Source of the DNA: Chloroflexales bacterium ZM16-3 | GTDB lineage: Bacteria > Chloroflexota > Chloroflexia > Chloroflexales > Chloroflexaceae | DNA length: 64,000 bases | Assembly: GCA_004138175.2 (NCBI GenBank) | Contig: RYFE02000018.1 | Coordinates: 1 to 64,000 of the forward strand | Direction of reading: 5' to 3' | In this document: in pieces, positions 1 through 64,000 of the stretch | Layout of the letters: every line of letters begins with the position of its first letter | How positions within the stretch are numbered: the stretch's first letter is position 1 | The notes under the pieces: generated by a model | Seen by the model: the letters and a program-made list of their open reading frames with translations, nothing else | The model's database searches: none | What the model was told of the DNA's origin: nothing | Program-made: the position numbers and the translations under genes

Positions 1-7
1 GCGCTCG

Positions 8-1723
8 GTGGTTGGGGGTCTCCTGATCTATGGGACGCTCTGGCTGCTGCTCTACCACGGCCAGCCGCCGCTCTACCCCTACCCGCTGCGGGGGCTGCCG
101 CTCGCTGTCTGCCTGGGGCTGGCCGGGCTGCTGGCGCTGCGCTACGGGCCGGGGGGCGCTGCCCGTGCCCCATCCCTTGTTCGTGTCCTCGCCCCTCTCG
201 CGGTGATCGGCCTGTGGCTGGCTGCGACGCTGCTGGCCGCGCAGGATCACCTGACCCTGGCTCGCCCCGGCGTCGAGAATGACTTTCGGGTCTTCGCCAC
301 CCGCGAGACGCTCGCCCAGGTGTTTAGCGCCGACGGATTCTATAACCTGGGCTACCCGCTGCTGCTCTGGCTGGCCCGCCCGCTGTTCGGCGGGAATGCC
401 TTCTTGGCCGGACGCCTGCTGGCCGCCCTGTGCGGCGCGGCCTTCCTGGCGGGGGGCTACTGGCTGGCCCGCGCGCTGCTGCCGTCCGGCCCTGCCCTGC
501 TCGCCCTGTCTGCCCTGGCCCTGAGCGGCTTTGTGGCCCAGTACGGGCTGTATGTGGGCAGCGATATGCCGTTCGCTGCATGCGTGAGCCTGTGCGTTGG
601 CGCGTTTGTTTCTGGGGGTTGGGGGTTGGGGGTTGGGGGTTGGAGGTTGCGGCTGCTGTTTGTGGCTGGGCTCTTTGGGGGGGTGGCGTTTCTGATGCGC
701 CACCTGGGGATGGTGCTGCTGCCGTGGGGGCTGTTTGTTCTTCTGGCTGTCGGCTGGCGCGACCGAAGCTGGCGCCCCGCGCTCGCCTTCGCCCTCGGCT
801 TCCTGCTGGCCGCCGCGCCGCAGATCATCATCAACACGGTGCAGGCGGGCAGCCCGCTCTACAACCAGCAGGCCAAGAATATCTGGCTGGCGGTGTACGG
901 CGGCACCGACTGGGGCCGCTGGGATGAGGCGCCGAATAGCGTGTCGCTTGTCGAGGTGGTGCTGCGTGACCCGGCGCGCTTCCTGAGCAACTGGTGGCAT
1001 AACGTCGTTGGCTACCTGGGCAGCGGCGCTGAGGATACCAGTGAGTTCGGGCGGGCCGAGCAGCTGCGGCTGATCGGCTGGCCGGTAAACTGGCTGGCGG
1101 TGGGCGGGATGGCTTGGTGGGCTGTCGCCGTCCTTAGGGCTGCGCGCCAGACCCAACAAAAAAATAGTCAGGGAGAGAGCATTGCTCGCTCTCAGACCAT
1201 CTCTCTGCTCGGCCTGGTCATCATCTACGTGGCCGCCGTGAGCACGGCCTTCACGTTGCAGCGCTTCTTCCTGCCGCTGGCCCCGATCTACGCGGTGGCT
1301 GCGGCCTGGGTCGTGTGGCGGTTGGCTGGGGGTGGGCGGGCGCTGCTCGGCGTGGGCCTGGCCTTGGTTGTGGTACTATGGGGTGGATGGCCCAGTGGTG
1401 TGCGCTATGCCCTGGCGCTCCAGCCCGCCGACGAGGTCGCTGCGGCGCGGATGGTTGACGCCAGCCTGCCGCCGGGCGCCACGCTTGGCGCGCGGGTCTC
1501 GGCGCGTCTGCCGCTGGCGAAGTACTCAGCGATCTCCCACCGTGTGGTGGAGTGGCCTGTCGGCGGGGATAGCTCCACGCCGATCACCGCTGATGATATC
1601 GCTGCCCTGAGGGCCGCCGGGGCGGGCTACCTGCTCTGGGACGATGTCGCCGGCCCGCCACCTCTGGTCGGCGCGCGAGCGGCGACGAGCGGGCGCTATA
1701 GTTTGTATCGGCTGGGGCCGTAA
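8..1723 (+). CDS. Multi-pass membrane glycosyltransferase-like protein (GT39/ArnT-like), possibly 5'-truncated
   Basis: The 571-residue protein is almost entirely hydrophobic, with about ten predicted membrane helices and a short extracytoplasmic tail. An early loop with acidic residues (VENDFRVF, near residues 87-95) followed by a luminal segment (FSADGFYNLGYP) fits the polyprenyl-phosphate-sugar-dependent GT39/PMT/ArnT membrane transferases. Substrate cannot be read from the sequence. The frame stays open to the window edge upstream of the GTG at 8, so the true start may lie outside. Residues about 202-212 (GGWGLGVGGWRL) are encoded by a GGGGTTG heptamer repeat, an expansion inside a loop. 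It is the first of four membrane-glycan genes on this strand. The family call rests on topology and is moderate. Confidence 0.6.
   Translation: MVGGLLIYGTLWLLLYHGQPPLYPYPLRGLPLAVCLGLAGLLALRYGPGGAARAPSLVRVLAPLAVIGLWLAATLLAAQDHLTLARPGVENDFRVFATRETLAQVFSADGFYNLGYPLLLWLARPLFGGNAFLAGRLLAALCGAAFLAGGYWLARALLPSGPALLALSALALSGFVAQYGLYVGSDMPFAACVSLCVGAFVSGGWGLGVGGWRLRLLFVAGLFGGVAFLMRHLGMVLLPWGLFVLLAVGWRDRSWRPALAFALGFLLAAAPQIIINTVQAGSPLYNQQAKNIWLAVYGGTDWGRWDEAPNSVSLVEVVLRDPARFLSNWWHNVVGYLGSGAEDTSEFGRAEQLRLIGWPVNWLAVGGMAWWAVAVLRAARQTQQKNSQGESIARSQTISLLGLVIIYVAAVSTAFTLQRFFLPLAPIYAVAAAWVVWRLAGGGRALLGVGLALVVVLWGGWPSGVRYALALQPADEVAAARMVDASLPPGATLGARVSARLPLAKYSAISHRVVEWPVGGDSSTPITADDIAALRAAGAGYLLWDDVAGPPPLVGARAATSGRYSLYRLGP
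614..641. repeat. GGGGTTG heptanucleotide repeat inside a CDS
   Basis: Four near-identical copies of GGGGTTG lie in frame within the GT39-like gene and encode a Gly/Trp/Leu/Val-rich loop. Similar period-7 repeats occur between genes elsewhere in this window. Confidence 0.85.
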
Positions 1724-1732
1724 GGATTGTAG

Positions 1733-1846
1733 GCAATAGAGCATAAGTAACGCTGTCACCCTGAGCGAAGCGAAGGGTTCCGGCCGGGATTCTTCGCTTC
1801 GCTCAGAATGACAGGACGCCTCACAGCGTTACTTCTGCGGTATTGC
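1733..1846. repeat. Dispersed palindromic element, copy 1 (full length)
   Basis: Ends are GCAATAGAGCA on the left and TGCGGTATTGC on the right, inverted imperfect copies of each other. Inside are AAGTAACGCTGTCA and its inverse, then a core of TGTCACCCTGAGCGAAGCGAAGG paired with CTTCGCTTCGCTCAGAATGACA in inverse (each given here in part). The whole copy can fold into one long imperfect hairpin. Six other copies occur in the window. It has no coding capacity of its own and looks like a MITE/REP-like element. The in-frame ATG at 1808 lies inside it and is not the start of the next gene. Confidence 0.85.
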
Positions 1847-1906
1847 GATTGTAGATTGCAGATTGCTGGTGGTGGAACCAGTCGACAAGGGCATTATTCA
1901 CGAGAT

Positions 1907-4270
1907 ATGGAGACATATTCAACACAACGTGTGGGCCGATCATTCGAGGAGTCCCGGCGGCCTGCCTCCCGCGGCATCGTACTGCCGCGCGTCTCCTCGG
2001 CAACACTGATCATCGTCGCCCTGGTGCTGATCGGCCTGGCCATGCGCCTCTGGTTCATCGCCGTTAACGACATCGACCCGCGCTTCTCGGCGGCCGATGA
2101 TGGCGACTACTATCAGCGCGCCTTGCACCTGGCCGTCACCGGGCGCTATGTCGATAACTCCTGGCTCATCCGCCCGCCCGGCCACGTCTTTATGTTCGCG
2201 GGCCTGCTGCGGATCGGCATCGCCTTGGGCGACCCAACGGTCGGCATCGCGCTGATCCGTGGCGTCCACGTGGCCCTCTCGCTGCTGCTTGTGCCGCTTG
2301 GCTACGACTTGGCCCGCCGCCTGTTCGACAGGCGCGCCGGCCTGATCTTCGCCACCATCCTGGCCGTCTGGTTCCCTTTTGTGGAGCTGCCGGCGCTCAT
2401 TCTCAGCGAGCCGCTCTTCCTCTCGATGCTGGGCATCCACTTCTGGCTGCTGGTGCGCTGGCGCGACAGCTACCGCCAGTGGAGGCGCAGCGCCCCCTGG
2501 CTGCTGGCCGCTGGGGTGGCGCTGGCGGTCGCCTCGCTGGCCCGCTCCCCCGCTCTCTACACCGCTGTGTTTGTGGTGGGCTTTGTGGTCGTGGAGGTGT
2601 GGCGACGGATGCGTGACGAGCGTCAGCCGGTGCTCGGTGTGCCGACGCGGGATATTAAGCCGTTCTCGGGCACCCGGCAGCCGGACAGATACATGCGGAG
2701 TCCTTCGTCGCGTGGTCAGTGGTCCTCGCCGCACGATGGAAGGTGGGTACTATCTGCCGCCCGCGCCTCGCTGATCTTTCTTGTCCCCTTCGTCCTGACC
2801 ATCGCCCCCTGGACGATCCGCAACTATGTGACGTACCAGCGCTTTATCGTGATCGACACGCTCGGGCCGGTGAACCTGTGGATGGCGATGAGCGACGCGG
2901 TGAATGAGGGCCGCGGCGAGAATGAGGCCAAGTCCATCCTGGCGGCCATCCCCCAGGAGCAGCGCCAGGACTTTGTGAGCGCCGATATTAGCCGCATCCT
3001 GCGCGAGGAGCCCACGCGCCTGGTGCGCAACTTCTGGCCCTACTTCACCCACATCTGGAAGGCCCAGTTTATTGAGGACTTCTTCGTCAAGGTGAGCTTC
3101 TTCACCCGCCCCCTGCGTGAGATCTGGCCCATGGGCGTGCTGGGCGACCTGCTCTGGCTGATCTTCACCCCGGTCAGCCTGATCGCTCTGGCGGCGCGAC
3201 CGCGCGAGGGCGGCTTTCGCTTGCTGGCCATCGGCTGGATCGCTTACTCCTGCCTGACGGTGATGCTCATCCATGTCGAGCCGCGCTACCTGCTGCCGAT
3301 CTGGTTCCTGATGGGGCTCTACGGCGCGGCGTCTCTCTCCTGGCTTGGGGACTGGCTGGGACTGCTCCGCGAGGATCGCGCCAACGCCGCCGATGACGCG
3401 CTGCACTTCCTGCGCTCGCCCTGGGGGATCGCTGGCCTGGTGCTTATGCTGGCGCTGATCTGGCAGATCTTCAGCTACCGCGACTACCCGCAGATTATTG
3501 CCCAGGGCATCCAGCGCGAGATCCACCGCGCGGCGGGGGCCAGCGCCTACGCTGCGAAGGATTATCCCACGGCGATCTCTGAGTACGAGGCCATGCTGGC
3601 GGCACATCCCGACTTTGTGGACGGGCGCACCGAGCTGGCTCGGATCTACCTCGACATGGGACGCTACGATGAGGGGTGGGCTATCCTCGCCGACCGACCG
3701 ACCCACCGGGCCAACGTGATCCGTGGGGCGCTGGCCCGCGCCCAGCACGATAACAAGGCGGCCCGCGCCTACTTCGAGGACGCCGAGCAGCGCGCCGGTG
3801 AGAATGTCCAGAAGCTGACCCTGGAGTGGCTCAACCCGCCACCCACCAGCAGCCTCACCCTCGGCAATGGGGTGGACTTCGGCTACCTGGACGGCTTCTC
3901 CTTCGGCGAGTACCTGCCGCCGCAGCCCGATGGCTCGCTGGCGACCTACCGCTGGCTCCAGGGCAACGGCGTCATCGCCCTGCCGCTTCCCACCCCGCTG
4001 CGCGCCGGCAGCGTGCTCAGCCTGCGTATGACCGGCGTGACACCGGGCGCGACCCCGCTGACGCTGGATGTGGGCGGGGCGCGGATCACGATCCCGGTGC
4101 AGAGCGGCCAGTGGCGGGTCTACCGGGTGGCCTTGCCCGACAGCTTGGCGGGCCAGAGCCGGATCGAGCTGCGCCTGCACGCGCCGACGTTCATTCCGCT
4201 CCAGCTTGACCCGCAGAGCACCGACGCCCGCCAGCTGAGTCTGATGATCAGTCGGGTATCGGTGGAATGA
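1907..4270 (+). CDS. GT39-family membrane glycosyltransferase with TPR and C-terminal beta domain
   Basis: I place the start at the ATG at 1907, because an upstream in-frame ATG (1808) lies inside the palindromic repeat. The protein of about 787 residues has an N-terminal membrane region of roughly ten helices. Its first extracytoplasmic loop has the acidic pair and RPPGH segment typical of GT39/PMT-like transferases that use lipid-linked sugars. Residues about 534-627 form TPR-like helices (AAYAAKDYPTAISEYEAMLAAHPDF pattern), and about 640-787 a beta-rich domain, plausibly extracytoplasmic. A low-hydrophobicity insertion (about residues 237-285) sits between two helices. The next gene is a GT2 enzyme 13 bp downstream, which suggests one pathway of surface glycan or glycoprotein assembly. 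Substrate unknown. Confidence 0.65.
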   Translation: METYSTQRVGRSFEESRRPASRGIVLPRVSSATLIIVALVLIGLAMRLWFIAVNDIDPRFSAADDGDYYQRALHLAVTGRYVDNSWLIRPPGHVFMFAGLLRIGIALGDPTVGIALIRGVHVALSLLLVPLGYDLARRLFDRRAGLIFATILAVWFPFVELPALILSEPLFLSMLGIHFWLLVRWRDSYRQWRRSAPWLLAAGVALAVASLARSPALYTAVFVVGFVVVEVWRRMRDERQPVLGVPTRDIKPFSGTRQPDRYMRSPSSRGQWSSPHDGRWVLSAARASLIFLVPFVLTIAPWTIRNYVTYQRFIVIDTLGPVNLWMAMSDAVNEGRGENEAKSILAAIPQEQRQDFVSADISRILREEPTRLVRNFWPYFTHIWKAQFIEDFFVKVSFFTRPLREIWPMGVLGDLLWLIFTPVSLIALAARPREGGFRLLAIGWIAYSCLTVMLIHVEPRYLLPIWFLMGLYGAASLSWLGDWLGLLREDRANAADDALHFLRSPWGIAGLVLMLALIWQIFSYRDYPQIIAQGIQREIHRAAGASAYAAKDYPTAISEYEAMLAAHPDFVDGRTELARIYLDMGRYDEGWAILADRPTHRANVIRGALARAQHDNKAARAYFEDAEQRAGENVQKLTLEWLNPPPTSSLTLGNGVDFGYLDGFSFGEYLPPQPDGSLATYRWLQGNGVIALPLPTPLRAGSVLSLRMTGVTPGATPLTLDVGGARITIPVQSGQWRVYRVALPDSLAGQSRIELRLHAPTFIPLQLDPQSTDARQLSLMISRVSVE

Positions 4271-4283
4271 GGTATTCCATACT

Positions 4284-5213
4284 GTGAGCACTGAGCTAGT
4301 TGAGCAGACATCCGCGCCGCCGGTGCCCCAGATATACCCCTTTACGGTCACAGTCGTCATCCCCGCCTACAACGAGTCCCACGGCATCGCCGCCGTGGTC
4401 GGTCGGGTGCGCGCGGCCCTGCCCGATGCCGAGGTGCTGGTGGTGGACGACTGTAGCCGCGACGACACTGGCACCCAGGCGCTCGCCGCCGGTGCCCGCG
4501 TCGAGCGCCACCCCATGAACCGGGGCAACGGCGCCGCTGTGAAGACCGGCATCCGCCGGGCCACCGGCGAGGTGGTGCTGCTGATGGACGCCGACGGCCA
4601 GATGGACCCGCGCTACATCCCCGACATCCTCGGCAAGATGGCCGAGGGCTTCGACATGGTTGTCGGCGCCCGCTCGCGGGACACCCAGGGCGATAATATT
4701 GCCCGTCGCCTCGGCAACCACGCCCTCGACGCCCTCGGCGGCTACCTGGTCGAGTCGCCAGTGCTCGACCTGACCAGCGGCTACCGGGCCATGCGCCGAG
4801 CGGTGATCATGGAGTTCATCCATCTGCTGCCCAACCGCTACTCCTACCCGACCACCAGCACCCTGGCGCTGCTCAAGGGCGGCTATAGCGTGACCTACGC
4901 GCCCATCCAGGGCCAGCGCCGCCAGGGCGGCCAGAGCGGCCAGAAGCTGCTGAAGAACGGCGTGCGATTCGGCCTGATCATCCTGCGCATCGTCTCGCTC
5001 TTCGCCCCGCTGCGGGTCTACTTTCCGGTGGCCCTGGCGATGCAGGCGCTCGCCCTGATCTCGTTCATGATCAGCTTCTTCATCACCGACCCGTTGCGCT
5101 TCCACGTGCCGAACTCGGCGGTGGGCCTGTTTGTGGGCAGCATCATTGTGTTTATGTTTGGCCTGAACGCCGAGCAGATCGCCGCGCTGCGCTTTCAGCG
5201 GCGCGAGGAGTAG
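4284..5213 (+). CDS. GT2 glycosyltransferase, dolichyl-phosphate-mannose-synthase-like
   Basis: The 309-residue protein starts with a GT-A fold domain: TVVIPAYNES near residue 23, VVDDCSRDDT near 55, and the nucleotide/metal-binding LLMDADGQMDP near 93. Two C-terminal hydrophobic segments follow, as in bacterial DPM/DPG-synthase-like GT2 proteins that load a sugar onto a polyprenyl phosphate. Together with the GT39-like proteins upstream, which use such lipid-linked sugars, and the YbhN-like protein downstream, it makes a coherent membrane-glycan set. GTG start at 4284, 13 bp after the previous stop, so probably cotranscribed. Sugar specificity cannot be told. Confidence 0.8.
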   Translation: MSTELVEQTSAPPVPQIYPFTVTVVIPAYNESHGIAAVVGRVRAALPDAEVLVVDDCSRDDTGTQALAAGARVERHPMNRGNGAAVKTGIRRATGEVVLLMDADGQMDPRYIPDILGKMAEGFDMVVGARSRDTQGDNIARRLGNHALDALGGYLVESPVLDLTSGYRAMRRAVIMEFIHLLPNRYSYPTTSTLALLKGGYSVTYAPIQGQRRQGGQSGQKLLKNGVRFGLIILRIVSLFAPLRVYFPVALAMQALALISFMISFFITDPLRFHVPNSAVGLFVGSIIVFMFGLNAEQIAALRFQRREE

Positions 5214-5216
5214 CTT

Positions 5217-5288
5217 TTTATTGGGCCTGGGCGGCTTCACCTCCCAGGCCCAATAAAAATATCGCGGGGGCGGCGAAGCCGCCCCCGC
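5217..5288. repeat. Double intergenic palindrome (blocks B and C of a recurring cluster)
   Basis: A 15-bp-arm hairpin (TTTATTGGGCCTGGG with its inverse, ending in AAAAAT) is followed by a GC-rich palindrome with 11-bp arms around GAA (5264-5288, GCGGGGGCGGC-GAA). The second block recurs almost exactly near 40293 and 53863. The first may terminate transcription after the GT2 gene. Confidence 0.75.
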
Positions 5289-5315
5289 ACCCCCACCGTG
5301 AGGTGAGATGGGACT

Positions 5316-6296
5316 ATGCGCAAATATCTCCCCTGGCTGCTGCGGCTGCTCGGCCCGCTGTTGCTGATCCTCTTCCTTGCCAACGCTAATCTCGGCGGCC
5401 TGATCGACACCCTGCGCACGGCGGATGTCTGGCCGATCATGCTCTCGCTGCTGCTCATGCCGCCCTTTGTGATCATTAAGTCTTGGCGCTGGGCGCGCAT
5501 CCTGCGCGAGATGGGCATTCGCATCGATATGCGCACCGCTGTTGCGCTCTACACGGTCGGCCTGTTCTACGGGGCCACCACGCCGGGTCAGGCTGGCGAT
5601 CTGCTCAAGGCGGTATATCTGCGCGACCGTGGGCAGCCTATGGCACCGGCGATGCTGAGCGTGGTGCTCGACCGGCTCTTTGACCTGCTGGTGATGGCGA
5701 CTCTGGCTACACTGGGTATCTTCGCCCTGGGCCAGCTGCTGCCGGGCCGGGCTTTGCAGACGGCTCTGGTGATTGCTATGGGGCTGGGCATGGTCGCGCT
5801 CACCGTGGTGCTGACGGCGCGCGGCCCGCGCGAGTGGGTGCTCACCGGCCTGCTGCCGAAGGTGGCCCCGCGCCTGAAGGTTAGCCTTGATCGCTGGAAC
5901 AGCCAGCTCACTAGCCTCACCCTACGCCCGCAGCTGCTGGTCCCAGTTGCGCTGGCCTCACTGATCTCTGCCGGCTTCACCTTCTGGCGGCTCTGGCTGC
6001 TCTTCCTTGCCCTGGGCCTGAGCGCGGTGCCGCTCTATGTGGTGGTGGGAGCCTCGGCGCTGATCGCGGTGCTCCAGGTGCTGCCGATATCGGTGGCTGG
6101 CGTGGGTGTGCGCGACGCGGTGCTGATCGCTATCCTGCTGCCCTACGGCTATGGCAGTGACCAGGCGCTTATCCTCTCGGCGCTCTTCCTACTGCTGAAC
6201 ATTGAGCATATCCTGGCGGGCTTCATTGTCTCGTTCTGGTATCCTCTCGGCACCATGCAGGCAGGCATCACCTCGGATGCGGTATTACCTGATTAA
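5316..6296 (+). CDS. Lysylphosphatidylglycerol synthase TM region/YbhN-like (UPF0104) membrane protein
   Basis: The 326-residue protein has seven to eight membrane helices and the signatures of the AglD/YbhN/MprF N-terminal superfamily: a short basic N-terminus (MRKYLPWLLRLL), WRWARILREMG near residue 58, the TPGQAGDLLKAVYLRDRG block near 88-106, and VGVRDAVLIAILLPYG near 265. Family members are integral membrane proteins linked to lipid or polyprenyl-lipid translocation or modification. The position right after GT2/GT39 genes supports a lipid-linked glycan role. Start ATG at 5316 follows GAGATGGGAC. The exact substrate is unknown. Confidence 0.75.
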   Translation: MRKYLPWLLRLLGPLLLILFLANANLGGLIDTLRTADVWPIMLSLLLMPPFVIIKSWRWARILREMGIRIDMRTAVALYTVGLFYGATTPGQAGDLLKAVYLRDRGQPMAPAMLSVVLDRLFDLLVMATLATLGIFALGQLLPGRALQTALVIAMGLGMVALTVVLTARGPREWVLTGLLPKVAPRLKVSLDRWNSQLTSLTLRPQLLVPVALASLISAGFTFWRLWLLFLALGLSAVPLYVVVGASALIAVLQVLPISVAGVGVRDAVLIAILLPYGYGSDQALILSALFLLLNIEHILAGFIVSFWYPLGTMQAGITSDAVLPD

Positions 6297-6310
6297 CATT
6301 CGCAGGCACC

Positions 6311-6407
6311 CCCGTCGGCGCAGGCCGACGCCCGGCGCAACGCGCCCCGTCGGCGCGCCTTCCAGTCGCCAGCCGGGGGGGGCGCTCAGGACGTTGCATC
6401 AGCCCTG
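6311..6407. repeat. Dispersed element R2, copy A (partial)
   Basis: About 95 bp here match 19079-19172 closely: GTCGGCGCAGGCCGACGCC, then a second GC-rich palindrome, TTCCAGTCGCCAGCC, and the end GACGTTGCATCAGCCCT. That end is the inverse of the AGGGCT..TGCAACGTC end seen at 18999 and 40200, so the element has terminal inverted repeats. This copy lacks the left terminus. Confidence 0.75.
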
Positions 6408-6444
6408 CTTCAGCCCCCCGGCGACCGGGGGTTGATGGTAGAAT

Positions 6445-7254
6445 ATGGCTATGATCTATGATCGCTACGCCTCCCTGTACGACTCGAGCGGTCAGGTGCG
6501 ATTCGCTCTGCTCGTCGCTATTTATCTGCGCGAGTTGCTGCTTCGCCACCCCATCTCTGGCTCTCGGATGCTTGACCTAGCCTGCGGCACCGGCACCCTG
6601 GCCCTGAGCATGGCGGATGAGGGCTGGCATGTCCTCGGCCTCGATAGCTCCTCGGCGATGATCGCGCAGGCCGAGTCGAAGGCGGCGGGTGCGACTCTTA
6701 CGGGGAGTACACGCTTTGTTCTTGGGGATATGCGCCACGTCGCGTATGTGCTCCCGCCTGCGGCCTTTGACCTTGTCACCTGCACCTACGACAGCCTGAA
6801 CTATATGACGAGCGAGGCGGATCTGCTGTCCTGCTTTCAGTCGGCGGCCGATGCCCTCGCCCCTGGCGGCCTGTTTATCGGGGACATGAACACGCAGCAC
6901 TTTCTGGAGTTCGACTGGGGAACCTGCGCAGTGCGCGAGATGGAGGGCTTTGTGCAGATCGAGCAGAGCCACTTTGATGCGCAGATGGCCACCTCAACGA
7001 TGGTGCTGACGGGCTTTGTGGGCGATGACGATGAGGGCTATGAGCGATTTGACGAGGTGCATGTCGAGCGGGCCTATCCGTCCGAGCTCGTCGACGCGCT
7101 GATCGAGCGGGCTGGTCTTATGGTCGAGGCGCGCTACGATAGCTTCACGCTGAGCCCGCCCGACCTCTACACGCAGAGGATCTTCTGGGTGGCGCGGAAG
7201 GCTATAGGGGCGCAGCACGCTGCGCCCTTACGAGATAGCACTACTACATTATGA
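6445..7254 (+). CDS. Class I SAM-dependent methyltransferase
   Basis: The 269-residue protein has the Rossmann methyltransferase motifs: motif I LDLACGTGTLALSMA (residues about 46-60), the acidic residue LGLDSSSAM that binds the SAM ribose, and DLVTCTYDSLNYM as post-II/motif IV. It ends with a small beta/alpha cap (FTLSPPDLYTQRIFWVARK). Family level is secure; substrate is not. The start may be ATG 6445 or ATG 6451. TAGAAT at 6439-6444 resembles a -10 box, which would make the transcript nearly leaderless if used. The stop overlaps the next gene's start by ATGA, so the two are translationally coupled. Confidence 0.8.
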   Translation: MAMIYDRYASLYDSSGQVRFALLVAIYLRELLLRHPISGSRMLDLACGTGTLALSMADEGWHVLGLDSSSAMIAQAESKAAGATLTGSTRFVLGDMRHVAYVLPPAAFDLVTCTYDSLNYMTSEADLLSCFQSAADALAPGGLFIGDMNTQHFLEFDWGTCAVREMEGFVQIEQSHFDAQMATSTMVLTGFVGDDDEGYERFDEVHVERAYPSELVDALIERAGLMVEARYDSFTLSPPDLYTQRIFWVARKAIGAQHAAPLRDSTTTL

Positions 7255-8219
7255 AACGAATTGTTGTGATCACCACGGGCGGGGCGATCGGGGCGCGGCG
7301 CGGGCCGATGGTGGGCGGGGCGATGCCCGCGCTCAAGGGCGAGGATTTCCTGGCTGTGCTGCCGCGCAGCGGGGTTGATCTGGTCTTCGAGGAGTTTGCC
7401 AACCTGCCGGGCAGCCACTTTACGGCGGTGAGCTCCCTCGACCTGGCGCATCGGGTTGAGGCGATACTGAGCAGCCCCGATATCGACGGCGCTGTGATCA
7501 TCCATGGGCCGGATACGCTGGAGGAGACGGCATATCTGCTCGACCTGACGGTGAGCTCGCCCAAGCCGGTGGTGTTCACCGGGGCGATCCGCAGCTCGGC
7601 CAGCGTCGGGTATGATGGCGTGGTGAACTTGGCCAGCGCGATCCGTCTGGCTATGGCACCCGAGGCGCAGGATCTGGGTGTGGTGACGCTCTTTGGCGAT
7701 GAGTTTCACGCGGCTTCCGAGCTACAGCAGGTAGATAGCCAGTCGCTCAACGCCTTCGCTTCGCCGGGCAGTGGCCCGCTTGGTCGGGTCGAGGGCGAGC
7801 GGATCGTGGTGCGCCACCGGCCCGGCGGGCGTCAGCACATCGCCTGCCAGCGCCTGGAGGAGATGGTCGATCTGATTCGGGTGACGCAGGGCGCCGATGT
7901 GCGCCAGCTGCGCCATAGCATTGAGGATGGTGTGGCCGGGGTGGTGATCGAGTCCTTTGGCGGCGGGCGCCTGCCTCCCTGGTGGCTGCCCCAGATCACC
8001 GACGCTATGCAGCGGCGGACGGTGGTGGTGATCACCACGCGCTGTATGTCCGGCGGCCTGGGCGATGAGTTCGGCTATGTGGGTGCCTTCCACGACCTGC
8101 GGCGGCTGGGGGTGCTGTTCGCCCAGCAGCTCAGCGGCCCCAAGGCGCGGATCAAGCTGATGGTCGCCCTGGGCACCGCCCGCAACACGAGCGAGCTGCG
8201 GGGCTGGTTCGCGGCGTAG
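7251..8219 (+). CDS. Asparaginase-fold protein with substituted catalytic residues
   Basis: The length (322 aa) and order of motifs match type I/II L-asparaginases: an N-terminal glycine turn (VITTGGAIGA), the second-motif HGPDTLEETAYLL, AIRSSASVGYDGVVNL, and a C-terminal VVVITTRCMSGG. The catalytic set is changed. The nucleophile Thr of TGGTI is Ala12, the Thr of HGTDT is Pro87, and the Lys near ND...TK aligns with Gln160. Only Asp88 of the main set remains (alignment done by eye against E. coli AnsB). Hydrolysis of asparagine is therefore unlikely; it may bind a ligand, or be a pseudoenzyme. It is translationally coupled (ATGA) to the methyltransferase upstream. Confidence 0.75.
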   Translation: MKRIVVITTGGAIGARRGPMVGGAMPALKGEDFLAVLPRSGVDLVFEEFANLPGSHFTAVSSLDLAHRVEAILSSPDIDGAVIIHGPDTLEETAYLLDLTVSSPKPVVFTGAIRSSASVGYDGVVNLASAIRLAMAPEAQDLGVVTLFGDEFHAASELQQVDSQSLNAFASPGSGPLGRVEGERIVVRHRPGGRQHIACQRLEEMVDLIRVTQGADVRQLRHSIEDGVAGVVIESFGGGRLPPWWLPQITDAMQRRTVVVITTRCMSGGLGDEFGYVGAFHDLRRLGVLFAQQLSGPKARIKLMVALGTARNTSELRGWFAA

Positions 8220-8229
8220 GGACGCGGCG

Positions 8230-8292
8230 TAGGGGCGGCTCGCGGTGTAGGGGCGGCTCGCGGCGTAGGGGCGGCTCGCGAGCCGCCCCTAC
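8230..8292. repeat. Tandem TAGGGGCGGCTCGCG units ending in a perfect palindrome
   Basis: Three copies of TAGGGGCGGCTCGCG follow one another. The last completes a perfect 26-bp palindrome centred on CTCGCGAG. The same palindrome occurs near 29622 and 30506. A related one (GGGACGCAGCGCGCTGCGTCCC type) occurs at 32047 and 51030. Confidence 0.8.
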
Positions 8293-8321
8293 ATTGCGAA
8301 CCAATATACTAGAGGAATATC

Positions 8322-9041
8322 GTGAGCGTGCTACCAGATATTGATGAGAAGGCCACCTACGTTGAGCGCATGTTTGCGCGGATCGCGCCTGGGTACGATA
8401 GGATGAACCGGGCGATGACCTTCGGGCTCGACCAGGGCTGGCGTCGGCAGATGGTGGCGATGATCGCGCCGCCGGTGGGCGGCGACGCCCTGGACGTGGG
8501 CACGGGCACGGGCGACTTTCTGCCGGAGCTGGCGGGCTGGCTGCGCGGCGGGCGGGCGGTGGGGGTGGACTTTACCGTGCCGATGATGGCGGCAGGTCAG
8601 CCGAAGATCGCCGCCCTGGCCGAGGGGGCGCGGGCGGCCTTTGTGGGTGGCGACGCCCTGCGCCTGCCCTTCCCCGACCAGAGCTTCGACGCGATCACCA
8701 CCGGCTTTATGCTGCGTAATGTCACCGACATTGGCCAGGCTCTTGGCGAGATGTACCGGGTGGCTCGGCCCGGCGCGATGATGGCCTGCCTTGAGGTGGC
8801 CCGCCCGCGCAGCGCGGTGCTGCGCCTGGGCCACCGGATCTACTTCGAGGGCGTGGTGCCCTGGATCGGCCAGCTGCTCGGCGGCGACCGGCGGGCCTAC
8901 ACCTACCTGCCGCAGTCGGCGCGGAACTTCCCCCCGCCCGAGCGGCTGGCCGAGCTAATGCGCGCTGCGGGCTGGTCGTATGTGAGCTACCAGCTGGTTG
9001 GCCTCGGCGCGGCGGCGATCCACACCGGGGCAAAAGTATGA
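8322..9041 (+). CDS. menG: Demethylmenaquinone/ubiquinone-type C-methyltransferase
   Basis: The 239-residue protein is a typical UbiE/MenG: MFARIAPGYDRMNRAMTFGLD near residue 11, motif I ALDVGTGTGDFLPEL near 58, and the family hallmark TGFMLRNVTDIGQALGEMYRVARPG near 127. It ends with the conserved YTYLPQSARNFPPPERLAELM. MenG transfers a methyl group from SAM to demethylmenaquinol, the last step of menaquinone synthesis. No other men genes lie nearby. GTG start at 8322 is preceded by AGAGGAAT. It is followed after 6 bp by the DUF4230 gene. Confidence 0.88.
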   Translation: MSVLPDIDEKATYVERMFARIAPGYDRMNRAMTFGLDQGWRRQMVAMIAPPVGGDALDVGTGTGDFLPELAGWLRGGRAVGVDFTVPMMAAGQPKIAALAEGARAAFVGGDALRLPFPDQSFDAITTGFMLRNVTDIGQALGEMYRVARPGAMMACLEVARPRSAVLRLGHRIYFEGVVPWIGQLLGGDRRAYTYLPQSARNFPPPERLAELMRAAGWSYVSYQLVGLGAAAIHTGAKV

Positions 9042-9047
9042 GGTGTT

Positions 9048-9959
9048 ATGAGCTACGATGACGACAGCCAGGCGGAGCAGCGCCGCCCCCGCGAGAATAT
9101 TATGCAGCAGCGCCTGCGCAAGTCGCGTGGCGAGGAGATCGACGAGGATCTGCATGTTGGGCCATACGACGACGACGATGATCACGTGCCGCGCACCTTC
9201 GGTCGTTCTTCACCGCCCCCGCGCCTCTCGGGCACCCCGCGCGGCGGCGGCGGCGGGTGCGCCACGGCGGTGCTCTACCTTGTCCTCGGCGGCCTTGCCG
9301 CCCTGCTGGTGGTGGTGGTCTTCCTCAACCAGACGGTGGGCGGGATCGGCAGCCTCTTCTCTGGCGTGCCCAACTTGTCCACCATTATTGTGACGCCGAC
9401 CCCGGTGATCCAGAGCGGCGCGGCTGTGGTGCGGCGCATCCAGGATCTTAGTCGTCTGGAGACGGCTCAGTACACAGTCGAGCAGGTGATCGATGTGCGC
9501 CAGGACAGCAATATTCCGCTTATTGGGAACTTCGTCGCTGGCGACGCGCTGTTGCTGATCGCCCATGGGACGGTCGTTGCGGGGGTAGATCTCAGCCAGC
9601 TCGATGTGGGCGCGGTGACGATCTCGCCCGATGGGCGCACGATCACGCTGCGCATCCCGCCGGCTCAGGTGTTTAGCTCGGCTCTCGACAGCAGCAAGAC
9701 GCGGGTCTACAGCCGGGATCGCGGCCTGCTCGCACCTGACAACAAAGACCTGGAGACCCAGGCCCGCATGGAGGCCGAGCGGCAGATCCTCCAGGCCGCC
9801 TGTGAGGACGGGGTGATGAGCCGGGCAACCGACGAGGCGCAGAAGTCGCTGACACAGTTCCTCAGTCTGCTCGACTACGACGAGGTGGTGGTGATCCCGA
9901 GCGCGCCGGCCGCCTGCGTCGCGCCCGCCGACGGCCCGCAGGCCACGCCTATGCCGTAG
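9048..9959 (+). CDS. DUF4230 domain membrane-anchored protein
   Basis: Residues 1-80 are charged and low-complexity (acidic runs YDDDDDHVPR, then a Gly-rich RGGGGGCA), cytoplasmic by inference. One membrane helix follows (about 82-104, AVLYLVLGGLAALLVVVVFL). The remainder matches the DUF4230 pattern: VRRIQDLSRLETAQYTVEQVIDV, a loop with LIAHGTVVAGVDLSQLDVGAV, and RIPPAQVFSSALDSSKTRVYSRDRGLL. DUF4230 proteins are bitopic and of unknown function. A short Pro/Ala tail ends it. ATG at 9048 follows AGGTGTT, 6 bp after menG, so it is likely in the same transcript. Confidence 0.8.
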   Translation: MSYDDDSQAEQRRPRENIMQQRLRKSRGEEIDEDLHVGPYDDDDDHVPRTFGRSSPPPRLSGTPRGGGGGCATAVLYLVLGGLAALLVVVVFLNQTVGGIGSLFSGVPNLSTIIVTPTPVIQSGAAVVRRIQDLSRLETAQYTVEQVIDVRQDSNIPLIGNFVAGDALLLIAHGTVVAGVDLSQLDVGAVTISPDGRTITLRIPPAQVFSSALDSSKTRVYSRDRGLLAPDNKDLETQARMEAERQILQAACEDGVMSRATDEAQKSLTQFLSLLDYDEVVVIPSAPAACVAPADGPQATPMP

Positions 9960-10129
9960 GGCGACTTGCAGATTGCAGATTGCGCACGTCTGCTGCGCGG
10001 CGGCGACCTTTCGATACTGTTATCTGGGGCTGACAGCTTTGCTATGAATCTTGTGAAAAATAATGGTATGATCCCCTAATTGCTGCACCAATAGTTATTG
10101 GGCCGCGCTCTGGCCCGGGGACAGCGCAC

Positions 10130-10507
10130 ATGGATACCGCATACACAATCTTAGTTGCCGGTCTGGGGAGCCGGGTCGAGGATTTCCTTGTGCCTGTCCT
10201 TGAGGCCCAGGGGCATGTTGTCCACACTGCTGTCGGCCCGACGGCCACCTTCGAGGCTCTCACTACCCGCTTCGACCTCATCCTCGTCGATCTGCCCTCC
10301 GAGAATGAGCTTAGCTCCCTGCGCGAGCTACGCGAACGCTGTGGCTGCGCGGTGATGGCGTTTGGCCCGGCCCGCAACGCCCGGCTGCTGGTGGCGGCGC
10401 TAGAGCACGGGGCCGATGACTATGTGCAGCGGCCCTTCCGCACCGATGAGCTGCTGGCGCGCATCCGCGCGCAGCTGCGGCGCGTTGAGCGCAACCGGGC
10501 TGTCTGA
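10130..10507 (+). CDS. Stand-alone degenerate response-regulator receiver domain
   Basis: A 125-residue single CheY-like domain. The central Asp54 (LILVDLPSE) is present, but the N-terminal acidic pair that binds Mg is AG (residues 10-11, YTILVAGLG) and the conserved Lys before PF is Arg101 (YVQRPF). The Thr/Ser switch position also appears changed (VMAFGP). Phosphotransfer is therefore doubtful. The end (ELLARIRAQLRRVERN) is the linker that leads into a winged helix in OmpR-type regulators, but the gene stops there, followed at once by a hairpin. No histidine kinase lies near. It could act as a phosphorylation-independent binding domain. Confidence 0.75.
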   Translation: MDTAYTILVAGLGSRVEDFLVPVLEAQGHVVHTAVGPTATFEALTTRFDLILVDLPSENELSSLRELRERCGCAVMAFGPARNARLLVAALEHGADDYVQRPFRTDELLARIRAQLRRVERNRAV

Positions 10508-10700
10508 AAGAGAGGTATGGGAGAGAACAAAGTTCTCTCCCATACCTCTCTTTCTGTTGTAGGCAACAACACTGCGCACGGTGAGGGTGTGGGAGAGCTT
10601 CGCTCTCCCACAAAAAAACTGATGGTGCTGCGGCGCGGCTACGCCGCGCCGCAGCACCATCAGTGTGGCATGTGCCTGACGGGCACACATTCCCTCTCTT
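10505..10700. repeat. Array of four hairpins between convergent genes
   Basis: In order: arms of about 22 bp from GAAAGAGAGGTATGGG around ACAAAGT (10505-10551); GTGTGGGAGAG with loop CTTCG and a run of A (10584-10617); 22-bp arms ACTGATGGTGCTGCGGCG.. around TAC (10618-10664); and TGTGCC-TGAC-GGGCACA near 10670-10686. The outermost CTGAAAGAGAG (10504) and CTCTCTTTCAG (about 10692-10702) also pair. The array could serve as a bidirectional terminator for the receiver gene and the minus-strand small gene. Confidence 0.75.
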
Positions 10701-10922
10701 TCAGAGCCGCTCGACGCCTGTGACGACGTTCATCAGGTAGGCCACGCGCACCTGGTCTCCCGGTCGCGCCTCCGCGTAGATGCTCTCCTTCCCCACCCGC
10801 GTCCGCCTCGGCTGGCCCTCTTCCCCGCTGTGTACGTACACCAGGTCGTAGAAGATCGTGCCGTGGATGTCGATTCCCTGGATGGCCTGGATGGTCGCCT
10901 CGCGGCTGCCGGACATGATCAT
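10701..10922 (-). CDS. Small conserved-looking hypothetical protein
   Basis: A 73-residue, beta-rich protein with no membrane helix or signal peptide (GIDIHGTIFYDLVYVHSGEEGQPRRTRVGKESIYAEARPGDQVRVAYLMNVVTGVERL). The second half, PGDQVRVAYLMNVVTGV, reads like a short OB or SH3-like strand set. It is preceded on its own strand by a good ribosome-binding site (AAGGAGAG before ATGATCATG). Its codon use is that of a real gene. I do not recognise a family. It lies downstream of the M16 pair with a palindromic repeat between. Confidence 0.55.
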   Translation of the reverse strand: MIMSGSREATIQAIQGIDIHGTIFYDLVYVHSGEEGQPRRTRVGKESIYAEARPGDQVRVAYLMNVVTGVERL

Positions 10923-10950
10923 GAGAAGCTCTCCTTGCAGTAGCGCATAC

Positions 10951-11036
10951 GTAATGCTGTCAGGTATTCGGTCATTCTGAGCGAAGCGAAGAATCCCGGT
11001 CGGGACGCTTCGCTCCGCTCAGCGTGACAGCATTAC
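10951..11036. repeat. Dispersed palindromic element, copy 2
   Basis: GTAATGCTGTCA on the left is the inverse of TGACAGCATTAC on the right. Inside is the family core CATTCTGAGCGAAGCGAAG / CTTCGCTCCGCTCAGCGTG. It lies just after the M16 partner gene's stop and may double as a terminator. Confidence 0.85.
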
Positions 11037-11041
11037 AGGCA

Positions 11042-12301
11042 TTACACCGGCCCGGCGACGCTCAGGACGTATGACTCGGTGGAGAGATACTTCTGGGCGG
11101 CGGCGTGTACCTGGTCGCGGTCGACGGCGGCGATGATCGCCGGGTAGCGCTCGATGTAGTCGAGCCCGAGGCCGTGGCGCTCGATGCCCAGCAGGCTGCC
11201 GGCGATGCCGTCGCTGGTCTCCAGGCCGATCACCAGGCTGCCGGTGAGGTAGTCGCGGGCGTCGTCGAGCTCCTCGTCGGTCGGCCCCTCCTGGCGGAAT
11301 AGCTCGATCTCGGCGAGGATGGCCTGGGCCGCGCGCTCGATATTCTCGGGGCTGACGCCGGCCGCCGCGACCCACGGCCCGGCCCCCAGGTCGGCCTCGA
11401 AGTCGCTGTAGCAGTAGTAGGCCATGCCCTGCTCCTCGCGCACCTGCTCGCCCAGCCGCCCGCCCATGCCGAGCTGGCCGAGGATCATGTTGGCGATCAT
11501 GGCTCCGTAGTAGTCGGGGGCGCTGCGGCGCAGCCCGTGGACGGCCCAGATCAGGTCGGCCTGGACTTTGCCGGGCATGGCGATGTCGTCCCGCCGCACG
11601 CCGACGAGGTGCGGCGCGTCGGGGATGGAGACCGGCTCGGGTGGGGCGTCGGGTTGCCATCTGGCGAAGTGGCGCTCTAGCTCGGCCACAACCGCTGGCG
11701 GGTCGATATCGCCGACGACGGCGATGCTGCTCAGGGCGGGGTGGTAGCGCCGGTGGAAGCGGGCCAGGTCGTCGCGGGTGATCGCGGCGACGCTGTCCAG
11801 GCTGCCGCTAGAGGGGCGGCTGAAGGGGTGCCCCGGCGGGTAGAGCATGGCCCGCGCGGCGATGCTGGCTCGGTAGCCGGTGTCCTGCTCGCTCTCGCGC
11901 AGGCCGGTGAGGAACTGGCCGCGCAGTCGCTCGACCTCGGCCGCCGGGAAGGTGGGTCGGATGAGCATATCGGCCAGGATCTCCAGAATGAGTGGCAGGT
12001 CCTCGGCGAGGGCCTTGCCAGAGAATCCGCTGGCCTGGGTGCCGCCGCCGGCGCTGACGCTACAGCCGAGCCCCTCGGTCTCGGCGACGATCTGGTGGAA
12101 GCTGCGCTCGCCGGCGCCCCTGGTGAGGGCCGCGCCGGTGAAGACGGCCAGGCCGCCCAGCTCGGGCGGCTCCAGGGCGGCGCCCACGCGCAGCTCGCCG
12201 CGCACGCTCACCGTGGGCGCGCCGGGGTTGCGGCGGATGAGGGCGACCATCCCGTTCGGCAGGACGTGGCGCAGGGTTGAACTATTGCTAGCTGATGACA
12301 T
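11042..12301 (-). CDS. M16-family peptidase-like protein, non-catalytic partner
   Basis: The 419-residue protein has the two-domain M16 (mitochondrial processing peptidase-like) layout but lacks the zinc motif HXXEH. The corresponding segment reads GLAVFTGAALTRGAGERS. C-terminal M16 features remain (GMGGRLGEQVREEQGMAYYCYSDFE, and ARDYLTGSLVIGLETSDGIAGSLL). In bacterial two-gene M16 systems the inactive chain pairs with an active one. The neighbouring gene upstream (12431-13714) carries HWVEH, so these two most likely form that heterodimer. A palindrome lies between them. Confidence 0.85.
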   Translation of the reverse strand: MSSASNSSTLRHVLPNGMVALIRRNPGAPTVSVRGELRVGAALEPPELGGLAVFTGAALTRGAGERSFHQIVAETEGLGCSVSAGGGTQASGFSGKALAEDLPLILEILADMLIRPTFPAAEVERLRGQFLTGLRESEQDTGYRASIAARAMLYPPGHPFSRPSSGSLDSVAAITRDDLARFHRRYHPALSSIAVVGDIDPPAVVAELERHFARWQPDAPPEPVSIPDAPHLVGVRRDDIAMPGKVQADLIWAVHGLRRSAPDYYGAMIANMILGQLGMGGRLGEQVREEQGMAYYCYSDFEADLGAGPWVAAAGVSPENIERAAQAILAEIELFRQEGPTDEELDDARDYLTGSLVIGLETSDGIAGSLLGIERHGLGLDYIERYPAIIAAVDRDQVHAAAQKYLSTESYVLSVAGPV

Positions 12302-12342
12302 TGCTTCCCTTTAAGGTTAGGGCTGCCGCCCTAACAACCGAT

Positions 12343-12393
12343 CTTGTGTTGCCGAACGATGCCAGCGAAGCTGGCATCGTTCGGCAACACAAG
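12343..12393. repeat. 51-bp perfect palindrome with GCGAAGC apex
   Basis: Two 24-bp arms (starting CTTGTGTTGCCGAACGATG) pair perfectly around GAA, with the apex GCGAAGC. It sits in the 129-bp gap between the two M16 genes, flanked by a smaller GTTAGGGC/GCCCTAAC hairpin (12316-12334) and a GGGGGTC-TGC-GACCCC hairpin (12403-12419). A mid-operon attenuator is possible; a mobile origin is equally possible. Confidence 0.9.
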
Positions 12394-12430
12394 AGAAAAT
12401 TCCGGGGGTCTGCGACCCCAAACCCCCGCG

Positions 12431-13714
12431 TTACGCGGCATCATCCGGCACGAAGTGGCCGACCGTGCGCCGCCGCTCGGTCAGGTAGGTCTGGGCGATC
12501 CGGCGCACATCCTCGGCCGAGACGGCGGCCAGCTCATCGAGCAGGGTGTCGACGCGGCGGTAGCTATCGAGCGTCTCCCACATGCCGAGCTGCATGGCCT
12601 GGTTGGTGACGCTCTCGCTGCCGTAGGCCACCTGGGCGCGCATCTGCTTGCGGGCGCGGGCCAGCTCCGACTCGGCGATGCCGTCCTGCTGGATCTTTGT
12701 GACCTCGGCGATCAGGGCGGCCTCGACGGCGGCGGGGTCCACGCCCTCGCTGGCGGTTGCGCCCAGCTCGAAGAGGTATGGGTCACGGCTGGGGGTGAGC
12801 CCGCTCCATGCCGAGGCGGCGATGCCGCTCTCGACGAGGGCCGGGTAGAGCCGGGCGCTGCGGTTGGTCTGTGAGCCGCCACCCATGAAGGTGAGCGACT
12901 TGGCCCCGCTGAGCGCCGAGTCGAGCACGGCCAGGGCGGCGAAGTCGGGGCTGCGGCAGTCGGGGGCGAGGTAGCCGATCTGCACGTAGGCGGCGGGGCC
13001 GGGGCGGCGCACCGTCACCCGGCGCTCGCCCTGGGGCTCCGGCTCGGCGGCGCGTACCTGGGGCAGCGCGGGGCCGGCTGGCAGCTGGCCGAAGGACTCC
13101 TCGGCCATGCGCAGCATCGCGTCGGAGTCGAAGTCGCCCACCAGCACCAGCACCGCATTATTCGGCATGTAGAAGGTCTGGTAGTGCCCGTAGAGGTCGT
13201 CGCGAGTCATCGCCTCCAGGTCCTCTTTGTAGCCGATCACCGGGTGGCGGTAGGGGTGGCGGGTGAAGGCCGCCGCCTTCACCGCCTCGTCCAGCCATGT
13301 CTCCGGCTCGTTGGCGTAGCCCTCAAGCTCAGAGATGATCACCGTGCGCTCGCTGTCGACCTCCTCCGCCTCGAAGAGGGCGTTGACCATGCGGTCGGCC
13401 TCGATCTGGAGCCCGAGGGCGATCCGGTCGGCCGGCAGGGTCTCGTAGTAAGCGGTGTAGTCGATCCAGGTGAAGCCGTTGAAGACGCCGCCGTTGCGGG
13501 CGACGAGGCGGTCGAGATGGCCGGCGGGGATCTGCGGGGTGCCCTTGAAGAGCATATGCTCGACCCAGTGGCTGATCCCGGTGCGGCCGGCGGGCTCGTT
13601 GCGCGAGCCGACGCGGTACCAGATCCAGCTGGTGGCGACGGGCGCGCCGTGGGCCTCTTTTAGCAGCACCAGCATGCCGTTGGGCAGGGTGTGGGCGATG
13701 ACAGGGGTACTCAT
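12431..13714 (-). CDS. M16-family zinc metallopeptidase, catalytic subunit
   Basis: The 427-residue protein carries the inverted zinc motif HWVEH (ISHWVEHMLFKGT, residues about 49-61) with the downstream Glu in SERTVIISELEGY that completes the site. N-terminal M16 sequences GMLVLLKEAHGAPVATSWIWYRVGSRNE and C-terminal TFMGGGSQTNRSARLYPALVESGIA fit the processing-peptidase type. No signal peptide is seen, so it is probably cytoplasmic. It is the first gene of the pair and is followed by the inactive partner. The role in Chloroflexota is unknown; oligopeptide clearance is a reasonable guess from the family. Confidence 0.88.
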   Translation of the reverse strand: MSTPVIAHTLPNGMLVLLKEAHGAPVATSWIWYRVGSRNEPAGRTGISHWVEHMLFKGTPQIPAGHLDRLVARNGGVFNGFTWIDYTAYYETLPADRIALGLQIEADRMVNALFEAEEVDSERTVIISELEGYANEPETWLDEAVKAAAFTRHPYRHPVIGYKEDLEAMTRDDLYGHYQTFYMPNNAVLVLVGDFDSDAMLRMAEESFGQLPAGPALPQVRAAEPEPQGERRVTVRRPGPAAYVQIGYLAPDCRSPDFAALAVLDSALSGAKSLTFMGGGSQTNRSARLYPALVESGIAASAWSGLTPSRDPYLFELGATASEGVDPAAVEAALIAEVTKIQQDGIAESELARARKQMRAQVAYGSESVTNQAMQLGMWETLDSYRRVDTLLDELAAVSAEDVRRIAQTYLTERRRTVGHFVPDDAA

Positions 13715-13742
13715 GGCTTTCCTTATCAGAATCCCGTGCCTA

Positions 13743-13829
13743 TGTCACCCTGAGCTGAGGCGTAGCCGAAGTGAAGGGTCTCGGCATGGCATCGGAACCC
13801 GGGATTCTTCGCTTCGCTTAGAATGACAG
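13743..13829. repeat. Dispersed palindromic element, copy 3 (diverged)
   Basis: TGTCACCCTGAG..AAGTGAAGGGTC on the left and GATTCTTCGCTTCGCTTAGAATGACA on the right (each cited in part) mark the element, with a longer and less regular centre. Its right end runs into the last codons and stop of the alpha/beta-hydrolase gene (stop at 13818-13820), so the element supplies that protein's C-terminus. Confidence 0.8.
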
Positions 13830-14741
13830 ATCTTCGTTGTCGCACGAGAGCCGCTCTTCCACAAACTTCTTCACAAACCGCACCACCTGGAGGGGCCGCT
13901 CGCGCTGGGGCAGGTGGCCGCAGCCGGGCAGGGTCAGCACGGCGGGCGCGGGCAGGTTATCGCGGAAGAACTCGAAGGAGCCGGCGGGTAGGAAGTGGTC
14001 CTTCTGGCCCCAGACGAGGGCGGTCGGCACCCTGATCGCGGCCAGATCCTCGGGCCGGAAGAACTCGTCCTCGCTGGCGGCGGCGACGAACTGGGCCACC
14101 GGGTCGCGCAGAAAGAGCGTCTGGAAGCTGCGCTGGCCGAGGTGGAGGGCCATGATGAGGGGCTGGCTGCCGAACATCTGGCGGAAGATTAGCCGGACGG
14201 TGCGCAGGTCGGGCACGGCGACGGTGTTGACGAAGGGCTCCCAGGAGGGGCGCCCCTCAAGCCCGGCGCCGCCCGGGTCGAGCATCATGATGCCCCGGGC
14301 CAGCTCGGGCGCCTCCAGGGCCAGGCGGGCGGCGATCCAGCCGCCGAGCGAGTTGCCGACCAGCAGGGCGGGCCGACCGATCTCCTGGGCGACCAGGGCG
14401 CGCACCACGGCCACATGCTCGTCGATGCGGGCGTAGCGCCGGCCGCGCGGGTAGCCGCTCTGGCCGAAGCCGGGCAGGTCGATGGCGTAGACCGGGCCGA
14501 TCTTGGCCATGCCGTGTAGCATGAAGGCCCAGGTGAGGGCGCTGTCGGCGATGCCGTGGATGAGCACGACCGGCAGGCCGGGGCCGTCGCCGAGCCGGTA
14601 GAGGTGGACGGGGATGCCCGCGAGGCTGCGCTGCTCCTCGGCGACGCCGAGGCGCAGCAGCAGTCGGCGGGTGATCCCGTTCACCACCGGGATCATGGCG
14701 TGGGAGAGCGGGTCGAGGAATGGTGTATGTTGTAATGGCAT
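13818..14741 (-). CDS. Alpha/beta hydrolase
   Basis: The 307-residue protein has the classical fold signatures: oxyanion segment VVLIHGIADSALTW (about 39-52), nucleophile elbow VGNSLGGW (Ser about 109), an acid in the TALVWGQKDHFLP segment (about 242-254), and the catalytic His in LPGCGHLPQRERP (about 277-289). This matches the 2-hydroxymuconic-semialdehyde hydrolase/haloperoxidase-like group, but the substrate is not readable. The C-terminal residues DNEDLSF overlap the end of a palindromic repeat. There is no strong ribosome-binding site before 14741. A downstream ATG at 14696 is an alternative start. Confidence 0.82.
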   Translation of the reverse strand: MPLQHTPFLDPLSHAMIPVVNGITRRLLLRLGVAEEQRSLAGIPVHLYRLGDGPGLPVVLIHGIADSALTWAFMLHGMAKIGPVYAIDLPGFGQSGYPRGRRYARIDEHVAVVRALVAQEIGRPALLVGNSLGGWIAARLALEAPELARGIMMLDPGGAGLEGRPSWEPFVNTVAVPDLRTVRLIFRQMFGSQPLIMALHLGQRSFQTLFLRDPVAQFVAAASEDEFFRPEDLAAIRVPTALVWGQKDHFLPAGSFEFFRDNLPAPAVLTLPGCGHLPQRERPLQVVRFVKKFVEERLSCDNEDLSF

Positions 14742-14762
14742 AGTATGTATTGCGCGGCGTCC

Positions 14763-15926
14763 CTACACCGCCGTGGCCCGGCCGACGCCCTCGGAGGGCC
14801 GACAGACAATGATCCCGGCCTCGCGGCCTGTCTGCGCCAGGTAGTCGGCGGCCACCTCTTGCACGAACCTATCCACCGCCGAGATCGTGACCATGTTCAC
14901 GGTGCTGCCGCCGAAGCCGCCGCCGGTGAGGCGTGCGCCGTAGCAGCCGGGCACGGCGCGGGCCAGATCGGTGAGCAGGTCGATCTCGGGCACGCTGATC
15001 TCGTAGTCGTCGCGCATACTGGCGTGTGACTGGTTCATCAGCTGGCCGAAGGTGACGAGGTCGGCTCGCTCCAGGGCGGCGGCGGCGTCCAAGGTGCGCC
15101 GGTTCTCGGTGACGACGTGGCGGGCGCGCATCAGGATGGTCGGCGGCAGCAGATCGGCGTTGGCCTCCAGGCTGGCGAGGCTCACATCGCGCAGGGTACT
15201 GATCCTGGGCATGCGCGTCTTGAGCAGGCGCACGGCCTCGTTGCAGGCGGCCCGGCGCTCGTTGTAGCCCGAGTTTCCCAGGTTGTGGTGGACCCCGCTG
15301 TTGCAGACGATCACGCGCACATCGGGCGGGATGAGCAGCGGTCGGTAACTCAGGTCGCGGCAGTCGATTAGCAGGGCGTGGTCGGCCCGGCCGAGCGCCG
15401 AGACGAACTGGTCCATAATCCCGCACTGCACGCCGACGAAGCTGTTCTCGGCGCCCTGGGCGAGCAGGGCCAGCTCCTCGCCGAGCAGGTTAATGTTGTT
15501 GAGCAGCTGCACCGCGTAGCCGACGGCCACCTCTAGGGATGCCGACGAGGAGAGTCCGCTGCCCAGGGGCACATCGCTGCTGATCAGCAGGTCGGCCCCG
15601 GTGATCGGCAGGTCGCGGGCGCGGATGCCCTTGACGACGCCGCGCACGTAGTTGGCCCAGGGCATATCGGGGCTGCGCTCGATCTGGTCGATTGAGAAGC
15701 TGTCCTCCTGGTTGAACTGGGCAGTGTAGGCGCGGATGGTGGTGTCGGGGCGGCTGCGGGCGGCCACAAAGGTCTCGCGGTCGATGGCGATCGGGAAGAC
15801 GAAACCCTCGTTATAGTCGGTGTGCTCGCCGATCAGATTAACCCTGCCGGGGGCGCGCACGATCATACGCGGGTGGGCACCGAAGCGCTTGATGAAGGCG
15901 TCACGAATAACGTGCGGGTCTTGCAT
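14763..15926 (-). CDS. galK: Galactokinase
   Basis: A GHMP kinase with all galactokinase signatures: [25 protein letters not shown] near the start, the ATP-binding [29 protein letters not shown], and the C-terminal [15 protein letters not shown]. It phosphorylates alpha-D-galactose at O1 (Leloir pathway). I choose the ATG at 15926 (MQDPH) because CGGAG stands 6 bases ahead of it. Earlier in-frame ATGs run back into GGGGACA repeats and have no ribosome-binding site. No galT or galE is nearby. It is divergent from the SDR gene. Confidence 0.92.
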
Positions 15927-15942
15927 GGCTGGCTCCGTCATG

Positions 15943-16040
15943 GTACAGGGGGCAGGGGACAGGGGAGTTGCGCTACTATGGAGCGCTTCGCCGTCTGCCA
16001 ATTCGCTCCGGCTGTCCCCTGTCCCCTATACCCTTTCCCC
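15943..16040. repeat. Inverted pair of GGGGACA heptamer repeats
   Basis: CAGGGGGCAGGGGACAGGGG (15945-15964) faces CTGTCCCCTGTCCCC (16012-16026) across about 45 bp in the gap between galK and the SDR gene. The arms could pair. The repeat unit is the same as at 16975 and 21955. Confidence 0.75.
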
Positions 16041-16077
16041 TCGTTTCGCTGTAGTCTACCACACTGCGGGAGTGCGG

Positions 16078-16112
16078 TAGAATAGAGGTGATATGAGGTA
16101 TTTGTGTGGAGG
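16078..16112 (+). promoter_or_regulatory. Candidate -10 box and ribosome-binding site for the SDR gene
   Basis: TAGAAT at 16078-16083 resembles a -10 element; no clear -35 is seen. GGAGG at 16108-16112 lies 6 bases before the ATG at 16119 and decides that start over an upstream in-frame GTG at 16104. Confidence 0.45.
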
Positions 16113-16118
16113 CCGACG

Positions 16119-17054
16119 ATGACGCAGCAGATGGGCACCCTGGCCGGGAAGGTGGCGGTGATCACTGGGAGCACCCAGGGGCTGGGCCTGGCGATCGCCC
16201 GGGCCTTTGCCGAGGCCGGGGCTGCGGTGGTGGTCTCGAATCACCTGCCGGAGGACGTGTCCCGCGCGGTGGATCTGCTTTGCCGCCAGGGCGCGCAGGC
16301 TGCCGGGCATGTCTGCGACGTGCGCGTGCGGGCGCAGGCATTCGCCCTGGCCGACGCTGCCCTGGCCGCCTTCGGTCGCCTGGACATCTGGGTGAATAAC
16401 GCCGGGGTCACGGCGACCCAGGGGCCGACGGTGGCGGTGGCCCCGGACTCGTTCACCCGCGTGGTGGAGACGAATATCCTCGGCACCTACCACGGCTCGC
16501 TGGCCGCCCTGCGGCATATGTCGCCGCGCCGCGCTGGCAAGCTGATCAACATTGTCGGCCAGGGCGAGGGGAAGCCCAACCCCTACGGCAACGCCTACGG
16601 CGCGAGTAAGGCATGGATTCGCCACTTCACCATGGCCCTGGCCGAGGAGGAGCGCGCCGCTGGGCTGGGCGTCTTCACGCTCAACCCGGGGCTGCTCGAC
16701 ACCGAGCTGACCCGGCAGATGCATGTGGTGGTCGGCTACGAGTCGCGGGCACGGGCCTTCGATACGGTGGCGCGACTGCTCGCCGTGCCCGCCGAGGAGT
16801 CGGCTCGCATGGCCCTGTGGCTGGCCGGCCCGGCCACTGATGGGCGAACCGGCATCCAGCTGCGCGCCCCGGTGGCGGGCCGCCTGCTGCGCGGGCTCAC
16901 CCGCGAGCTGGCCCGGCTGGCCCTGCGCCGCCCGGCCCCCCATCGGGTGCGCTACGTCAGCCTGCCCTCGGACAGGGAACAGGGGACAGGGGACAGGGGA
17001 CAGGGGACAGAGGGGGCTTGCACTACGAGCGAGGGTGTCGAGGTGGGCCGCTGA
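16119..17054 (+). CDS. Short-chain dehydrogenase/reductase
   Basis: A classical SDR of about 311 residues: TGSTQGLGLAIA cofactor loop (about 15-26), DVRVRAQAF for adenine contact, NNAG (about 93), and the catalytic YGASK (NAYGASKAW) with an upstream region lacking the usual isolated Ser (INIVGQGEGKPNPYG). The oxidised/reduced substrate is unknown. The C-terminal tail (SDREQGTGDRGQGTEG) is encoded by a GGGGACA heptamer repeat, so a repeat expansion has extended or replaced the native end. It stands alone between galK and a lipoprotein gene. Confidence 0.82.
   Translation: MTQQMGTLAGKVAVITGSTQGLGLAIARAFAEAGAAVVVSNHLPEDVSRAVDLLCRQGAQAAGHVCDVRVRAQAFALADAALAAFGRLDIWVNNAGVTATQGPTVAVAPDSFTRVVETNILGTYHGSLAALRHMSPRRAGKLINIVGQGEGKPNPYGNAYGASKAWIRHFTMALAEEERAAGLGVFTLNPGLLDTELTRQMHVVVGYESRARAFDTVARLLAVPAEESARMALWLAGPATDGRTGIQLRAPVAGRLLRGLTRELARLALRRPAPHRVRYVSLPSDREQGTGDRGQGTEGACTTSEGVEVGR
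16971..17010. repeat. GGGGACA heptanucleotide repeat in the SDR 3' end
   Basis: Four to five tandem copies of GGGGACA lie in frame before the SDR stop codon and encode the Gln/Gly/Thr/Asp-rich tail. Confidence 0.85.
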
Positions 17055-17427
17055 CGTATGCCTGCGTCCGCCTCGCTTTGCCCGTTCGCTCACGATAGAC
17101 CAATCCGGCGGCTGGTGTCGTTCAGTCACTGCACATCGCTGCGCGGGCTGTAAAAACTTCTGGCTGTAATAGCGATCTTGTAAAATGCGCTGGCCGACAC
17201 CTGATACACCCTCGGCATCCCCCCCGCACTCAGGTGAACTTTATTTTATACCGCTCTCCTCTGTCATCATCGGTTTGTTATAGCCTCTCTCTACGATACA
17301 TGCAGGTGAATGCTGCGCCTTTTGCCACGTGTCCATGTTCTAGTGCCAAAGGGTCAAGCTGCTACGAATCTTGCCTAAGGTCTCGACCTATATCGTCATG
17401 CACAAGTCTGTGAAGGAGCTGCGATAC
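17055..17427. other. Intergenic region without a recognised gene
   Basis: About 370 bp between the SDR and the lipoprotein-adaptor gene. It is more AT-rich than its surroundings (for example ACTTTATTTTATACC near 17240) and therefore likely carries the adaptor's promoter, though no clear -35/-10 pair is seen. CAGGTGAA occurs twice (about 17231 and 17303). AAGGAG at 17413-17418 is the ribosome-binding site for ATG 17428. Confidence 0.5.
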
Positions 17428-18984
17428 ATGAAACGCGTTATGGTGCTGAGCATATTCCTGGTTGTACTGCTGCTGACGGCATGCTCCAGTAAGACGCCGA
17501 CGGTCTCATCGACACCCGCCGCCGTCGAGTCGCCCACGGCGGGGAACGCACCCACCGCGACCCCGGCGGACACAGCGAAGACCTACACGGTGCAGCGCGG
17601 CACCATCGAAGATATTTTTATCTTCAATGGCACGATCTCCCCCGCGCAGTTCACCGTCTCCTCTTCGCAGGATGGCATCGTTCAGAAGATCTTTGTGATT
17701 CCTGGGCAGTCGGTCAAAGAGGGCGACGTGATCGCCCAGCTTGACTTTGAGGATCTGCAGGCTCAGCTCGATTCCGCCAAGCTCTCGACTGAGCAGTCGC
17801 AGCGGGTGATCGATCAGTCCGCTCAGGCCGGTCAGCTCGAAGTTCAGCAGTCTCAGATCGCGCTTGATGCTGCCCAGCAGGATCTCGCGCAGACGAAGGA
17901 GCCGCCCACGGCGGTGGTGCTTGCCCAGGCGCAGACTGCTGTGCGACAGGCCCAGGCGAACCTTGATACCGTGAAGAATAATGCCTCTCAGGCGAAGAAC
18001 CAGGCGAAGGCCGAGATGGACAAGGCCGTCGCCGACCTCCAGAGCATCCAGCAGCAGTACGGCGAGGCTGTGGCCAAGCTCAAAAAGGCCAGGGGGCAGG
18101 ATGCGGCGGATCTGGAGACACAGGTGAAGGATCTGGAGACGCAGATGCGGGCCGCCGAAGCTGCCATCAGCCTCGCAGTGATCAATTACGACACCGCGCG
18201 CAATAATGAGGCGGCTGCGGTGAGCGACGCCCAGGCAACGTTTGACCTTGCCAAGGCGCAGCTGGATGACCTTCTAAAGGGGCCAGATAAGTTCGTTATC
18301 GCTGAGAAAGAGCGGGCCGTGCGCAGCGCCGAGCTTGCGGTCTCCCAGGCCCGTCAGAAGACGGCGACCGACCCGGCTCTGCAGAGCGCCGTCGAGGCTG
18401 GCCGCCTCCAGATCAAGCAGATTGAGGATCAGATCGCCGCACGTCAGATCATCGCCCCGATCAGCGGCGAGCTCATGTCGATGATCGCGCTCACCGGCGA
18501 TACCGTTCAAGTTGGTAGCCCTGTGGTCATCCTAGGAGATAGCAGCCGCCTGGATCTGGTGGCGAATGGAGCCGAGATGCTTACGGGTGGGCGCACAACG
18601 ATGCCTACGCTCTCGATGAGCCAGGCGGTTGAGATCACGTTCTCGCGCTACCCTGGTAAGACCTTTACGGGCACAATTAGCCAGCTGCCGCAGTTGGCGA
18701 CTGAGACTACAGATGCCACCAATACCTACCACTTCGCCTTCGACACCCAGGGCCTGACTTTTGCGTCAGGTGACCAGGCCGAGCTGAAGATTGTGCTACA
18801 GCGCAAGGATAATGTGCTCTATCTGCCGCCTGAAGCGGTTAACGCCTCGCAGTACCGCAGCAGCGTTACGCAGCGGGTCGATGGCTCAGACACGAGTGTG
18901 GATGTCCAGATCGGTATTACGACGCCGGACAAGATCGAGATCACCGGCGGCCTGAGTGAGGGCGATGTGGTGGTGGTCAAGTAG
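17428..18984 (+). CDS. Lipoprotein HlyD/RND-type periplasmic adaptor (orphan)
   Basis: Start at ATG 17428, which follows AAGGAG and begins a lipoprotein signal (MKRVMVLSIFLVVLLLTAC, lipobox LTAC). After a Thr/Ala/Pro linker come a biotinyl-lipoyl-like half (IVQKIFVIPGQSVKEGDVIAQLD), a long Gln/Ala-rich coiled-coil hairpin (about residues 120-325), the other lipoyl half (ARQIIAPISGELMSMIALTGDTVQVGSPVVIL) and a beta-barrel with C-terminal membrane-proximal domain (ITGGLSEGDVVVVK). This is the MacA/HlyD adaptor plan, used with an ABC or RND pump. No pump gene lies downstream, where a terminator and a minus-strand regulator follow. Confidence 0.85.
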   Translation: MKRVMVLSIFLVVLLLTACSSKTPTVSSTPAAVESPTAGNAPTATPADTAKTYTVQRGTIEDIFIFNGTISPAQFTVSSSQDGIVQKIFVIPGQSVKEGDVIAQLDFEDLQAQLDSAKLSTEQSQRVIDQSAQAGQLEVQQSQIALDAAQQDLAQTKEPPTAVVLAQAQTAVRQAQANLDTVKNNASQAKNQAKAEMDKAVADLQSIQQQYGEAVAKLKKARGQDAADLETQVKDLETQMRAAEAAISLAVINYDTARNNEAAAVSDAQATFDLAKAQLDDLLKGPDKFVIAEKERAVRSAELAVSQARQKTATDPALQSAVEAGRLQIKQIEDQIAARQIIAPISGELMSMIALTGDTVQVGSPVVILGDSSRLDLVANGAEMLTGGRTTMPTLSMSQAVEITFSRYPGKTFTGTISQLPQLATETTDATNTYHFAFDTQGLTFASGDQAELKIVLQRKDNVLYLPPEAVNASQYRSSVTQRVDGSDTSVDVQIGITTPDKIEITGGLSEGDVVVVK

Positions 18985-18998
18985 GGATAGTACAGCCT

Positions 18999-19172
18999 AG
19001 GGCTAGTGCAACGTCGCTGGCGGCTGAAGCCGCGTCACGGGGGCCTGCGGCCAGCCGCCCACCTGCGCGGGCGGTTCCGGCGTCGGCGCAGGCCGACGCC
19101 CGGCGCACCGCGCCCCGCCGGCGCGACTTCCAGTCGCCAGCCGTGGGGTGTTCAGGACTTTGTATCAGCCCT
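18999..19172. repeat. Dispersed element R2, copy B (full length)
   Basis: The left end AGGGCTAGTGCAACGTC and the right end GACTTTGTATCAGCCCT are imperfect inverted repeats. Inside are several GC-rich palindromes, including GTCGGCGCAGGCCGAC, and TTCCAGTCGCCAGCC. About 95 bp match the copy at 6311-6407. No coding capacity. Confidence 0.75.
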
Positions 19173-19199
19173 GGTGATCGCCCGCTACTGCGGATGAAC

Positions 19200-19236
19200 A
19201 AAGGCCCGCCACCCTCTCAGAGGGCGGCGGGCCTTT
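19200..19236. terminator. Bidirectional intrinsic terminator
   Basis: A 17-bp stem (AAAGGCCCGCCACCCTC, loop TCA, then the inverse with one mismatch) with A and T runs at both feet lies between the convergent adaptor and DeoR-family genes. Confidence 0.85.
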
Positions 19237-19256
19237 TGCTCGGGCGCACTCTGCGC

Positions 19257-20045
19257 TCAGACGAGCCGCACCTTGATCTCGCTGGCCCGTAGCGCCTCGA
19301 CGATCATGGGCGGCGCGGCGGTGTCGCTGATGATCTGGTCGATCTCGTGGGGCAGGGCGAAGGCGCTGAACGAGCGGGTGCCGAACTTGCTCGAGTCGAC
19401 GATCCCTACCACCACCTGCGAGGAGCTGGCCATCTGTTGTTTCAGCTGGGCCTCGTCGAGGTCCGCCTCCATCAGCCCGTCCTCGGCGGTGACGGCGCGG
19501 GCGCCGAAGAACCCGACATCTACGCGGAGCCGTCGCAGCGAGTTCACGTTCATGCTGCCGACCAGCGAGCTGGAGCGGTGGCGCATGGTGCCGCCGACCA
19601 CGATCGTGGTGATCCCGGCGGAGAAGTTCAGCTCTAGGGCTGTGTAGAGCCCGTTGGTCACGACGATCAGATCCTCGCGATCCTTGATCAGGCGGGCCAC
19701 CTGGAGCGCCGTGGTGCTGCCGTCGAGGAAGATGCGCTGCCCCGACTGGATGAGCGCGGCGGCTTCTTGGGCGATCCGACGCTTCTCTTCGAGTGACACC
19801 TGCTCGCGCGCCGCGAAGTAGAGCTCCATGCGCCCGCGCCCTGAGACCATCGCCCCCCCGTGGACTCGCGTGAGCATCCCCTGTCCCTCAAGCGCGTCCA
19901 GGTCTTTGCGGACGGTTACCTCGGAGACGCTGAGGTGCTGGCTGAGCTCAACGACTGAGCTGCGGTCGCGCGTGCTGAGGTAGCTCAGGATCTGCTCGCG
20001 CCGCCGCTCCGGCGACATCCCCCCCGTCTCTGGCTGTGATACCAT
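19257..20045 (-). CDS. DeoR/GlpR-family transcriptional regulator, probable rhamnose regulator
   Basis: The N-terminal DeoR helix-turn-helix is intact: RREQILSYLSTRDRSSVVELSQHLSVSEVTVRKDLDALEGQGMLTRVHGGA. The C-terminal sugar-phosphate sensor has IFLDGSTTALQVARLI, IVVTNGLYTALEL and VGFFGARAVTAEDGLM. I place the start at 20045 (MVSQPETGG), preceded by GGAG. The long frame upstream has no ribosome-binding site and passes through a repeat. The gene is divergent from the rhamnose ABC operon with a shared control region, so it likely represses that operon and is relieved by a rhamnose catabolite, by analogy with other DeoR-family sugar regulators. Confidence 0.88.
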   Translation of the reverse strand: MVSQPETGGMSPERRREQILSYLSTRDRSSVVELSQHLSVSEVTVRKDLDALEGQGMLTRVHGGAMVSGRGRMELYFAAREQVSLEEKRRIAQEAAALIQSGQRIFLDGSTTALQVARLIKDREDLIVVTNGLYTALELNFSAGITTIVVGGTMRHRSSSLVGSMNVNSLRRLRVDVGFFGARAVTAEDGLMEADLDEAQLKQQMASSSQVVVGIVDSSKFGTRSFSAFALPHEIDQIISDTAAPPMIVEALRASEIKVRLV

Positions 20046-20098
20046 GGCGCTGCTCCATGCGTCGTCCAGTTCCAGGTTGCAGATTGCAGGCCGCTGGT

Positions 20099-20118
20099 CA
20101 TTCGAAAGGTATTCGAAA
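20099..20118. promoter_or_regulatory. Candidate DeoR-family operator (two ATTCGAAA half-sites)
   Basis: ATTCGAAAGGTATTCGAAAT contains the 8-mer ATTCGAAA twice with an 11-bp period. A related ACTCGAAACA lies at 20213-20222 and GTTTCGG near 20184. DeoR-family proteins often bind TTCGAAA-like repeats. The position between the regulator and the rha promoter fits an operator. Inference only. Confidence 0.5.
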
Positions 20119-20250
20119 TTAGTGCAGCGGGTTTCTATTTTAGCAGAATTGCGCGATAACATCAATAGGAAGACTTGGGCGGAGTTTCGGTATTGTGAGA
20201 AATAGTACAGCTACTCGAAACAAAAAGCTTACGATTTGCTTTTCAACCTA

Positions 20251-20279
20251 TTGACATTCGCCGACGCCCGTGCTATGAT
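20251..20279 (+). promoter_or_regulatory. Sigma70-type promoter for the rhamnose operon
   Basis: TTGACA at 20251-20256, a spacer of exactly 17 bp, and TATGAT at 20274-20279, preceded by TGC (extended -10). It lies 190 bp before the first structural gene and about 30 bp after a candidate operator half-site. Confidence 0.75.
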
Positions 20280-20327
20280 TCGCCGAACTTCTCACCAATA
20301 ACACTCAATAACGGTCAGCGACGAAAG

Positions 20328-20424
20328 GCAATATTGCAAAACTCGCCCTGTCACGCTGAGCAAAGCGAAGCGTCCCGGTGTCCCTATCGCCCGCCGGGAC
20401 GCTTCGCTTCGCTCAGCGTGACAT
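20328..20424. repeat. Dispersed palindromic element, copy 4
   Basis: GCAATATTGCAAAACTCGCCCTGTCACGCTGAG on the left (cited in part) is the inverse of the right flank of copy 5. The core is AAAGCGAAGCGTCCCGG / CCGGGACGCTTCGCTTCGC. Its centre TATCGCCCGCC matches copy 5 exactly apart from one base. It lies in the untranslated leader of the rha operon. Confidence 0.85.
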
Positions 20425-20470
20425 GCGTGAGAGGGTGACGTTTACGCTACTGCGACGAAAGGGATCGGGG

Positions 20471-21964
20471 ATGAGCGATGCTGCTCCGGTGATCGAGGCG
20501 CGCGGCCTGAGCAAAGCCTTTGGCGGGGTACACGCCCTGCGCGATGTGCGGCTGGCCGCGCGGGCTGGCGAGGTGCTGGCGCTGCTTGGCGAGAATGGTG
20601 CCGGCAAGAGCACTCTGATCAAGATCATCACCGGGGTGTACCAGCCCGACGCCGGCGAGATCCTGCTCGATGGCCGACCCGCCCGCTTTACCGACACCCG
20701 CGCCGCCCTCGATCAGGGCGTGGCCGCGATCTACCAGGAGCCCAGCCTCTTCCCCGACCTCGACGTGGCCGAGAATATCTTCGTCGGCCGCCAGCCCATA
20801 CGCGCCGGCCGGGTGGACTGGCGCACGATGTACGAGGAGGCGGGCGCGCTGCTGCGCCGCCTGGGCGTACGGCTCGACCCGCGCATTAAGGCCCGCGAGC
20901 TGAGCGTCGCCCAGATGCAGATGGTCGAGATCGCCCGCGCCATCTCGGTCAACGCCCGCGTGCTGATCATGGACGAGCCGACCTCCTCGCTCACCCAGGG
21001 CGAGGTCGAGGAGCTGTTTGTGATTGTGCGCCAGCTGCGGGACTCGGGCGCGGCGATCATCTTTATCTCGCACCGCCTAGAGGAGCTGTTCGCCCTGGCC
21101 GACCGGGTGACGGTGCTGCGCGATGGGGCCTATGTGGACACGCGCCCGCTGGCTGGGGTGACGACTGAGGATCTGATCCGCTTGATGGTCGGCCGCGACC
21201 TGGCCGAGCTCTTCCCCAAGCAGCATGTCGCAGCGGGCGAGCTGGCCCTAGAGGTAGAGGGGCTCGGCCTGCCCGGCCGCTTCAGCGATGTCTCCTTCGA
21301 GCTGCGGCGCGGCGAGATCGTGGGCATGGCCGGGCTGGTGGGCGCGGGGCGCACCGAGGTGGCCGAGGCGCTCTTCGGGGTGATGCCCGCCGCCTCTGGC
21401 CACATCCGCATCGACGGCCACGAGGTGACGGTGTCCGGCCCCGAGCAGGCCATGGCGCTCGGCATCGGCTATGTGCCCGAGGATCGTAAGCAGCACGGCC
21501 TCGTTCTTGCAATGAGCATCGCTCAGAATATCACCCTGCCCACCCTGCGCCGCTTCGCCCGGATGGGCTGGCTGAGCGGCGCTGCCGAGCGGCGCAGCGC
21601 CGCCGAGGACGCCACCCGCCTGGAGGTGAAGATGTCGAGCCTGGATCAGCCGGCCAGCCAGCTCTCCGGCGGCAACCAGCAGAAGGTGGTGCTGGCCAAG
21701 TGGCTCTCCACCAACCCACAGGTGCTCATCCTCGACGAGCCGACCCGTGGGATCGATGTCGGCACCAAGGCCGCCGTCCATCAGCTGATGAGCCAGCTGG
21801 CCGCCGAGGGCATAGCTATCCTGATGATCTCATCTGAGCTGCCCGAGATCCTGGGCATGAGCGACCGCATCCTGGTGATGCGCGAGGGCCAGATCAGCGG
21901 GCGGTTCTCCCGCGCCGAGGCCACCCAGGAGCGCCTGATGGCTGCGGCTACGGGGACAGGGTGA
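20471..21964 (+). CDS. rhaT: Sugar ABC transporter ATPase, rhamnose type
   Basis: A tandem-domain (RbsA/RhaT-type) ATPase of about 497 residues. Domain 1 has LLGENGAGKSTLIKII (Walker A), ELSVAQMQMVEIARAI (degenerate signature) and VLIMDEPTSSLT (Walker B). Domain 2 has GLVGAGRTEVAEALFG (atypical Walker A), QLSGGNQQKVVLAKWL and VLILDEPTRGIDVGTK. It energises import by the two permeases that follow. The start is ATG 20471 (MSDAAPVIEARGL), since the upstream frame lies in a repeat. The stop codon falls inside a GGGGACA repeat (ATGTG end). First gene of the rhamnose operon; substrate is inferred from neighbours. Confidence 0.9.
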   Translation: MSDAAPVIEARGLSKAFGGVHALRDVRLAARAGEVLALLGENGAGKSTLIKIITGVYQPDAGEILLDGRPARFTDTRAALDQGVAAIYQEPSLFPDLDVAENIFVGRQPIRAGRVDWRTMYEEAGALLRRLGVRLDPRIKARELSVAQMQMVEIARAISVNARVLIMDEPTSSLTQGEVEELFVIVRQLRDSGAAIIFISHRLEELFALADRVTVLRDGAYVDTRPLAGVTTEDLIRLMVGRDLAELFPKQHVAAGELALEVEGLGLPGRFSDVSFELRRGEIVGMAGLVGAGRTEVAEALFGVMPAASGHIRIDGHEVTVSGPEQAMALGIGYVPEDRKQHGLVLAMSIAQNITLPTLRRFARMGWLSGAAERRSAAEDATRLEVKMSSLDQPASQLSGGNQQKVVLAKWLSTNPQVLILDEPTRGIDVGTKAAVHQLMSQLAAEGIAILMISSELPEILGMSDRILVMREGQISGRFSRAEATQERLMAAATGTG

Positions 21965-22010
21965 TATGGGGACAGGGGACAGGGGACAGGGGACAGGGGA
22001 CAGGGTGATA
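21951..22010. repeat. GGGGACA heptanucleotide repeat between transporter genes
   Basis: Six to seven copies of GGGGACA, with GGGTGATA twice, span the ATPase stop codon and the gap to the first permease. Copy-number change here would alter the ATPase C-terminus or the intergenic spacing. Confidence 0.85.
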
Positions 22011-22027
22011 CCCTATGAGGAGTACAG

Positions 22028-23032
22028 ATGCTCACCGAGAAAAAGCTCGCCCCAGCGCGGTCAATGAGCCTGGCCCAGCTGGCCTCCCGCTTCCGCGAGT
22101 TGGGTATCGCCGCCTTCATCCTCGTCCTGGCGGCCCTGGTGAGCCTGCGCGCTCCGGCCTTCCTCAGCGTCGATAACTTCCGCGACATCCTGCTGAATAT
22201 CTCCATCCTGGTGATCGTCGCCCTCGGCCAGATGATGGTGATCATCACCCGAGGGATCGACCTCTCGGTCAGCTCGATGATCGGCCTGACGGCCATGATG
22301 GTCTCGTCCATGCTGGTGCTGTTTCCCTGGCTGCCGATGCCTGCGGCGATCCTGCTCGGCCTGGCCCTGGGCGCGACCCTGGGCGCGTTCAACGGGCTGA
22401 TCATCGCGGTGGGCAATGTGCCGCCGATCATCGCTACCCTTGGCACGATGAGCATCTACCGGGGCATGGTCTTCTTCTACAGCCAGGGCAGCTGGGTCAA
22501 CGCATCCGACATGCCCGAGGGCTTCCGGCGGCTGGCCAAGGCATCGCCCTTCGGCGTGCCCAACCTGATCCTCTTCGCGGTGGCCGTGCTGCTGCTGGTG
22601 GCCTTCTTCCTGCGCCTCACCCGCGCCGGGCGCGATATCTACGCGGTGGGCAGTAACCCCGACGCGGCGCGCTTCGCGGGCATCCGCGCCCAGCGCGTGA
22701 TCTTCACGGTGTATGTGCTCTCGGGCCTGCTCGCCGGCCTGGCCGGGGTGCTCTGGGCCTCGCGCTTTGAGGCCGCCCAGACGAATACCGCCTTCGGCTT
22801 TGAGCTGCAGACGGTGGCCGCGCCGGTGGTGGGCGGGGTGAATATCTTCGGCGGCAGCGGCGGCGTCATCGGCGTGGTGCTCGGGGCCTTCCTGCTCGGC
22901 GTGATCGAGAATTCGCTGACCCTGGTGAAGATCTCGCCCTTCTGGCAGCTTGCCGCCCAGGGGCTGCTCATCCTGCTCGCCGTCGTCTTCGACGCCGCCG
23001 TGCTGCGCCGGATGCAAAAGAGAGGGTCGTAG
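22028..23032 (+). CDS. rhaP: Sugar ABC transporter permease, rhamnose type
   Basis: A 334-residue RbsC/BPD_transp_2-family permease with about ten membrane helices. Signatures are MMVIITRGIDLSVSSMIGLTAM, GNVPPIIATLGTMSIYRGMVFF, YAVGSNPDAARFAGI and VVGGVNIFGGSGGVIGVVLGAFLLGVIENSL. RbsC-type permeases in pairs are typical of the rhamnose importer RhaPQ. ATG at 22028 follows GAGGAG. Second gene of the operon; the rhamnose assignment comes from context. Confidence 0.88.
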   Translation: MLTEKKLAPARSMSLAQLASRFRELGIAAFILVLAALVSLRAPAFLSVDNFRDILLNISILVIVALGQMMVIITRGIDLSVSSMIGLTAMMVSSMLVLFPWLPMPAAILLGLALGATLGAFNGLIIAVGNVPPIIATLGTMSIYRGMVFFYSQGSWVNASDMPEGFRRLAKASPFGVPNLILFAVAVLLLVAFFLRLTRAGRDIYAVGSNPDAARFAGIRAQRVIFTVYVLSGLLAGLAGVLWASRFEAAQTNTAFGFELQTVAAPVVGGVNIFGGSGGVIGVVLGAFLLGVIENSLTLVKISPFWQLAAQGLLILLAVVFDAAVLRRMQKRGS

Positions 23033-23110
23033 GGAGAGTGAAACTCTCCCTACTAATCCTTTTTGCTTCGTGGTGTGCGTGCCTACGGCGCGCACACCAC
23101 GAAGCAAAAA
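23030..23110. repeat. Two palindromes between the permease genes
   Basis: TAGGGAGAGT-GAA-ACTCTCCCTA (23030-23052) is followed by a 51-bp palindrome (23060-23110) with perfect 20-bp arms (starting TTTTTGCTTCGTGG) and an 11-base centre containing GCCTACGGC. It lies inside the operon, so it more likely modulates or protects mRNA than ends it. Confidence 0.85.
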
Positions 23111-23135
23111 GTAATCGGTTTGATAGGTGAATGGT

Positions 23136-24188
23136 ATGGCGAAGCGATTCCTCCGCTGGGAGTGGCTGCTGGTGGCCCTGATCGTGGTGATGAGCGTGGT
23201 GAATACCCGGCTCTCGCCCTTCTTCCTGGAGCCGACGAACCTGCTGCGGGCCTCGTCGGACTTTATGGAGATCGGGATCATGATGCTGCCGATGGTGTTT
23301 ATCATCATCACCGGCAACATCGACCTCTCGGTGGCCTCGACCCTGGGGCTCTCGGCCTCGCTGCTGGGCTACCTGCACAACGCGGGCTGGAATATCTGGC
23401 TCGCCGCCGCCATGGCCCTGCTGGCCGGTGCCCTGTGCGGGCTGCTCAACGGCGCGCTGATCGCCCGCCTCGGCCTGCCCTCGCTGGTGGTAACATTAGG
23501 CACCTTCTCGTTCTACCGTGGCCTAGCCTACGCCCTGCTGGGCGACCAGGCGGCGCGGGGCTACCCTGAGGCGTTCACCTTGATTGGCCAGGGCCGCCTG
23601 CCCGGCACCCGCGTGCCCTACGCCCTGCTGCTCTTCATCGTTCTGGCCGTGATCTTCACCCTGGTGCTGCGCGGCACCCGCTTCGGGCGCTACCTCTACG
23701 CCATCGGCAATAACGAGGCGGCTAGCCGCTACTCGGGCGTGCCGGTGCGGCGGATCAAGCTGATGATCTATACGCTCTCGGGCCTGATGTCGGCCTTGGC
23801 GGGCATGGTGTTGGCCGCCCGCTTCGGCAGCACCCGCCCCGATATCGGCAGCGGCCTTGAGCTGACGGTGATCACGATCACGGTGCTGGGCGGCGTCAGC
23901 ATCGCCGGAGGTGTTGGTACAATGGTTGGCGCAAGCCTCTCGCTCCTGCTGATCGGCATCACCCGCTTCGGCATGGGCCTGATGAACCTACAGGGCCAGG
24001 TGCAGGGCATCGCGATTGGCGCGCTGCTGATCCTCTCAATTCTTCTGCCGCAGGTCGGCGGCTGGCTGGCGAAGCGCCACGTCTGGGGCAGGGCTACCCT
24101 GCTCCCAGTTGGGGCCGCTCTGCTTGTCGCGGTCGCCTTCGGCTGGTTCTTCTTCTGGTCACGCGGGCTGATGCTGGCGGCGCAGTAG
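23136..24188 (+). CDS. rhaQ: Sugar ABC transporter permease, rhamnose type (second)
   Basis: About 350 residues of the same RbsC-like family: MVFIIITGNIDLSVASTLGLSASL, LPSLVVTLGTFSFYRGLAYALLG, YAIGNNEAASRYSGVPV and TVLGGVSIAGGVGTMVGASLSLLLIGI. It extends beyond the usual end with one more hydrophobic segment (LLPVGAALLVAVAFGWFFFW). ATG 23136 follows AGGTGA; an in-frame GTG at 23127 is less likely. It forms the translocation channel with the first permease. Confidence 0.88.
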   Translation: MAKRFLRWEWLLVALIVVMSVVNTRLSPFFLEPTNLLRASSDFMEIGIMMLPMVFIIITGNIDLSVASTLGLSASLLGYLHNAGWNIWLAAAMALLAGALCGLLNGALIARLGLPSLVVTLGTFSFYRGLAYALLGDQAARGYPEAFTLIGQGRLPGTRVPYALLLFIVLAVIFTLVLRGTRFGRYLYAIGNNEAASRYSGVPVRRIKLMIYTLSGLMSALAGMVLAARFGSTRPDIGSGLELTVITITVLGGVSIAGGVGTMVGASLSLLLIGITRFGMGLMNLQGQVQGIAIGALLILSILLPQVGGWLAKRHVWGRATLLPVGAALLVAVAFGWFFFWSRGLMLAAQ

Positions 24189-24297
24189 CGCCCGGCCCGC
24201 AAGGAGGGCCTATCGGGAAATGCCGTCCCCAACCTCGCCCGCCGCCGTCGCGCGGCGGTTGTCAACGCAGACTCTCACTGTGTAAGGAGACACTCGT

Positions 24298-25365
24298 ATG
24301 TTCACCAACGGCGTAAGACTCTTCCTGCTCGTCACCACGGTCGCCGTCCTGGCCGCCTGCGGCGGGGCCCCCGCCGCCGCGCCCACCAGCGCCCCCGCCG
24401 CTCCGACCGCCGCCGCTGAGGCGCCCACCGCCGAGGCGCCTGCCGCCGCCGGTGCCAACTACGTGCTGGTGCCCAAGAACCTCGGCAACCCCTATTTCGA
24501 CACCGCCAACAATGGTGCCCAGGAGGCCGCGAAGGAGCTGGGCGTGACCGTGACCTACCAGGGCCCCGCCACCGCCGATGCCACCCAGCAGATCCAGCTG
24601 CTCAACTCGCTGATCGCCCAGAAGGTCAACGGCCTGGCCATCTCGGCCGATGACGCCGATGCCCTGGTGCCGGTGGGCAAAGAGGCGATCGACAGCGGCA
24701 TCCCCGTCGTCACCTGGGACTCGGCGATCGCCCCCGGCGGCCGCCAGGTTCACATCAACCAGGCTGTCTCGGCCGACATCGCCGCCGTCCAGATCCAGAT
24801 GGCCTCCGACCTCGCCGGTGGCGAGGGCCAGATCGCCATCCTCAGCGCCACCTCCACCGCGCCGAACCAGAACGAGTGGATCGATCTGATGAAGACGGAG
24901 CTGGCGAAGCCCGAGTACGCCAAGCTTGAGCTGGTGGACACGGTCTATGGCGACGACGACGACACCAAGAGCTACTCCGAGGCCCAGGGCCTGTTCAAGA
25001 AGTACCCCGATCTGAAGGTGATCATCGCCCCCACCACCGTCGGCATCGCCGCCTCGGCCCGCGCCGTGCAGGACGGCAACCTGATCGGTAAGGTGTTCGT
25101 CACCGGCCTGGGCACCCCCAACCAGATGCGTGAGTATGTCAAGAGCGGGGCTGCCCCGCAGTTCGCCCTCTGGAACCCGGGCGACCTGGGCTACCTGGCG
25201 ATCTACACCCTTGACGCCATCCACACGGGGAAGATCAAGGGCAACCCCGGCGATACGTTCACCGCTGGCAAGCTCGGCGACTACACCATCGACCCTGACG
25301 GCGTGGTGCTGCTCGGCAAGCCGACGATCTTTAACAAGGACAACATCGACAGCTTCGACTTCTAG
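24298..25365 (+). CDS. rhaS: Rhamnose ABC transporter substrate-binding lipoprotein
   Basis: A lipoprotein signal (MFTNGVRLFLLVTTVAVLAAC, lipobox LAAC) and an Ala/Pro/Thr linker precede a periplasmic-binding-protein type 1 domain: YVLVPKNLGNPYFDTANNGAQEAAKELG, LIAQKVNGLAISADDADALVP and VITWD-like GIPVVTWDSAIAPGGRQVHINQ. This is the autoinducer-2/rhamnose (RhaS) group of the RbsB superfamily. It captures the sugar and delivers it to RhaPQ-RhaT. GTAAGGAGACACTCGT precedes ATG 24298. Substrate inferred from the operon. Confidence 0.9.
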   Translation: MFTNGVRLFLLVTTVAVLAACGGAPAAAPTSAPAAPTAAAEAPTAEAPAAAGANYVLVPKNLGNPYFDTANNGAQEAAKELGVTVTYQGPATADATQQIQLLNSLIAQKVNGLAISADDADALVPVGKEAIDSGIPVVTWDSAIAPGGRQVHINQAVSADIAAVQIQMASDLAGGEGQIAILSATSTAPNQNEWIDLMKTELAKPEYAKLELVDTVYGDDDDTKSYSEAQGLFKKYPDLKVIIAPTTVGIAASARAVQDGNLIGKVFVTGLGTPNQMREYVKSGAAPQFALWNPGDLGYLAIYTLDAIHTGKIKGNPGDTFTAGKLGDYTIDPDGVVLLGKPTIFNKDNIDSFDF

Positions 25366-25372
25366 GCCGTTC

Positions 25373-25615
25373 AGGAGTCGGGAGTCGGGAGTCGGGAGTC
25401 GGGGCGGGGCCAAGGGCTACATCAGCTTACACCCAAACCTTCCCCATCGGGGAGGAGCCGGACTCCCGCCCCCAACGGGGAAGGTTTGGTGGAGAGGGGA
25501 TTGCGGGATGCGGGATCTTTTCAGACAGTTTCTGAGGTAGCCCATTTCCCGACTCCCGACTCCCAACTCCTGACTCCCAACTCCCGACTCCCGACTCCCG
25601 ACTCCCGACTCCCAG
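25373..25615. repeat. Inverted pair of GGGAGTC heptamer repeats flanking a hairpin region
   Basis: Four copies of GGGAGTC (25373-25402) face about nine copies of the complement GACTCCC (25547-25615) across roughly 145 bp between rhaS and rhaM. The segment between holds a CTTCCCC..GGGGAAGG hairpin. Pairing of the arms would form a long stem just before the rhaM ribosome-binding site. Confidence 0.85.
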
Positions 25616-25624
25616 GAGAACACG

Positions 25625-25942
25625 ATGAAACGCGCCGCCTTCACCCTGCAGGTGCGCCCGGACAGGCTGGAGGAGTACAAGTCCCACCACCGCGCCGTCT
25701 GGCCGGAGATGCTGGCGGCCCTGCGTGAGACGGGCTGGGGTAACTACTCGCTCTTCCTGCGCGACGACGGCCTGCTCTTCGGCTATGTTGAGACGCCGGA
25801 TGGCCTCTCGGGCGCCCAGGCCGGCATGGCCCTCCGCGAGGTGAACACCCGCTGGCAGGAGTTTATGGCCCCCTACTTTGTGCAGGGCGTCCGCCCCGAC
25901 GAGATGTTCTTTGAGCTGGAAGAGGTCTTCCACCTTGACTAA
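25625..25942 (+). CDS. rhaM: L-rhamnose mutarotase
   Basis: 105 residues, the family length, with KRAAFTLQVRPDRLEEYKSHHRAVWPEML, GWGNYSLFLRDDGLLFGYVE and the C-terminal FELEEVFHLD all matching RhaM/RhaU (YiiL) proteins. The active-site His of the HHRAVWPE segment is present. It interconverts alpha- and beta-L-rhamnose so that the isomerase receives its preferred anomer. AGGAGAACACG precedes the ATG. Confidence 0.95.
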   Translation: MKRAAFTLQVRPDRLEEYKSHHRAVWPEMLAALRETGWGNYSLFLRDDGLLFGYVETPDGLSGAQAGMALREVNTRWQEFMAPYFVQGVRPDEMFFELEEVFHLD

Positions 25943-25961
25943 GGCATTTGCCGAAAAGATT

Positions 25962-26006
25962 ATTATGTAACGATGTTGCGGCGAAGCCGCAACATCGTTA
26001 CATAAT
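25962..26006. repeat. 45-bp perfect palindrome with GCGAAGC apex
   Basis: 21-bp arms (starting ATTATGTAACGATGTTGC) pair perfectly around GAA; the apex reads GCGAAGC. It is followed by a T run, so it could attenuate transcription between rhaM and rhaA. Confidence 0.9.
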
Positions 26007-26040
26007 GACTTTTTTGAGTATGGATTGAGGAGATACGCCC

Positions 26041-27318
26041 ATGCAATCGCCCTCCGACCGCGCCGTGCGGGCCGCCTACGAGCTGGCCCAGGAGCGCTAC
26101 GCCGCCCTCGGCGTAGACACCGAGGCCGCGCTGGCCCGGCTCGCCCAGGTCGCCATCAGCCTGCACTGCTGGCAGGGCGATGATGTGGGCGGCTTCGAGA
26201 GCGACGGCGGCGAGCTGTCCGGCGGGATCGCCGCCACCGGCAACTACCCCGGCAAGGCCCGCACGGCCGACGAGCTGCGCGCCGACCTGGATGTCGCCTA
26301 CCGGCTCATCCCCGGCAACCACCGCCTGAACCTGCACGCGATCTACGCCGAGACCGGCGGCACTAAGGTCGAGCGTAACCAGCTTGGCCCCGAGCACTTC
26401 GCCGCCTGGGTGGACTGGGCCAAGGCCAACGGCCACGGCCTCGACTTTAACCCCACCTGCTTCTCGCACCCGCTGTCCGCCGACGGCTTCACCTTGGCCC
26501 ACCAGGACCCCGCCGTGCGCCAGTTCTGGGTCGAGCACTGTGTGGCCTCGCGCAAGATCGGCGCGCACTTTGGCCGCGAGCTGGGCAGCCCCTGCGTGAC
26601 CAACATCTGGATCCCCGATGGCTACAAGGACACGCCCGCCGACCGGCTGGCCCCCCGCCAGCGCCTGCGCGACTCGCTCGACGCGGTGCTGGCCGAGAAG
26701 ATCGACCCGCAGCATAACCGCGACGCCGTGGAGGCCAAGCTCTTCGGCCTGGGCGTCGAGAGCTACACCGTCGGCTCGCACGAGTTCTACATGGGCTACG
26801 CCGTCAGCCGCCCCGGCACCCTGCTCTGCCTCGACGCCGGCCACTTTCACCCCACCGAGGTCATCTCCGACAAGATCTCGGCGGCGCTGCTGTTTGTGGA
26901 CGAGCTGCTGCTACATGTTAGCCGGGGCGTGCGCTGGGATAGCGACCATGTGGTGACGCTGACCGATGAGCTGCAGGCGATTTTTCAGGAGATCGTGCGC
27001 GGCGACTTCCTGGGCCGCGTTCACGTTGGGCTGGACTTCTTTGACGCCAGTATCAACCGGGTGGCCGCCTGGACGATCGGCACGCGCAATGCTCTGCGCG
27101 CCCTGCTCATGGCCCTGCTGGAGCCCGCCGCAATGCTGCGCGAGCTGGAGACCGCTGGTGACTATACCGCCCGCCTGGCCCTGCTTGAGGAGCTGAAGGG
27201 CATGCCCTTCGGCATGGTCTGGGACGCCTACTGTATGCGCCAGGGCGCGCCGGTGGGCATGGCCTTCCTGGAAGAGATCCGCAGCTACGAGCGCAGCACG
27301 CTGGCAGCGCGAGTCTGA
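26041..27318 (+). CDS. rhaA: L-rhamnose isomerase
   Basis: 425 residues, close to E. coli RhaA. Hallmarks are [17 protein letters not shown] near the start, [12 protein letters not shown], the metal-binding regions [20 protein letters not shown] and VRWDSDHVV, and [29 protein letters not shown]. It converts L-rhamnose to L-rhamnulose. The ATG at 26041 follows GAGGAGATACGCCC. It lies between the mutarotase and the bifunctional aldolase, as expected for the pathway order. Confidence 0.96.
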
Positions 27319-27341
27319 TTGGGGCTGTGCCCCAAACCTGC

Positions 27342-27386
27342 TTTTTGTTGCGGTTTGGCGGCGAAGCCGCCAAACCGCAACAAAAA
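27342..27386. repeat. 45-bp perfect palindrome with GCGAAGC apex plus small hairpin
   Basis: 21-bp arms (starting TTTTTGTTGCGGTTTGGC) pair around GAA. GGGGCTGTGCCCC at 27321-27333 precedes it. The same order (small GGGGC hairpin, then long palindrome) recurs at 40219 and 53790. Confidence 0.9.
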
Positions 27387-27407
27387 AATACTATGAGGTA
27401 AACCTCA

Positions 27408-29600
27408 ATGGCTCTTGACCAAACCACTTTCCAGCACGTCACCTACGGCTGGGACGACACCTACGCCGCCGGGCTCGACCCGGTGGCCCGCCTGGTCTAC
27501 CGCTCGAACCTGCTCGGCGCCGACCAGCGCATCACTAACACCGGCGGCGGAAACACCTCGGCGAAGATCATCCAGGCCGACCCGCTGACTGGCGCGGAGG
27601 TGGATGTGCTCTGGGTGAAGGGCTCCGGCGGCGATCTGCGCACCTCCAAGCGTGAGAACTTCTCTTCGCTGTACATGGACAAGCTGCGCGGGCTCCAGCA
27701 GATCTGGTACAAGACCGAGCCGCGCGGCCCGAAGACCGCCATCGAGGATGCGATGGTCGGGATGTACCCGCACTGCACCTTCAACCTCAACCCACGGCCC
27801 TCCTCGATCGACACCTCGCTGCACGGCTTTGTTCCCTGCCGCCATGTGGATCATATGCACCCCAACGCGGTGATCGCCGTGGCGGCGGCGGCCGACTCTG
27901 AGCGGCTCACGCAGGAGATCTATGGCGACGAGGTGATCTGGACGCCCTGGCAGCGCCCCGGCTTCGACCTGGGCCTGATCCTGGAGTCGATCTGCCGGGA
28001 GCATCCCCAAGCCAAGGGCGTGATCCTCGGCGGCCACGGCTTGATCAACTGGGCCGATGATGATAAGGCATGCTACGACCTGACCCTCGACCTGATCGAG
28101 CGGGCCGCCCGCTATATCGAGGCCCGCGACAAGGGCGAGCTGACCTTCGGCGGCCAGCAGTACGCCACGCTGGACGAGCCGCAGCGCCACGCCGTCTTCG
28201 CCAAGATCCTGCCCTGGCTGCGCGGCCAGGTCAGCCATCAGCGCCGCTTCGTCGGCACCGTGCAGGACGACGATGCGACCCTGGAGTTTGTGAACAGCCG
28301 CGACGCCGCGCGCCTGGCTGAGCTGGGCACCTCCTGCCCCGACCACTTCCTGCGCACCAAGATCAAGCCGCTCTATGTGGACTGGAACCCCCAGGCCGAC
28401 GATGTGGCCGCACTCAAGGCCAAGCTCGCCGCCGGGCTGACCCAGTACCGCCAGGACTACGCGGCCTACTACAAGCAGCATAAGCACCCCAACTCGCCCG
28501 CCATGCGCGACCCTAACCCGACGGTGATCCTCATCCCTGGGCTGGGCATGGTCGCTTTCGGCAAGGACAAGAGCGAGTCGCGGGTGACGGCCGAGTTTTA
28601 CACGAGCGCGATCGCGGTGATGCGCGGGGCCGAGATGATCGACACCTACACAGCCCTGCCCATGCAAGAGGCATTCGACATTGAGTACTGGCTGCTTGAG
28701 GAGGCCAAGCTCCAGCGCATGCCTCCCGAGCAGGAGTTGGCCCGCCAGATCATCGCGGTGGTGGGCGCGGGCAGCGGTATTGGCCGCGAGCTAGCGCTGC
28801 GGCTTGTTCGCGAGGGCGCCCACGTTATCTGCGTGGATAAGGACGGCGCGGCGGCCGAGGCCACCGCAAAGGCGATCACCGACAAACACGGGCTGGGGAT
28901 CGGCGTGGCCGGCAGCGGCATCTCGCGCTGCGGCCCGGCGCTCGGCCTGGCCGCCGACATGACCGACCGGGCCAGCGTGCGGGCCATGCTCGACCAGGTG
29001 GCCCTGGCCTACGGCGGTCTGGATGCGGTGGCCGTCACGGCGGGGATCTTCGTGGCCGCCGACACCGCCGGGCGCATCCCCGACGAGAAGTGGGCGCAGA
29101 CCTTTGCGATCAATGTGACCGGGCTCTACTTGGTGGCCGATGAGGCCGCGAAGCTCTGGAAGTCGCAGGGCCTGTCGGCCAACCTGGTGCTGACCACCTC
29201 GGTCAACGCGGTGGTGCCGAAGAAGGGCTCGCTGGCCTATGACACCAGCAAGGCGGCGGCCAACCACCTGGTGCGCGAGCTGGCCGTCGAGCTGGCCCCG
29301 CTGGTGCGGGTGAACGGCGTGGCCCCGGCCACCGTGGTGCAGGGCAGCGGCATGTTCCCCCGCGAGCGGGTGATCGGCTCGCTGGCCAAGTACGCCATCG
29401 CCTACAGAGAGGACGAGCCGACCGAGGCGCTCACCGCGAAGCTGGCCCAGTTCTACGCCGACCGCACCCTGCTCAAGCGGCCGATCACCCCCGCCGACCA
29501 GGCCGAGGCGATCTTCCTGCTGCTCAGTAATCGGCTGCGCCAGACCACCGGCCAGATCATCAGCGTGGACGGTGGTCTGCACGAGGCGTTTCTGCGCTGA
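27408..29600 (+). CDS. rhaEW: Bifunctional rhamnulose-1-phosphate aldolase / L-lactaldehyde dehydrogenase
   Basis: A fusion of 730 residues. The N-terminal half (about 1-430) is a class II aldolase domain with NTGGGNTSAKI, the metal-binding DHMHPNAVIAVAA and GVILGGHGLINWADD. The C-terminal half (about 440-730) is an SDR with VVGAGSGIGRELALRL, AGIFVAADTAGRIP, TTSVNAVVP and the catalytic YDTSKAAANHL. Published work on rhamnose pathways describes this fusion as cleaving rhamnulose-1-phosphate to DHAP and L-lactaldehyde and oxidising the latter to lactate. Here both active sites look intact. A stand-alone second aldolase follows. Confidence 0.93.
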   Translation: MALDQTTFQHVTYGWDDTYAAGLDPVARLVYRSNLLGADQRITNTGGGNTSAKIIQADPLTGAEVDVLWVKGSGGDLRTSKRENFSSLYMDKLRGLQQIWYKTEPRGPKTAIEDAMVGMYPHCTFNLNPRPSSIDTSLHGFVPCRHVDHMHPNAVIAVAAAADSERLTQEIYGDEVIWTPWQRPGFDLGLILESICREHPQAKGVILGGHGLINWADDDKACYDLTLDLIERAARYIEARDKGELTFGGQQYATLDEPQRHAVFAKILPWLRGQVSHQRRFVGTVQDDDATLEFVNSRDAARLAELGTSCPDHFLRTKIKPLYVDWNPQADDVAALKAKLAAGLTQYRQDYAAYYKQHKHPNSPAMRDPNPTVILIPGLGMVAFGKDKSESRVTAEFYTSAIAVMRGAEMIDTYTALPMQEAFDIEYWLLEEAKLQRMPPEQELARQIIAVVGAGSGIGRELALRLVREGAHVICVDKDGAAAEATAKAITDKHGLGIGVAGSGISRCGPALGLAADMTDRASVRAMLDQVALAYGGLDAVAVTAGIFVAADTAGRIPDEKWAQTFAINVTGLYLVADEAAKLWKSQGLSANLVLTTSVNAVVPKKGSLAYDTSKAAANHLVRELAVELAPLVRVNGVAPATVVQGSGMFPRERVIGSLAKYAIAYREDEPTEALTAKLAQFYADRTLLKRPITPADQAEAIFLLLSNRLRQTTGQIISVDGGLHEAFLR

Positions 29601-29621
29601 GCCGTGATGAAAACCGGATCG

Positions 29622-29646
29622 TAGGGGCGGCTCGCGAGCCGCCCCT
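29622..29646. repeat. TAGGGGCGGCTCGCGAGCCGCCCCT palindrome
   Basis: A copy of the CTCGCGAG-centred palindrome lies between the two aldolase genes. Related copies are at 8230-8292 and 30506-30531. Confidence 0.85.
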
Positions 29647-29670
29647 CCACAGGCCACAAGGATTATTTTT

Positions 29671-30495
29671 ATGCCCCTGGATCAACCCTACCCCGACCTG
29701 GACGAGTTTCTGTCTGCAATCGGTGAGGCTGGCTTGCGCCTGGCCCACATCAATGCCAGCGAGGGCGGGGCCGGCAATATCTCGATGTTTATCGGCTGGC
29801 CGCTGGAGGTGCGCCGTCGCTTCCCGCTGGCCGAGCCATTCATCCTGCCCACGCCCGCCCCGGCCCTGGCCGGCGGCCTGATCATCGTCACTGGCTCCGG
29901 CCGCCGCCTGCGCGACATCCACGCCCGCCCCGAGGCCAACCTCGGCGTGGTGGCTATCGCCGATGACGGGCAGACCGCCACGCTCTACAGCGCGCCCAGT
30001 CGGCTATTCCAGCGCGTCACCAGCGAGTTCAACTCGCACCTGGCCGTCCACCAGGATGAGGTGTCCCGCACAGGCACTAACTTCCAGGCGCTCATCCACG
30101 CCCAGCCGCCGCACCTGGTTTACCTCAGCCACATCCCGGCCTACCGCGACCAGGCATACTTCAACCGCCAGATCATGCGCTGGGAGCCAGAGACGATCGT
30201 CAACCTGCCGAAGGGCGTGGGTGTGCTGCCCTACTGCCTGCCCGGCTCGCCAGCGATGATGGATGCCAACGTGTCTGGCCTGCGCGCCCATAACGTCGTC
30301 CTCTGGGGCAAGCACGGCGTGATGGCCCGCTCAGACCTCTCTGTCACCCGCGCTGCCGACCGGATCGAGTATGCTGAGACGGCGGCGAGCTACGAGTATA
30401 TGAACCTGGTCAACCACGGCCAGGGTGAGGGTCTGACTCAGGACGAGCTGCGGGAGATCGTGCGGGCATTCAACGTGGACACGACGCTGTTGTAG
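29671..30495 (+). CDS. rhaD: Stand-alone rhamnulose-1-phosphate aldolase-like protein (class II)
   Basis: 274 residues, the length of E. coli RhaD, and co-linear with it: EGGAGNISMFIGWPLE, LIIVTGSGRRLRDIHARPEANLGVV, TSEFNSHLAVHQ (catalytic Glu119), then LIHAQPPHLVYLSH, PKGVGVLPYCLPGS and LWGKHGVMARSDL (His215). One expected zinc ligand differs: the HxH of E. coli RhaD (HCH) reads His143-Ala-Gln145. Other catalytic residues are kept, so it may still be an aldolase with altered metal binding. It duplicates the activity of the fused enzyme upstream. Moderate certainty on activity, high on family. Confidence 0.85.
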   Translation: MPLDQPYPDLDEFLSAIGEAGLRLAHINASEGGAGNISMFIGWPLEVRRRFPLAEPFILPTPAPALAGGLIIVTGSGRRLRDIHARPEANLGVVAIADDGQTATLYSAPSRLFQRVTSEFNSHLAVHQDEVSRTGTNFQALIHAQPPHLVYLSHIPAYRDQAYFNRQIMRWEPETIVNLPKGVGVLPYCLPGSPAMMDANVSGLRAHNVVLWGKHGVMARSDLSVTRAADRIEYAETAASYEYMNLVNHGQGEGLTQDELREIVRAFNVDTTLL

Positions 30496-30505
30496 GGGCG
30501 CAGCG

Positions 30506-30531
30506 TAGGGGCGGCTCGCGAGCCGCCCCTA
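30506..30531. repeat. TAGGGGCGGCTCGCGAGCCGCCCCTA palindrome (26 bp, perfect)
   Basis: A perfect 26-bp palindrome lies between rhaD and rhaB, a third copy of the CTCGCGAG family. Confidence 0.88.
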
Positions 30532-30548
30532 CGCCGATGGAGATGTCT

Positions 30549-32039
30549 ATGGCAGGCACAACAAACTTTCTCGCCGTCGATATTGGCGCGTCCAGTGGCC
30601 GGGTGATGCTCGGGCGCTGGGACGGCCAGCGCTTTAGCCTGGAGGAGCTGCGCCGCTTCTGGAACGGGCCGGTCGAGCAGGGCGAGCACATCCACTGGGA
30701 TGCGGCGCGCCTGCTGGCCGAGATCAAGGCTGGCCTGGCCGACTACGCCGCCCGCGACGGGTCGCCTCTGGCTGGTATCGGCATCGATACCTGGGCGGTT
30801 GACTACGGCCTGCTCGACGCCGGTGGCAGGCTGCTTTGCAATCCTTACCACTACCGTGACCGGCGCACCCAGGGCGTGCCTGCCCAGGTTGACGTAATCA
30901 TCTCGCCCGAGCGGCTGTACGCGATCACCGGCATCCAGCGCCTGCCCTTCAACACGATCTACCAGCTCTTCAGCGCGAAGGGTGACTCGCAGCTGGCCGC
31001 CGCCGAGACGCTGCTGCTCATGCCTGACCTGCTGGGCTACTGGCTCACTGGCCGGCGCGTGGCCGAGTACACCAACGCCAGCACGACGCAGCTGCTGGAT
31101 GCGCGCACGCGGGGTTGGTCCTTCGAGCTGACCGACGCCCTCGGCCTGCCGGCGCAGATCCTGCCGCCGCTGGTCGAGCCGGGCACCGTGTTGGGCAACC
31201 TCTTGCCCGAGCTGCGCGATGCGGCGGGCCTGCGCCACGACGTGCCCGTGATCGCTACGGCCACCCACGACACGGCCAGTGCGGTGGTCGCCGTTCCTGG
31301 GCTCGACGAGGGCAGCGCCTACATCAGCAGCGGCACCTGGAGCCTGGTGGGCGTGGAGCTGCCCGCACCTATCCTCAGCGCCGAGGCGCGCGCGCTCAGC
31401 GTGACCAACGAGGGCGGGGTGGGCGGGACGATCCGCTTCCTGAAGAATGTTGGCGGGCTATGGCTGCTCCAGGAGTGCCAGCGCCAGTGGGAGCGCGCGG
31501 GCCAGGTCTACAGCTGGCCCGCGCTGCTGGCCCTGGCCGAGCAGGCCACCCCGCTGCGCGCCCTGGTTGATCCCGACGCGCCCGAGTTTCTGGCCCCCGC
31601 CGACATGCCCGCCGCAATCCACACCTACTGCCGCGAGACGCGGCAGCCCGCGCCGGATGATATCGGCGGACTGGTGCGCTGCTGTCTAGAGAGCCTGGCC
31701 TTGAAGTATCGCTGGGTGGTCGAGGCACTGGAGCAGCTGACCGGTCGGACGATCACAACGATCCGCGTGGTGGGCGGCGGCAGCCAGAATGCGCTGCTCT
31801 GCCAGCTCACCGCCGATGCATGTGGGCGGCCAGTGGTGGCCGGGCCGGCCGAGGCCACCGCCATGGGCAACATCCTGGTGCAGGCCGTGGCCACTGGGCA
31901 CCTTGCCGACATCGCCGCCGGTCGGCGGGCAGTGGCCGAGTCCTTCCCGCAGACGACCTACCTGCCCCAGGATTCGGGCGACTGGGACGCCGCCGCCGTG
32001 GGGTTCAGCGCCCTGGTGGCGGCCTCCGCGCGGGTGTAG
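30549..32039 (+). CDS. rhaB: Rhamnulokinase
   Basis: A FGGY-family kinase of 496 residues starting at ATG 30549 (MAGTTNF), with GGAG 6 bases ahead; an in-frame ATG at 30537 is less likely. Signatures: FLAVDIGASSGRVMLGRWDG, GIDTWAVDYGLLDAGG (catalytic Asp), HDTASAVVAVPG, YISSGTWSLVGVE, and the C-terminal RVVGGGSQNALLCQLTADACGRPVVAGPAEATAMGN. It phosphorylates L-rhamnulose at O1. Last gene of the rhamnose operon; a palindrome ends it. Confidence 0.95.
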   Translation: MAGTTNFLAVDIGASSGRVMLGRWDGQRFSLEELRRFWNGPVEQGEHIHWDAARLLAEIKAGLADYAARDGSPLAGIGIDTWAVDYGLLDAGGRLLCNPYHYRDRRTQGVPAQVDVIISPERLYAITGIQRLPFNTIYQLFSAKGDSQLAAAETLLLMPDLLGYWLTGRRVAEYTNASTTQLLDARTRGWSFELTDALGLPAQILPPLVEPGTVLGNLLPELRDAAGLRHDVPVIATATHDTASAVVAVPGLDEGSAYISSGTWSLVGVELPAPILSAEARALSVTNEGGVGGTIRFLKNVGGLWLLQECQRQWERAGQVYSWPALLALAEQATPLRALVDPDAPEFLAPADMPAAIHTYCRETRQPAPDDIGGLVRCCLESLALKYRWVVEALEQLTGRTITTIRVVGGGSQNALLCQLTADACGRPVVAGPAEATAMGNILVQAVATGHLADIAAGRRAVAESFPQTTYLPQDSGDWDAAAVGFSALVAASARV

Positions 32040-32046
32040 GGGCGCG

Positions 32047-32072
32047 TAGGGACGCAGCGCGCTGCGTCCCTA
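32047..32072. repeat. TAGGGACGCAGCGCGCTGCG.. palindrome (26 bp) between convergent genes
   Basis: A perfect palindrome centred on GCGCGC, with the outer TAGGG/CCCTA shared with the CTCGCGAG family. The stop codon of the minus-strand regulator lies at its edge (32070). A second copy is at 51030-51061. Confidence 0.85.
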
Positions 32073-35000
32073 CCCCGACACCACATTCTCGCGCCACTGC
32101 TCGCGCACGCGGGCGGCCTCCTGGCTGGCCGCCTCAGCCTCCTCATCCATGCCCTGGGCCGTCGCAAAGCCGGCGATATCCTGGAGGATCTGTGCCTCAA
32201 GCATGCGGGCGCGCATGCTCGCGCTGATCGTCAGGGCGTGCCACGCCCGCCGCTGGGCCTCGTCATAGTCATCCTGGGCCGCGCTGATCGCCGCGAGCTG
32301 CTGGAGCGCGATCGCCTGACCGGTGCGGTCGCCGACGGCCTGGCTGGTGGCCAAGGCGCTGTTGGCCTCGACCATAGCCGCCTTGCTATTGTGCTGGGCC
32401 AGGTACACCCGGCTGATCCCCGCCCGCGCTCGCGTCTCACCGCTCCAGCTGTTGGTCTCGCGGGCCAGGTCGAGCGCCTGTCGGAAGGAGGACATCGCAT
32501 CATTCAGCCGCCCCTGCTGGATCGCCACCTGCCCCAGGTGGTACAGGCAGGTTCCGGCCAGAGTCCGGCTATTGATCCAGCGGTGCGTGTTATGTGTGTC
32601 GGTCTCACCCACCGTGTGCGAGTCGAGACAGATCGTTAGCGCCCGCCGGTGCAGTAGGCGGGCCTGATCGAGGTCGCCCGCCGCCGCGTAGGCCCCGCCG
32701 CGTGCGTCGAGGCTGCCGGCCCGCAGCAGCCGGGCCTGGCGGCGGGCGTCGCCCGTGGCCTGCCGCGCCGCCTGGCGCATACGTAGGTCAACCGACTCGC
32801 TCTGGCTAAGCACCATCTGGTGCATACCGATCGCCACGAGGTAGCAGAGCTGGTAGTAGCTTGCATAGGCCCGCCGCAGCGGGTCATCGAGCTGATCGGC
32901 GATCTCCTCGATGATGCTGATATCCTCTGCCTGGCTCACCTGATTGCCCACCCGCTCGTTGATCATCACTCGCAGCAGCAGCAGGTCGTAGCGCTCGGCC
33001 GGTTCGCTGGTGGCCACCAGGGCCTGCTCGATATAGCGCAGGGCCGCCGGGTTCGAGAAGCGCAGGGCCGCCTGCTCGGCGGCGGCCCTGCAGTAGCGGG
33101 CCTGGCGCTGCCACTCCTCGGCCCGGCGCAGGTGCGAGATCAGCACATCGTACACCGCCATTGCCGCTCGCCCAGTCGCCAGATCCGTCGCGTAGATACC
33201 TTCGTACCAGCTCGCCACCGCCGTGTGTAGCTGGCGACGCTGTCCGAACAGCAGGCTAGTGTAGGCGACCTCGTGGGTGATCCCGTACTTAAAGCGGTAG
33301 ACCGGCTCGGGGTCCTCAAGCTCCAGCTCGATGATCTTCAGGTTGATCAGCGTGTCGAGCTGGGCCAGCAGATCCCGGTCGCCCGGTCGCGCCGGGTGGA
33401 TCATCGCCAGCAGCCGGAAGGGGAAGCTGCGCCCGATCACCGCCGCAGCCTTCAGGGTCAGCCGGGTCGGCTCATCGAGGCGATCCACGCGAGCCTGGAT
33501 GACACCCTGCGCCGAGTTGGAGACCTGCACCGTCACCGGGCTCTCCACAAGGTGGGCCACGCCATCCTCGATAGCGATCAGGTTGTTCTGCCCCAGCACC
33601 CGCAGGTACTCTTTGATAAACAGCGGCTGGCCCTCGGTCTGCCGCTCGACGTGCTGGCGCAGCTCGGGCTGCACGTCGCTCACGCCGAGCAGCGCGCGGA
33701 TCAGCTCGACGCTCTGCTCGCTGGTGAGTCGCCCCAGGGTGACCCGCGTCGTGCTGGGGTTTGCCCGCAGTCGTAGCAGCGACTCTGGTGCCTCCCCGTC
33801 GAGCGGTCTGTGCGAAAGGGTCAGGCAGAGCGGGAAGGGACGGTCGGGCGGGGCCGCCCGGAGGAGGTGAGATGCCAGCTGGAGCGAGAGATCGTCGGCC
33901 CAGTGGACATCCTCAAGGACGATCAGCAGTGGGGCGATGGTGAGCTGCACGCTGATCAGGGATACCGCCAGGTCGATCAGTTGCGCCGGCTCATCGGGGT
34001 CGCCCGTGCCTGCGGAGCCGTCGCCGCCTGCCTCCTCGACCATCCCGAGGGCGCGGGCGAGGGCCTGCCTGGCCTGGGTGCCGATCTGCGGCACCGCCTG
34101 GAGCGCCTGGGCGAGCTGGGCGCGCTGCACCTTCAGGCTGGCGCCCTCGTCGATCCCGCAGATGTCGGTCAGGATCGGTCGCCATGCGAGCAGCGGCACG
34201 CTCTGGCCGCCGCTGCTGCACTCGCTGCTGTAGCCTCGGTAGCCGCGCTCTATCCACTGGGCGGCCAGATCTTGCAGCACAAAGCTCTTGCCAATCCCCG
34301 ACTCACCCTCCAGCAAGATCACGCTCGGCCGCCCGCCGACCGCCCGCTCAGCGGCTGCGGCCAGCGCCTTGCGCTCCTCGGCGCGCCCGATCAGCGCCAC
34401 CGCATCGGGCATGTAGCGCTGGAGGGCCACCCCGCGCCCCACCCGCGCCCCACCCGAGATCACCCGCGCTACCGGCACGCCCTCGCTGTGGCCCTTGGTG
34501 ATCATCAGGCCCGGCTCGGTCGTCTGGTAGCGGCCGAGGATATCCGAGCACACCCGACCCGACACCAGCACCTCGCCGGGCGCCGCGCCATACATCAGGT
34601 GCGCCGCTAGGTTCATATCGTCGCCCTGCGCGGTATAGACCCGGCGCTGCTGGCTTCCCACGGCACCTACGAAGAGGATACCCACCGTCACCGCCGCCCG
34701 GTCGATCAGGCCACGGTCGCGCAGCTCCAGGCAGCAGCCCACCGCCCGGCTGGGGTCGTCGCCGCGGGCCACGGGTGCCCCGAAGAGCATCACGAAGACA
34801 GCGCCCTTATCGCCGACCTCGACCTCATTCAGCCAGCCGCCCCAGCGCAGCACCACGGCCTGGGCCTGGGCAACCAGCCGGTGCAGCTCCTCGGGGCGGC
34901 CGGGCATAGCGAAGGCGGCGAAGGCCGGTACACAGCGTCGATACTCGGCCACCAGGTCGTGGTAGCGCAGCCGCTCGGCGAAGGTGGGCGGCAGAAAATG

Positions 35001-35627
35001 CTCCCAGCTCAGGGTGCTCACCGGCTCAATCGCCGTGATAGTCTGCGTCTCAGCGTCATCGCTGAGGTGCGGCGCCTCATCGACATGGATGGTGCCAGGT
35101 GCGGCCAGCCGCTCGGCCCCAGTCGCCGCGTCCATCGCTGGCCCGCAGATCACGAGGTGCAGCCCGTGGCTGGGCAGCCCCGCCAGCACTACATAGGCCA
35201 TCCCGGCGCTTACCCCGATCCGCAGGTCGAGGCGGAACGGCCCCTGCGGCGTGCTGATTGCGGGCAGCGTGATCAGCGCCGCCACCATGGCCTCGCCGCA
35301 GCGGCGTGCCACATCAATGTCGGTGCGGTCAGGCCACCAGGCGGTCAGGGCATCGCCAGCGATCGCGACCACATCACCGCCATGGGCGATGATCGTGTCG
35401 ATCAGCGCGTCGAAGAACCTGGTGAGCGAGTTGTGCAGGCGCTCGGCACCGTCGGGTAGCCCCGCGAAGGTGGCCGTGAGCCGGGTGAATCCGCTCAGGT
35501 CGGCGTAGAGGATTGTCGCGTTGCAGCGGTGGACGAGCCCCGGCTGAAGCGCTGGCGTGCCGATACGCTCGATCAGCCAGTGCGGGAGGAAGGGGCGTAG
35601 AAATGGGCTCGCCAGATCGTGGTTCAT
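32070..35627 (-). CDS. Adenylate/guanylate cyclase-domain, AAA ATPase and TPR multidomain regulator
   Basis: A 1185-residue protein with four parts. Residues about 35-190: a class III cyclase homology domain with LYADLSGFTRL and GGDVVAIAGDALTAWWPD, both metal-Asp positions present. About 225-385: a second cyclase-like domain (GDKGAVFVMLFG, VGAVGSQQRRVYTAQGDDMNLAAHL). About 405-680: an AAA/NTPase with Walker A LLEGESGIGKSFVL and Walker B LLIVLEDVHWADD. About 840-1185: TPR-like repeats. This is the soluble-adenylyl-cyclase-like/guanylate-cyclase-AAA-TPR plan, common in Chloroflexota and actinobacteria. No DNA-binding domain is seen. Signal and output are unknown. Confidence 0.85.
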   Translation of the reverse strand: MNHDLASPFLRPFLPHWLIERIGTPALQPGLVHRCNATILYADLSGFTRLTATFAGLPDGAERLHNSLTRFFDALIDTIIAHGGDVVAIAGDALTAWWPDRTDIDVARRCGEAMVAALITLPAISTPQGPFRLDLRIGVSAGMAYVVLAGLPSHGLHLVICGPAMDAATGAERLAAPGTIHVDEAPHLSDDAETQTITAIEPVSTLSWEHFLPPTFAERLRYHDLVAEYRRCVPAFAAFAMPGRPEELHRLVAQAQAVVLRWGGWLNEVEVGDKGAVFVMLFGAPVARGDDPSRAVGCCLELRDRGLIDRAAVTVGILFVGAVGSQQRRVYTAQGDDMNLAAHLMYGAAPGEVLVSGRVCSDILGRYQTTEPGLMITKGHSEGVPVARVISGGARVGRGVALQRYMPDAVALIGRAEERKALAAAAERAVGGRPSVILLEGESGIGKSFVLQDLAAQWIERGYRGYSSECSSGGQSVPLLAWRPILTDICGIDEGASLKVQRAQLAQALQAVPQIGTQARQALARALGMVEEAGGDGSAGTGDPDEPAQLIDLAVSLISVQLTIAPLLIVLEDVHWADDLSLQLASHLLRAAPPDRPFPLCLTLSHRPLDGEAPESLLRLRANPSTTRVTLGRLTSEQSVELIRALLGVSDVQPELRQHVERQTEGQPLFIKEYLRVLGQNNLIAIEDGVAHLVESPVTVQVSNSAQGVIQARVDRLDEPTRLTLKAAAVIGRSFPFRLLAMIHPARPGDRDLLAQLDTLINLKIIELELEDPEPVYRFKYGITHEVAYTSLLFGQRRQLHTAVASWYEGIYATDLATGRAAMAVYDVLISHLRRAEEWQRQARYCRAAAEQAALRFSNPAALRYIEQALVATSEPAERYDLLLLRVMINERVGNQVSQAEDISIIEEIADQLDDPLRRAYASYYQLCYLVAIGMHQMVLSQSESVDLRMRQAARQATGDARRQARLLRAGSLDARGGAYAAAGDLDQARLLHRRALTICLDSHTVGETDTHNTHRWINSRTLAGTCLYHLGQVAIQQGRLNDAMSSFRQALDLARETNSWSGETRARAGISRVYLAQHNSKAAMVEANSALATSQAVGDRTGQAIALQQLAAISAAQDDYDEAQRRAWHALTISASMRARMLEAQILQDIAGFATAQGMDEEAEAASQEAARVREQWRENVVSG

Positions 35628-36007
35628 CGCGCCATCGGGTCGCTGTGTGGCCGGTTGGCACGCGCACGCCGGAACGATTTCGGCGTGCGCACTCGTATTC
35701 TACACTACGTCACATACTTGTGCCGTGCGCCCCCGTTTTAGAGGGGAATGATCTAAACGTGTATCCGCTGTCGATTTGGGTGGGGCTGTGGGGATATTCA
35801 GGGCTGTGCCCGCTATCGCAAACTTTATGCTATACTGAACTCGCCCGCTCGTGCCGGCCCGTGGTGCCGTGCCCACCCTCAATCTTAAGCATCCGCACGA
35901 GAGATCTCCTGTTTGCCTGACTGCTGCGCACTGGCGAGAGCCGGCGCGGTCGCACGCTGTCAGGCCTATGTGCCCCGCCCCCCTATGGGCTTAAGGAAGG
36001 TATTGTT
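35628..36007. promoter_or_regulatory. Divergent intergenic region with candidate -10 for rluB-like gene
   Basis: 380 bp between divergent starts. TGCTATACT with TATACT at 35831-35836 (extended -10 form) faces rightwards; no convincing -35. AAGGAAGG at 35994-36001 is the ribosome-binding site for GTG 36008. No gene seen. Confidence 0.5.
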
Positions 36008-38344
36008 GTGAGTGCAGAACGTTTGCAGAAGGTGCTCGCTAGTGCGGGCATCGCGTCCCGTCGCGACTGCGAGGGCCTGATCGCAGCTGGTCGCGTTTCA
36101 GTGAATGGCCGCGTGATCCAGGAGCCCGGCACCCGGGTTGATCTCGATGCGGATGTGGTTGAGGTTGACGGCAAGCCCGTCCGTAAGCCGACGGAGCGCA
36201 CCTACCTGGTGCTGCATAAGCCGGTCGGCTTTGTCTCGACGGTTGATGACCCCCAGGGTCGCCCGACGGTGCTCGATCTGGTTGATGTCCCCGCCCGCGT
36301 CTATCCCGTGGGCCGCCTCGATGTTGATAGCGAGGGCCTTCTCCTGCTCACCGATGATGGCGAGCTGACCCACCAGCTCACCCACCCGCGCTTCGAGATC
36401 GAGAAGGAGTATCGCGCGCTCCTCGACCGCCCGCTCGACTCTGATGCCCTGCGCCAGTGGCGTGAGGGCGTGCTGCTCAACGGTGAGCCGACGGCACCGG
36501 CCTGGGTCGATCTGAGCGAGACGACCGAGGAGGGGCCGTGGTTCCGCGTTGTGCTGCGCGAGGGGCGCAAGCGCCAGATCCGCGAGGTCGCCCGCCTCCT
36601 CGGCTACGAGGTGCAGCGGCTGATCCGCATTCGCGAGGGTGACCTCCATCTTGGCGACCTGCCGCTCCGCCAGTGGCGGCTGCTTACCCCAGAGGAGATC
36701 GCCTCGCTCCACGCCCATGTGGCGTCGCGGCCCCGTGAGGCGACTTCTGCTGCGCAGGTTGAGCGTTCGGCGCGCCCGCGCTCCGAGGGACGCCGCGAGG
36801 ATGCGCGACCTGAGCGCCCGCGCTCCGAGGGACGCCGCGAGGATGCGGGGCCGGATCGCCCGCGCAGCGGTGGGTATGCGCCGCGTCGGGACGAGGGCCA
36901 GGGTGGCGGTGGCTACGGCCCGCGTCGGGACGAGGGCCAGGGCCAGCGATCTCGCACCGGCGGGGTCTATGGTCAGCGTCGGGACGAGGGACAGGGTCAG
37001 GGCGGCGGCGGGTACGGCCCGCGCCGGGACGAGGGCCAGGGCGGACGGGGCGGCTACGGCGGCCCACGTCGGGACGAGGGCCAGGGTGGCGGCGGGTATG
37101 CGCCGCGTCGGGACGAGGGCCAGGGTCCGCGTAGCGGCGGGTATGCGCCGCGCCGGGACGAGGGCCAGGGCGGACGGGGCGGCTACGGCGCCCCGCGCCG
37201 CGACGAGGGCCAGGGACAGCGATCCCGCACCGGCGGGGTCTATGGTCAGCGTCGGGACGAGGGCCAGGGTCAGGGCGGCGGCGGGTACGGCCCGCGTCGG
37301 GACGAGGGCCAGGGCTCGCGTAGCGGCGGGTATGCGCCGCGCCGGGACGAGGGCCAGGGCGGCGGCGGGTACGGCCCGCGCCGGGACGAGGGCCAGGGCG
37401 GCGGCGGGTACGGCCCGCGCCGGGATGAGGGTCAGGGCTCGCGCAGCGGTGGGTATGCGCCGCGCCGGGACGAGGGTCAGGGCGGCGGCGGGTACGGCCC
37501 GCGCCGGGATGAGGGCCAGGGCTCACGCAGCGGTGGCAGCGGTGGGTACGGCCCGCGTCGGGACGAGGGTCAGGGCGGACGAGGCGGCTACGGCGGCCCG
37601 CGCCGGGACGAGGGCCAGGGCTCGCGCAGCGGTGGCAGCGGCGGGTACGGCCCGCGTCGGGACGAGGGTCAGGGCTCGCGCAGCGGTGGCTACGGCCCGC
37701 GCCGGGATGAGGGCCAGGGCTCGCGCAGCGGTGGCAGCGGCGGCTACGGCCCGCGCCGCGACGAGGGCCAGGGCGGGCGATCCCGCACCGGCGGCGTCTA
37801 TGGTCAGCGGCGGGACGAGGGCCAGGGTCAGGGCGGCGGTGGCAGCAACTACGGCCCGCGCCGGGACGAGGGCCAGGGCGGGCGGGGTGGCTACGGCGGC
37901 CCGCGCCGCGACGACAGCCAGAGCCGTCCCATTCGTGAGGGCTATAGCCCCTTCCGCAGCGACCGTGGCCGGAGTGACTCGGACAGCTCATTCGGTCGTG
38001 GACGTGACAATAGCGAGAATCGTGACTCGCGCCCGCGTCGCCCCGACTACGATAACCGCCCGGCCCGCGACGCGGGCGCGCCCCCGCGTACTGATCGTCC
38101 GCGCGCCCAGGATCGCCCTGCGCGCGACGAGCGTATGGATGCGCCGGATCGTCGTCGGGCCGAGGAGCGCCCTGCCCCTGAGCAGCGCGAGCGCCCCGAT
38201 CCCCGTCCGCGTGATACGCCCGCTCCGGAGCGTGCCTCTAGCGTGACGCGTGGTCGAACTGGTGCGGGCGTGTTCCGCCCCCGCCCAGGTGGTCGCCCGA
38301 ACTTCCAGATCCGCCCCCGCGCAAAGAGCGAGGATAAGGAGTAA
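36008..38344 (+). CDS. rluB: RluB-family 23S rRNA pseudouridine synthase with long RRDEGQG-repeat tail
   Basis: Residues 1-60 are an S4 RNA-binding domain (ERLQKVLASAGIASRRDCEGLIAAGRVSVNG). Residues about 65-235 are the RsuA/RluB catalytic domain with the Asp motif PVGRLDVDSEGLLLLTDDGEL and FRVVLREGRKRQIREVARLLGYEV. Family members end near here. This one continues for about 540 residues of low complexity: an Arg/Glu-rich spacer, 22 exact RRDEGQG units spaced by GGYGP, GGYAP or VYGQ (about 288-640), then an Arg/Asp/Pro-rich end. The tail resembles RGG/RG-rich RNA-binding disordered regions. RluB-type enzymes modify the 23S peptidyl-transferase region; target here inferred. Confidence 0.88.
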   Translation: MSAERLQKVLASAGIASRRDCEGLIAAGRVSVNGRVIQEPGTRVDLDADVVEVDGKPVRKPTERTYLVLHKPVGFVSTVDDPQGRPTVLDLVDVPARVYPVGRLDVDSEGLLLLTDDGELTHQLTHPRFEIEKEYRALLDRPLDSDALRQWREGVLLNGEPTAPAWVDLSETTEEGPWFRVVLREGRKRQIREVARLLGYEVQRLIRIREGDLHLGDLPLRQWRLLTPEEIASLHAHVASRPREATSAAQVERSARPRSEGRREDARPERPRSEGRREDAGPDRPRSGGYAPRRDEGQGGGGYGPRRDEGQGQRSRTGGVYGQRRDEGQGQGGGGYGPRRDEGQGGRGGYGGPRRDEGQGGGGYAPRRDEGQGPRSGGYAPRRDEGQGGRGGYGAPRRDEGQGQRSRTGGVYGQRRDEGQGQGGGGYGPRRDEGQGSRSGGYAPRRDEGQGGGGYGPRRDEGQGGGGYGPRRDEGQGSRSGGYAPRRDEGQGGGGYGPRRDEGQGSRSGGSGGYGPRRDEGQGGRGGYGGPRRDEGQGSRSGGSGGYGPRRDEGQGSRSGGYGPRRDEGQGSRSGGSGGYGPRRDEGQGGRSRTGGVYGQRRDEGQGQGGGGSNYGPRRDEGQGGRGGYGGPRRDDSQSRPIREGYSPFRSDRGRSDSDSSFGRGRDNSENRDSRPRRPDYDNRPARDAGAPPRTDRPRAQDRPARDERMDAPDRRRAEERPAPEQRERPDPRPRDTPAPERASSVTRGRTGAGVFRPRPGGRPNFQIRPRAKSEDKE
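36870..37925. repeat. Coding tandem repeat array (RRDEGQG units)
   Basis: Units of about 36-63 bp share CGGGACGAGGGCCAGGG-like cores and encode RRDEGQG followed by Gly/Tyr/Ser spacers. There are 22 exact units and one degenerate (RRDDSQS). The repeat keeps open frames on the other strand too, which are shadows. Length variation between strains is likely. Confidence 0.9.
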
Positions 38345-38360
38345 CAAGTAGGACGCCCAA

Positions 38361-38406
38361 AAAAGGGGTGTGTGGCAGGCTATAAGCTTGCCGCACACCC
38401 CCTTTT
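38361..38406. terminator. Bidirectional terminator between rluB and CoA-binding gene
   Basis: AAAAGGGGTGTGTGGCAGGC pairs with GCTTGCCGCACACCCCCTTTT (cited in part) with A and T runs at the feet. Confidence 0.8.
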
Positions 38407-38421
38407 GCTTGCCTTTGCAGC

Positions 38422-38850
38422 TTAGGCATGGATCGGCTCGATGCCCCGCATAAGCCGCCGGTGCTCGATTGCCATACAGCGATCCATCGTCACCGGTATG
38501 CCAGCCGCTTTGGCTCGCTCGGCCGCCTCATTATGGACCACGCCGAGCTGCATCCAGACGGCGCGCGCCCCGATAGCGATCGCATCCTCCACGATCTCCG
38601 GCACGAACTCGGAGCGGCGGAAGATCACCACCACATCAACCGGCTGCGCAATATCGCGCAGCGAGGCATATGGCCGCTCGTTGATGACGTGGCCCTCTAG
38701 GTTGGGGTTCACTGGGATAATACCGTAGCCGTTGCGCTTAAGGAACCGGGCGACCCCGTTCGAGTCCCGCTTGGGGTCATCGCTCATCCCAACGATGGCG
38801 ATCGTCCGCGCATCCTTCAGCAGATTACGAACCTCGTTCTCGGACATCAT
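38422..38850 (-). CDS. CoA-binding domain protein (YccU-like)
   Basis: A 142-residue single Rossmann-like CoA-binding domain: ARTIAIVGMSDDPKRDSNGVARFLKRNGYGIIPVNPN, then YASLRDIAQPVDVVVIFRRSEFVPEIVEDAIAIGARAVWMQLGVV, and the conserved end MDRCMAIEHRRLM. This matches the stand-alone YccU/CoA_binding_2 family, related to the succinyl-CoA synthetase alpha N-domain. Biological role unknown. It converges on the rluB-like gene. Confidence 0.88.
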   Translation of the reverse strand: MMSENEVRNLLKDARTIAIVGMSDDPKRDSNGVARFLKRNGYGIIPVNPNLEGHVINERPYASLRDIAQPVDVVVIFRRSEFVPEIVEDAIAIGARAVWMQLGVVHNEAAERAKAAGIPVTMDRCMAIEHRRLMRGIEPIHA

Positions 38851-39000
38851 GGCTCAGTTCTCCTTCATTCTTGTGATGCCTTGTGACGTATATGGGCATC
38901 ATTCCTCATGGATATGAATATTTGATGACGAGCTGTCAGGCTATGTCCAGCCTGTCGAATTGGTTGGTAGGCCCACGAATAGTGCCTATGACACTATGCC

Positions 39001-39028
39001 TTGACAATGCGAGGCTTGGTGATATAAA
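39001..39028 (+). promoter_or_regulatory. Sigma70-type promoter for the blue-copper lipoprotein
   Basis: TTGACA at 39001-39006, spacer of 16 bp, TATAAA at 39023-39028. The ATG follows at 39096 after GGAAGAG, giving a leader of about 60 bases. Confidence 0.75.
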
Positions 39029-39095
39029 TGAGCGTGTCCCGGTTATTCGTGATAAAATACACATCTTTGGTGTCTGACAGCAAAGGAAGAGTTCA

Positions 39096-39581
39096 ATGAA
39101 CATTCAGTTGCGCACGCTTATGATCTCTACTGTCCTTGGTCTATCGCTTTTGCTGACGGCATGTGGAGGCAGCACCTCCTCGTCCGCTGCAACCGCGATC
39201 CCCAGCACCGGCCCTGTCACCCTGGAGCTTGGCTCGGCAGGTGATAACTTGGCCTTCAATAAGACGGCGCTGACCGTCTTCTCGGGCCAGCAGGTCACGA
39301 TCAAATTCACCGACAACTCGACGGCCCTGCAGCACAACTGGGTGCTGGTGAAGGGTGGCGATGACTTGGCCCAGCAGGTTGCCACCGAAGGTCTGGTCGC
39401 TGGTGCCGACAAGAACTACCTGCCGACCGACCCGGCCAACATCATCGCCAACACGCCCTTGTCCAACGCTGGCCAGACCGTTGAGACCAGCTTTACCGCC
39501 CCTGCCCCCGGCACCTACACTTACTTCTGCACCGTTCCCGGCCACTACCCGCTGATGAAGGGCACACTGACCGTTAACTAG
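39096..39581 (+). CDS. Auracyanin-like type 1 blue-copper lipoprotein
   Basis: A lipoprotein signal (STVLGLSLLLTAC, lipobox LTAC) and short Ser/Ala linker precede a cupredoxin domain of about 130 residues. The copper ligands are visible: His in ALQHNWVLV, then Cys, His and Met in the C-terminal YFCTVPGHYPLMKGTL. The layout and spacing match auracyanins, the membrane-attached electron carriers of filamentous Chloroflexales that pass electrons from alternative complex III to the reaction centre or oxidase. It has its own promoter and terminator. Assignment to a phototrophic chain is inference, as no photosystem gene is in the window. Confidence 0.85.
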   Translation: MNIQLRTLMISTVLGLSLLLTACGGSTSSSAATAIPSTGPVTLELGSAGDNLAFNKTALTVFSGQQVTIKFTDNSTALQHNWVLVKGGDDLAQQVATEGLVAGADKNYLPTDPANIIANTPLSNAGQTVETSFTAPAPGTYTYFCTVPGHYPLMKGTLTVN

Positions 39582-39602
39582 CTCCGGTTCTGCCGTAGCT
39601 AT

Positions 39603-39637
39603 AACGAAGCCCCACTCGTTGCGAGTGGGGCTTCGTT
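39603..39637. terminator. Intrinsic terminator after the blue-copper gene
   Basis: AACGAAGCCCCACTCG pairs with CGAGTGGGGCTTCGTT around TTG: a perfect 16-bp stem. Confidence 0.85.
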
Positions 39638-39692
39638 GCCATCTATGTTTCGTCTGTGTCGCTGAGATAGCGGCCATTGTCTCGCTTACGCG

Positions 39693-40109
39693 TTAGCTCG
39701 TCTGGTGAACCTGCCGGATTTGCACAAGGAAGTGCTGCTCAATCTCGCGAGAGATAGCTACCTCCATCGTGCTGAGCGGAAGCTTGCGAACTTCCTCAAA
39801 GAACCAGCGCACCATGCTTGCCTGGTGCTCGGCGGTTACGCCGCTTCGAGGGAGCACGCCATGTGCCCAGCGAAGCTCTTGGTCTGCCAGCGACGGAAGA
39901 TCGAAGATGAGCACTGATCGCACAAGATCATTCAGTCGCTCCACTGCGACCTCTGAGAGCCGGGCGATGGGCGGGTAGTTTTCTTCGAGCCGTAAGGTTC
40001 GTGTCAGCTCAGGATATGCTGCCAGAAGCCGGGATGATACCCGGTCGCACAGTTGCTGCTGCTGGCTCCTGAGTTGGTCGGCAAGCCTGGTAGCTGCAAC
40101 GCTTTCCAT
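39693..40109 (-). CDS. Helical hypothetical protein
   Basis: A 138-residue protein predicted to be all-helical, without signal or membrane segment: LADQLRSQQQQLCDRVSSRLLAAYPELTRTLRLEENY, then PIARLSEVAVERLNDLVRSVLIFDLPSLADQELRWAHGVLP and EHQASMVRWFFEEVRKLPLSTMEVAISREIEQHF. The pattern somewhat recalls the all-helical N-terminal sensor of RsbR-type proteins or other globin-like folds, but I cannot assign it. It is monocistronic and converges on the blue-copper gene. Confidence 0.55.
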   Translation of the reverse strand: MESVAATRLADQLRSQQQQLCDRVSSRLLAAYPELTRTLRLEENYPPIARLSEVAVERLNDLVRSVLIFDLPSLADQELRWAHGVLPRSGVTAEHQASMVRWFFEEVRKLPLSTMEVAISREIEQHFLVQIRQVHQTS

Positions 40110-40199
40110 ATCCTGCCCTTCCCCTCTGGTGCAATGTTGTCCGACAACAACATTATAGCACTATCTCAACTTTTTGTGATAGGGGGATTCCCCTTTTCC

Positions 40200-40325
40200 A
40201 GGGCTGTTGCAACGTCCTGGGGCTTCGCCCATACCCGGTTTTTTGTTGGGTTTGGGCGGCGAAGCCGCCCAAACCCAACAAAAAAATTCTGCGGGGGCGG
40301 CGAAGCCGCCCCCGCGCCGCCCGGT
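40200..40325. repeat. Composite repeat: R2 terminus, GGGGC hairpin, long palindrome, GC-rich palindrome
   Basis: AGGGCTGTTGCAACGTCC (40200-40217) matches the R2 terminal repeat. GGGGCTTCGCCC follows. The 47-bp palindrome 40239-40285 has perfect 22-bp arms (starting TTTTTTGTTGGGTTTGG) around GAA with apex GCGAAGC. Then GCGGGGGCGGC-GAA-GCCGCCCCCGC (40293-40317) matches 5264 and 53863. It lies downstream of the hydrolase stop on the minus strand. Confidence 0.85.
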
Positions 40326-40335
40326 GGGGGCGCGG

Positions 40336-41673
40336 CTACCGCATCACGATTGGCAGATGGATGTGATACACCGGTAGCCCGGCTAGCTCGCGGTAAACCA
40401 GGAAAGCGAGGCGACGTGTAGATGGCTCGCCGTTTATGTCGTAGCATGCACCGCCTGGACATTCAGTGCTGATAGTGAATGGGATCCGCACCATCCCCCA
40501 GCGCTGTGCGCCGGGGTTATCGGCCGGTGGGAAGTCCTCATACTTAAACCAGAAGATCCGCACCACGTCGCCCCTGGCGGCCATCGCGGTGTAGACGGCC
40601 CGTAAGAAGGCGGCCTGGTCGGCATCGTTCTGCTGTTTGAAGGCGGTGTTATAGCCGATCTCGGTGATCCAGTAGCGCCGTGCCGGGTCCTGCACCTCGG
40701 CGAGCACGCTGCGGATGCTGGTCAGCCGATCATTGATCAGGTCTGAGTCGGCCTGAAGGCTCAGCCGGATCTCCTCGGGGTAGGGATGGTAGCCCAGTCC
40801 GTCGAGCGGGTAGGCTCCGTAGGTCTTGAGGTACTCCTGGAAGGGCTCGCCCGTGACTGGTGCTGAAGGGCTCGTGCTCGTCTCTAGGCTGTAGCCGTAG
40901 ATCTGCCGTAGGTAGTCGGTGTCGCTCAGGTATCCCGTCTGGCCTTGATCTAGGGTGCCCTTGGGGTGCAGCCCTCCGACGATCACCTGCACATTGTCGC
41001 GCCATGGTGCGCCGTCGGCGGGCTGTGGGTGCTTGAGCAGCCGGTAGAACTTGGTGTGTAGCCGTGCCGCCAGGGAGGCCGGTACTCCCTGCCCCTTAGC
41101 GGTCAGCCGATTCTGCTCGTTCAGTACTTCGTAGGCCGCCACCGTGCCCTGGTAGTGCGTGGCGATTCCCAGCGCTCGCCCAAGCCAGCGCTGCATATAC
41201 GGGTTGACTCCGCCGCCATAGATCGAGTCGGTGGTGAAGGGCCCTGCCCCGATCCCGTCGGTGGTGTTGAGCGGCTCTGCGACCTCTTTGACGACGCCGA
41301 ACCCCAGGAGGCCGAGCACCTGTAGCCCGTGGCGCGGGGCCACCTCGTTGATGAAGTAGTCGTAGCGGGCAAAGGTGCGGTCGAGCGCCGCCGCGTCATC
41401 ACCCTCCACAAAGAACTCTAGCCGCACCCAGCGCACCCCCGCCTCCTCTAGGATCTGCCCCATGCGCTCCTGGGAGACCCTGTTCGGCTCGTCGGGCAGG
41501 CCGGGGTAGGTGCCAAACTCGTACCACGGGTCGCGGATGACCATCCCCATCATGTCTGGGTCAAGCGCCTGAGATTGCGTCGAGGGTGAGCTTGTTGCCC
41601 CCGTAGGTGGCGTGCCGGTCACAATAATACAGATGCAGGCGGTTAGGATTGCCGCGCTGAGTTTATGGAACAT
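40336..41673 (-). CDS. Secreted glycoside hydrolase-like (clan GH-A) protein
   Basis: I place the start at 41673 (MFHKLSAAILTACICIIVTG), preceded by GGGAG; this gives a clean signal peptide. The mature part of about 420 residues looks like a TIM barrel of the GH-A clan: VRWVRLEFFVEGDD in an early strand, the likely acid/base Glu in YEVLNEQNRL, and the likely nucleophile Glu in RYWITEIGYNT. Regions such as LDGLGYHPYP and RIFWFKYED are typical of GH5/GH39-like barrels. Substrate unknown. Monocistronic on the minus strand. Confidence 0.72.
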   Translation of the reverse strand: MFHKLSAAILTACICIIVTGTPPTGATSSPSTQSQALDPDMMGMVIRDPWYEFGTYPGLPDEPNRVSQERMGQILEEAGVRWVRLEFFVEGDDAAALDRTFARYDYFINEVAPRHGLQVLGLLGFGVVKEVAEPLNTTDGIGAGPFTTDSIYGGGVNPYMQRWLGRALGIATHYQGTVAAYEVLNEQNRLTAKGQGVPASLAARLHTKFYRLLKHPQPADGAPWRDNVQVIVGGLHPKGTLDQGQTGYLSDTDYLRQIYGYSLETSTSPSAPVTGEPFQEYLKTYGAYPLDGLGYHPYPEEIRLSLQADSDLINDRLTSIRSVLAEVQDPARRYWITEIGYNTAFKQQNDADQAAFLRAVYTAMAARGDVVRIFWFKYEDFPPADNPGAQRWGMVRIPFTISTECPGGACYDINGEPSTRRLAFLVYRELAGLPVYHIHLPIVMR

Positions 41674-41733
41674 ATCTGGGCTCCCTTCGTCGGGTGAACT
41701 GCACAGGCAGTAGTGCAAACGTCACCCTGTTCA

Positions 41734-41829
41734 TGTCACGCTGAGCGCAGCGAAGCGTCCCGGTGTCCTTATCGCCCGCCGGGACGCTTCGCTGCGCTCA
41801 GCGTGACAGGGCGAGTTTTGCGGTATTGC
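41734..41829. repeat. Dispersed palindromic element, copy 5
   Basis: TGTCACGCTGAGCGCAGCGAAG on the left (cited in part) pairs with GCTTCGCTGCGCTCAGCGTGACA; the right end is GCGAGTTTTGCGGTATTGC. The C to T change in both arms (GCGCAGCG / CGCTGCGC) keeps pairing. The centre is nearly identical to copy 4. Confidence 0.85.
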
Positions 41830-41965
41830 CTGCATAGAGATAAACGCTGGCCCTCGGCCCATTCCTCCCTGCGCGGAGGCGCACGATCAGTGCTACCATC
41901 TCCCTGTCAGATCCGCCGCCGCCCGGCGTCTGCCGGTGGGCTGAATAGGCTTAAGGAGGATTAGG

Positions 41966-42229
41966 ATGAGCGATCTTAGCGCCCGGTTCACACAGGCAGC
42001 CCAGGATGTGCAGCAGCTCCCCAAACGCCCTGCGAATGATGCGCTTCTCAAGCTCTACGCGCTCTATAAGCAGGCCACGGTGGGCGATGTCAGCGGAGCG
42101 CGCCCCGGCGTCCTCGACATGGCTGGCCGCCTGAAGTATGATGCCTGGACGAAGCTGAAGGGCACGCCTGCCGAGCAGGCAATGGCCGACTACATCGCTT
42201 TTGTCGATCAGCTTAAGGCCGCCGCATAG
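41966..42229 (+). CDS. Acyl-CoA-binding protein (ACBP)
   Basis: 87 residues, the canonical ACBP length. It reads SDLSARFTQAAQDVQQLPKRPANDALLKLYALYKQATVGDV, then GRLKYDAWTKLKGTPAEQAMADYIAFVDQLK; the acyl-CoA contact residues of the LYALYKQAT and KYDAW segments are present. ACBPs bind long-chain acyl-CoA in the cytosol. They are general in eukaryotes and scattered in bacteria. A strong AAGGAGGA precedes the ATG. A hairpin terminator follows, so it is transcribed alone. Confidence 0.92.
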   Translation: MSDLSARFTQAAQDVQQLPKRPANDALLKLYALYKQATVGDVSGARPGVLDMAGRLKYDAWTKLKGTPAEQAMADYIAFVDQLKAAA

Positions 42230-42243
42230 GGTGCCCCTCCCAA

Positions 42244-42287
42244 CAACGGACGACCAGCCATCGGCCCGTGGTCGGTCGTCCGTTGTC
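42244..42287 (+). terminator. Terminator after the ACBP gene
   Basis: ACAACGGACGACCAGCC pairs with the inverse GGTCGGTCGTCCGTTGT (one mismatch), loop ATCGGCCCGT. A T run is lacking, so efficiency is uncertain. Confidence 0.65.
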
Positions 42288-42444
42288 GTGACTATGGCTA
42301 TTATGTGCCCCCTTCTCTTCCCTGGGTCGTATTATCATATGGACAAAAGCCGTTGTCCCCCTCGTTCGGGATCATAGCTTTCCCGGTTTTTGCCGGCCTG
42401 GTTATGGCCACTGTGGTCCGATCAGCGCGGCTAGGAGTTCCTCT

Positions 42445-43200
42445 ATGGCGAGGATTATCTCGATTCACTCGTTTCGCGGCGGTACTGGCAAGTCTAATAC
42501 CACCGCCAATATCACCGCGCTGCTCGCCTCACAGGGCTACCGCGTGGGTGTGATCGATACCGATATCCAGTCCCCCGGCATCCACGTGCTCTTCGGCCTC
42601 GATGATAACCATATTGGCTACTCGCTTAACGACTACCTCTGGGGCAATTGCGAGATCGAGGATGCGGCCCACGATGTTACGTCGAGCCTTGAGCTGCCGA
42701 TCAGCGGTAAGATTTTCCTTGTCCCCTCAAGCATCAAGGCAGGCGAGATCGCCCGCGTCCTGCGCGAAGGCTACGACCCTGGCCTGCTCAACGATGGCTT
42801 CCAGCGCCTGATCGAGGCCCGCGACCTTGATGTGCTGATGATTGACACGCACCCCGGCCTAAATGATGAGACCTTGCTCTCGATCGCAATCTCTGACGCA
42901 CTCCTGATCATTCTGCGCCCCGATCAGCAGGACTACCAGGGCACGAGTGTGACCGTGGAGATCGCCCGCAAGCTGGAGGTGCCCCGCCTGCTGCTGATGG
43001 TGAACAAGGTGCCGCTGACCTATGATATGGCCGAGGTTGGCCTGCGTGTTGAGCAGACATACAACTGCCCTGTCGCGGCGGTCATCCCGCACTCCGATGA
43101 GCTGATGGCTCTGGCTAGCGCCGGGATCTTTGCCCTGCGCAACCCCGATCACCCGGTCACTGCCGCCTACCGCCAGGTGGCCGCCCGGCTGATGGGCTGA
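42445..43200 (+). CDS. ParA/MinD-family ATPase (orphan)
   Basis: 251 residues with the deviant Walker A FRGGTGKSNTTANI (residues 10-23; the usual leading Lys is Arg11), the A' motif VGVIDTDIQSPGIHVLFGL and the B motif DVLMIDTHPGLNDETLL, followed by LIILRPDQQDYQGTSVTVEIA and VNKVPLTYD. No ParB, MinC or parS-like repeat is near, so partitioning of the chromosome is not indicated. Positioning of another cargo or protein is possible. The substitution of the first Lys may affect dimer-dependent ATPase activity. TAGGAG precedes the ATG. Confidence 0.82.
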   Translation: MARIISIHSFRGGTGKSNTTANITALLASQGYRVGVIDTDIQSPGIHVLFGLDDNHIGYSLNDYLWGNCEIEDAAHDVTSSLELPISGKIFLVPSSIKAGEIARVLREGYDPGLLNDGFQRLIEARDLDVLMIDTHPGLNDETLLSIAISDALLIILRPDQQDYQGTSVTVEIARKLEVPRLLLMVNKVPLTYDMAEVGLRVEQTYNCPVAAVIPHSDELMALASAGIFALRNPDHPVTAAYRQVAARLMG

Positions 43201-43215
43201 GCGGGTGATCATCGT

Positions 43216-43246
43216 AGAAGGGGAGCAGCATTGCTGCTCCCCTTCT
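43216..43246 (+). terminator. Terminator after the ParA-like gene
   Basis: AGAAGGGGAGCAGCA and its perfect inverse TGCTGCTCCCCTTCT around one T: a 15-bp stem. Confidence 0.85.
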
Positions 43247-43259
43247 CTATGTTTGCGGC

Positions 43260-43265
43260 TATAAT
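43260..43265 (+). promoter_or_regulatory. Candidate -10 box for the amylosucrase gene
   Basis: GGCTATAATGG with consensus TATAAT, 35 bp before the ATG at 43301 and just after the terminator. A matching -35 is not clear. Confidence 0.5.
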
Positions 43266-43300
43266 GGTGGAACCAGTTCCGCTTTTTGTGATGGGATACT

Positions 43301-45262
43301 ATGAGCGACACCGACTGGATTCGCGAGCGGGCTAGACGTGGCATCGCCCGCTTGCTGCCGCGCGTCCGCAGCAACTTCAATGATGATGCCGACTCTGACC
43401 CGGCGGCATGGCGGGCTTTTGAGGCTCGGCTTACGCGAGAGTGGGATCGGCTCTTCGGCCTGCTGATCCAACTCTATGGCACCGAGTACGACTTCTTCTA
43501 CCACCTTGAGCAGATCTTGGTGCTGGCGGCCCGCTCCTGGTTCGCCCGACCGCAGTCGCTGCGCGATCTCGATGATCGCCGCGAGGCTGACCCCGAGTGG
43601 TTCCACTCGCAGCGCATGATCGGTGTGGTGCTCTACATCGATCTGTTCGCCGGGAACCTGGACGGGCTGCGCGAGCACCTGCCCTACCTCAAGCGGCTTG
43701 GCGTCACCTACCTGCATCTGATGCCGCTCTTCGACTCGCCCTCCGGCAATAACGACGGCGGCTATGCGGTGAGCAGCTACCGCAAGGTCAACCCGGCCCT
43801 CGGCACGATGAAGGAGCTGTCTGCCTTGGCGACGACCTTGCGCGCTGAGGGGATCAGTCTCGTGGTGGACTTCGTCTTTAACCACACCTCTGATGAGCAC
43901 GATTGGGCCAAGCGCGCCCGCGCCGGCGAGCGCGACTACCAAGAGTTCTACTTCATCTACCCGGATCGCACCATCCCCGACCAGTACGACGCCACCCTGC
44001 GCGAGATCTTCCCCACCGTGCGGCGCGGCAGCTTCACCTGGGACGAGGAGATGCGCCGCTGGATCTGGACGACCTTCAACAGCTTCCAGTGGGATCTGAA
44101 CTACCGCAACCCTGAGGTCTTCCGGGCGATGGCGGCGGAGATGCTCTTCCTCGCGAACAACGGCATCGAGGTGCTGCGCCTCGACGCGGTGGCCTTCATC
44201 TGGAAGCGCATGGGCACCACCTGCGAGAACCAGCCCGAGGCGCACCTGATCATCCAGGCATACAATGCGCTGGCCCGTATCGCCGCCCCGGCGCTGCTCT
44301 TCAAGTCCGAGGCGATCGTCCACCCGGACGAGGTGGTGAAGTATATCGGCATGGGCGAGAGCCAGCTCTCGTATAATCCGCTGCTGATGTCGCTCTGCTG
44401 GGAGTCGCTGGCCACCCGCGAGGTGAAGCTGCTTTCGCACTCGCTGCGCACCCGCTGGAAGATCGCCGATGGCTGCACCTGGGTGAACTATCTGCGCTGT
44501 CACGATGATATCGGCTGGACCTTTGATGACGAGGACGCCATCCATGTGGGGATCGAACCCTCTGGCCACCGGCGCTTCCTCAACGCCTTCTACACCGGCG
44601 AGTTCCACGGCTCCTTCGCCCGTGGGGTGCCTTTCCAGGCCAACCCAGAGACGGGCGATGCCCGCGTGTCGGGGACTCTGGCCTCGCTCGCTGGGCTTGA
44701 GCAGGGCCTTCAGGAGAATAACTCGATCCTGATCGATATGGCGATCCGGCGCATTCTGCTGCTGCACAGCGTGATCCTCAGCGTCGGTGGCATCCCGCTC
44801 ATCTATGGCGGCGATGAGGTGGCGACACTCAACGACTATAGCTATGTGAACACGCCCGCCAAGTCTGACGATAGCCGCTGGGTACACCGGGTGCCTTTCC
44901 AGTGGGAAGGTCAGGGGCTGGATCGCTGGAATGATATGGCCCGCCCCGAGGGCTACATCTACAACGAGCTGCTGCGCCTGATCGCCCTGCGCAAGAATCA
45001 GCCGGCGCTGGCAGGCGGTGACCTTGCGGTGGTTGAGACGGGCAGCCCGCATCTGCTCGGCTACATCCGCCAGCACGGCGGGCAGCGCCTGCTGCTGGTG
45101 GCGAATTTTAGCGAGTACCCCCAGGGCCTTAGCGCGAACCGCCTGCGCCTCTACGGGATGGGCTACAACTTCACCGACCTGAACACCGGGGTGAGCGTGA
45201 GCGCCGGCGATGTGCTGCCGCTGGCCCCGTACCAGTTTGTCTGGCTAGAGGCGCGGGGGTAG
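43301..45262 (+). CDS. Amylosucrase-type GH13 enzyme
   Basis: 653 residues with the amylosucrase plan: a helical N-domain (RARRGIARLLPRVRSNFNDD, LFGLLIQLYGTEYDFFYHL), then a GH13 barrel with GVVLYIDLFAGNLDGL, VVDFVFNHTSDEH, the nucleophile Asp in IEVLRLDAVAF, the acid/base Glu in LFKSEAIVHPDEV and the transition-state Asp in YLRCHDDIGWTF. A beta C-domain ends it. GH13_4 amylosucrases build alpha-1,4-glucan from sucrose; related hydrolases exist, so substrate should be regarded as probable. It is transcribed alone from the TATAAT at 43260. Confidence 0.88.
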   Translation: MSDTDWIRERARRGIARLLPRVRSNFNDDADSDPAAWRAFEARLTREWDRLFGLLIQLYGTEYDFFYHLEQILVLAARSWFARPQSLRDLDDRREADPEWFHSQRMIGVVLYIDLFAGNLDGLREHLPYLKRLGVTYLHLMPLFDSPSGNNDGGYAVSSYRKVNPALGTMKELSALATTLRAEGISLVVDFVFNHTSDEHDWAKRARAGERDYQEFYFIYPDRTIPDQYDATLREIFPTVRRGSFTWDEEMRRWIWTTFNSFQWDLNYRNPEVFRAMAAEMLFLANNGIEVLRLDAVAFIWKRMGTTCENQPEAHLIIQAYNALARIAAPALLFKSEAIVHPDEVVKYIGMGESQLSYNPLLMSLCWESLATREVKLLSHSLRTRWKIADGCTWVNYLRCHDDIGWTFDDEDAIHVGIEPSGHRRFLNAFYTGEFHGSFARGVPFQANPETGDARVSGTLASLAGLEQGLQENNSILIDMAIRRILLLHSVILSVGGIPLIYGGDEVATLNDYSYVNTPAKSDDSRWVHRVPFQWEGQGLDRWNDMARPEGYIYNELLRLIALRKNQPALAGGDLAVVETGSPHLLGYIRQHGGQRLLLVANFSEYPQGLSANRLRLYGMGYNFTDLNTGVSVSAGDVLPLAPYQFVWLEARG

Positions 45263-45320
45263 CGCACTGAGCCGAACGATTGAGCCACTGACGCACTGAT
45301 TCGCGTGTGCTACCGCGCCT

Positions 45321-45367
45321 ATGGCGACACAAAAGCGGGGGCGAAGCCCTCGCTTTTGTGTCGCCAT
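45321..45367. repeat. 47-bp near-perfect palindrome with GCGAAGC apex
   Basis: 22-bp arms (starting ATGGCGACACAAAAGCG) pair around GAA with a single G-T wobble; the apex is GCGAAGC. It lies 3' of the amylosucrase gene and may end its transcript. Confidence 0.88.
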
Positions 45368-45388
45368 ATGTCCTGCATTACCACATGC

Positions 45389-45394
45389 TATACT
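45389..45394 (+). promoter_or_regulatory. Candidate extended -10 for the STAS gene
   Basis: ATGCTATACTATG carries TGC directly before TATACT, the same form as at 35828, 55555 and 58001. Confidence 0.45.
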
Positions 45395-45442
45395 ATGCCC
45401 TGTGCGAGTAGGCTCCCACGAACCTGACTGGAGACCAGGGCA

Positions 45443-46555
45443 ATGTGGCAACGATTTCTCAGCTGGCTCTACCAAATGCCCTACCATGATGGACTGGAAC
45501 GTCGTCAGGCGGCGCTGATCCAGATGATCGAGAGCGCCATCCTGCTCGCGTCGCTTGTGCTCGCGCCGCTCCCCTTCTTTGCCCCGATAGCCCCTGTCGG
45601 CCAGATCGCCATCGTGCTCCTGATCCTATCAGTCGCTGTTGTCGCCGCTGTATCCTTGGCGCTGCTCCGCTCTGGCCGCGCCCAGGAGTCGGTCGTCCTT
45701 CTGTCGGTGGCTTTGGTGCTGCTGCAAAGCATCATGCTCTACGGGAGCACCCTTGAGCAGGGCGCGCTGCCGATGTTTGCCTTCGGCCTGCCGATCACGA
45801 TGGCTGGCCTGGTTGCTGGTCGTCGCGGCCTTGTGCTGGTGCTGCTTGTGAGTATGGCAGGTGTGTCCGCTGCGGTGCTGCTGGAGCGTTCCGGCGCGCC
45901 TGGAGCCGGGTTCGCTTCTTCCCAGGAGATCAACATCTCTTCGGCGATCATCAGCTTCGCGGTGATCGCCTCGCTGATCGCTCTGTTCGTCGACCGGATC
46001 GGCCTGATGATGCGCGACGCGCTGGCGACCCAGCGCGTCCGCGAGCGCGAGCTGGAGTCGCTCTCGCGCCGCCTGGAGGCGACGGTGCGTGAGCGCACCG
46101 CCGACCTGGAGATGGCCCTCGGCTCCCTGGAGATGCGCGCCGCCGAGCAGGATCGTCTGCTTGCCGAGAACAGCCTTCAGCAGCAGGCCATCCGCGAGCT
46201 GAGCGTGCCGGTGCTGCCGATCAGCGCGACGACCCTGGTGATGCCGCTTGTCGGCTCGCTCGACGGCGAGCGCCTGCTGGTCGTGCAGGATCGTGCCCTT
46301 GAGGCGATCGAGCGCGCCTCGGCCCGACGTCTGTTGCTCGATATCACTGGGGTGCCTCTGGTGGATAGCTATGTTGCCCAGGGGCTCATCCGCACGCTCC
46401 AGGCCGCTCGCCTACTCGGCACTGAGGTGGCCTTGGTGGGCGTGCGCCCCGAGGTGGCCCAGTCGATCGTTGGCCTGGGGCTTGATCTCTCGGGGATGCG
46501 TACCTACGCGGATCTTCAGAGCGCCCTACGCTATAGCACTGAGCAGCACGCGTGA
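45443..46555 (+). CDS. Membrane STAS-domain (RsbR-like) signalling protein
   Basis: 370 residues. About six membrane helices occupy residues 25-195, then a coiled coil (RERELESLSRRLEATVRERTADLEMALGSLEMRAAEQ), then a STAS domain: PVLPISATTLVMPLVGSLDGERL, RRLLLDITGVPLVDSYVAQGLIRTL and LLGTEVALVGVRPEVAQSIVGLG. The phospho-acceptor Thr/Ser positions of DITGVP and LVDS are present, as in RsbR-type stressosome proteins. So a membrane sensor seems linked to a partner-switching output. The sensor kinase partner is not nearby. The GAF/PAS gene follows across a repeat. Confidence 0.82.
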   Translation: MWQRFLSWLYQMPYHDGLERRQAALIQMIESAILLASLVLAPLPFFAPIAPVGQIAIVLLILSVAVVAAVSLALLRSGRAQESVVLLSVALVLLQSIMLYGSTLEQGALPMFAFGLPITMAGLVAGRRGLVLVLLVSMAGVSAAVLLERSGAPGAGFASSQEINISSAIISFAVIASLIALFVDRIGLMMRDALATQRVRERELESLSRRLEATVRERTADLEMALGSLEMRAAEQDRLLAENSLQQQAIRELSVPVLPISATTLVMPLVGSLDGERLLVVQDRALEAIERASARRLLLDITGVPLVDSYVAQGLIRTLQAARLLGTEVALVGVRPEVAQSIVGLGLDLSGMRTYADLQSALRYSTEQHA

Positions 46556-46559
46556 GTCA

Positions 46560-46635
46560 TTGAGGCACTGAACCTGGTGGCTCGCTACGCTTGCGCCTTC
46601 CTAATGACAGACTCAATTCCTCTGCCCGCCGCTAT
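46560..46635. repeat. Dispersed repeat related to 52545-52627
   Basis: TTGAGGCACTGA, GGCTCGCT-CGCT, GACTCAATT and the end CGCCGCTATAG are shared in order with 52545-52627. It lies directly after the STAS stop. Confidence 0.6.
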
Positions 46636-46638
46636 AGG

Positions 46639-46704
46639 TGGATTGTAGATTGTAGATTGGGCCAGTACATTCAATCTACAATCTGCAATCTGCAATCTGC
46701 AATT
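46639..46704. repeat. Inverted heptamer repeats (GATTGTA / TGCAATC)
   Basis: GATTGTAGATTGTAGATTG is followed, 15 bases later, by CAATCTACAATCTGCAATC and further copies, an inverted period-7 cluster that can form a hairpin just before the next gene's ribosome-binding site. Confidence 0.8.
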
Positions 46705-46720
46705 GAGATGAGGTGTGGCG

Positions 46721-48238
46721 ATGCCGACAATGCTTCCATCATTCCCGGACGACCTCGCCAAGCTGGCCTCCGCTGATCTGGCTCGGCTGGTGAGCGAGCT
46801 GCGGGCGGAGAACGCTCAGCTGCGGGCCGAGGTTGGGAAGCTGCCCTCGGCTGCCCAGAGCCTGATCGATGAGCAGCAGCGACGAACGTCGCTGCTCACC
46901 CAGCTGGCGATCGAGTTCCGCGAGGCCATTGGCCCCGAGCCGATTGTGGAGCAGACGCTTCGCGCGCTCGCGGTGAACATGGTGACGGGATCGAGCATCA
47001 TCCTCGTTGGCCCGGGCAACCAGATCGAGTTGGCTATGTCGGCGGTCGAGGGCGGGGTGCAGCGGATCGCGCCCGACCTCGCGCACAGCGTGATCGATAA
47101 TGGTCTGGCCGGCTGGGTGGTGCGCCACGGCAGCAGTGTGGCGCTCTCCGATGTCGCCCGCGACCGGCGCTGGCTTCAGTTTAGCGAGCAGCACCGCAGC
47201 GGCAGCGTGATCGTGATCCCGATCCGCCAGGTCAACACCACCCTTGGTGCCCTCACGGTCCACCGCCCCACCGCTAACGCCTTTAGCAGCCACGACCTGA
47301 TCTTGCTTGAGGGCGTTGCCGCTCAGCTTGGCGTCGCCTTGAGCGCAGCCCGCCACCAGGCCAGCGAGCGCCAGCGCCGGGATCAGGCGATGACCCTGTT
47401 ATCGATGACACAGTTCCTCTCGGCAGAGCGCAGCCTCGATGATCTGGCGGCGATGCTGAATGAGAAGGGCGCGGCCGTCTTCGGCTCCCGCTGGGGACTG
47501 CTGTTCCTGAGCAGCGACGACCGCCCCGCTGCGGCCCTTCACCCCGTGTTGCCTGGCCCCGCCAGCGAGTGGGCGGCTCCGGCGGGGCTGGCCAGCGGGG
47601 CCGCCCAGCTGGCCTGGGCCGGCCACCGCATCGTCACCACCGCCCCTGCGCCTGACCTGACCTGTGTGGCACTCCCGCTGACTCACCACGGCTCCACGAT
47701 CGGCAGCTTCGTGCTCGTCCATACGGGCAAGGGCGGTTTCTCGGCCACGCTCTGGTCGCTGCTTACGGTATTCACCCATATGGTGGCGGCGGCCTGTGCC
47801 AACGTGCAGTTGGTAGGCCGACTCACCGGGCAGGCATCTGCACTGGAGCGCCTGGTCGAGGAGCGAACCCGCCAGATGCAGCACTCGCGCGACGCGCTGC
47901 GGGTGATCTTCGACAGCTTGCCCGATGGCGTGATCCTGCTTGACGCGGAGGAGCGGTTGCTGGCCGCCAACCAGTTCTTTTGCACCACGATTATTGGCCA
48001 TCACCCGCGCGAGCTTGTCGGTCAGAGCTATGCCCACGTCTGGCAGCTGCTTGAACACCAGCCGGATGTACATGTTGATCTGACGCCGAACCGCGACTCG
48101 GGCGGCCAGCAGCTGCTGGTGCGCATCGGCGTCGCGCCGGAGGGGCGCACCTTCATCGTGCGGCGCTCGCCGGTGGGCTCCGAGGGCCATCGGGCTGAGC
48201 AGTACCTGGAGTTCTGGACTCTGACGCGCGATGCCTGA
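46721..48238 (+). CDS. GAF-GAF-PAS sensory protein without an output domain
   Basis: About 505 residues. A coiled segment (15-45) leads to GAF 1 (about 58-215, GSSIILVGPGNQIELAMSA .. GSVIVIPIRQVNTTLGALTV), a degenerate GAF 2 (about 225-365), a second coiled coil (ALERLVEERTRQMQHSRDALR) and a PAS fold (about 390-495, VIFDSLPDGVILLDAEERLLAANQFFCTTIIGH). The chain ends with the PAS; no kinase, GGDEF or HTH follows. Start at ATG 46721 because GAGG stands 7 bases before it; an in-frame GTG at 46715 is too close. Probably works with the STAS protein upstream; this is inference from neighbourhood. Confidence 0.75.
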   Translation: MPTMLPSFPDDLAKLASADLARLVSELRAENAQLRAEVGKLPSAAQSLIDEQQRRTSLLTQLAIEFREAIGPEPIVEQTLRALAVNMVTGSSIILVGPGNQIELAMSAVEGGVQRIAPDLAHSVIDNGLAGWVVRHGSSVALSDVARDRRWLQFSEQHRSGSVIVIPIRQVNTTLGALTVHRPTANAFSSHDLILLEGVAAQLGVALSAARHQASERQRRDQAMTLLSMTQFLSAERSLDDLAAMLNEKGAAVFGSRWGLLFLSSDDRPAAALHPVLPGPASEWAAPAGLASGAAQLAWAGHRIVTTAPAPDLTCVALPLTHHGSTIGSFVLVHTGKGGFSATLWSLLTVFTHMVAAACANVQLVGRLTGQASALERLVEERTRQMQHSRDALRVIFDSLPDGVILLDAEERLLAANQFFCTTIIGHHPRELVGQSYAHVWQLLEHQPDVHVDLTPNRDSGGQQLLVRIGVAPEGRTFIVRRSPVGSEGHRAEQYLEFWTLTRDA

Positions 48239-48317
48239 TGCGTGAGCAGGAAACGGATCACGGATCAATGGATCACGCGTCAGGAATCCTGCAAGTTGGT
48301 GTGGTATCCTATAGCCT

Positions 48318-49595
48318 ATGCCAGATCTGATCACGACCCCCGCCGGGCTGCGCATCCTGGTCGAGGAGCTGCCGCACACCTACTCGGTGTCGATCGGCTG
48401 CTTCATCGGTGCCGGTGCGCGCCACGAGCACGAGTCTCTGGGCGGGGCGGCCCACTTTATTGAGCATATGTGCTTTAAGGGTACCTCCCGCTTCCCGACG
48501 GCCCGCCAGGTCTCTGCGGCTATCGAGGGGGTCGGCGGTATCCTCAACGCATCGACCTCATACGAGTCGACGGTCTACTGGGCCAAGGTCGCCACGATCC
48601 ACTTCGAGCGGGCGGTGGAGGTACTTGCCGAGATGCTGACCTGTCCGACCTTCGACCTGCGCGAGCTGGAGAGGGAGCGCCGCGTGATCATCGAGGAGAT
48701 CCGTGGCCTGCAAGACTCGCCGAGCGACTGGGTTCACGAGCAGCTTCAGCAGGCGATGTGGGGCGCGCAGCCCCTCGGGCGCGATATCGCCGGCAGCGCA
48801 GAGACGGTGTCTGCCATTGAGCGCTCCGACCTGATGGGCTTCTTCCGCCGCCACTATAACCAGAGCACGGTGGTGATCTCGGTGGCCGGCAATATCACGA
48901 CCGCCCAGGTGGTCGAGAGCGTTGGCCGGGCCTTCGCCGATCTGCCCCCAGGCGCTCTCGCGACTCCGCCGCCATCCCCCACGCCCTGCCGTGGCCCACG
49001 GGTGAGCCTGATGTCCCGCGACTCTGAGCAGGGCAACTTCTGCCTCGGTGTGCCCGGGCTCTCTTATAGCGACCCGGACCGGCGCGCGCTCCAGGTGCTC
49101 GACTCGATCCTCGGCGGCGGGATGGCGTCGCGGCTGTTCCAGGTGCTCCGCGAGGAGAACGGCATGGCCTACAGCATCGGCTCCTACCACACCGAGCTCT
49201 CCGACACGGGCATGTGGGTGGTCTACGGCAGTGTCGAGCCTGAGACCATGCGCGACGCCCTTGTGATCTGCCGCGATATGCTGGGCGACCTGCTGCGCGA
49301 TGGGGTGACGCGTGATGAGCTGGTGATGATTAAGGAACAGGTGAAGGGCGGGATCTTGCTCTCGCTTGAGGATACATGGTCGGTGGCCTCGCGGAATGGC
49401 GCGCACCTGCTGCGCTACGGCCGTGTGATCCCGGTGGGGCAGGTGGTGGCCGAGGTTGAGGCGGTGACGGCAGAACAGGTGCAGCAGGTTGCCCGCCGCC
49501 TGCTGCGCACCGAGGCGCTGCACCTAGCGGTGATCGGCCCCTACGAGGATGAGGATCGCCGCGAGCTTGAGGCGATTGTTGCGGGGGGATGGTAG
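48318..49595 (+). CDS. M16-family zinc metallopeptidase (stand-alone)
   Basis: 425 residues with a full zinc site: HFIEH (GGAAHFIEHMCFKGTSRFP) and the later Glu of RRVIIEEIRGLQDSPSDW. The C-terminal domain keeps LGGGMASRLFQVLREENGMAYSIGSYH. It is closest in pattern to the YmxG/processing-peptidase group and is distinct from the pair at 11-13.7 kb, being an active chain with no inactive partner beside it. Such single-gene members usually act as homodimers. No signal peptide. Confidence 0.88.
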   Translation: MPDLITTPAGLRILVEELPHTYSVSIGCFIGAGARHEHESLGGAAHFIEHMCFKGTSRFPTARQVSAAIEGVGGILNASTSYESTVYWAKVATIHFERAVEVLAEMLTCPTFDLRELERERRVIIEEIRGLQDSPSDWVHEQLQQAMWGAQPLGRDIAGSAETVSAIERSDLMGFFRRHYNQSTVVISVAGNITTAQVVESVGRAFADLPPGALATPPPSPTPCRGPRVSLMSRDSEQGNFCLGVPGLSYSDPDRRALQVLDSILGGGMASRLFQVLREENGMAYSIGSYHTELSDTGMWVVYGSVEPETMRDALVICRDMLGDLLRDGVTRDELVMIKEQVKGGILLSLEDTWSVASRNGAHLLRYGRVIPVGQVVAEVEAVTAEQVQQVARRLLRTEALHLAVIGPYEDEDRRELEAIVAGGW

Positions 49596-49659
49596 GGCCG
49601 CATTCGTAACGTATTGGCTTTAGGGCGGCAGCGCTAGACGTGATAGAGAGAAGGACACA

Positions 49660-51021
49660 ATGACCGCAACCTCAACCCGCAGCATCAACCTGGTGACGGA
49701 GATTCCCGGCCCGCGCTCGCGCGAGATGGTCGCCCGGCGCGAGGTCGCTGTGGTGGCGGGCCTGGGCAAGGCCACGCCTCTGGCGGTGGCGCATGCCAGT
49801 GGGGCGCTGGTGACGGACGCAGATGGCAATACCCTGCTCGACTTTGTGAGCGGCATTGGCACACTGGCGGTGGGGCACTGTCCGCCCGAGGTGGTGTCCG
49901 CCGTTCAGGCGCAGGCCGGGCGGCTCATCCACTTCTCGGCCCTGGTGGGCACCTACGAGCCCTATGTGGAGCTGAGCGAGCGGCTGAACGCGGCTGTGCC
50001 AATCGGCGGGGCGTGCAAGACTCTGCTCTCTAACAGTGGGGCCGAGGGCGTGGAGAACGCGATCAAGATCGCCAGGGCCGCCACCGGCCGCCAGGCGATC
50101 ATCGTCTTTGACGGGGCCTACCACGGCCGCACGCTGCTCACCCTCTCGCTCACCTCGCGCACCTTCTTCAAGAAGAAGTTTGGCCCCTTCGCCCCCGAGA
50201 TCTACCGGGCACCCTTCCCCTACGCCTACCGCATGGGCATCAGCGAGGAGCAGGCCACCGAGCAGTGCTGGGCTTCGTTCGAGCACATGCTGATCGCCGG
50301 GGTGGACGCCGAGGCGATCGCGGCGGTGCTGATCGAGCCGGTGCAGGGCGAGGGCGGCTTCATCCCGGTGCCCGCCGCGTTTATGCGTCGCCTGCGGGAC
50401 TTCTGCGACCGCAACGGATCTGTCCTGATTGTCGACGAGGTGCAGTGTGGCTTCGGCCGCACCGGCACGCTCTTCGCCATCGAGCAGCTGGGCGTGGAGC
50501 CGGACATTATTGTGAGCGCCAAGAGCCTGGCCGCCGGCATGCCCCTGGCCGCCACCATCGGCCGGGCGGCGGTGATGGACTCCGCTCACTACGGCGGCGT
50601 GGGCGGCACCTATGGCGGGAACCCGCTGGCCTGCGTGGCCGCGCTTGAGGTGATGAACATGATCGAGCGCGTGGACAGCCACACGGGGCTGTCCCTACTC
50701 GGGCGGGCGAATACGCTCGGCGCGCGCATCCGCAACCACCTGGGGCCGCTGCTCGCCGAGGAGGGGGCCGCCTCGCTGGTCGGCGACGTGCGCGGCATGG
50801 GCGCGATGATCGCGATCGAGCTGGTGAAGGACCGCGAGACCCGCGAGCCAGCGTCGGCCCAGGCTGTCCTCGACATCATCGACCGCTGCATCCAGCGCGG
50901 CCTGATCATTATGCGCGCCGGCCTCTACGCCAACTGCATCCGCCTGCTGGTGCCCCTGATTATCAGCGACGAGCAGCTCGACGAGGGCATGGAGATCCTG
51001 GTGGAGGAGCTAGGAAGATAA
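49660..51021 (+). CDS. Class III (GabT-like) PLP-dependent aminotransferase
   Basis: 453 residues with the class III signature: NSGAEGVENAIKIARAATGRQAIIVFDGAYHGRT, IEPVQGEGGFIPVP, LIVDEVQCGFGRTGTLFAIE, and the PLP lysine in DIIVSAKSLAAGMPLAATIG, then GGTYGGNPLACVAALEVM. The pattern is nearest to 4-aminobutyrate aminotransferases, but acetylornithine or diaminobutyrate transaminases of this class are close, so the amino donor is uncertain. GAGAGAAGGACACA precedes the ATG. A GNAT gene follows after a palindrome. Confidence 0.88.
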   Translation: MTATSTRSINLVTEIPGPRSREMVARREVAVVAGLGKATPLAVAHASGALVTDADGNTLLDFVSGIGTLAVGHCPPEVVSAVQAQAGRLIHFSALVGTYEPYVELSERLNAAVPIGGACKTLLSNSGAEGVENAIKIARAATGRQAIIVFDGAYHGRTLLTLSLTSRTFFKKKFGPFAPEIYRAPFPYAYRMGISEEQATEQCWASFEHMLIAGVDAEAIAAVLIEPVQGEGGFIPVPAAFMRRLRDFCDRNGSVLIVDEVQCGFGRTGTLFAIEQLGVEPDIIVSAKSLAAGMPLAATIGRAAVMDSAHYGGVGGTYGGNPLACVAALEVMNMIERVDSHTGLSLLGRANTLGARIRNHLGPLLAEEGAASLVGDVRGMGAMIAIELVKDRETREPASAQAVLDIIDRCIQRGLIIMRAGLYANCIRLLVPLIISDEQLDEGMEILVEELGR

Positions 51022-51029
51022 GGGCACGC

Positions 51030-51061
51030 AGGTGGGGACGCAGCGCGCTGCGTCCCTACCT
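51030..51061. repeat. AGGTGGGGACGCAGCGCGCTGC.. palindrome
   Basis: A 32-bp near-perfect palindrome centred on GCGCGC, sharing its core with 32047-32072, lies between the aminotransferase and the GNAT gene. Confidence 0.85.
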
Positions 51062-51077
51062 GCGTCCCTGCCTGCGT

Positions 51078-51695
51078 GTGACATCTATGAGCATCATCAT
51101 CACACAGATCCAGCCCGAGCACATCCCGCAGCTGGTGGAGCACCAGAAGATCTGCTTCCCGACCCTAGAGGTCGAGGATCTCTTCGGGGTCGAGGAGTTT
51201 AGCGCGCACCTGCGGGTCTTCCCCGAGGGCCAGCACGTGGCGCTAGATGGGGGGCGGGTAATCGGCCAGAGCAGCACCTTCCGCGTGAGCGGCGCGTATG
51301 TGTTTACGCAGCACACCTTCCACGAGATCGTCGGCCACGGATATTTCACCGAGCACGACGAGGCGGGCGAGTGGCTCTACGGCGGCGACATGAGCGTTCA
51401 CCCCGACTACCGGGGCCGCGGGGTTTCGCGCAGGCTCTACGGGGCGCGCTGGGAGCTGATCCGCCGTCTCGGCATGCGCGGGATCGTCGCGGGCGGAATG
51501 CTCCCCGGCTATCACGCCTACGGCGGCCAGATGGACGTGGATACCTATGTGGCCGAGGTGGTGGCTGGCCGGATCGTGGACCCGACCCTCACCTCGCAGC
51601 TGCGGATCGGCTTCTCGGTGCGCGGTGTGCTCTACGACCACATCCGCGCCGGTGAGATGACTGGCCACGCCTCGCTGCTTGTCTGGGAAGCCTGA
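51078..51695 (+). CDS. GNAT-family N-acetyltransferase
   Basis: 205 residues with an intact acetyl-CoA motif A: DMSVHPDYRGRGVSRRLYGARWELIRRLGMRGIVAGG (pyrophosphate loop YRGRGVSRRL). The N-terminal half begins IIITQIQPEHIPQLVEHQKICFPTLE, and the C-terminal half contains SQLRIGFSVRGVLYDHI, a stretch recurring in a subgroup of uncharacterised GNATs. Its neighbour is an aminotransferase, so an amine or amino acid substrate is possible. The start could also be the ATG that follows two codons later. Confidence 0.82.
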   Translation: MTSMSIIITQIQPEHIPQLVEHQKICFPTLEVEDLFGVEEFSAHLRVFPEGQHVALDGGRVIGQSSTFRVSGAYVFTQHTFHEIVGHGYFTEHDEAGEWLYGGDMSVHPDYRGRGVSRRLYGARWELIRRLGMRGIVAGGMLPGYHAYGGQMDVDTYVAEVVAGRIVDPTLTSQLRIGFSVRGVLYDHIRAGEMTGHASLLVWEA

Positions 51696-51881
51696 GAATG
51701 TTGAATGCTGAAGGCTGAATTCCGAACATTCAACATTACTGGCAGTTTCTGCGTGACTTCTGCGGTATTGCGTTATTTTATCTTCACTGTAGGTTTCATG
51801 CCTACAATATGCTGAAGAGGTTGTGTGGCCTTACTATCACATGAGGGATATGGAGATTTTCAAGCATCTCATCGCGTGACC
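51696..51881. other. Intergenic region: period-7 repeat and a lone palindromic-element end
   Basis: GAATGTTGAATGCTGAAGGC and its continuation to 51738 is a degenerate 7-bp repeat with an inverted end (GAACATTCAAC). CTGCGTGACTTCTGCGGTATTGCG near 51749-51772 (cited in part) matches the right end of element copy 1 without its body. Otherwise nothing is recognised. Confidence 0.6.
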
Positions 51882-51954
51882 TGTCACGCTGAGCGAAGCG
51901 AAGCGTCCCGACCGTGGTATAGCTGCCGGGACGCTTCGCTTCGCTCAGCGTGAT
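51882..51954. repeat. Dispersed palindromic element, copy 6
   Basis: TGTCACGCTGAGCGAAGCGAAG.. pairs with the inverse ending CTCAGCGTGATA (cited in part), with a centre CGACCGTGGTATAGCTG unlike the other copies. It is upstream of the DUF697-like gene. Confidence 0.85.
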
Positions 51955-52015
51955 ATGAGGCTGGGATACGTAAAAAGCTCCGCTGCCATTAATGCTAACG
52001 CTATAAGGAGGATAT

Positions 52016-52534
52016 ATGTCTTCTCTGGAGACCAAGAAGGCCGTCGAATACGCGCTCGCTTTCGCAACCGCAGGGGCAGGAGCGTCTTTTAGCATAAAGA
52101 CATTCGTTCCGATTCCAGTAATAGATGCTGTCCCTCAGACCATCATCGTAACGGTAATGGCGAATCAGCTAGCGTCTATCTATAAACTCAGCTCGCTCAA
52201 GGGCCTAACTATTTTCACAGGGAAGATAGTAGGCGCGGCAGGCGGTGTGAAATTGGCAAGCGAGGTGATCACGTTTGTGCCTGTGGCGGGGCCGAGCACG
52301 AGCGCGGCTACCTCGTTCGCTGTGCATATGTCAGTGGGCATTGTGTTAATTATTGTGTTTGAATTAATACAATCAGGCGCTATCCCTGAGGATTTCATCA
52401 ACAACGTAACGGTCAGCGATATGACGGCCCTGCTGAGCTTGGCCGCCGAGGCTTTGGGGAAGATCGTACGGGGTGATGATGGCGAGGAGACCATCAGGGC
52501 GGCCGTAGAGCAGTTTGGGGTTCAGGCGGCATAG
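52016..52534 (+). CDS. Small membrane protein with DUF697-like pattern
   Basis: 172 residues, two to three hydrophobic stretches. The order FVPIPVIDAVPQTIIVTVMANQLASIYKLSS, IVGAAGGVKLASEVITFVPVAGPSTSAATSFAVHMSVGIVLIIVFEL follows the DUF697 pattern (PIPxxDxxxLTxIQxxMxxxIAxxYG, then a Gly/Ala-rich helical pair), often found behind GTPase domains but free-standing here. The C-terminal helix (LSLAAEALGKIVRGDDGEETIRAAVEQF) is cytoplasmic by inference. Its codon and base use is more AT-rich than the neighbours. A perfect AAGGAGG precedes the ATG. Function unknown. Confidence 0.6.
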   Translation: MSSLETKKAVEYALAFATAGAGASFSIKTFVPIPVIDAVPQTIIVTVMANQLASIYKLSSLKGLTIFTGKIVGAAGGVKLASEVITFVPVAGPSTSAATSFAVHMSVGIVLIIVFELIQSGAIPEDFINNVTVSDMTALLSLAAEALGKIVRGDDGEETIRAAVEQFGVQAA

Positions 52535-52627
52535 GCAGCACTGAGGCACTGAGGCACTGAGACAGGCGGCTCGCTGCGCTCGGGCCTTGATCCCGACCGG
52601 CTCAATCGTTCTGCTCGCCGCTATAGT
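52535..52627. repeat. CACTGAGG octamers and dispersed repeat
   Basis: GCACTGAGGCACTGAGGCAC opens the region; GCGGCTCGCTGCGCTCGGGCC and TCAATCG..CGCCGCTATAG follow (cited in part). The second part aligns with 46560-46635. Confidence 0.7.
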
Positions 52628-52657
52628 TCTCTCCCGTGCGAAGGGCGTGAAGCGCGC

Positions 52658-52663
52658 TATAAT
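52658..52663 (+). promoter_or_regulatory. Candidate -10 box for the deoxyhypusine-synthase-like gene
   Basis: GCGCTATAATGG, consensus TATAAT, 41 bp before the ATG at 52705. GAGGAG precedes the start codon. Confidence 0.5.
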
Positions 52664-52704
52664 GGTGCGGCTACCCTGGCCCTTCGCTGCGTGAGGAGAT
52701 CGCT

Positions 52705-53781
52705 ATGACCTATGGAGTGAAGCTCGACCCCCGTCCGCTGACTGGCGAGATCGGGGTGCGCGATCTAGTCGATAACTATCTGTTTGCCTATAACGCGGCC
52801 CGCCTGCGCGAGGCGTGCCAGCTCTTTGCCCGCAAGATCGTTCAGCCTGATGTGACGATCGGCGTGACCCTGAGCGGCGCGCTGACGCCGACTGGCATTG
52901 GCACGGCGGCGATCGTGCCGCTGATCCGCGCCGGCATGATCGACTGGGTGGTTAGCACTGGGGCCAACCTCTACCACGATATGCACCGCTCGCTGGGCTT
53001 CGAGATGTTTGGCAGCACGCCCTTCACCAACGATATTGAGCTGCGCGAGAATAAGATCATCCGCATCTACGATATTCTCTTTCACCAGGATGTGCTGCTG
53101 GAGAGCGATGCGTTTGTGCGCGAGTGCCTGCGCGGCGAGGAGTTTCAGACGACGATGGGCAGCGCTGAGCTGCACTATAAGCTCGGCAAGTATACGAAGG
53201 CCCGCGAGGAGGCTCTGGGCAGCGGCTATGTGAGCATTCTCACGGCGGCCCACGAGTGTGGCGTGCCTATGTATACCTCTAGCCCCGGCGACAGCACCCT
53301 GGGCATGAATGTGGCCGCCCTGGCCCTTGAGGGCAACAAGTGCCGCTTCGATGTCGAGCGCGATGTGAATGAGAGCACCGCAATCGTCTACGATGCCAAG
53401 AAGAGTGGCGGCCAGAGCGCGGTGGTGATCGTCGGCGGCGGCTCGCCGAAGAACTTTATCCTCCAGACTGAGCCTCAGATCCAGGAGATCCTCGGCCTCG
53501 ACGAGGCTGGCCACGACTACTTCATCCAGTTCACCGACGCCCGCCCCGACACTGGCGGCCTCTCTGGGGCCACGCCTTCCGAGGCGATGACCTGGGGGAA
53601 GATCGACCCCGAACAGCTCCCCGGCACGGTGGTCTGCTACCTGGACAGCACGGTGGCCCTGCCGATCCTGGCGAGCTACGCCCTGGCCAGCGCCGCGCCC
53701 CGCCCGCTCAAGCGGCTCTACGATAGGCGCGACGATCTGCTCGCGCAGATCAGCGCCGATTACCGCGCCAAGCTGGGCTAA
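52705..53781 (+). CDS. Deoxyhypusine-synthase-like protein
   Basis: 358 residues of the DHS family. NAD-site and active-site regions are clear: TIGVTLSGALTPTGIGTAAIVPLIRAGMIDWVVSTGANLYHDMH, then SPGDSTLGMNVAALAL, GGGSPKNFILQTEPQIQEI and SGATPSEAMTWGKI. The lysine that forms the imine intermediate in human DHS (its Lys329) aligns with Lys249. Bacteria have no eIF5A, so the natural acceptor is probably a polyamine, as in bacterial DHS-like homospermidine or related synthases. Monocistronic with its own TATAAT. Function beyond the family is inference. Confidence 0.85.
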   Translation: MTYGVKLDPRPLTGEIGVRDLVDNYLFAYNAARLREACQLFARKIVQPDVTIGVTLSGALTPTGIGTAAIVPLIRAGMIDWVVSTGANLYHDMHRSLGFEMFGSTPFTNDIELRENKIIRIYDILFHQDVLLESDAFVRECLRGEEFQTTMGSAELHYKLGKYTKAREEALGSGYVSILTAAHECGVPMYTSSPGDSTLGMNVAALALEGNKCRFDVERDVNESTAIVYDAKKSGGQSAVVIVGGGSPKNFILQTEPQIQEILGLDEAGHDYFIQFTDARPDTGGLSGATPSEAMTWGKIDPEQLPGTVVCYLDSTVALPILASYALASAAPRPLKRLYDRRDDLLAQISADYRAKLG

Positions 53782-53782
53782 T

Positions 53783-53898
53783 CTGCCTGGGGCTGCGCCC
53801 CAGACCTGCTTAATGTTGAGCCTGGGCGGCGTAGCCGCCCAGGCTCAACATTAAAATACTGCGGGGGCGGCGGAGCCGCCCCCGCACCCCCACCGGGA
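53783..53898. repeat. Composite palindrome cluster before the DUF2357 gene
   Basis: GGGGCTGCGCCCC (53790-53802), then a 45-bp palindrome 53810-53854 with perfect 21-bp arms (starting TTAATGTTGAGCCTGG) around GTA, apex GCGTAGC, then GCGGGGGCGGC-GGA-GCCGCCCCCGC (53862-53886). Same block order as 40219-40317. Confidence 0.88.
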
Positions 53899-53904
53899 GG
53901 CGAT

Positions 53905-55428
53905 GTGCAGCTTCTGCTCGACGGGCTCCCGCTCGGCGAGGCCGCCGCCATCGATGAGTGGCGCTCGGCCGAGATCTCCTGCCTGTCGCCTGCGGGGGCC
54001 AGCCTGCGCCTGTGGCTGGGCGATCTGGAGCTAGAGCCCTTCCTGCGCCCCGGCGACCCGGCATGGCGCTGGCGTGTCCCGGCCCAGGGCGGCGTCGGCA
54101 GCTTCGCGATCCTGCTGCTCGCCGCGTGGCCCGACGGTCGCGCCGAGGAGCTGCGCGAGATCCTGCGGGTGCGCCCGCGCAAGCTCGACGAGGAGCGCTA
54201 CCGCGCCCTGCTCGACGACCTCCAGCGCCTTGGGCGCGAACTGGTCTTCGCCCTCGGCGGCGGGGCCGCGCCCGGCGGCTGGACGCCCGAGGCTGACGCT
54301 GGCCAGCCCGCGCCCGCCGAGGATCTGGCCGGCCTGCTTGGCCCCGACCTCGACCGATTCCTGGCCGCCGCCGAGCGGATCGCCCTCCGCCCGCCCGACC
54401 GCCTGCGGCCTGGCGTGGATCTCGTAGATCCTGGCCAGTCCCGCGACCTCTCGGCGCTCGACCGGGCGCGCATCGACGCCTCGGCAGCCCCCGGCGAGGC
54501 GGGTGATGCCGCCGCCCTCGCCCGGCGGCTGATAGCTATCCCCGAGCATCGCCCCGCCGCCAGTCACGACTCCTACGAGAACCGGCTGCTCAAGCGCACG
54601 CTGGCCTCCCTCGCCCGGCGGGTGGCTCAGCTTCAGGCGACGCTCGGCCTGCCCGACTCGGCCCGGCGGCGCGTCGCGGATGTCGCCGATCAGCTGCGCG
54701 GCCTGCGGGCGCGGCCCTTCCTCACCGACGTGTCCGCGCTCAGCCAGTTCGCCGGCCCCACCCCACGCCTCCAGCGCGACCCCGACTACCGCGCGGTTTT
54801 CCGCATGTGGCAGCTGCTGCGCCGCCGCCCGCTCATCCAGTGGGACGCGGCGACCCTGGCGATCCCGGTGCAGGATCTGCCCAGACTCTATGAGCGCTGG
54901 TGCGCCGCCAGGGTGGCCCTGGCCCTGCTGCACATGCCCGGCCTGCGCCTTGTCGCGCAGGGTGTGGCGCATCAGGAGGAGGACGACGAGATGGCCTGGG
55001 GGCTGCGTTTGGCCGAGGGCGGCGCGCTGCTAGAGCTGGGGGACACGGCGGGCGCACGGCTGACCCTGCGCTACCAGGCCCGCTACAGGCCCGGCGGCGC
55101 GCCGCTGCGCTCGCTCGACCGGCACACCCGCGTGCCTGACCTAGCCCTGGAGATCGCCCGGCCCGCTGCGCCGCCGAGGGTGATTGTGCTCGACGCCAAG
55201 TATCGCCTGGACGCATCCGGCGGCGTGCCCGAGGACGCGCTTGCCGACGCCTACAGCTACCTGGGCAGCATCGGCGCGGCCGACGGCTCGCGGGCCGCCC
55301 TGGCCGTGGCGCTGCTCTACCCCGGACGAGGCGCGGCTGAGGTCTACGCGAGCGGCGCGGCCGCCCTGCCCCTGCTCCCCGGCGAGGATGGCGAGCTGGC
55401 GGGGTGGATCACTGAGGCACTGAGGTGA
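53905..55428 (+). CDS. DUF2357 / PD-(D/E)XK nuclease, McrC-like, without an McrB partner
   Basis: 507 residues. The N-terminal half is a DUF2357-like domain (LGEAAAIDEWRSAEISCLSPAGASLRLWLG). The segment SHDSYENRLLKRTLASLARRVAQL is the helical linker typical of DUF2357/McrC-like proteins. The C-terminal half ends in a PD-(D/E)XK nuclease: TRVPDLALEIARP then VIVLDAKYRL, followed by DALADAYSYLGSIG. McrC-like chains cut DNA with a GTPase McrB, but none lies upstream (the DHS gene) or downstream. GTG start at 53905 follows GGGAGG. The last codons (ITEALR) lie in the start of a CACTGAGG repeat. Confidence 0.8.
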   Translation: MQLLLDGLPLGEAAAIDEWRSAEISCLSPAGASLRLWLGDLELEPFLRPGDPAWRWRVPAQGGVGSFAILLLAAWPDGRAEELREILRVRPRKLDEERYRALLDDLQRLGRELVFALGGGAAPGGWTPEADAGQPAPAEDLAGLLGPDLDRFLAAAERIALRPPDRLRPGVDLVDPGQSRDLSALDRARIDASAAPGEAGDAAALARRLIAIPEHRPAASHDSYENRLLKRTLASLARRVAQLQATLGLPDSARRRVADVADQLRGLRARPFLTDVSALSQFAGPTPRLQRDPDYRAVFRMWQLLRRRPLIQWDAATLAIPVQDLPRLYERWCAARVALALLHMPGLRLVAQGVAHQEEDDEMAWGLRLAEGGALLELGDTAGARLTLRYQARYRPGGAPLRSLDRHTRVPDLALEIARPAAPPRVIVLDAKYRLDASGGVPEDALADAYSYLGSIGAADGSRAALAVALLYPGRGAAEVYASGAAALPLLPGEDGELAGWITEALR

Positions 55429-55497
55429 TGAGGCACTGAGGCGCTGAGGATGTGAGTGATTCAGTGACTCAGTGATTCCGCGCCTCAGTGATGGGAG
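55407..55497. repeat. Inverted cluster of CACTGAGG octamers
   Basis: ATCACTGAGGCACTGAGG and further copies are followed by GTGATTCAGTGACTCAGTG and GCCTCAGTGA in inverse, giving a possible hairpin. The first copy overlaps the end of the nuclease gene. Confidence 0.8.
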
Positions 55498-55557
55498 ATG
55501 GGTGAAGACCTACAAACACCTTACCGCAGGCTGAGGATCTGTTCTGCCTATCAATGC

Positions 55558-55627
55558 TATAATCAGACCAGCGGATCGGCACACCGCTGCGCACCGCCAT
55601 CCTGTCTGCACCTGCGGAGATCTCTCG
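55558..55627 (+). promoter_or_regulatory. Extended -10 promoter and leader shared with the 58067 gene
   Basis: TGCTATAAT with TATAAT at 55558-55563. The leader GCACCGCCATCCTGTCTGCA..CTGCGGAGATCTC (55595-55626, cited in part) is nearly the same as 58031-58064 ahead of the paralogous gene, including GGAG as the ribosome-binding site. The duplicated unit thus includes its own promoter. Confidence 0.65.
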
Positions 55628-57272
55628 GTGAACGACGACCCCGCCGCCCATCTCGTTGTCCTGCGCGCCCGGCGCGATACGACAACCGACCCGGCGCTGT
55701 GTGCCGCCCTTGATCTGGCGATTGCTGCGCTGGAGGCCACCATCGTATCGGCGCGTGACATCGCCACCGGCGGCGGCGACTACGCCGAGGGCACGGTTGA
55801 TAAGCGCAATGGCGCGTTCCTCGGGCCGGTGGCTGGGCCGCTGCATCAGCACTTCTACTCCCCCGGCGCGGCACCCGCCGGTACGCCCGCTCCGCCCCCG
55901 GCGTTTGTCGCCGCCGAGGTGAGCCAGCTTCGCCAGCAGGCGCTGTTTGCCTACCACTCGCGGGACTGGGTGACGGCGGCGGATCTGCTGGCGCGGCTGC
56001 TTGAGCGCGACCCCGCCGATACCGCTGCGGTCGGCTGGCTCGACGAAGCCCGCCGCAACCTGCGCCTGCACGACCGCTATGCGGTCGCGCGGCGGCTGCG
56101 CCAGGCCGACGAGTGGCAAGCCACGCTTAGTACGCTCGACGAGCTCGCCGCCGCGCAGCCAGCCTACCCCGACCCCGACGGGCTGCGGGCCTGGGTCGAG
56201 GCCGAGCGCTTGCGAGCGCTCTGGGAGCCGCGCTTTGGCCCGGCCTACGCCCAGGTTGCCGGCGGGCACTACGCCGAGGCGCTGCGTGTGCTTACCGCGC
56301 ACCTGGCGGCGAACCATGCCGACCAGGCCGCGCTGCGTGCGACGGCGCACATGATCGAGGATACCACCCTCGCCATCCCCGCCCGCGAGCGCGTGGCCTG
56401 TGGCGCGATCCTGGCCTGCTACAGCGACCCGCGGCGGCAGCTTTGTTGTTGGGTTCAGCGCAGCGGAGATAGCAAAACTTCCGAAGTACGAGCAACAGTA
56501 CTTCTCAAACACCAAGAACGAACGTGCGCTGACCATCCCCGCCTTCGATCTGGCCCGCTACCCGGTCACGAATGCCCAGTATGCGCTGTTTATGAAGGCC
56601 GCTGGCTACGATCCAAGCAAGCCCTGGTGGGACGACGCGTCCCGCGCATGGCTGGCCCGCGACGATGCGGCCACTAAGGGGCTGGAGGCTTGGCAGCGCC
56701 GGGACTTCAAAGATAGGCCCGAGTTCTGGGATGACCCGACCTTCGGGATTGCGCACCCAAACCACCCAGTGGTGGGGGTCAACTGGTACGAGGCGATGGC
56801 CTTCTGCCGCTGGCTGAGCGAGACACCCGAGTATAACCCGGAGGGATTCACCTACGCGCTGCCCAGCGAGGCCGAGTGGGAGTGCGCGGCGCGTGGTCTG
56901 CAACGGCGCATGTATCCCTGGGGAAATGACGAGCTAGACAGCGAGCGGGGCAGCTACGGTCAGACCTACGGTGTTACCACGCTGGCGGTGGGCTGCTTCC
57001 CGCGCGGGGCCACGCCGGAGGGGGTGCTTGATCTGGCGGGGAATGTCTGGGAGTGGACGCGCAGCGCGTATCAGCCCTACCCCTACGACCCGGCCGACGG
57101 GCGCGAGCGCGGCAGCGACCCGGCGGGAAAACGCTTTACACTTCGCGGCGGCTCGTGGTTTGATCGGACGATCGTCCTGCGCGGTTCCTCCCGCGGTCGA
57201 AATTCGCCCGACAACCACAATCAGAATGTTGGTTTTCGGCTTCTCCGGCGCCCTCCTAGTGCAAAGAATTAA
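55628..57272 (+). pseudogene. N-terminal-module + TPR-like + FGE-sulfatase (SUMF1) protein, frameshifted
   Basis: Two reading frames make one protein. Frame 1 (GTG 55628 to about 56430): a 37-residue helical module (MNDDPAAHLVVLRARRDTTTD-ALCAALDLAIAALEA), GGGDYAEGTVDKRNGAF, a Pro linker and TPR-like helices, ending RVACGAILACYSDPR. Frame 2 (about 56433-57272) resumes GSFVVGFSAAEIAKLPKYEQQYF and the FGE-sulfatase domain (FDLARYPVTNAQYALFMKAAGYD, ALPSEAEWECAARG, GNVWEWTRSAY, TLRGGSW). The join near DPRR/GSF lacks the usual short PGVGL-DIxWVEVPxG stretch, so a small deletion shifted the frame, or the assembly has an error there. The end (SSRGRNSPDNHNQNVGFRLL) resembles variable regions of diversity-generating retroelement targets. 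Confidence 0.75.
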
Positions 57273-57333
57273 TTACGTGTCCTGCGTCCTGTGTCCCGGC
57301 GTCAGTAGAGCCATGTCGCTGCGGCAAGCTCGG

Positions 57334-57427
57334 AATCACTGAGGCACTGAGATGATGAGACACTGAGGGTATGAACCGCCTCAGTGATTCAGTGATTCAG
57401 TGATTCAGTGATTCAGTGATTCAGTGC
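57334..57427. repeat. Inverted cluster of CACTGAGG / GATTCAGT octamers
   Basis: TCACTGAGGCACTGAGATGATG then CCGCCTCAGTGATTCAGTGA (cited in part) with about five tandem TTCAGTGA copies. The arms are inverted to each other. Confidence 0.8.
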
Positions 57428-57493
57428 TTCGCACCCTCCGCCCCTGCCTGATCGGTGTACTTAGGGAAGCATCGATAGCGCAGGAGTGCCATT

Positions 57494-57892
57494 ATGACTG
57501 GAGCCACAGATCTCCCCTTTGTTGACCCGGCCTACCCGTCCTCCGAGACGACCGGGCAGATCATCGCGGCGGCGCTCGCCGTGCATCGCACGCTGGGTCC
57601 GGGCTTCGAGGAGGTGTTTTACCAGCGTGCGCTCGCCATGGAGTTGCCGGGGTTCGGCCTGGAGTTCGCCCGCGAGGTCTGGATTGATGTGTGCTACAAG
57701 GGGCACATCCTCGGGCGTAAGCGGGTGGACTTTGTGATCGAGGATGTTATGTTGGAGATCAAGGCGCGCGGACAGCTTGAGCCGGTTCACCACGTTCAGG
57801 CGCTCTCCTACCTCAAGGCGTCCGGGTATAAGGTTGGGCTGCTGATCAACTTCGGCGCCGCGCGGCTTGAGATCAAGCGCCTGGCGAATTGA
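57494..57892 (+). CDS. GxxExxY-family protein (PD-(D/E)XK-like)
   Basis: 132 residues. The signature GFEEVFY (GPGFEEVFYQRALAMEL, residues about 35-51) is the motif after which the family is named. DFVIEDVMLEIKARGQL then VHHVQALSYLKASGYKVGLLINFG follows the (D/E)-x-K nuclease-like core (the D of VDFVIED and ExK of EIKARG). Members are small and often lie in accessory DNA; biochemical function is unknown. It sits between inverted octamer clusters, so it is transcribed apart from its neighbours. Confidence 0.85.
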   Translation: MTGATDLPFVDPAYPSSETTGQIIAAALAVHRTLGPGFEEVFYQRALAMELPGFGLEFAREVWIDVCYKGHILGRKRVDFVIEDVMLEIKARGQLEPVHHVQALSYLKASGYKVGLLINFGAARLEIKRLAN

Positions 57893-58002
57893 GCATCACT
57901 GAGGCACTGAGGCACTGAGGCACTGAGGGGGTGAGGGAGTGAATATCCTCAGTGCCTCAGTGCCTCAGTGCCTCAGTGCCTCAGTGCCTCAGTGCCTCAG
58001 TG
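57893..58002. repeat. Inverted octamer cluster (TGAGGCAC) abutting a promoter
   Basis: Four TGAGGCAC copies (57896-57928) face about seven CAGTGCCT copies (57953-58002) over a short loop. The right arm runs straight into TGCTATACT, so it occupies the -35 region of the next gene. Number of units could set expression. Confidence 0.85.
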
Positions 58003-58003
58003 C

Positions 58004-58066
58004 TATACTGTGATGGCGCACCCCGTAACGCACCGCCATTCTACCTGCATCTGCGGAGATCTCCCT
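58004..58066 (+). promoter_or_regulatory. Extended -10 and conserved leader of the 58067 gene
   Basis: TGCTATACT with TATACT at 58004-58009, then a leader with CACCGCCATTCTACCTGCAT and CTGCGGAGATCTCC that matches the leader before 55628. GGAG lies about 9 bases before the ATG. Confidence 0.6.
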
Positions 58067-58804
58067 ATGAACGATAACCCCGCCGCCCAGCTCGCCCTCC
58101 TGCGCGCCCGGCGCGCCGCGACGACCGACTCGGCGCTGTGTGCCGCTCTCGATGCGGCGATTGCCGCGCTGGAGGCTGCCATGTCACGCGGCAGCGCTGC
58201 TGGCAGCGGCATCCACTTTGGCAGCGGCGGCCAGTTTGGCGATGTGAGCATCGGCGATGTGGCCGGTAGAGATATCATCAAGGGCGACCGGATTACCACT
58301 GGCGATATCACCGGGAGCAGCGGGGTCGCTATCGGGCGCGGTGCGCAGAGCAGCGTGCGCACTGTCCATACCGGCGGCGGCGACTACGCCGAGGGCAGCA
58401 TCGACAAGCGAAAGGGCACCTTTGTGAGCGGCGACCAGTTCACCATGTCCGGCAACTTCAGCGGCGCGATCCTGAACATTAAGTCCACGCTGAGCAATGT
58501 CACCCAGAGCATCGGCGCATCATCGAACGGCGATACGGCGGCGAAGGCGCAGCTCCAGGAGCTGATCGCGCAGCTCGGCGCGGAGCTAGAGAAGACGCCC
58601 AAGGACTCCGAGGGCGATGCTGAGGCTGTGGCTGAGACGGCCAAGCATGCGGTGGAGCAGGCGACGAAGGCCAAGCCGAACAAGGCGCTGGTGCAGATCA
58701 GCGCTGAGGGGCTCAAGGCGGCGGCGCAGAACCTCGCCGCCGCGCTGCCTGCGGTGCTGCCGATCGCGACGAAGATCGCCGAGACAATTCAGCGATTCGT
58801 GTAG
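58067..58804 (+). CDS. Module-bearing protein with GD-rich repeat and helical C-terminus
   Basis: About 245 residues. Residues 1-38 (MNDNPAAQLALLRARRAATTD-ALCAALDAAIAALEA) repeat the module of the 55628 gene. A GD-rich stretch follows (GDVSIGDVAGRDIIKGDRITTGDITGSSGVAIGRGAQ), a pattern that precedes effector or signalling domains in many Chloroflexota and cyanobacterial proteins, then GGGDYAEGSIDKRKGTF, again shared. The end is a helical domain with an amphipathic segment (LQELIAQLGAELEKTP, GLKAAAQNLAAALPAVLPIATKIAETI). No enzyme motif is seen; an adaptor or membrane-acting role is a guess. Start ATG 58067 is chosen over an ATG inside the octamer repeat. Confidence 0.7.
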   Translation: MNDNPAAQLALLRARRAATTDSALCAALDAAIAALEAAMSRGSAAGSGIHFGSGGQFGDVSIGDVAGRDIIKGDRITTGDITGSSGVAIGRGAQSSVRTVHTGGGDYAEGSIDKRKGTFVSGDQFTMSGNFSGAILNIKSTLSNVTQSIGASSNGDTAAKAQLQELIAQLGAELEKTPKDSEGDAEAVAETAKHAVEQATKAKPNKALVQISAEGLKAAAQNLAAALPAVLPIATKIAETIQRFV

Positions 58805-58829
58805 ATCTCGTGTCTTCGGCTATCGGTCA

Positions 58830-59990
58830 TCACGGCACTCCGAGCGTCGGCGTAGGCCCCGGCGTTGGCCGGAAGGTGTCGGCGGGGCGGGTGGTTGGCA
58901 TGCTGGTGAGCAGCGCGCCGACGAGGATTGTGGCGGCCAGCAGCCCGACGCCTACAATGATCGGCCATGGCCGTAGGGCTTGGCGGCTCGTCTGTGCCTG
59001 GGGGCGGACGGCGGCGGACGGCTGTGTGCTCATGGTCGCCGGTCGCTCGGGCGCGGGGCTGTAGCGCGGCCGCTGGGCCTGCGGGCGGGCGTGGGCCTGC
59101 GGGAATCTCGCGGCCACCTCCTCTAGGCTAGCCACCCGCCGCGTGGTGGTCGGGTGGGTCGGCTGCTCGTACCAGGGGATCACCATATCGTTCAGCACCT
59201 CGGTCTCGAAGAAGTCGAGCAGATCGTAGGCGTAGCCGAGCTGGCCGGCGAAGGCGTCGGCGGCGAACTCGCGCTCGATGAAGTAGGAGCGCCAGATCGA
59301 GCCGAGCAGCGCCGGGCCGACCCCGCCGACCGCGAAGATGATCAGCATGCGCGTGATCTGGAGGCTGATCCCAAAAAGCGGGCTGGCCAGCCCGCTCAGG
59401 TTGATCCGCAAGAAGGCGAAGACGACGACAAGGAACGCGATCATCACGGTCGAGACCCCGTAGGCCACCCAGCGCAGCAGACCGATCAGCAGGTAGGCGA
59501 TGAAGAATCCGCCGGGGATGGTCAGGGCGCGGATGCCCAGCAGCAGCCTGCCGTCCATGCTGTTGAAGTGGCCGAGCTCGTGGGCCACCACGCCGGTCAG
59601 GTAGCGGCTGGCGAACAGCTGGCGGTAGATGTACATCGTCCGCCCAGAGATGGCCGCGTTGAGTCCCTCGTCGTCTATGGCGAAGACGTGTTTGGGGAAG
59701 TGTACGCCCCTGGCCCGGATCTGGGCTACGGCCACATCAAGCTGCCCCTGTTCGGTCTTGCTCAGCGGGCGACCGCCCAGGTTGCGGCGCACCAGGATGT
59801 GCCCGCTGGGGATGCCGGCCACGACAAGCAGCGAGTAGATGATCGGCCCGAACCCGGCGATCACCCCTGCGACGATGCCCGCCGTGCCCCCGGCGAACAG
59901 GCTCACCAGCCCGCTTACGATCCCGAAGCGTATGGCCACGCTGATCGCCTCAAGTAGCAGCGTGACGATGTAGAGTACGATCCCGGCCAT
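58830..59990 (-). CDS. M48-family (HtpX-like) membrane metallopeptidase
   Basis: 386 residues. Zinc motif HELGH (GVVAHELGHFNSMDGRLLLGI) and a downstream Glu segment (YFIEREFAADAFAGQLGYAYD) are those of M48 peptidases. Two N-terminal helices (GIVLYIVTLLLEAISVAI and GTAGIVAGVIAGFGPIIYSLLVVAG), two to three central helices, a Pro/Gln-rich linker and one C-terminal helix (PWPIIVGVGLLAATILVGALL) place it in the membrane. HtpX-like proteases degrade damaged membrane proteins. The C-terminal anchor beyond the usual end is unusual. It converges on the module-bearing gene. Confidence 0.85.
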   Translation of the reverse strand: MAGIVLYIVTLLLEAISVAIRFGIVSGLVSLFAGGTAGIVAGVIAGFGPIIYSLLVVAGIPSGHILVRRNLGGRPLSKTEQGQLDVAVAQIRARGVHFPKHVFAIDDEGLNAAISGRTMYIYRQLFASRYLTGVVAHELGHFNSMDGRLLLGIRALTIPGGFFIAYLLIGLLRWVAYGVSTVMIAFLVVVFAFLRINLSGLASPLFGISLQITRMLIIFAVGGVGPALLGSIWRSYFIEREFAADAFAGQLGYAYDLLDFFETEVLNDMVIPWYEQPTHPTTTRRVASLEEVAARFPQAHARPQAQRPRYSPAPERPATMSTQPSAAVRPQAQTSRQALRPWPIIVGVGLLAATILVGALLTSMPTTRPADTFRPTPGPTPTLGVP

Positions 59991-60100
59991 CGCGACCCCT
60001 TTGACGGCGGTGATACATAGAGCGCCTGCGTATTATAGATCGTCGGAGGGTTTGGAGCACCAAAGACACGAAGCTGTGCGGAAGACGCGAACGTGAATGA

Positions 60101-60135
60101 GGAGACTCTGCATTTTGCATTCTGCATTTTGCACT
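60101..60135. repeat. TGCATTY heptamer repeat
   Basis: Four copies of TGCATTT/TGCATTC in tandem (TCTGCATTTTGCATTCTGCA and on) run to the 3' end of the MFS gene. Confidence 0.75.
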
Positions 60136-61382
60136 CACTCACCCCATCTGACGAAGATCAGGTAGTTTGCGAGGGCGGCCAGGCAGTAGCAGGCGGCGGT
60201 GGCGGCGAAGAGGGGCGCGAACCCGTAGGTGCGCTGAACCTCGGCGCTGATGGTGGGGGCGATGATATAGGCGGCTGAGTAGGCTCCGCCGATCAGGCCG
60301 ATCACCAGCGGCCGCGCGGCCTCGGGGGTCAGCTCCATCGCGTGGGCCTCGTAGAGTGGCGTGGCCATATTCATCAGGGCGCCGCGCATCACGGCCACGG
60401 CCGAGGCCACCCAGAGCGCGGGGGCTAGGCCGAGCAGCAGCAGGCAGGGGATGGCCAGGGCCTGGGTGATCACGAAGCTGCGGGGCTTGCCCAGGCGCGC
60501 TGAGATGCGCGGGGCGATCAGGCTGGCGGCCCCGGTGGCCACGCCTACCACGGCGAAGATCAGCCCGAGGGTCGCGTCGGGTGCGCCGTAGCGCTGGCGG
60601 AAGTAGAGGCTCAGGTAGGGGATGAGCAGGGCCGCGCCGCACGAGATCAGCAGCGGCGAGATCAGGAGGCGCAGGGTGCCCCACGGTCGGGCCAGCAGCG
60701 CCCGCAGCACATCCCTGGATGCCGCGCCGCCGCCCGCAGCCTCGCCCGCCCTCGGCGGCACGCGCAGGGCCAGCAGCGGCACCGCCGAGGCGAGCACCAC
60801 CACGGATGAGATCGCGAAGGTGGCCCGGTAGGCCCCCGCGCTCTGCGGGGCGATCTCCAGCAGGCGTGCGGCCAGGCCAGGCATCAGCCCGCCCACCAGG
60901 CTGCCCAGCCCCGCCACGCCGATGCTCAGCCCGAAGCTTGCGCTGAAGAGCAGGTCGCGCCCGCGCTCATCGCTGGCCCGCATCATCAGCGGGGCGGCGC
61001 TCACCTGGAAGAGCGCCGCCGCCGGCCCGCCAAGGGCGGTTCCAAGCAGGATCGGCATCGGCTCCGGCCAGAGGGCCACGCTGAGCAGCGAGATGGCGGC
61101 CATGGCTGCCGCGAGGATCAGCGAGACCCGTAGCCCAGCGCGGGTCACTATCCACCAGATCGGCAGGCCGCACAGGACGCCGGCCAGCACTGGTGCGCTG
61201 TTCAGCAGGCCCAGCATCGAGCGCTCGCCCAGCAGCGGCAGCCGCAGCGTGCGCTCGCCGTAGCCGAGCGATACCAGGGCTAGGTTGAAGAAGATCCCGC
61301 TGATCGAGAGGCCGAAGGTGAGCAGGGCGACGTGGATGAGGTAGAGCCTGGCTGGCTGGCTAAAACTTGACATAATCAACAT
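60135..61382 (-). CDS. Major facilitator superfamily transporter
   Basis: About 415 residues, twelve hydrophobic helices in two six-helix halves split by a short cytoplasmic loop (RVPPRAGEAAGGGAASRDVLRALL). The likely start is ATG at 61382, which overlaps the beta-glucosidase stop as TAATG; a second ATG lies three codons further. Loop 2-3 contains GLPIWWIVTRAGLRVSLI, a weak form of the GxxxDRxGRR motif. With a GH1 beta-glucosidase directly upstream on the same strand, it probably imports a glucoside or sugar. Family secure, substrate open. Confidence 0.82.
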   Translation of the reverse strand: MLIMSSFSQPARLYLIHVALLTFGLSISGIFFNLALVSLGYGERTLRLPLLGERSMLGLLNSAPVLAGVLCGLPIWWIVTRAGLRVSLILAAAMAAISLLSVALWPEPMPILLGTALGGPAAALFQVSAAPLMMRASDERGRDLLFSASFGLSIGVAGLGSLVGGLMPGLAARLLEIAPQSAGAYRATFAISSVVVLASAVPLLALRVPPRAGEAAGGGAASRDVLRALLARPWGTLRLLISPLLISCGAALLIPYLSLYFRQRYGAPDATLGLIFAVVGVATGAASLIAPRISARLGKPRSFVITQALAIPCLLLLGLAPALWVASAVAVMRGALMNMATPLYEAHAMELTPEAARPLVIGLIGGAYSAAYIIAPTISAEVQRTYGFAPLFAATAACYCLAALANYLIFVRWGE

Positions 61383-62725
61383 TAGAGCCCGTTGCGAGCG
61401 ATCACCTCGCGGAAGAAGTGTGCGCTGGCCTTCCAGGTTCGCCGCTGCGTCGCGTAGTCCGTGTAGATCAGCCCGAAGCGCTTTGCGCAGCCCTGTGCCC
61501 ACTCAAAGTTGTCCATCAGCGTCCAGACGAAGTAGCCCCGCAGGTCGGCCCCGTCGTCGATCGCCCGCCGCGCCGCCGCGATATGCGTCCGCAGGTAGTC
61601 TACCCGCGCCGCGTCATCGATCTGCCCGTCTGGGCCAACCACATCATTGAATGCCGCGCCGTTCTCGGTGATGTAGAGCGGCAGGTCAGTGTACTCGTGG
61701 GCCTTGGCTAGGGAATCCACGATGCAGTCCGGGTAGATCTCCCAGCCCATCGCCGTGGTCGGGCCGCGCGGGTGTACCTGCCGCGCCCCGGCCAGCGGGT
61801 CGCGCCAGTTGGCCGCGTGGGTCAGCCGCGTGTAGGTGTTCACCCCCAGAAAGTCGATGGGGCGGCTGATCACCTCCATATCGCCGGGGCGCACGGGCGG
61901 GCGCATCAGGCGCCGCGCGAAGTGGCGCAGCATGTCCTCGGGGTAGCGCCCGCGAAAGAGCGGCTCCAGGAACATGCGGTTCATCGCCCCGTCGACCCGC
62001 CGGGCGGCGGCCACGTCGGCCGGTCGATCCGAGGCCGGGCGGTGCGGCCAGATTATCAGCACGATGCCGACCTGTGCGCCGGGCAGGCTCGCGGCGCAGA
62101 AGGCGTCTACCGCAAGGCCGTGCGAGAGCAGCAGGTGGTGGCCCGCAGGCAGAATGGCCCATGGGTTGCGCCGACCCGGCGCGTTCTCGCCGTTGCCGTA
62201 GCCGTAGAACGCCTGGATGAATGGCTCGTTGTGGGTTGCCCAGAGCGGCACCTCGTCGCCGAGGGCCTGGAACATAAAGCTGGCATACTCAGCGAAGCGC
62301 AGGGCCGTATCTCGTTCGGCCCAGCCGCCGCGATCCTCCAGTGCCTGCGGGAGATCCCAGTGGTAGAGCGTCGCCATTGGCACGATGCCTCTGTCGCGCA
62401 GGGCCGCCACCAGGCGTCGGTAGAAGTCGAGCCCGGCCTGGTTCGGTCGCCCGCCGCCGTTCGGGAAGATGCGCGGCCAGGCGATGCTGAAGCGGTAGGA
62501 TCCTAGCCCCAGCGCTGCCATATGCCCCACATCCTCCGCGTAGCGGTGGTAGTGGTCGCAGGCCACCTCGCCGGTGTCGCCCCCGGCGATTACCCCCGGC
62601 CGGCGCACGAAGCGATCCCAGATGCTCTCGCCCTTGCCGTCCGCGTCCCAGGCACCCTCGATCTGGTAGGCCGCTGTCGCTGCGCCCCAGAGGAAGCCAG
62701 GAGGAAAGCGCAGTTCGTCGCTCAT
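61382..62725 (-). CDS. GH1 beta-glucosidase
   Basis: About 447 residues. It begins LRFPPGFLWGAATAAYQIEGAWDADGKGESIWDRF, typical of GH1. Acid/base Glu is in WATHNEPFIQAFYGYG, and the nucleophile Glu in LYITENGAAFNDV; the end FVWTLMDNFEWAQGCAKRFGLIYTDY is family-typical. It hydrolyses beta-glucosides, cytoplasmic (no signal peptide). I choose the start MSDEL at 62725, as an earlier ATG (62761) overlaps a TATAAT box and would leave no leader. Translationally coupled to the MFS gene. Confidence 0.93.
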   Translation of the reverse strand: MSDELRFPPGFLWGAATAAYQIEGAWDADGKGESIWDRFVRRPGVIAGGDTGEVACDHYHRYAEDVGHMAALGLGSYRFSIAWPRIFPNGGGRPNQAGLDFYRRLVAALRDRGIVPMATLYHWDLPQALEDRGGWAERDTALRFAEYASFMFQALGDEVPLWATHNEPFIQAFYGYGNGENAPGRRNPWAILPAGHHLLLSHGLAVDAFCAASLPGAQVGIVLIIWPHRPASDRPADVAAARRVDGAMNRMFLEPLFRGRYPEDMLRHFARRLMRPPVRPGDMEVISRPIDFLGVNTYTRLTHAANWRDPLAGARQVHPRGPTTAMGWEIYPDCIVDSLAKAHEYTDLPLYITENGAAFNDVVGPDGQIDDAARVDYLRTHIAAARRAIDDGADLRGYFVWTLMDNFEWAQGCAKRFGLIYTDYATQRRTWKASAHFFREVIARNGL

Positions 62726-62759
62726 AGGTGCCCTTGGGCTGTGCAGTGTGTTGTCGGGC

Positions 62760-62765
62760 ATTATA
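62760..62765 (-). promoter_or_regulatory. Candidate -10 box for the beta-glucosidase operon
   Basis: On the minus strand GGCTATAATGCCC carries consensus TATAAT, 35 bp ahead of the chosen start codon. Confidence 0.5.
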
Positions 62766-62766
62766 G

Positions 62767-62806
62767 CCGATGGGGATGGGGATGGGGATGGGGATGGGGA
62801 TGGGGG
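62767..62806. repeat. GGGGAT hexanucleotide repeat
   Basis: About six GGGGAT copies in tandem, just upstream of the -10 of the beta-glucosidase gene. Confidence 0.85.
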
Positions 62807-62845
62807 ACAGTTCAGCTATTGCCTGTTGCCTGTCCCCCCCTTGTA

Positions 62846-63346
62846 CTACCGCAGCGACGCTCTGAGCCCGTTGATCAACTGCTGCGTCTCCTCCGGGGTC
62901 AGCTTCGCCTCGGGGTGGATGAGCAGGAAGTCTTTCGTTGGCATCTTGCCGCGCTGGATCTGCTCGGCGGACTCATCGCCGGCCTCGTCGCGCTCGCGCA
63001 CCTTGCTCCACTCCGAGAAGTTCATTTTCTCGCGGCCCTCGGTGACGTGGCGCGTCACCAGCCAGGAGACAGGGGCGACCTTGCTGTACCAGGGCCAGAC
63101 CGTCTCGTTGCTATGGCAGTCGAAGCAGGCCCGCACGGCCAGGGCGCGGGTCTGCGGGCTGTCCCATGCTGGCTCATCTAGGACGGGCGGGTTGTTCTGG
63201 AAGGCCCAGACGGGCACCAGTTGGATGAGGACGAAGAGGCCGATGACAGCGATGGCGATGTTGCGGGGGCGGAGCAGCGTGCGAAGGAGCGAGGGACGGG
63301 GTTCGGCGGTGCGTTTGCCGCTGGGCTGGTTGGCCGAGGTGCTCAA
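62846..63346 (-). CDS. Haem-binding-domain (CxxCH) membrane-anchored protein
   Basis: About 166 residues from a TTG start at 63346, chosen because GGAGG stands 9 bases before it; an upstream ATG at 63421 would add an unlikely 25 residues. One N-terminal membrane helix (NIAIAVIGLFVLIQLVPVWAF) precedes a haem-binding domain: VRACFDCHSNETVWPWYSKVAPVSWLVTRHVTEGREKMNFSEW. This is the DUF/PF14376-type 'Haem_bd' family, with a single CxxCH. The domain faces the outside. It probably carries or senses electrons; partners are not in the window. Confidence 0.82.
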   Translation of the reverse strand: MSTSANQPSGKRTAEPRPSLLRTLLRPRNIAIAVIGLFVLIQLVPVWAFQNNPPVLDEPAWDSPQTRALAVRACFDCHSNETVWPWYSKVAPVSWLVTRHVTEGREKMNFSEWSKVRERDEAGDESAEQIQRGKMPTKDFLLIHPEAKLTPEETQQLINGLRASLR

Positions 63347-63501
63347 GAGAAGGTTCCTCCAGATGCGGTGCGGTGTGAATGTGTGGGCCTGACCTTTTTG
63401 TGAATGATGCGGCACTATCATAGATCAGGAAGATTGGAAAGAGATGAGAAATCTCTAGGACACGTAGACACTGATCCGCAAGATTGAACCTCGTCTATGA
63501 C
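63347..63501. other. Gap between the haem-binding gene and repeat copy 7
   Basis: About 155 bp, fairly AT-rich. It must hold the promoter of the minus-strand haem-binding gene, but I see no clear -35/-10 pair. Confidence 0.4.
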
Positions 63502-63618
63502 GCAATAGAGCAAAAGGAACGCTGTCACCCTGAGCGAAGCGAAGGGTCCCGACCGGGATTCTTCGCTTCGCTCAGAATGACAGGTAAACGCCACGGCGTT
63601 CCTTACTTGCGGTACTGC
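63502..63618. repeat. Dispersed palindromic element, copy 7 (full length)
   Basis: GCAATAGAGCAAAAGGAACGC on the left (cited in part) and GGCGTTCCTTACTTGCGGTACTGC on the right are inverted, with the same core as copy 1 (CCCTGAGCGAAGCGAAGGGT / ATTCTTCGCTTCGCTCAGAA). It is the copy closest to copy 1. Confidence 0.88.
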
Positions 63619-63887
63619 TATATGACGTATTGTTCATCTGGGGGGCGCTAATCTTTGCGCTATTTTGCACTGCTAATGAATGGATTGTTATGCAATATCA
63701 ACTCTCGGCGTGCTAAAATACGCCACACAGTTAAAGAACATCTCCTCTCATGACGCCGTGTAGTGTCTCCTGCTTCCGTCTTCCGTCGCTTGTCGGCGCA
63801 GGGTGCGATGCATCTTGCCGAATACCTACTACACGGTATATTATATCTACAGACTGGCGGTGGCCGCCATAGTAGAGGAGTCAGGTG
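63619..63887. promoter_or_regulatory. Leader region of the BlaI/MecI-type gene
   Basis: The region is AT-rich. TACTACACGGTATATTATATC near 63826-63846 (cited in part) and a TACAGAC just after could hold a promoter and an ACTACA/TGTAGT-like self-operator, as in BlaI/MecI systems. GTGTAGTGTC at 63758 is a related half-site. AGAGGAG lies before ATG 63888. This is inference. Confidence 0.4.
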
Positions 63888-64000
63888 ATGATGAATCGCA
63901 AAGGCCGTATTGTTACGGCATTTCGCCCGCACAGTGAGGGGTTGTCTAAGCTCTTCGGCTCCCTCGAGTCGGATATTATGGATCTGGTGTGGCAGCACGA
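63888..64000 (+). CDS. BlaI/MecI/CopY-family repressor, N-terminal part (cut by window end)
   Basis: The 37 visible residues read MMNRKGRIVTAFRPHSEG then LSKLFGSLESDIMDLVWQH. The LGxLExxIMxxLW pattern is the start of the winged helix of the BlaI/MecI/CopY family. AGAGGAG stands 7 bases before the ATG. Such repressors are usually followed by an M56 (BlaR1/MecR1-like) membrane peptidase gene, which would lie beyond the window. Confidence 0.7.
   Translation, partial: MMNRKGRIVTAFRPHSEGLSKLFGSLESDIMDLVWQH

Follow-up and report, generated by a model that had tools for sequence, protein, structure and literature searches.

The window analyzed here is a stretch of 64,000 nucleotides from Chloroflexales bacterium ZM16-3 (contig RYFE02000018.1, positions 1 to 64,000). 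Positions 36008 to 38344 on the + strand hold a single open reading frame of 778 amino acids (aa), with a GTG start and no internal stops. It encodes a pseudouridine synthase core of about 240 aa followed by a tail of about 535 aa, roughly twice the length of the enzyme. The features of the locus are as follows.

32070 to 35627, - strand: divergent neighbor, 1,185 aa, with cyclase, AAA_16, and TPR domains (domain search)
36008 to 36727, + strand: S4 and PseudoU_synth_2 core, RluB-like (Pfam PF01479 and PF00849, TIGR00093, PDB 4lab, alignment with Escherichia coli RluB; ordered in the structure model)
36728 to 36883, + strand: start of the tail, a linker and 42-bp repeats of the RPRSEGRREDARPE type (tandem repeats, reading frame)
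36884 to 37924, + strand: repeat array of 22 RRDEGQG units and 1 degenerate RRDDSQS unit, with spacers such as GGYGP, SRSGGSGG, and RSRTGGVYGQ (TRF, unit scan)
37925 to 38251, + strand: Arg/Asp/Pro-rich stretch of the tail without RRDEGQG units (translation)
38252 to 38341, + strand: C-terminal tip GRTGAGVFRPRPGGRPNFQIRPRAKSEDKE (tip alignment; recognizable in 4 of 13 aligned relatives)
38365 to 38401, + strand: terminator-like hairpin of 17 pairs, 3' of the stop codon (hairpin scan)

The hairpin is weak by count, because one was found and shuffled sequences gave a mean of 1.0. A promoter search at the pseudouridine synthase locus found no sigma-70-like promoter. Two further frames across the array (535 aa on the + strand and 435 aa antisense) were rejected as genes: read in the frame of the core, the 22 exact units differ by synonymous changes only, and the GC content there is 0.75 to 0.82. 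Among 20 loci of relatives, the pseudouridine synthase gene is adjoined by the cyclase/AAA/TPR gene in 6 and by the convergent neighbor, a CoA-binding gene, in 1. Elsewhere in the window (55410 to 58003), 8-bp tandem repeats (CACTGAGG, TCAGTGAT, and CCTCAGTG) flank a short open stretch near 57494 to 57892, which may resemble GxxExxY-type proteins.

The core was assigned to its family on the basis of domain models and a solved relative. Pfam placed the S4 domain at residues 4 to 48 and PseudoU_synth_2 at residues 66 to 193. The protein passed the cutoff of TIGR00093 (RsuA/RluB/RluF pseudouridine synthases; 153.7 bits versus 109.3), and its gene is the only one in the genome above that cutoff. 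The best-scoring NCBIfam model was RluB (PRK10700 equivalog), at 154.8 bits; because its cutoff of 290 was not reached, we call the enzyme RluB-like rather than RluB. The best solved relative was E. coli RluB (PDB 4lab; E value of 3.3e-42). In the alignment of the two, R103, D105, and Y135 correspond to R108, D110, and Y140 of E. coli RluB (base-flipping Arg, catalytic Asp, and active-site Tyr, respectively), and E130, as read by eye, corresponds to Glu135. The latter is described as the RluB-specific bulge-binding position, which is Asp in RluF (PMC3919597). The alignment suggests that the core modifies the equivalent of U2605 of 23S rRNA. A U2605-type target stem-loop was matched exactly in three of five same-genus relatives (G002, G004, and G005), with no exact match in G001, G003, or the ZM16-3 assembly; overall, 7 of 21 genomes were matched, and a reversed control pattern, with up to two mismatches allowed, matched once in G005 and once in G012. 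The misses are probably due to rRNA being absent from draft assemblies.

The tail (532 aa when counted from residue 247) is a polyampholyte based on Arg, Gly, and Tyr in which the charges are well mixed. It consists of 27% G, 21% R, 9% P, 8% D, 7% each of E, Q, and S, and 5% Y, with 25 Tyr and 2 Lys residues. Its charged fraction is 0.36 (the border for strong polyampholytes is 0.35), its net charge is +0.058 per residue, and its kappa value is 0.085. The 22 exact RRDEGQG units lie at protein positions 293 to 624, together with the one RRDDSQS; in 2,000 residue-shuffled tails, the motif occurred at most once per shuffle. The net charge of the unit is zero, since two Arg residues are offset by one Asp and one Glu. 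A search of the tail against the rest of its own genome gave no further match at an E value of 0.001. In an AlphaFold2 model, ten-residue pLDDT means were 80 to 96 over residues 1 to 240 and 33 to 53 beyond; values below 50 were assigned to 515 residues, almost all of them tail residues. The tail is thus predicted to be unstructured, in agreement with its composition; the model itself is weak evidence for disorder, because most of the tail was covered solely by this protein's own row in an alignment of 14 rows.

Variation among the repeats indicates that the tail sequence is constrained as protein. Across the 22 RRDEGQG units, 5 of 21 nucleotide columns were variable, all of them third codon positions, and all pairwise differences (426 of 426) fell on such positions. 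The chance of five random columns all being third positions is 0.001, a value that serves as a guide only, because the units were chosen by peptide and are of common ancestry. A translation-blind scan for DNA similarity (up to 7 mismatches per 21, counting in-frame matches) placed 31 of 45 mismatches in this tail, and 449 of 638 in 14 tails, at codon position 3; 10 out-of-frame matches (1 in L067, 5 in L070, and 4 in L019) were not counted. Two of the 14 tails had more nonsynonymous than synonymous unit changes (L019, 10 versus 7; L038, 33 versus 21), and the units of L083 showed zero changes. The tip VFRPRPGGRPNFQIRPR was recognizable in four aligned relatives (L065, L066, L067, and L031) and not in the nine others, so the frame is kept to the end at least in near genera.

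These results can be set against a preliminary description of the same DNA, which had reported an rRNA-type pseudouridine synthase with a core of about 235 residues, a longer Arg/Gly/Tyr-rich tail of about 540 residues, and 22 RRDEGQG units. That picture was borne out, down to the unit count, and the tail is also constrained at the protein level. The interval given (36700 to 38344) starts about 30 bases inside the core of a gene that begins at 36008. The term "RGG-like" is loose: RGG occurs four times and RG seven times, no two RGG triplets are spaced by 0 to 4 residues (the definition of an RGG box), so the tail contains no RGG box, and its unit is charge neutral.

To see how widely such tails occur, relatives were compared at the levels of order and phylum. 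The core was matched in 38 of 41 near genomes (G001, G010, and G027 had no match, and G007, G021, G022, and G037 had fragments only; none of these are among the 44 loci below) and in 278 of 301 phylum genomes. A full core is present in 44 order loci (L001 to L044), and 42 of them extend at least 54 residues past it, a count that includes L002 (an N-run in the tail, then an apparent other frame) and L015 (a 99-aa tail and an apparent run into another gene). Tails whose end is intact and that contain no N-run (L015 excluded) measured 152 to 578 aa. Two loci, L023 and L024, end at most 7 residues past the core. In L023, another open frame lies immediately 3' of the stop; in L048 (Chloroflexaceae bacterium), which equals L024 in core identity and tail end, no tail remnant was visible 3' of the stop. 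L023 (G011) is labeled as the same family, and its tail-less core falls outside the group formed by the rest of the order; its contig is possibly misbinned.

By comparison of locus lengths with coordinates, 13 of the 44 loci end at a contig end within the tail; because assemblies break there, unit copy numbers are uncertain. The existence of the tail is not an artifact, because four genomes of one contig each (G030, G141, G157, and G255) carry tails of 386, 287, 182, and 326 aa, respectively. Misassembly was accordingly rejected as the origin of the tail and retained as a concern for exact copy number. In L015 and L002, the tail repeats themselves seem to cause misassembly.

Outside the order, the median open frame among the 123 matches listed was 284 aa, versus 554.5 aa in 44 order genomes, a rough comparison because open frames include upstream reading (in G341, a frame of 751 aa versus a tail of 84 aa). 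Long frames are not restricted to the order, since 7 of these 123 reach at least 450 aa. Among 16 Myxococcota loci, 9 have tails of at least 450 aa and 7 have tails of at most 88 aa, one of the latter being cut short. The nine long-tailed loci (L088, L111, L114, L115, and L117 to L121) share the core, the tail length, and the net charge (+0.05 to +0.09); they differ in forming a separate clade and in their units, which contain Gly, Phe, and Lys (e.g., GGDSKPRF in L088). In a tree of 75 cores, rooted by midpoint only, a single starred branch united 41 long-tailed and 2 short-tailed rows and did not include L023, and the 9 long-tailed Myxococcota rows formed a second clade. Four changes of tail state were counted (three forced by starred branches), versus 21.2 with shuffled labels. 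The simplest reading of this tree would be two gains and a few losses. The preliminary description had called the tail unusual and had proposed a comparison of tail lengths; the comparison among relatives revealed tails that are long in most of the order and variable in length, and the tail is therefore not singular.

Repeat units turn over between genera, as seen in 22 tails. RRDEGQG is common to the near relatives L002, L003, and L004; in L005, also of this genus, the unit is RRDEGRGGYGAP. The tails of other genera are built from different units (PPRREGGYREER, RPQRSFGDRPQRDER, and GERGREFEREPRARRDS), and little clear repetition is seen in the tails of L016 and L025. Charge varies less. For 34 tails from 17 genera (truncated tails included, L002 and L015 excluded, and X letters dropped in L072), net charge per residue was +0.067 (standard deviation, 0.025; range, -0.009 to +0.117). 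On genus means, the acidic fraction increases with the basic one (r = 0.57), and net charge was as tight in 85 of 10,000 permutations of genus means, with kinship above the genus left in. In 15 of 15 tails, opposite charges were mixed more evenly than in shuffled versions (z between -0.9 and -5.2); kappa, with its maximum approximated, was 0.037 to 0.144. The Gly/Tyr-rich makeup is not general: over the 34 tails, Gly makes up 7 to 31% and aromatics make up 0.5 to 9%. The tail is probably useful, because most order relatives carry one, with other repeats and a similar charge balance.

We propose, with a probability of about one-half, that the gene encodes an RluB-type 23S rRNA pseudouridine synthase whose C terminus has expanded into a disordered, RNA-tethering arm of about 535 residues that acts near immature 23S rRNA. 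The starting point may have been a short, disordered, basic C terminus, as in E. coli RluB. In that enzyme, the C-terminal 40 residues were removed for crystallization, and they are described as predicted to be disordered and poorly conserved (PMC3919597); they contain 9 R, 4 K, and 5 G. E. coli RluB (the 23S rRNA Psi2605 synthase) shares with the present protein the S4 domain, the catalytic core with its Arg, Asp, and Tyr, and a basic, Gly-containing C terminus predicted to be disordered. Its tail of about 40 aa differs from that here, which is far longer and repetitive, with acidic residues that offset most of the Arg. In the lineage studied here, the arm would engage RNA through numerous weak contacts (of Arg with phosphate and of Arg and Tyr with bases), and its acidic residues would keep it soluble, extended, and fast to exchange. 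It could thereby tether the enzyme to 50S particles that are nascent or still immature, raising its effective concentration there. Such an arm would demand composition and length rather than an exact sequence, so the unit would be free to drift and to be reamplified lineage by lineage. Points against this tether are the absence of the tail in L023 and L024, a tip recognizable in only 4 of 13 relatives, the nonsynonymous excess in L019 and L038, and the limited generality of the Gly/Tyr makeup. A strong role of the RluB enzyme is also disfavored, because its reexpression in E. coli without 10 modification enzymes is reported to have had no significant effect on growth (PMC11194073).

The KKE/D tail of yeast Cbf5 offers a parallel. 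This tail promotes efficient modification and a buildup of the enzyme close to nascent rRNA, with in vitro activity reported as unaffected (PMC11528048). Cbf5/dyskerin likewise makes pseudouridine in rRNA and ends in a disordered polyampholyte tail that is highly charged and net positive; unlike the enzyme here, it is the catalytic part of guide-RNA snoRNPs (PMC11528048). The KKE/D tail is Lys based, 92 aa long in yeast, and has kappa values of 0.1 to 0.4 (PMC11528048), whereas the present tail is built on Arg, Gly, and Tyr, is far longer, and has a kappa value of 0.085. Thus, the charged fraction and positive net charge of KKE/D-type tails are found here, and the richness in Lys and the kappa range are not. 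Cbf5 is the closest precedent in working principle, with no kinship implied. RGG/GAR domains (FUS, Nop1, and Gar1) are low-complexity regions rich in Arg, Gly, and aromatics. The tail resembles them in these respects and differs in its four RGG triplets only, its many acidic residues, and its near-balanced charge.

A different role for the same composition, already raised in the preliminary description, would be that of a condensate scaffold, in which Arg and Tyr stickers with Gly spacers phase separate with rRNA into ribosome assembly foci, perhaps depending on growth state. The 25 Tyr residues, the 21% Arg, the Gly spacers, the valence afforded by 22 near-identical units, and the presence of aromatics in all 34 tails (0.5 to 8.9%) would suit such a scaffold. 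The charge pattern does not: the even mixing in 15 of 15 tails does not favor self-association through charge blocks, kappa is below 0.1 in 11 of the 15, outside the range of 0.1 to 0.4 to which self-association is tied (PMC11528048), and an RGG box is absent. We therefore consider a scaffold unlikely.

The tail may instead be neutral baggage, produced when slippage expanded GC-rich repeats at a disordered C terminus that tolerated them, with a composition that is a by-product of GC-rich DNA and with little for the tail to do. Mismatches that fall mostly at third codon positions are hard to reconcile with this idea, as are a net charge tighter than chance pairing, the even charge mixing in 15 of 15 tails, the concentration of 41 long-tailed rows among 43 in one clade, and a search of the genome in which the tail had no further match at an E value of 0.001. 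It would account for a unit that differs between genera, for the spread in length from 152 to 578 aa, for an array GC content of up to 0.82, for the two tail-less order loci, and for the mostly nonsynonymous unit changes in L019 and L038. On balance, we regard a tail of no consequence as improbable.

Arg-rich tails also occur on a second protein of the same genome. A DEAD-box helicase (L128, positions 1429 to 2760), among the top two by score in this genome, has a C-terminal tail of 64 aa with RRDDRPSP-type repeats. A search for helicase loci at an E value of 1e-80 matched 32 of 41 genomes; 17 loci were examined, and 15 were compared (G037 and G012 were dropped). Helicase tails were 43 to 89 aa in 15 of the 17 loci, and Arg made up at least 14% in 16 of 17 (the remaining one has an N-run). 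Arg-rich ends are thus found on this helicase as well, and the giant tail is on the pseudouridine synthase. The idea that the two tails of one genome share a vocabulary was rejected: likeness within genomes was 0.053 versus 0.048 between genomes (15 genomes, with the G004 tail taken only up to its N-run), and 2,821 of 10,000 permutations were as high. An arm that links the enzyme to rRNA transcription or folding by binding protein (RNA polymerase, ribosomal proteins, or this Arg-rich-tailed helicase) would gain from the helicase tails, but it is very unlikely given that tail vocabularies are not matched within genomes above the between-genome level.

If the arm is indeed an RNA tether that targets nascent rRNA, bacteria would have arrived on their own at a strategy known from eukaryotes; lysine-rich snoRNP tails are described as absent from archaea (PMC11528048). 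Among the open-license papers listed in literature searches, none had a title concerned with long tails of bacterial pseudouridine synthases. A broader proposal, which we consider quite doubtful, is that bacteria evolved, probably repeatedly, a counterpart of eukaryotic nucleolar targeting tails, in which a giant arm, drifting in sequence but steady in charge balance, would concentrate pseudouridine synthases on nascent rRNA in a nucleolus-like assembly zone of cells that lack a nucleus. The order provides a natural series of differing tails on one core, which suits tests of which property of a disordered region is selected.
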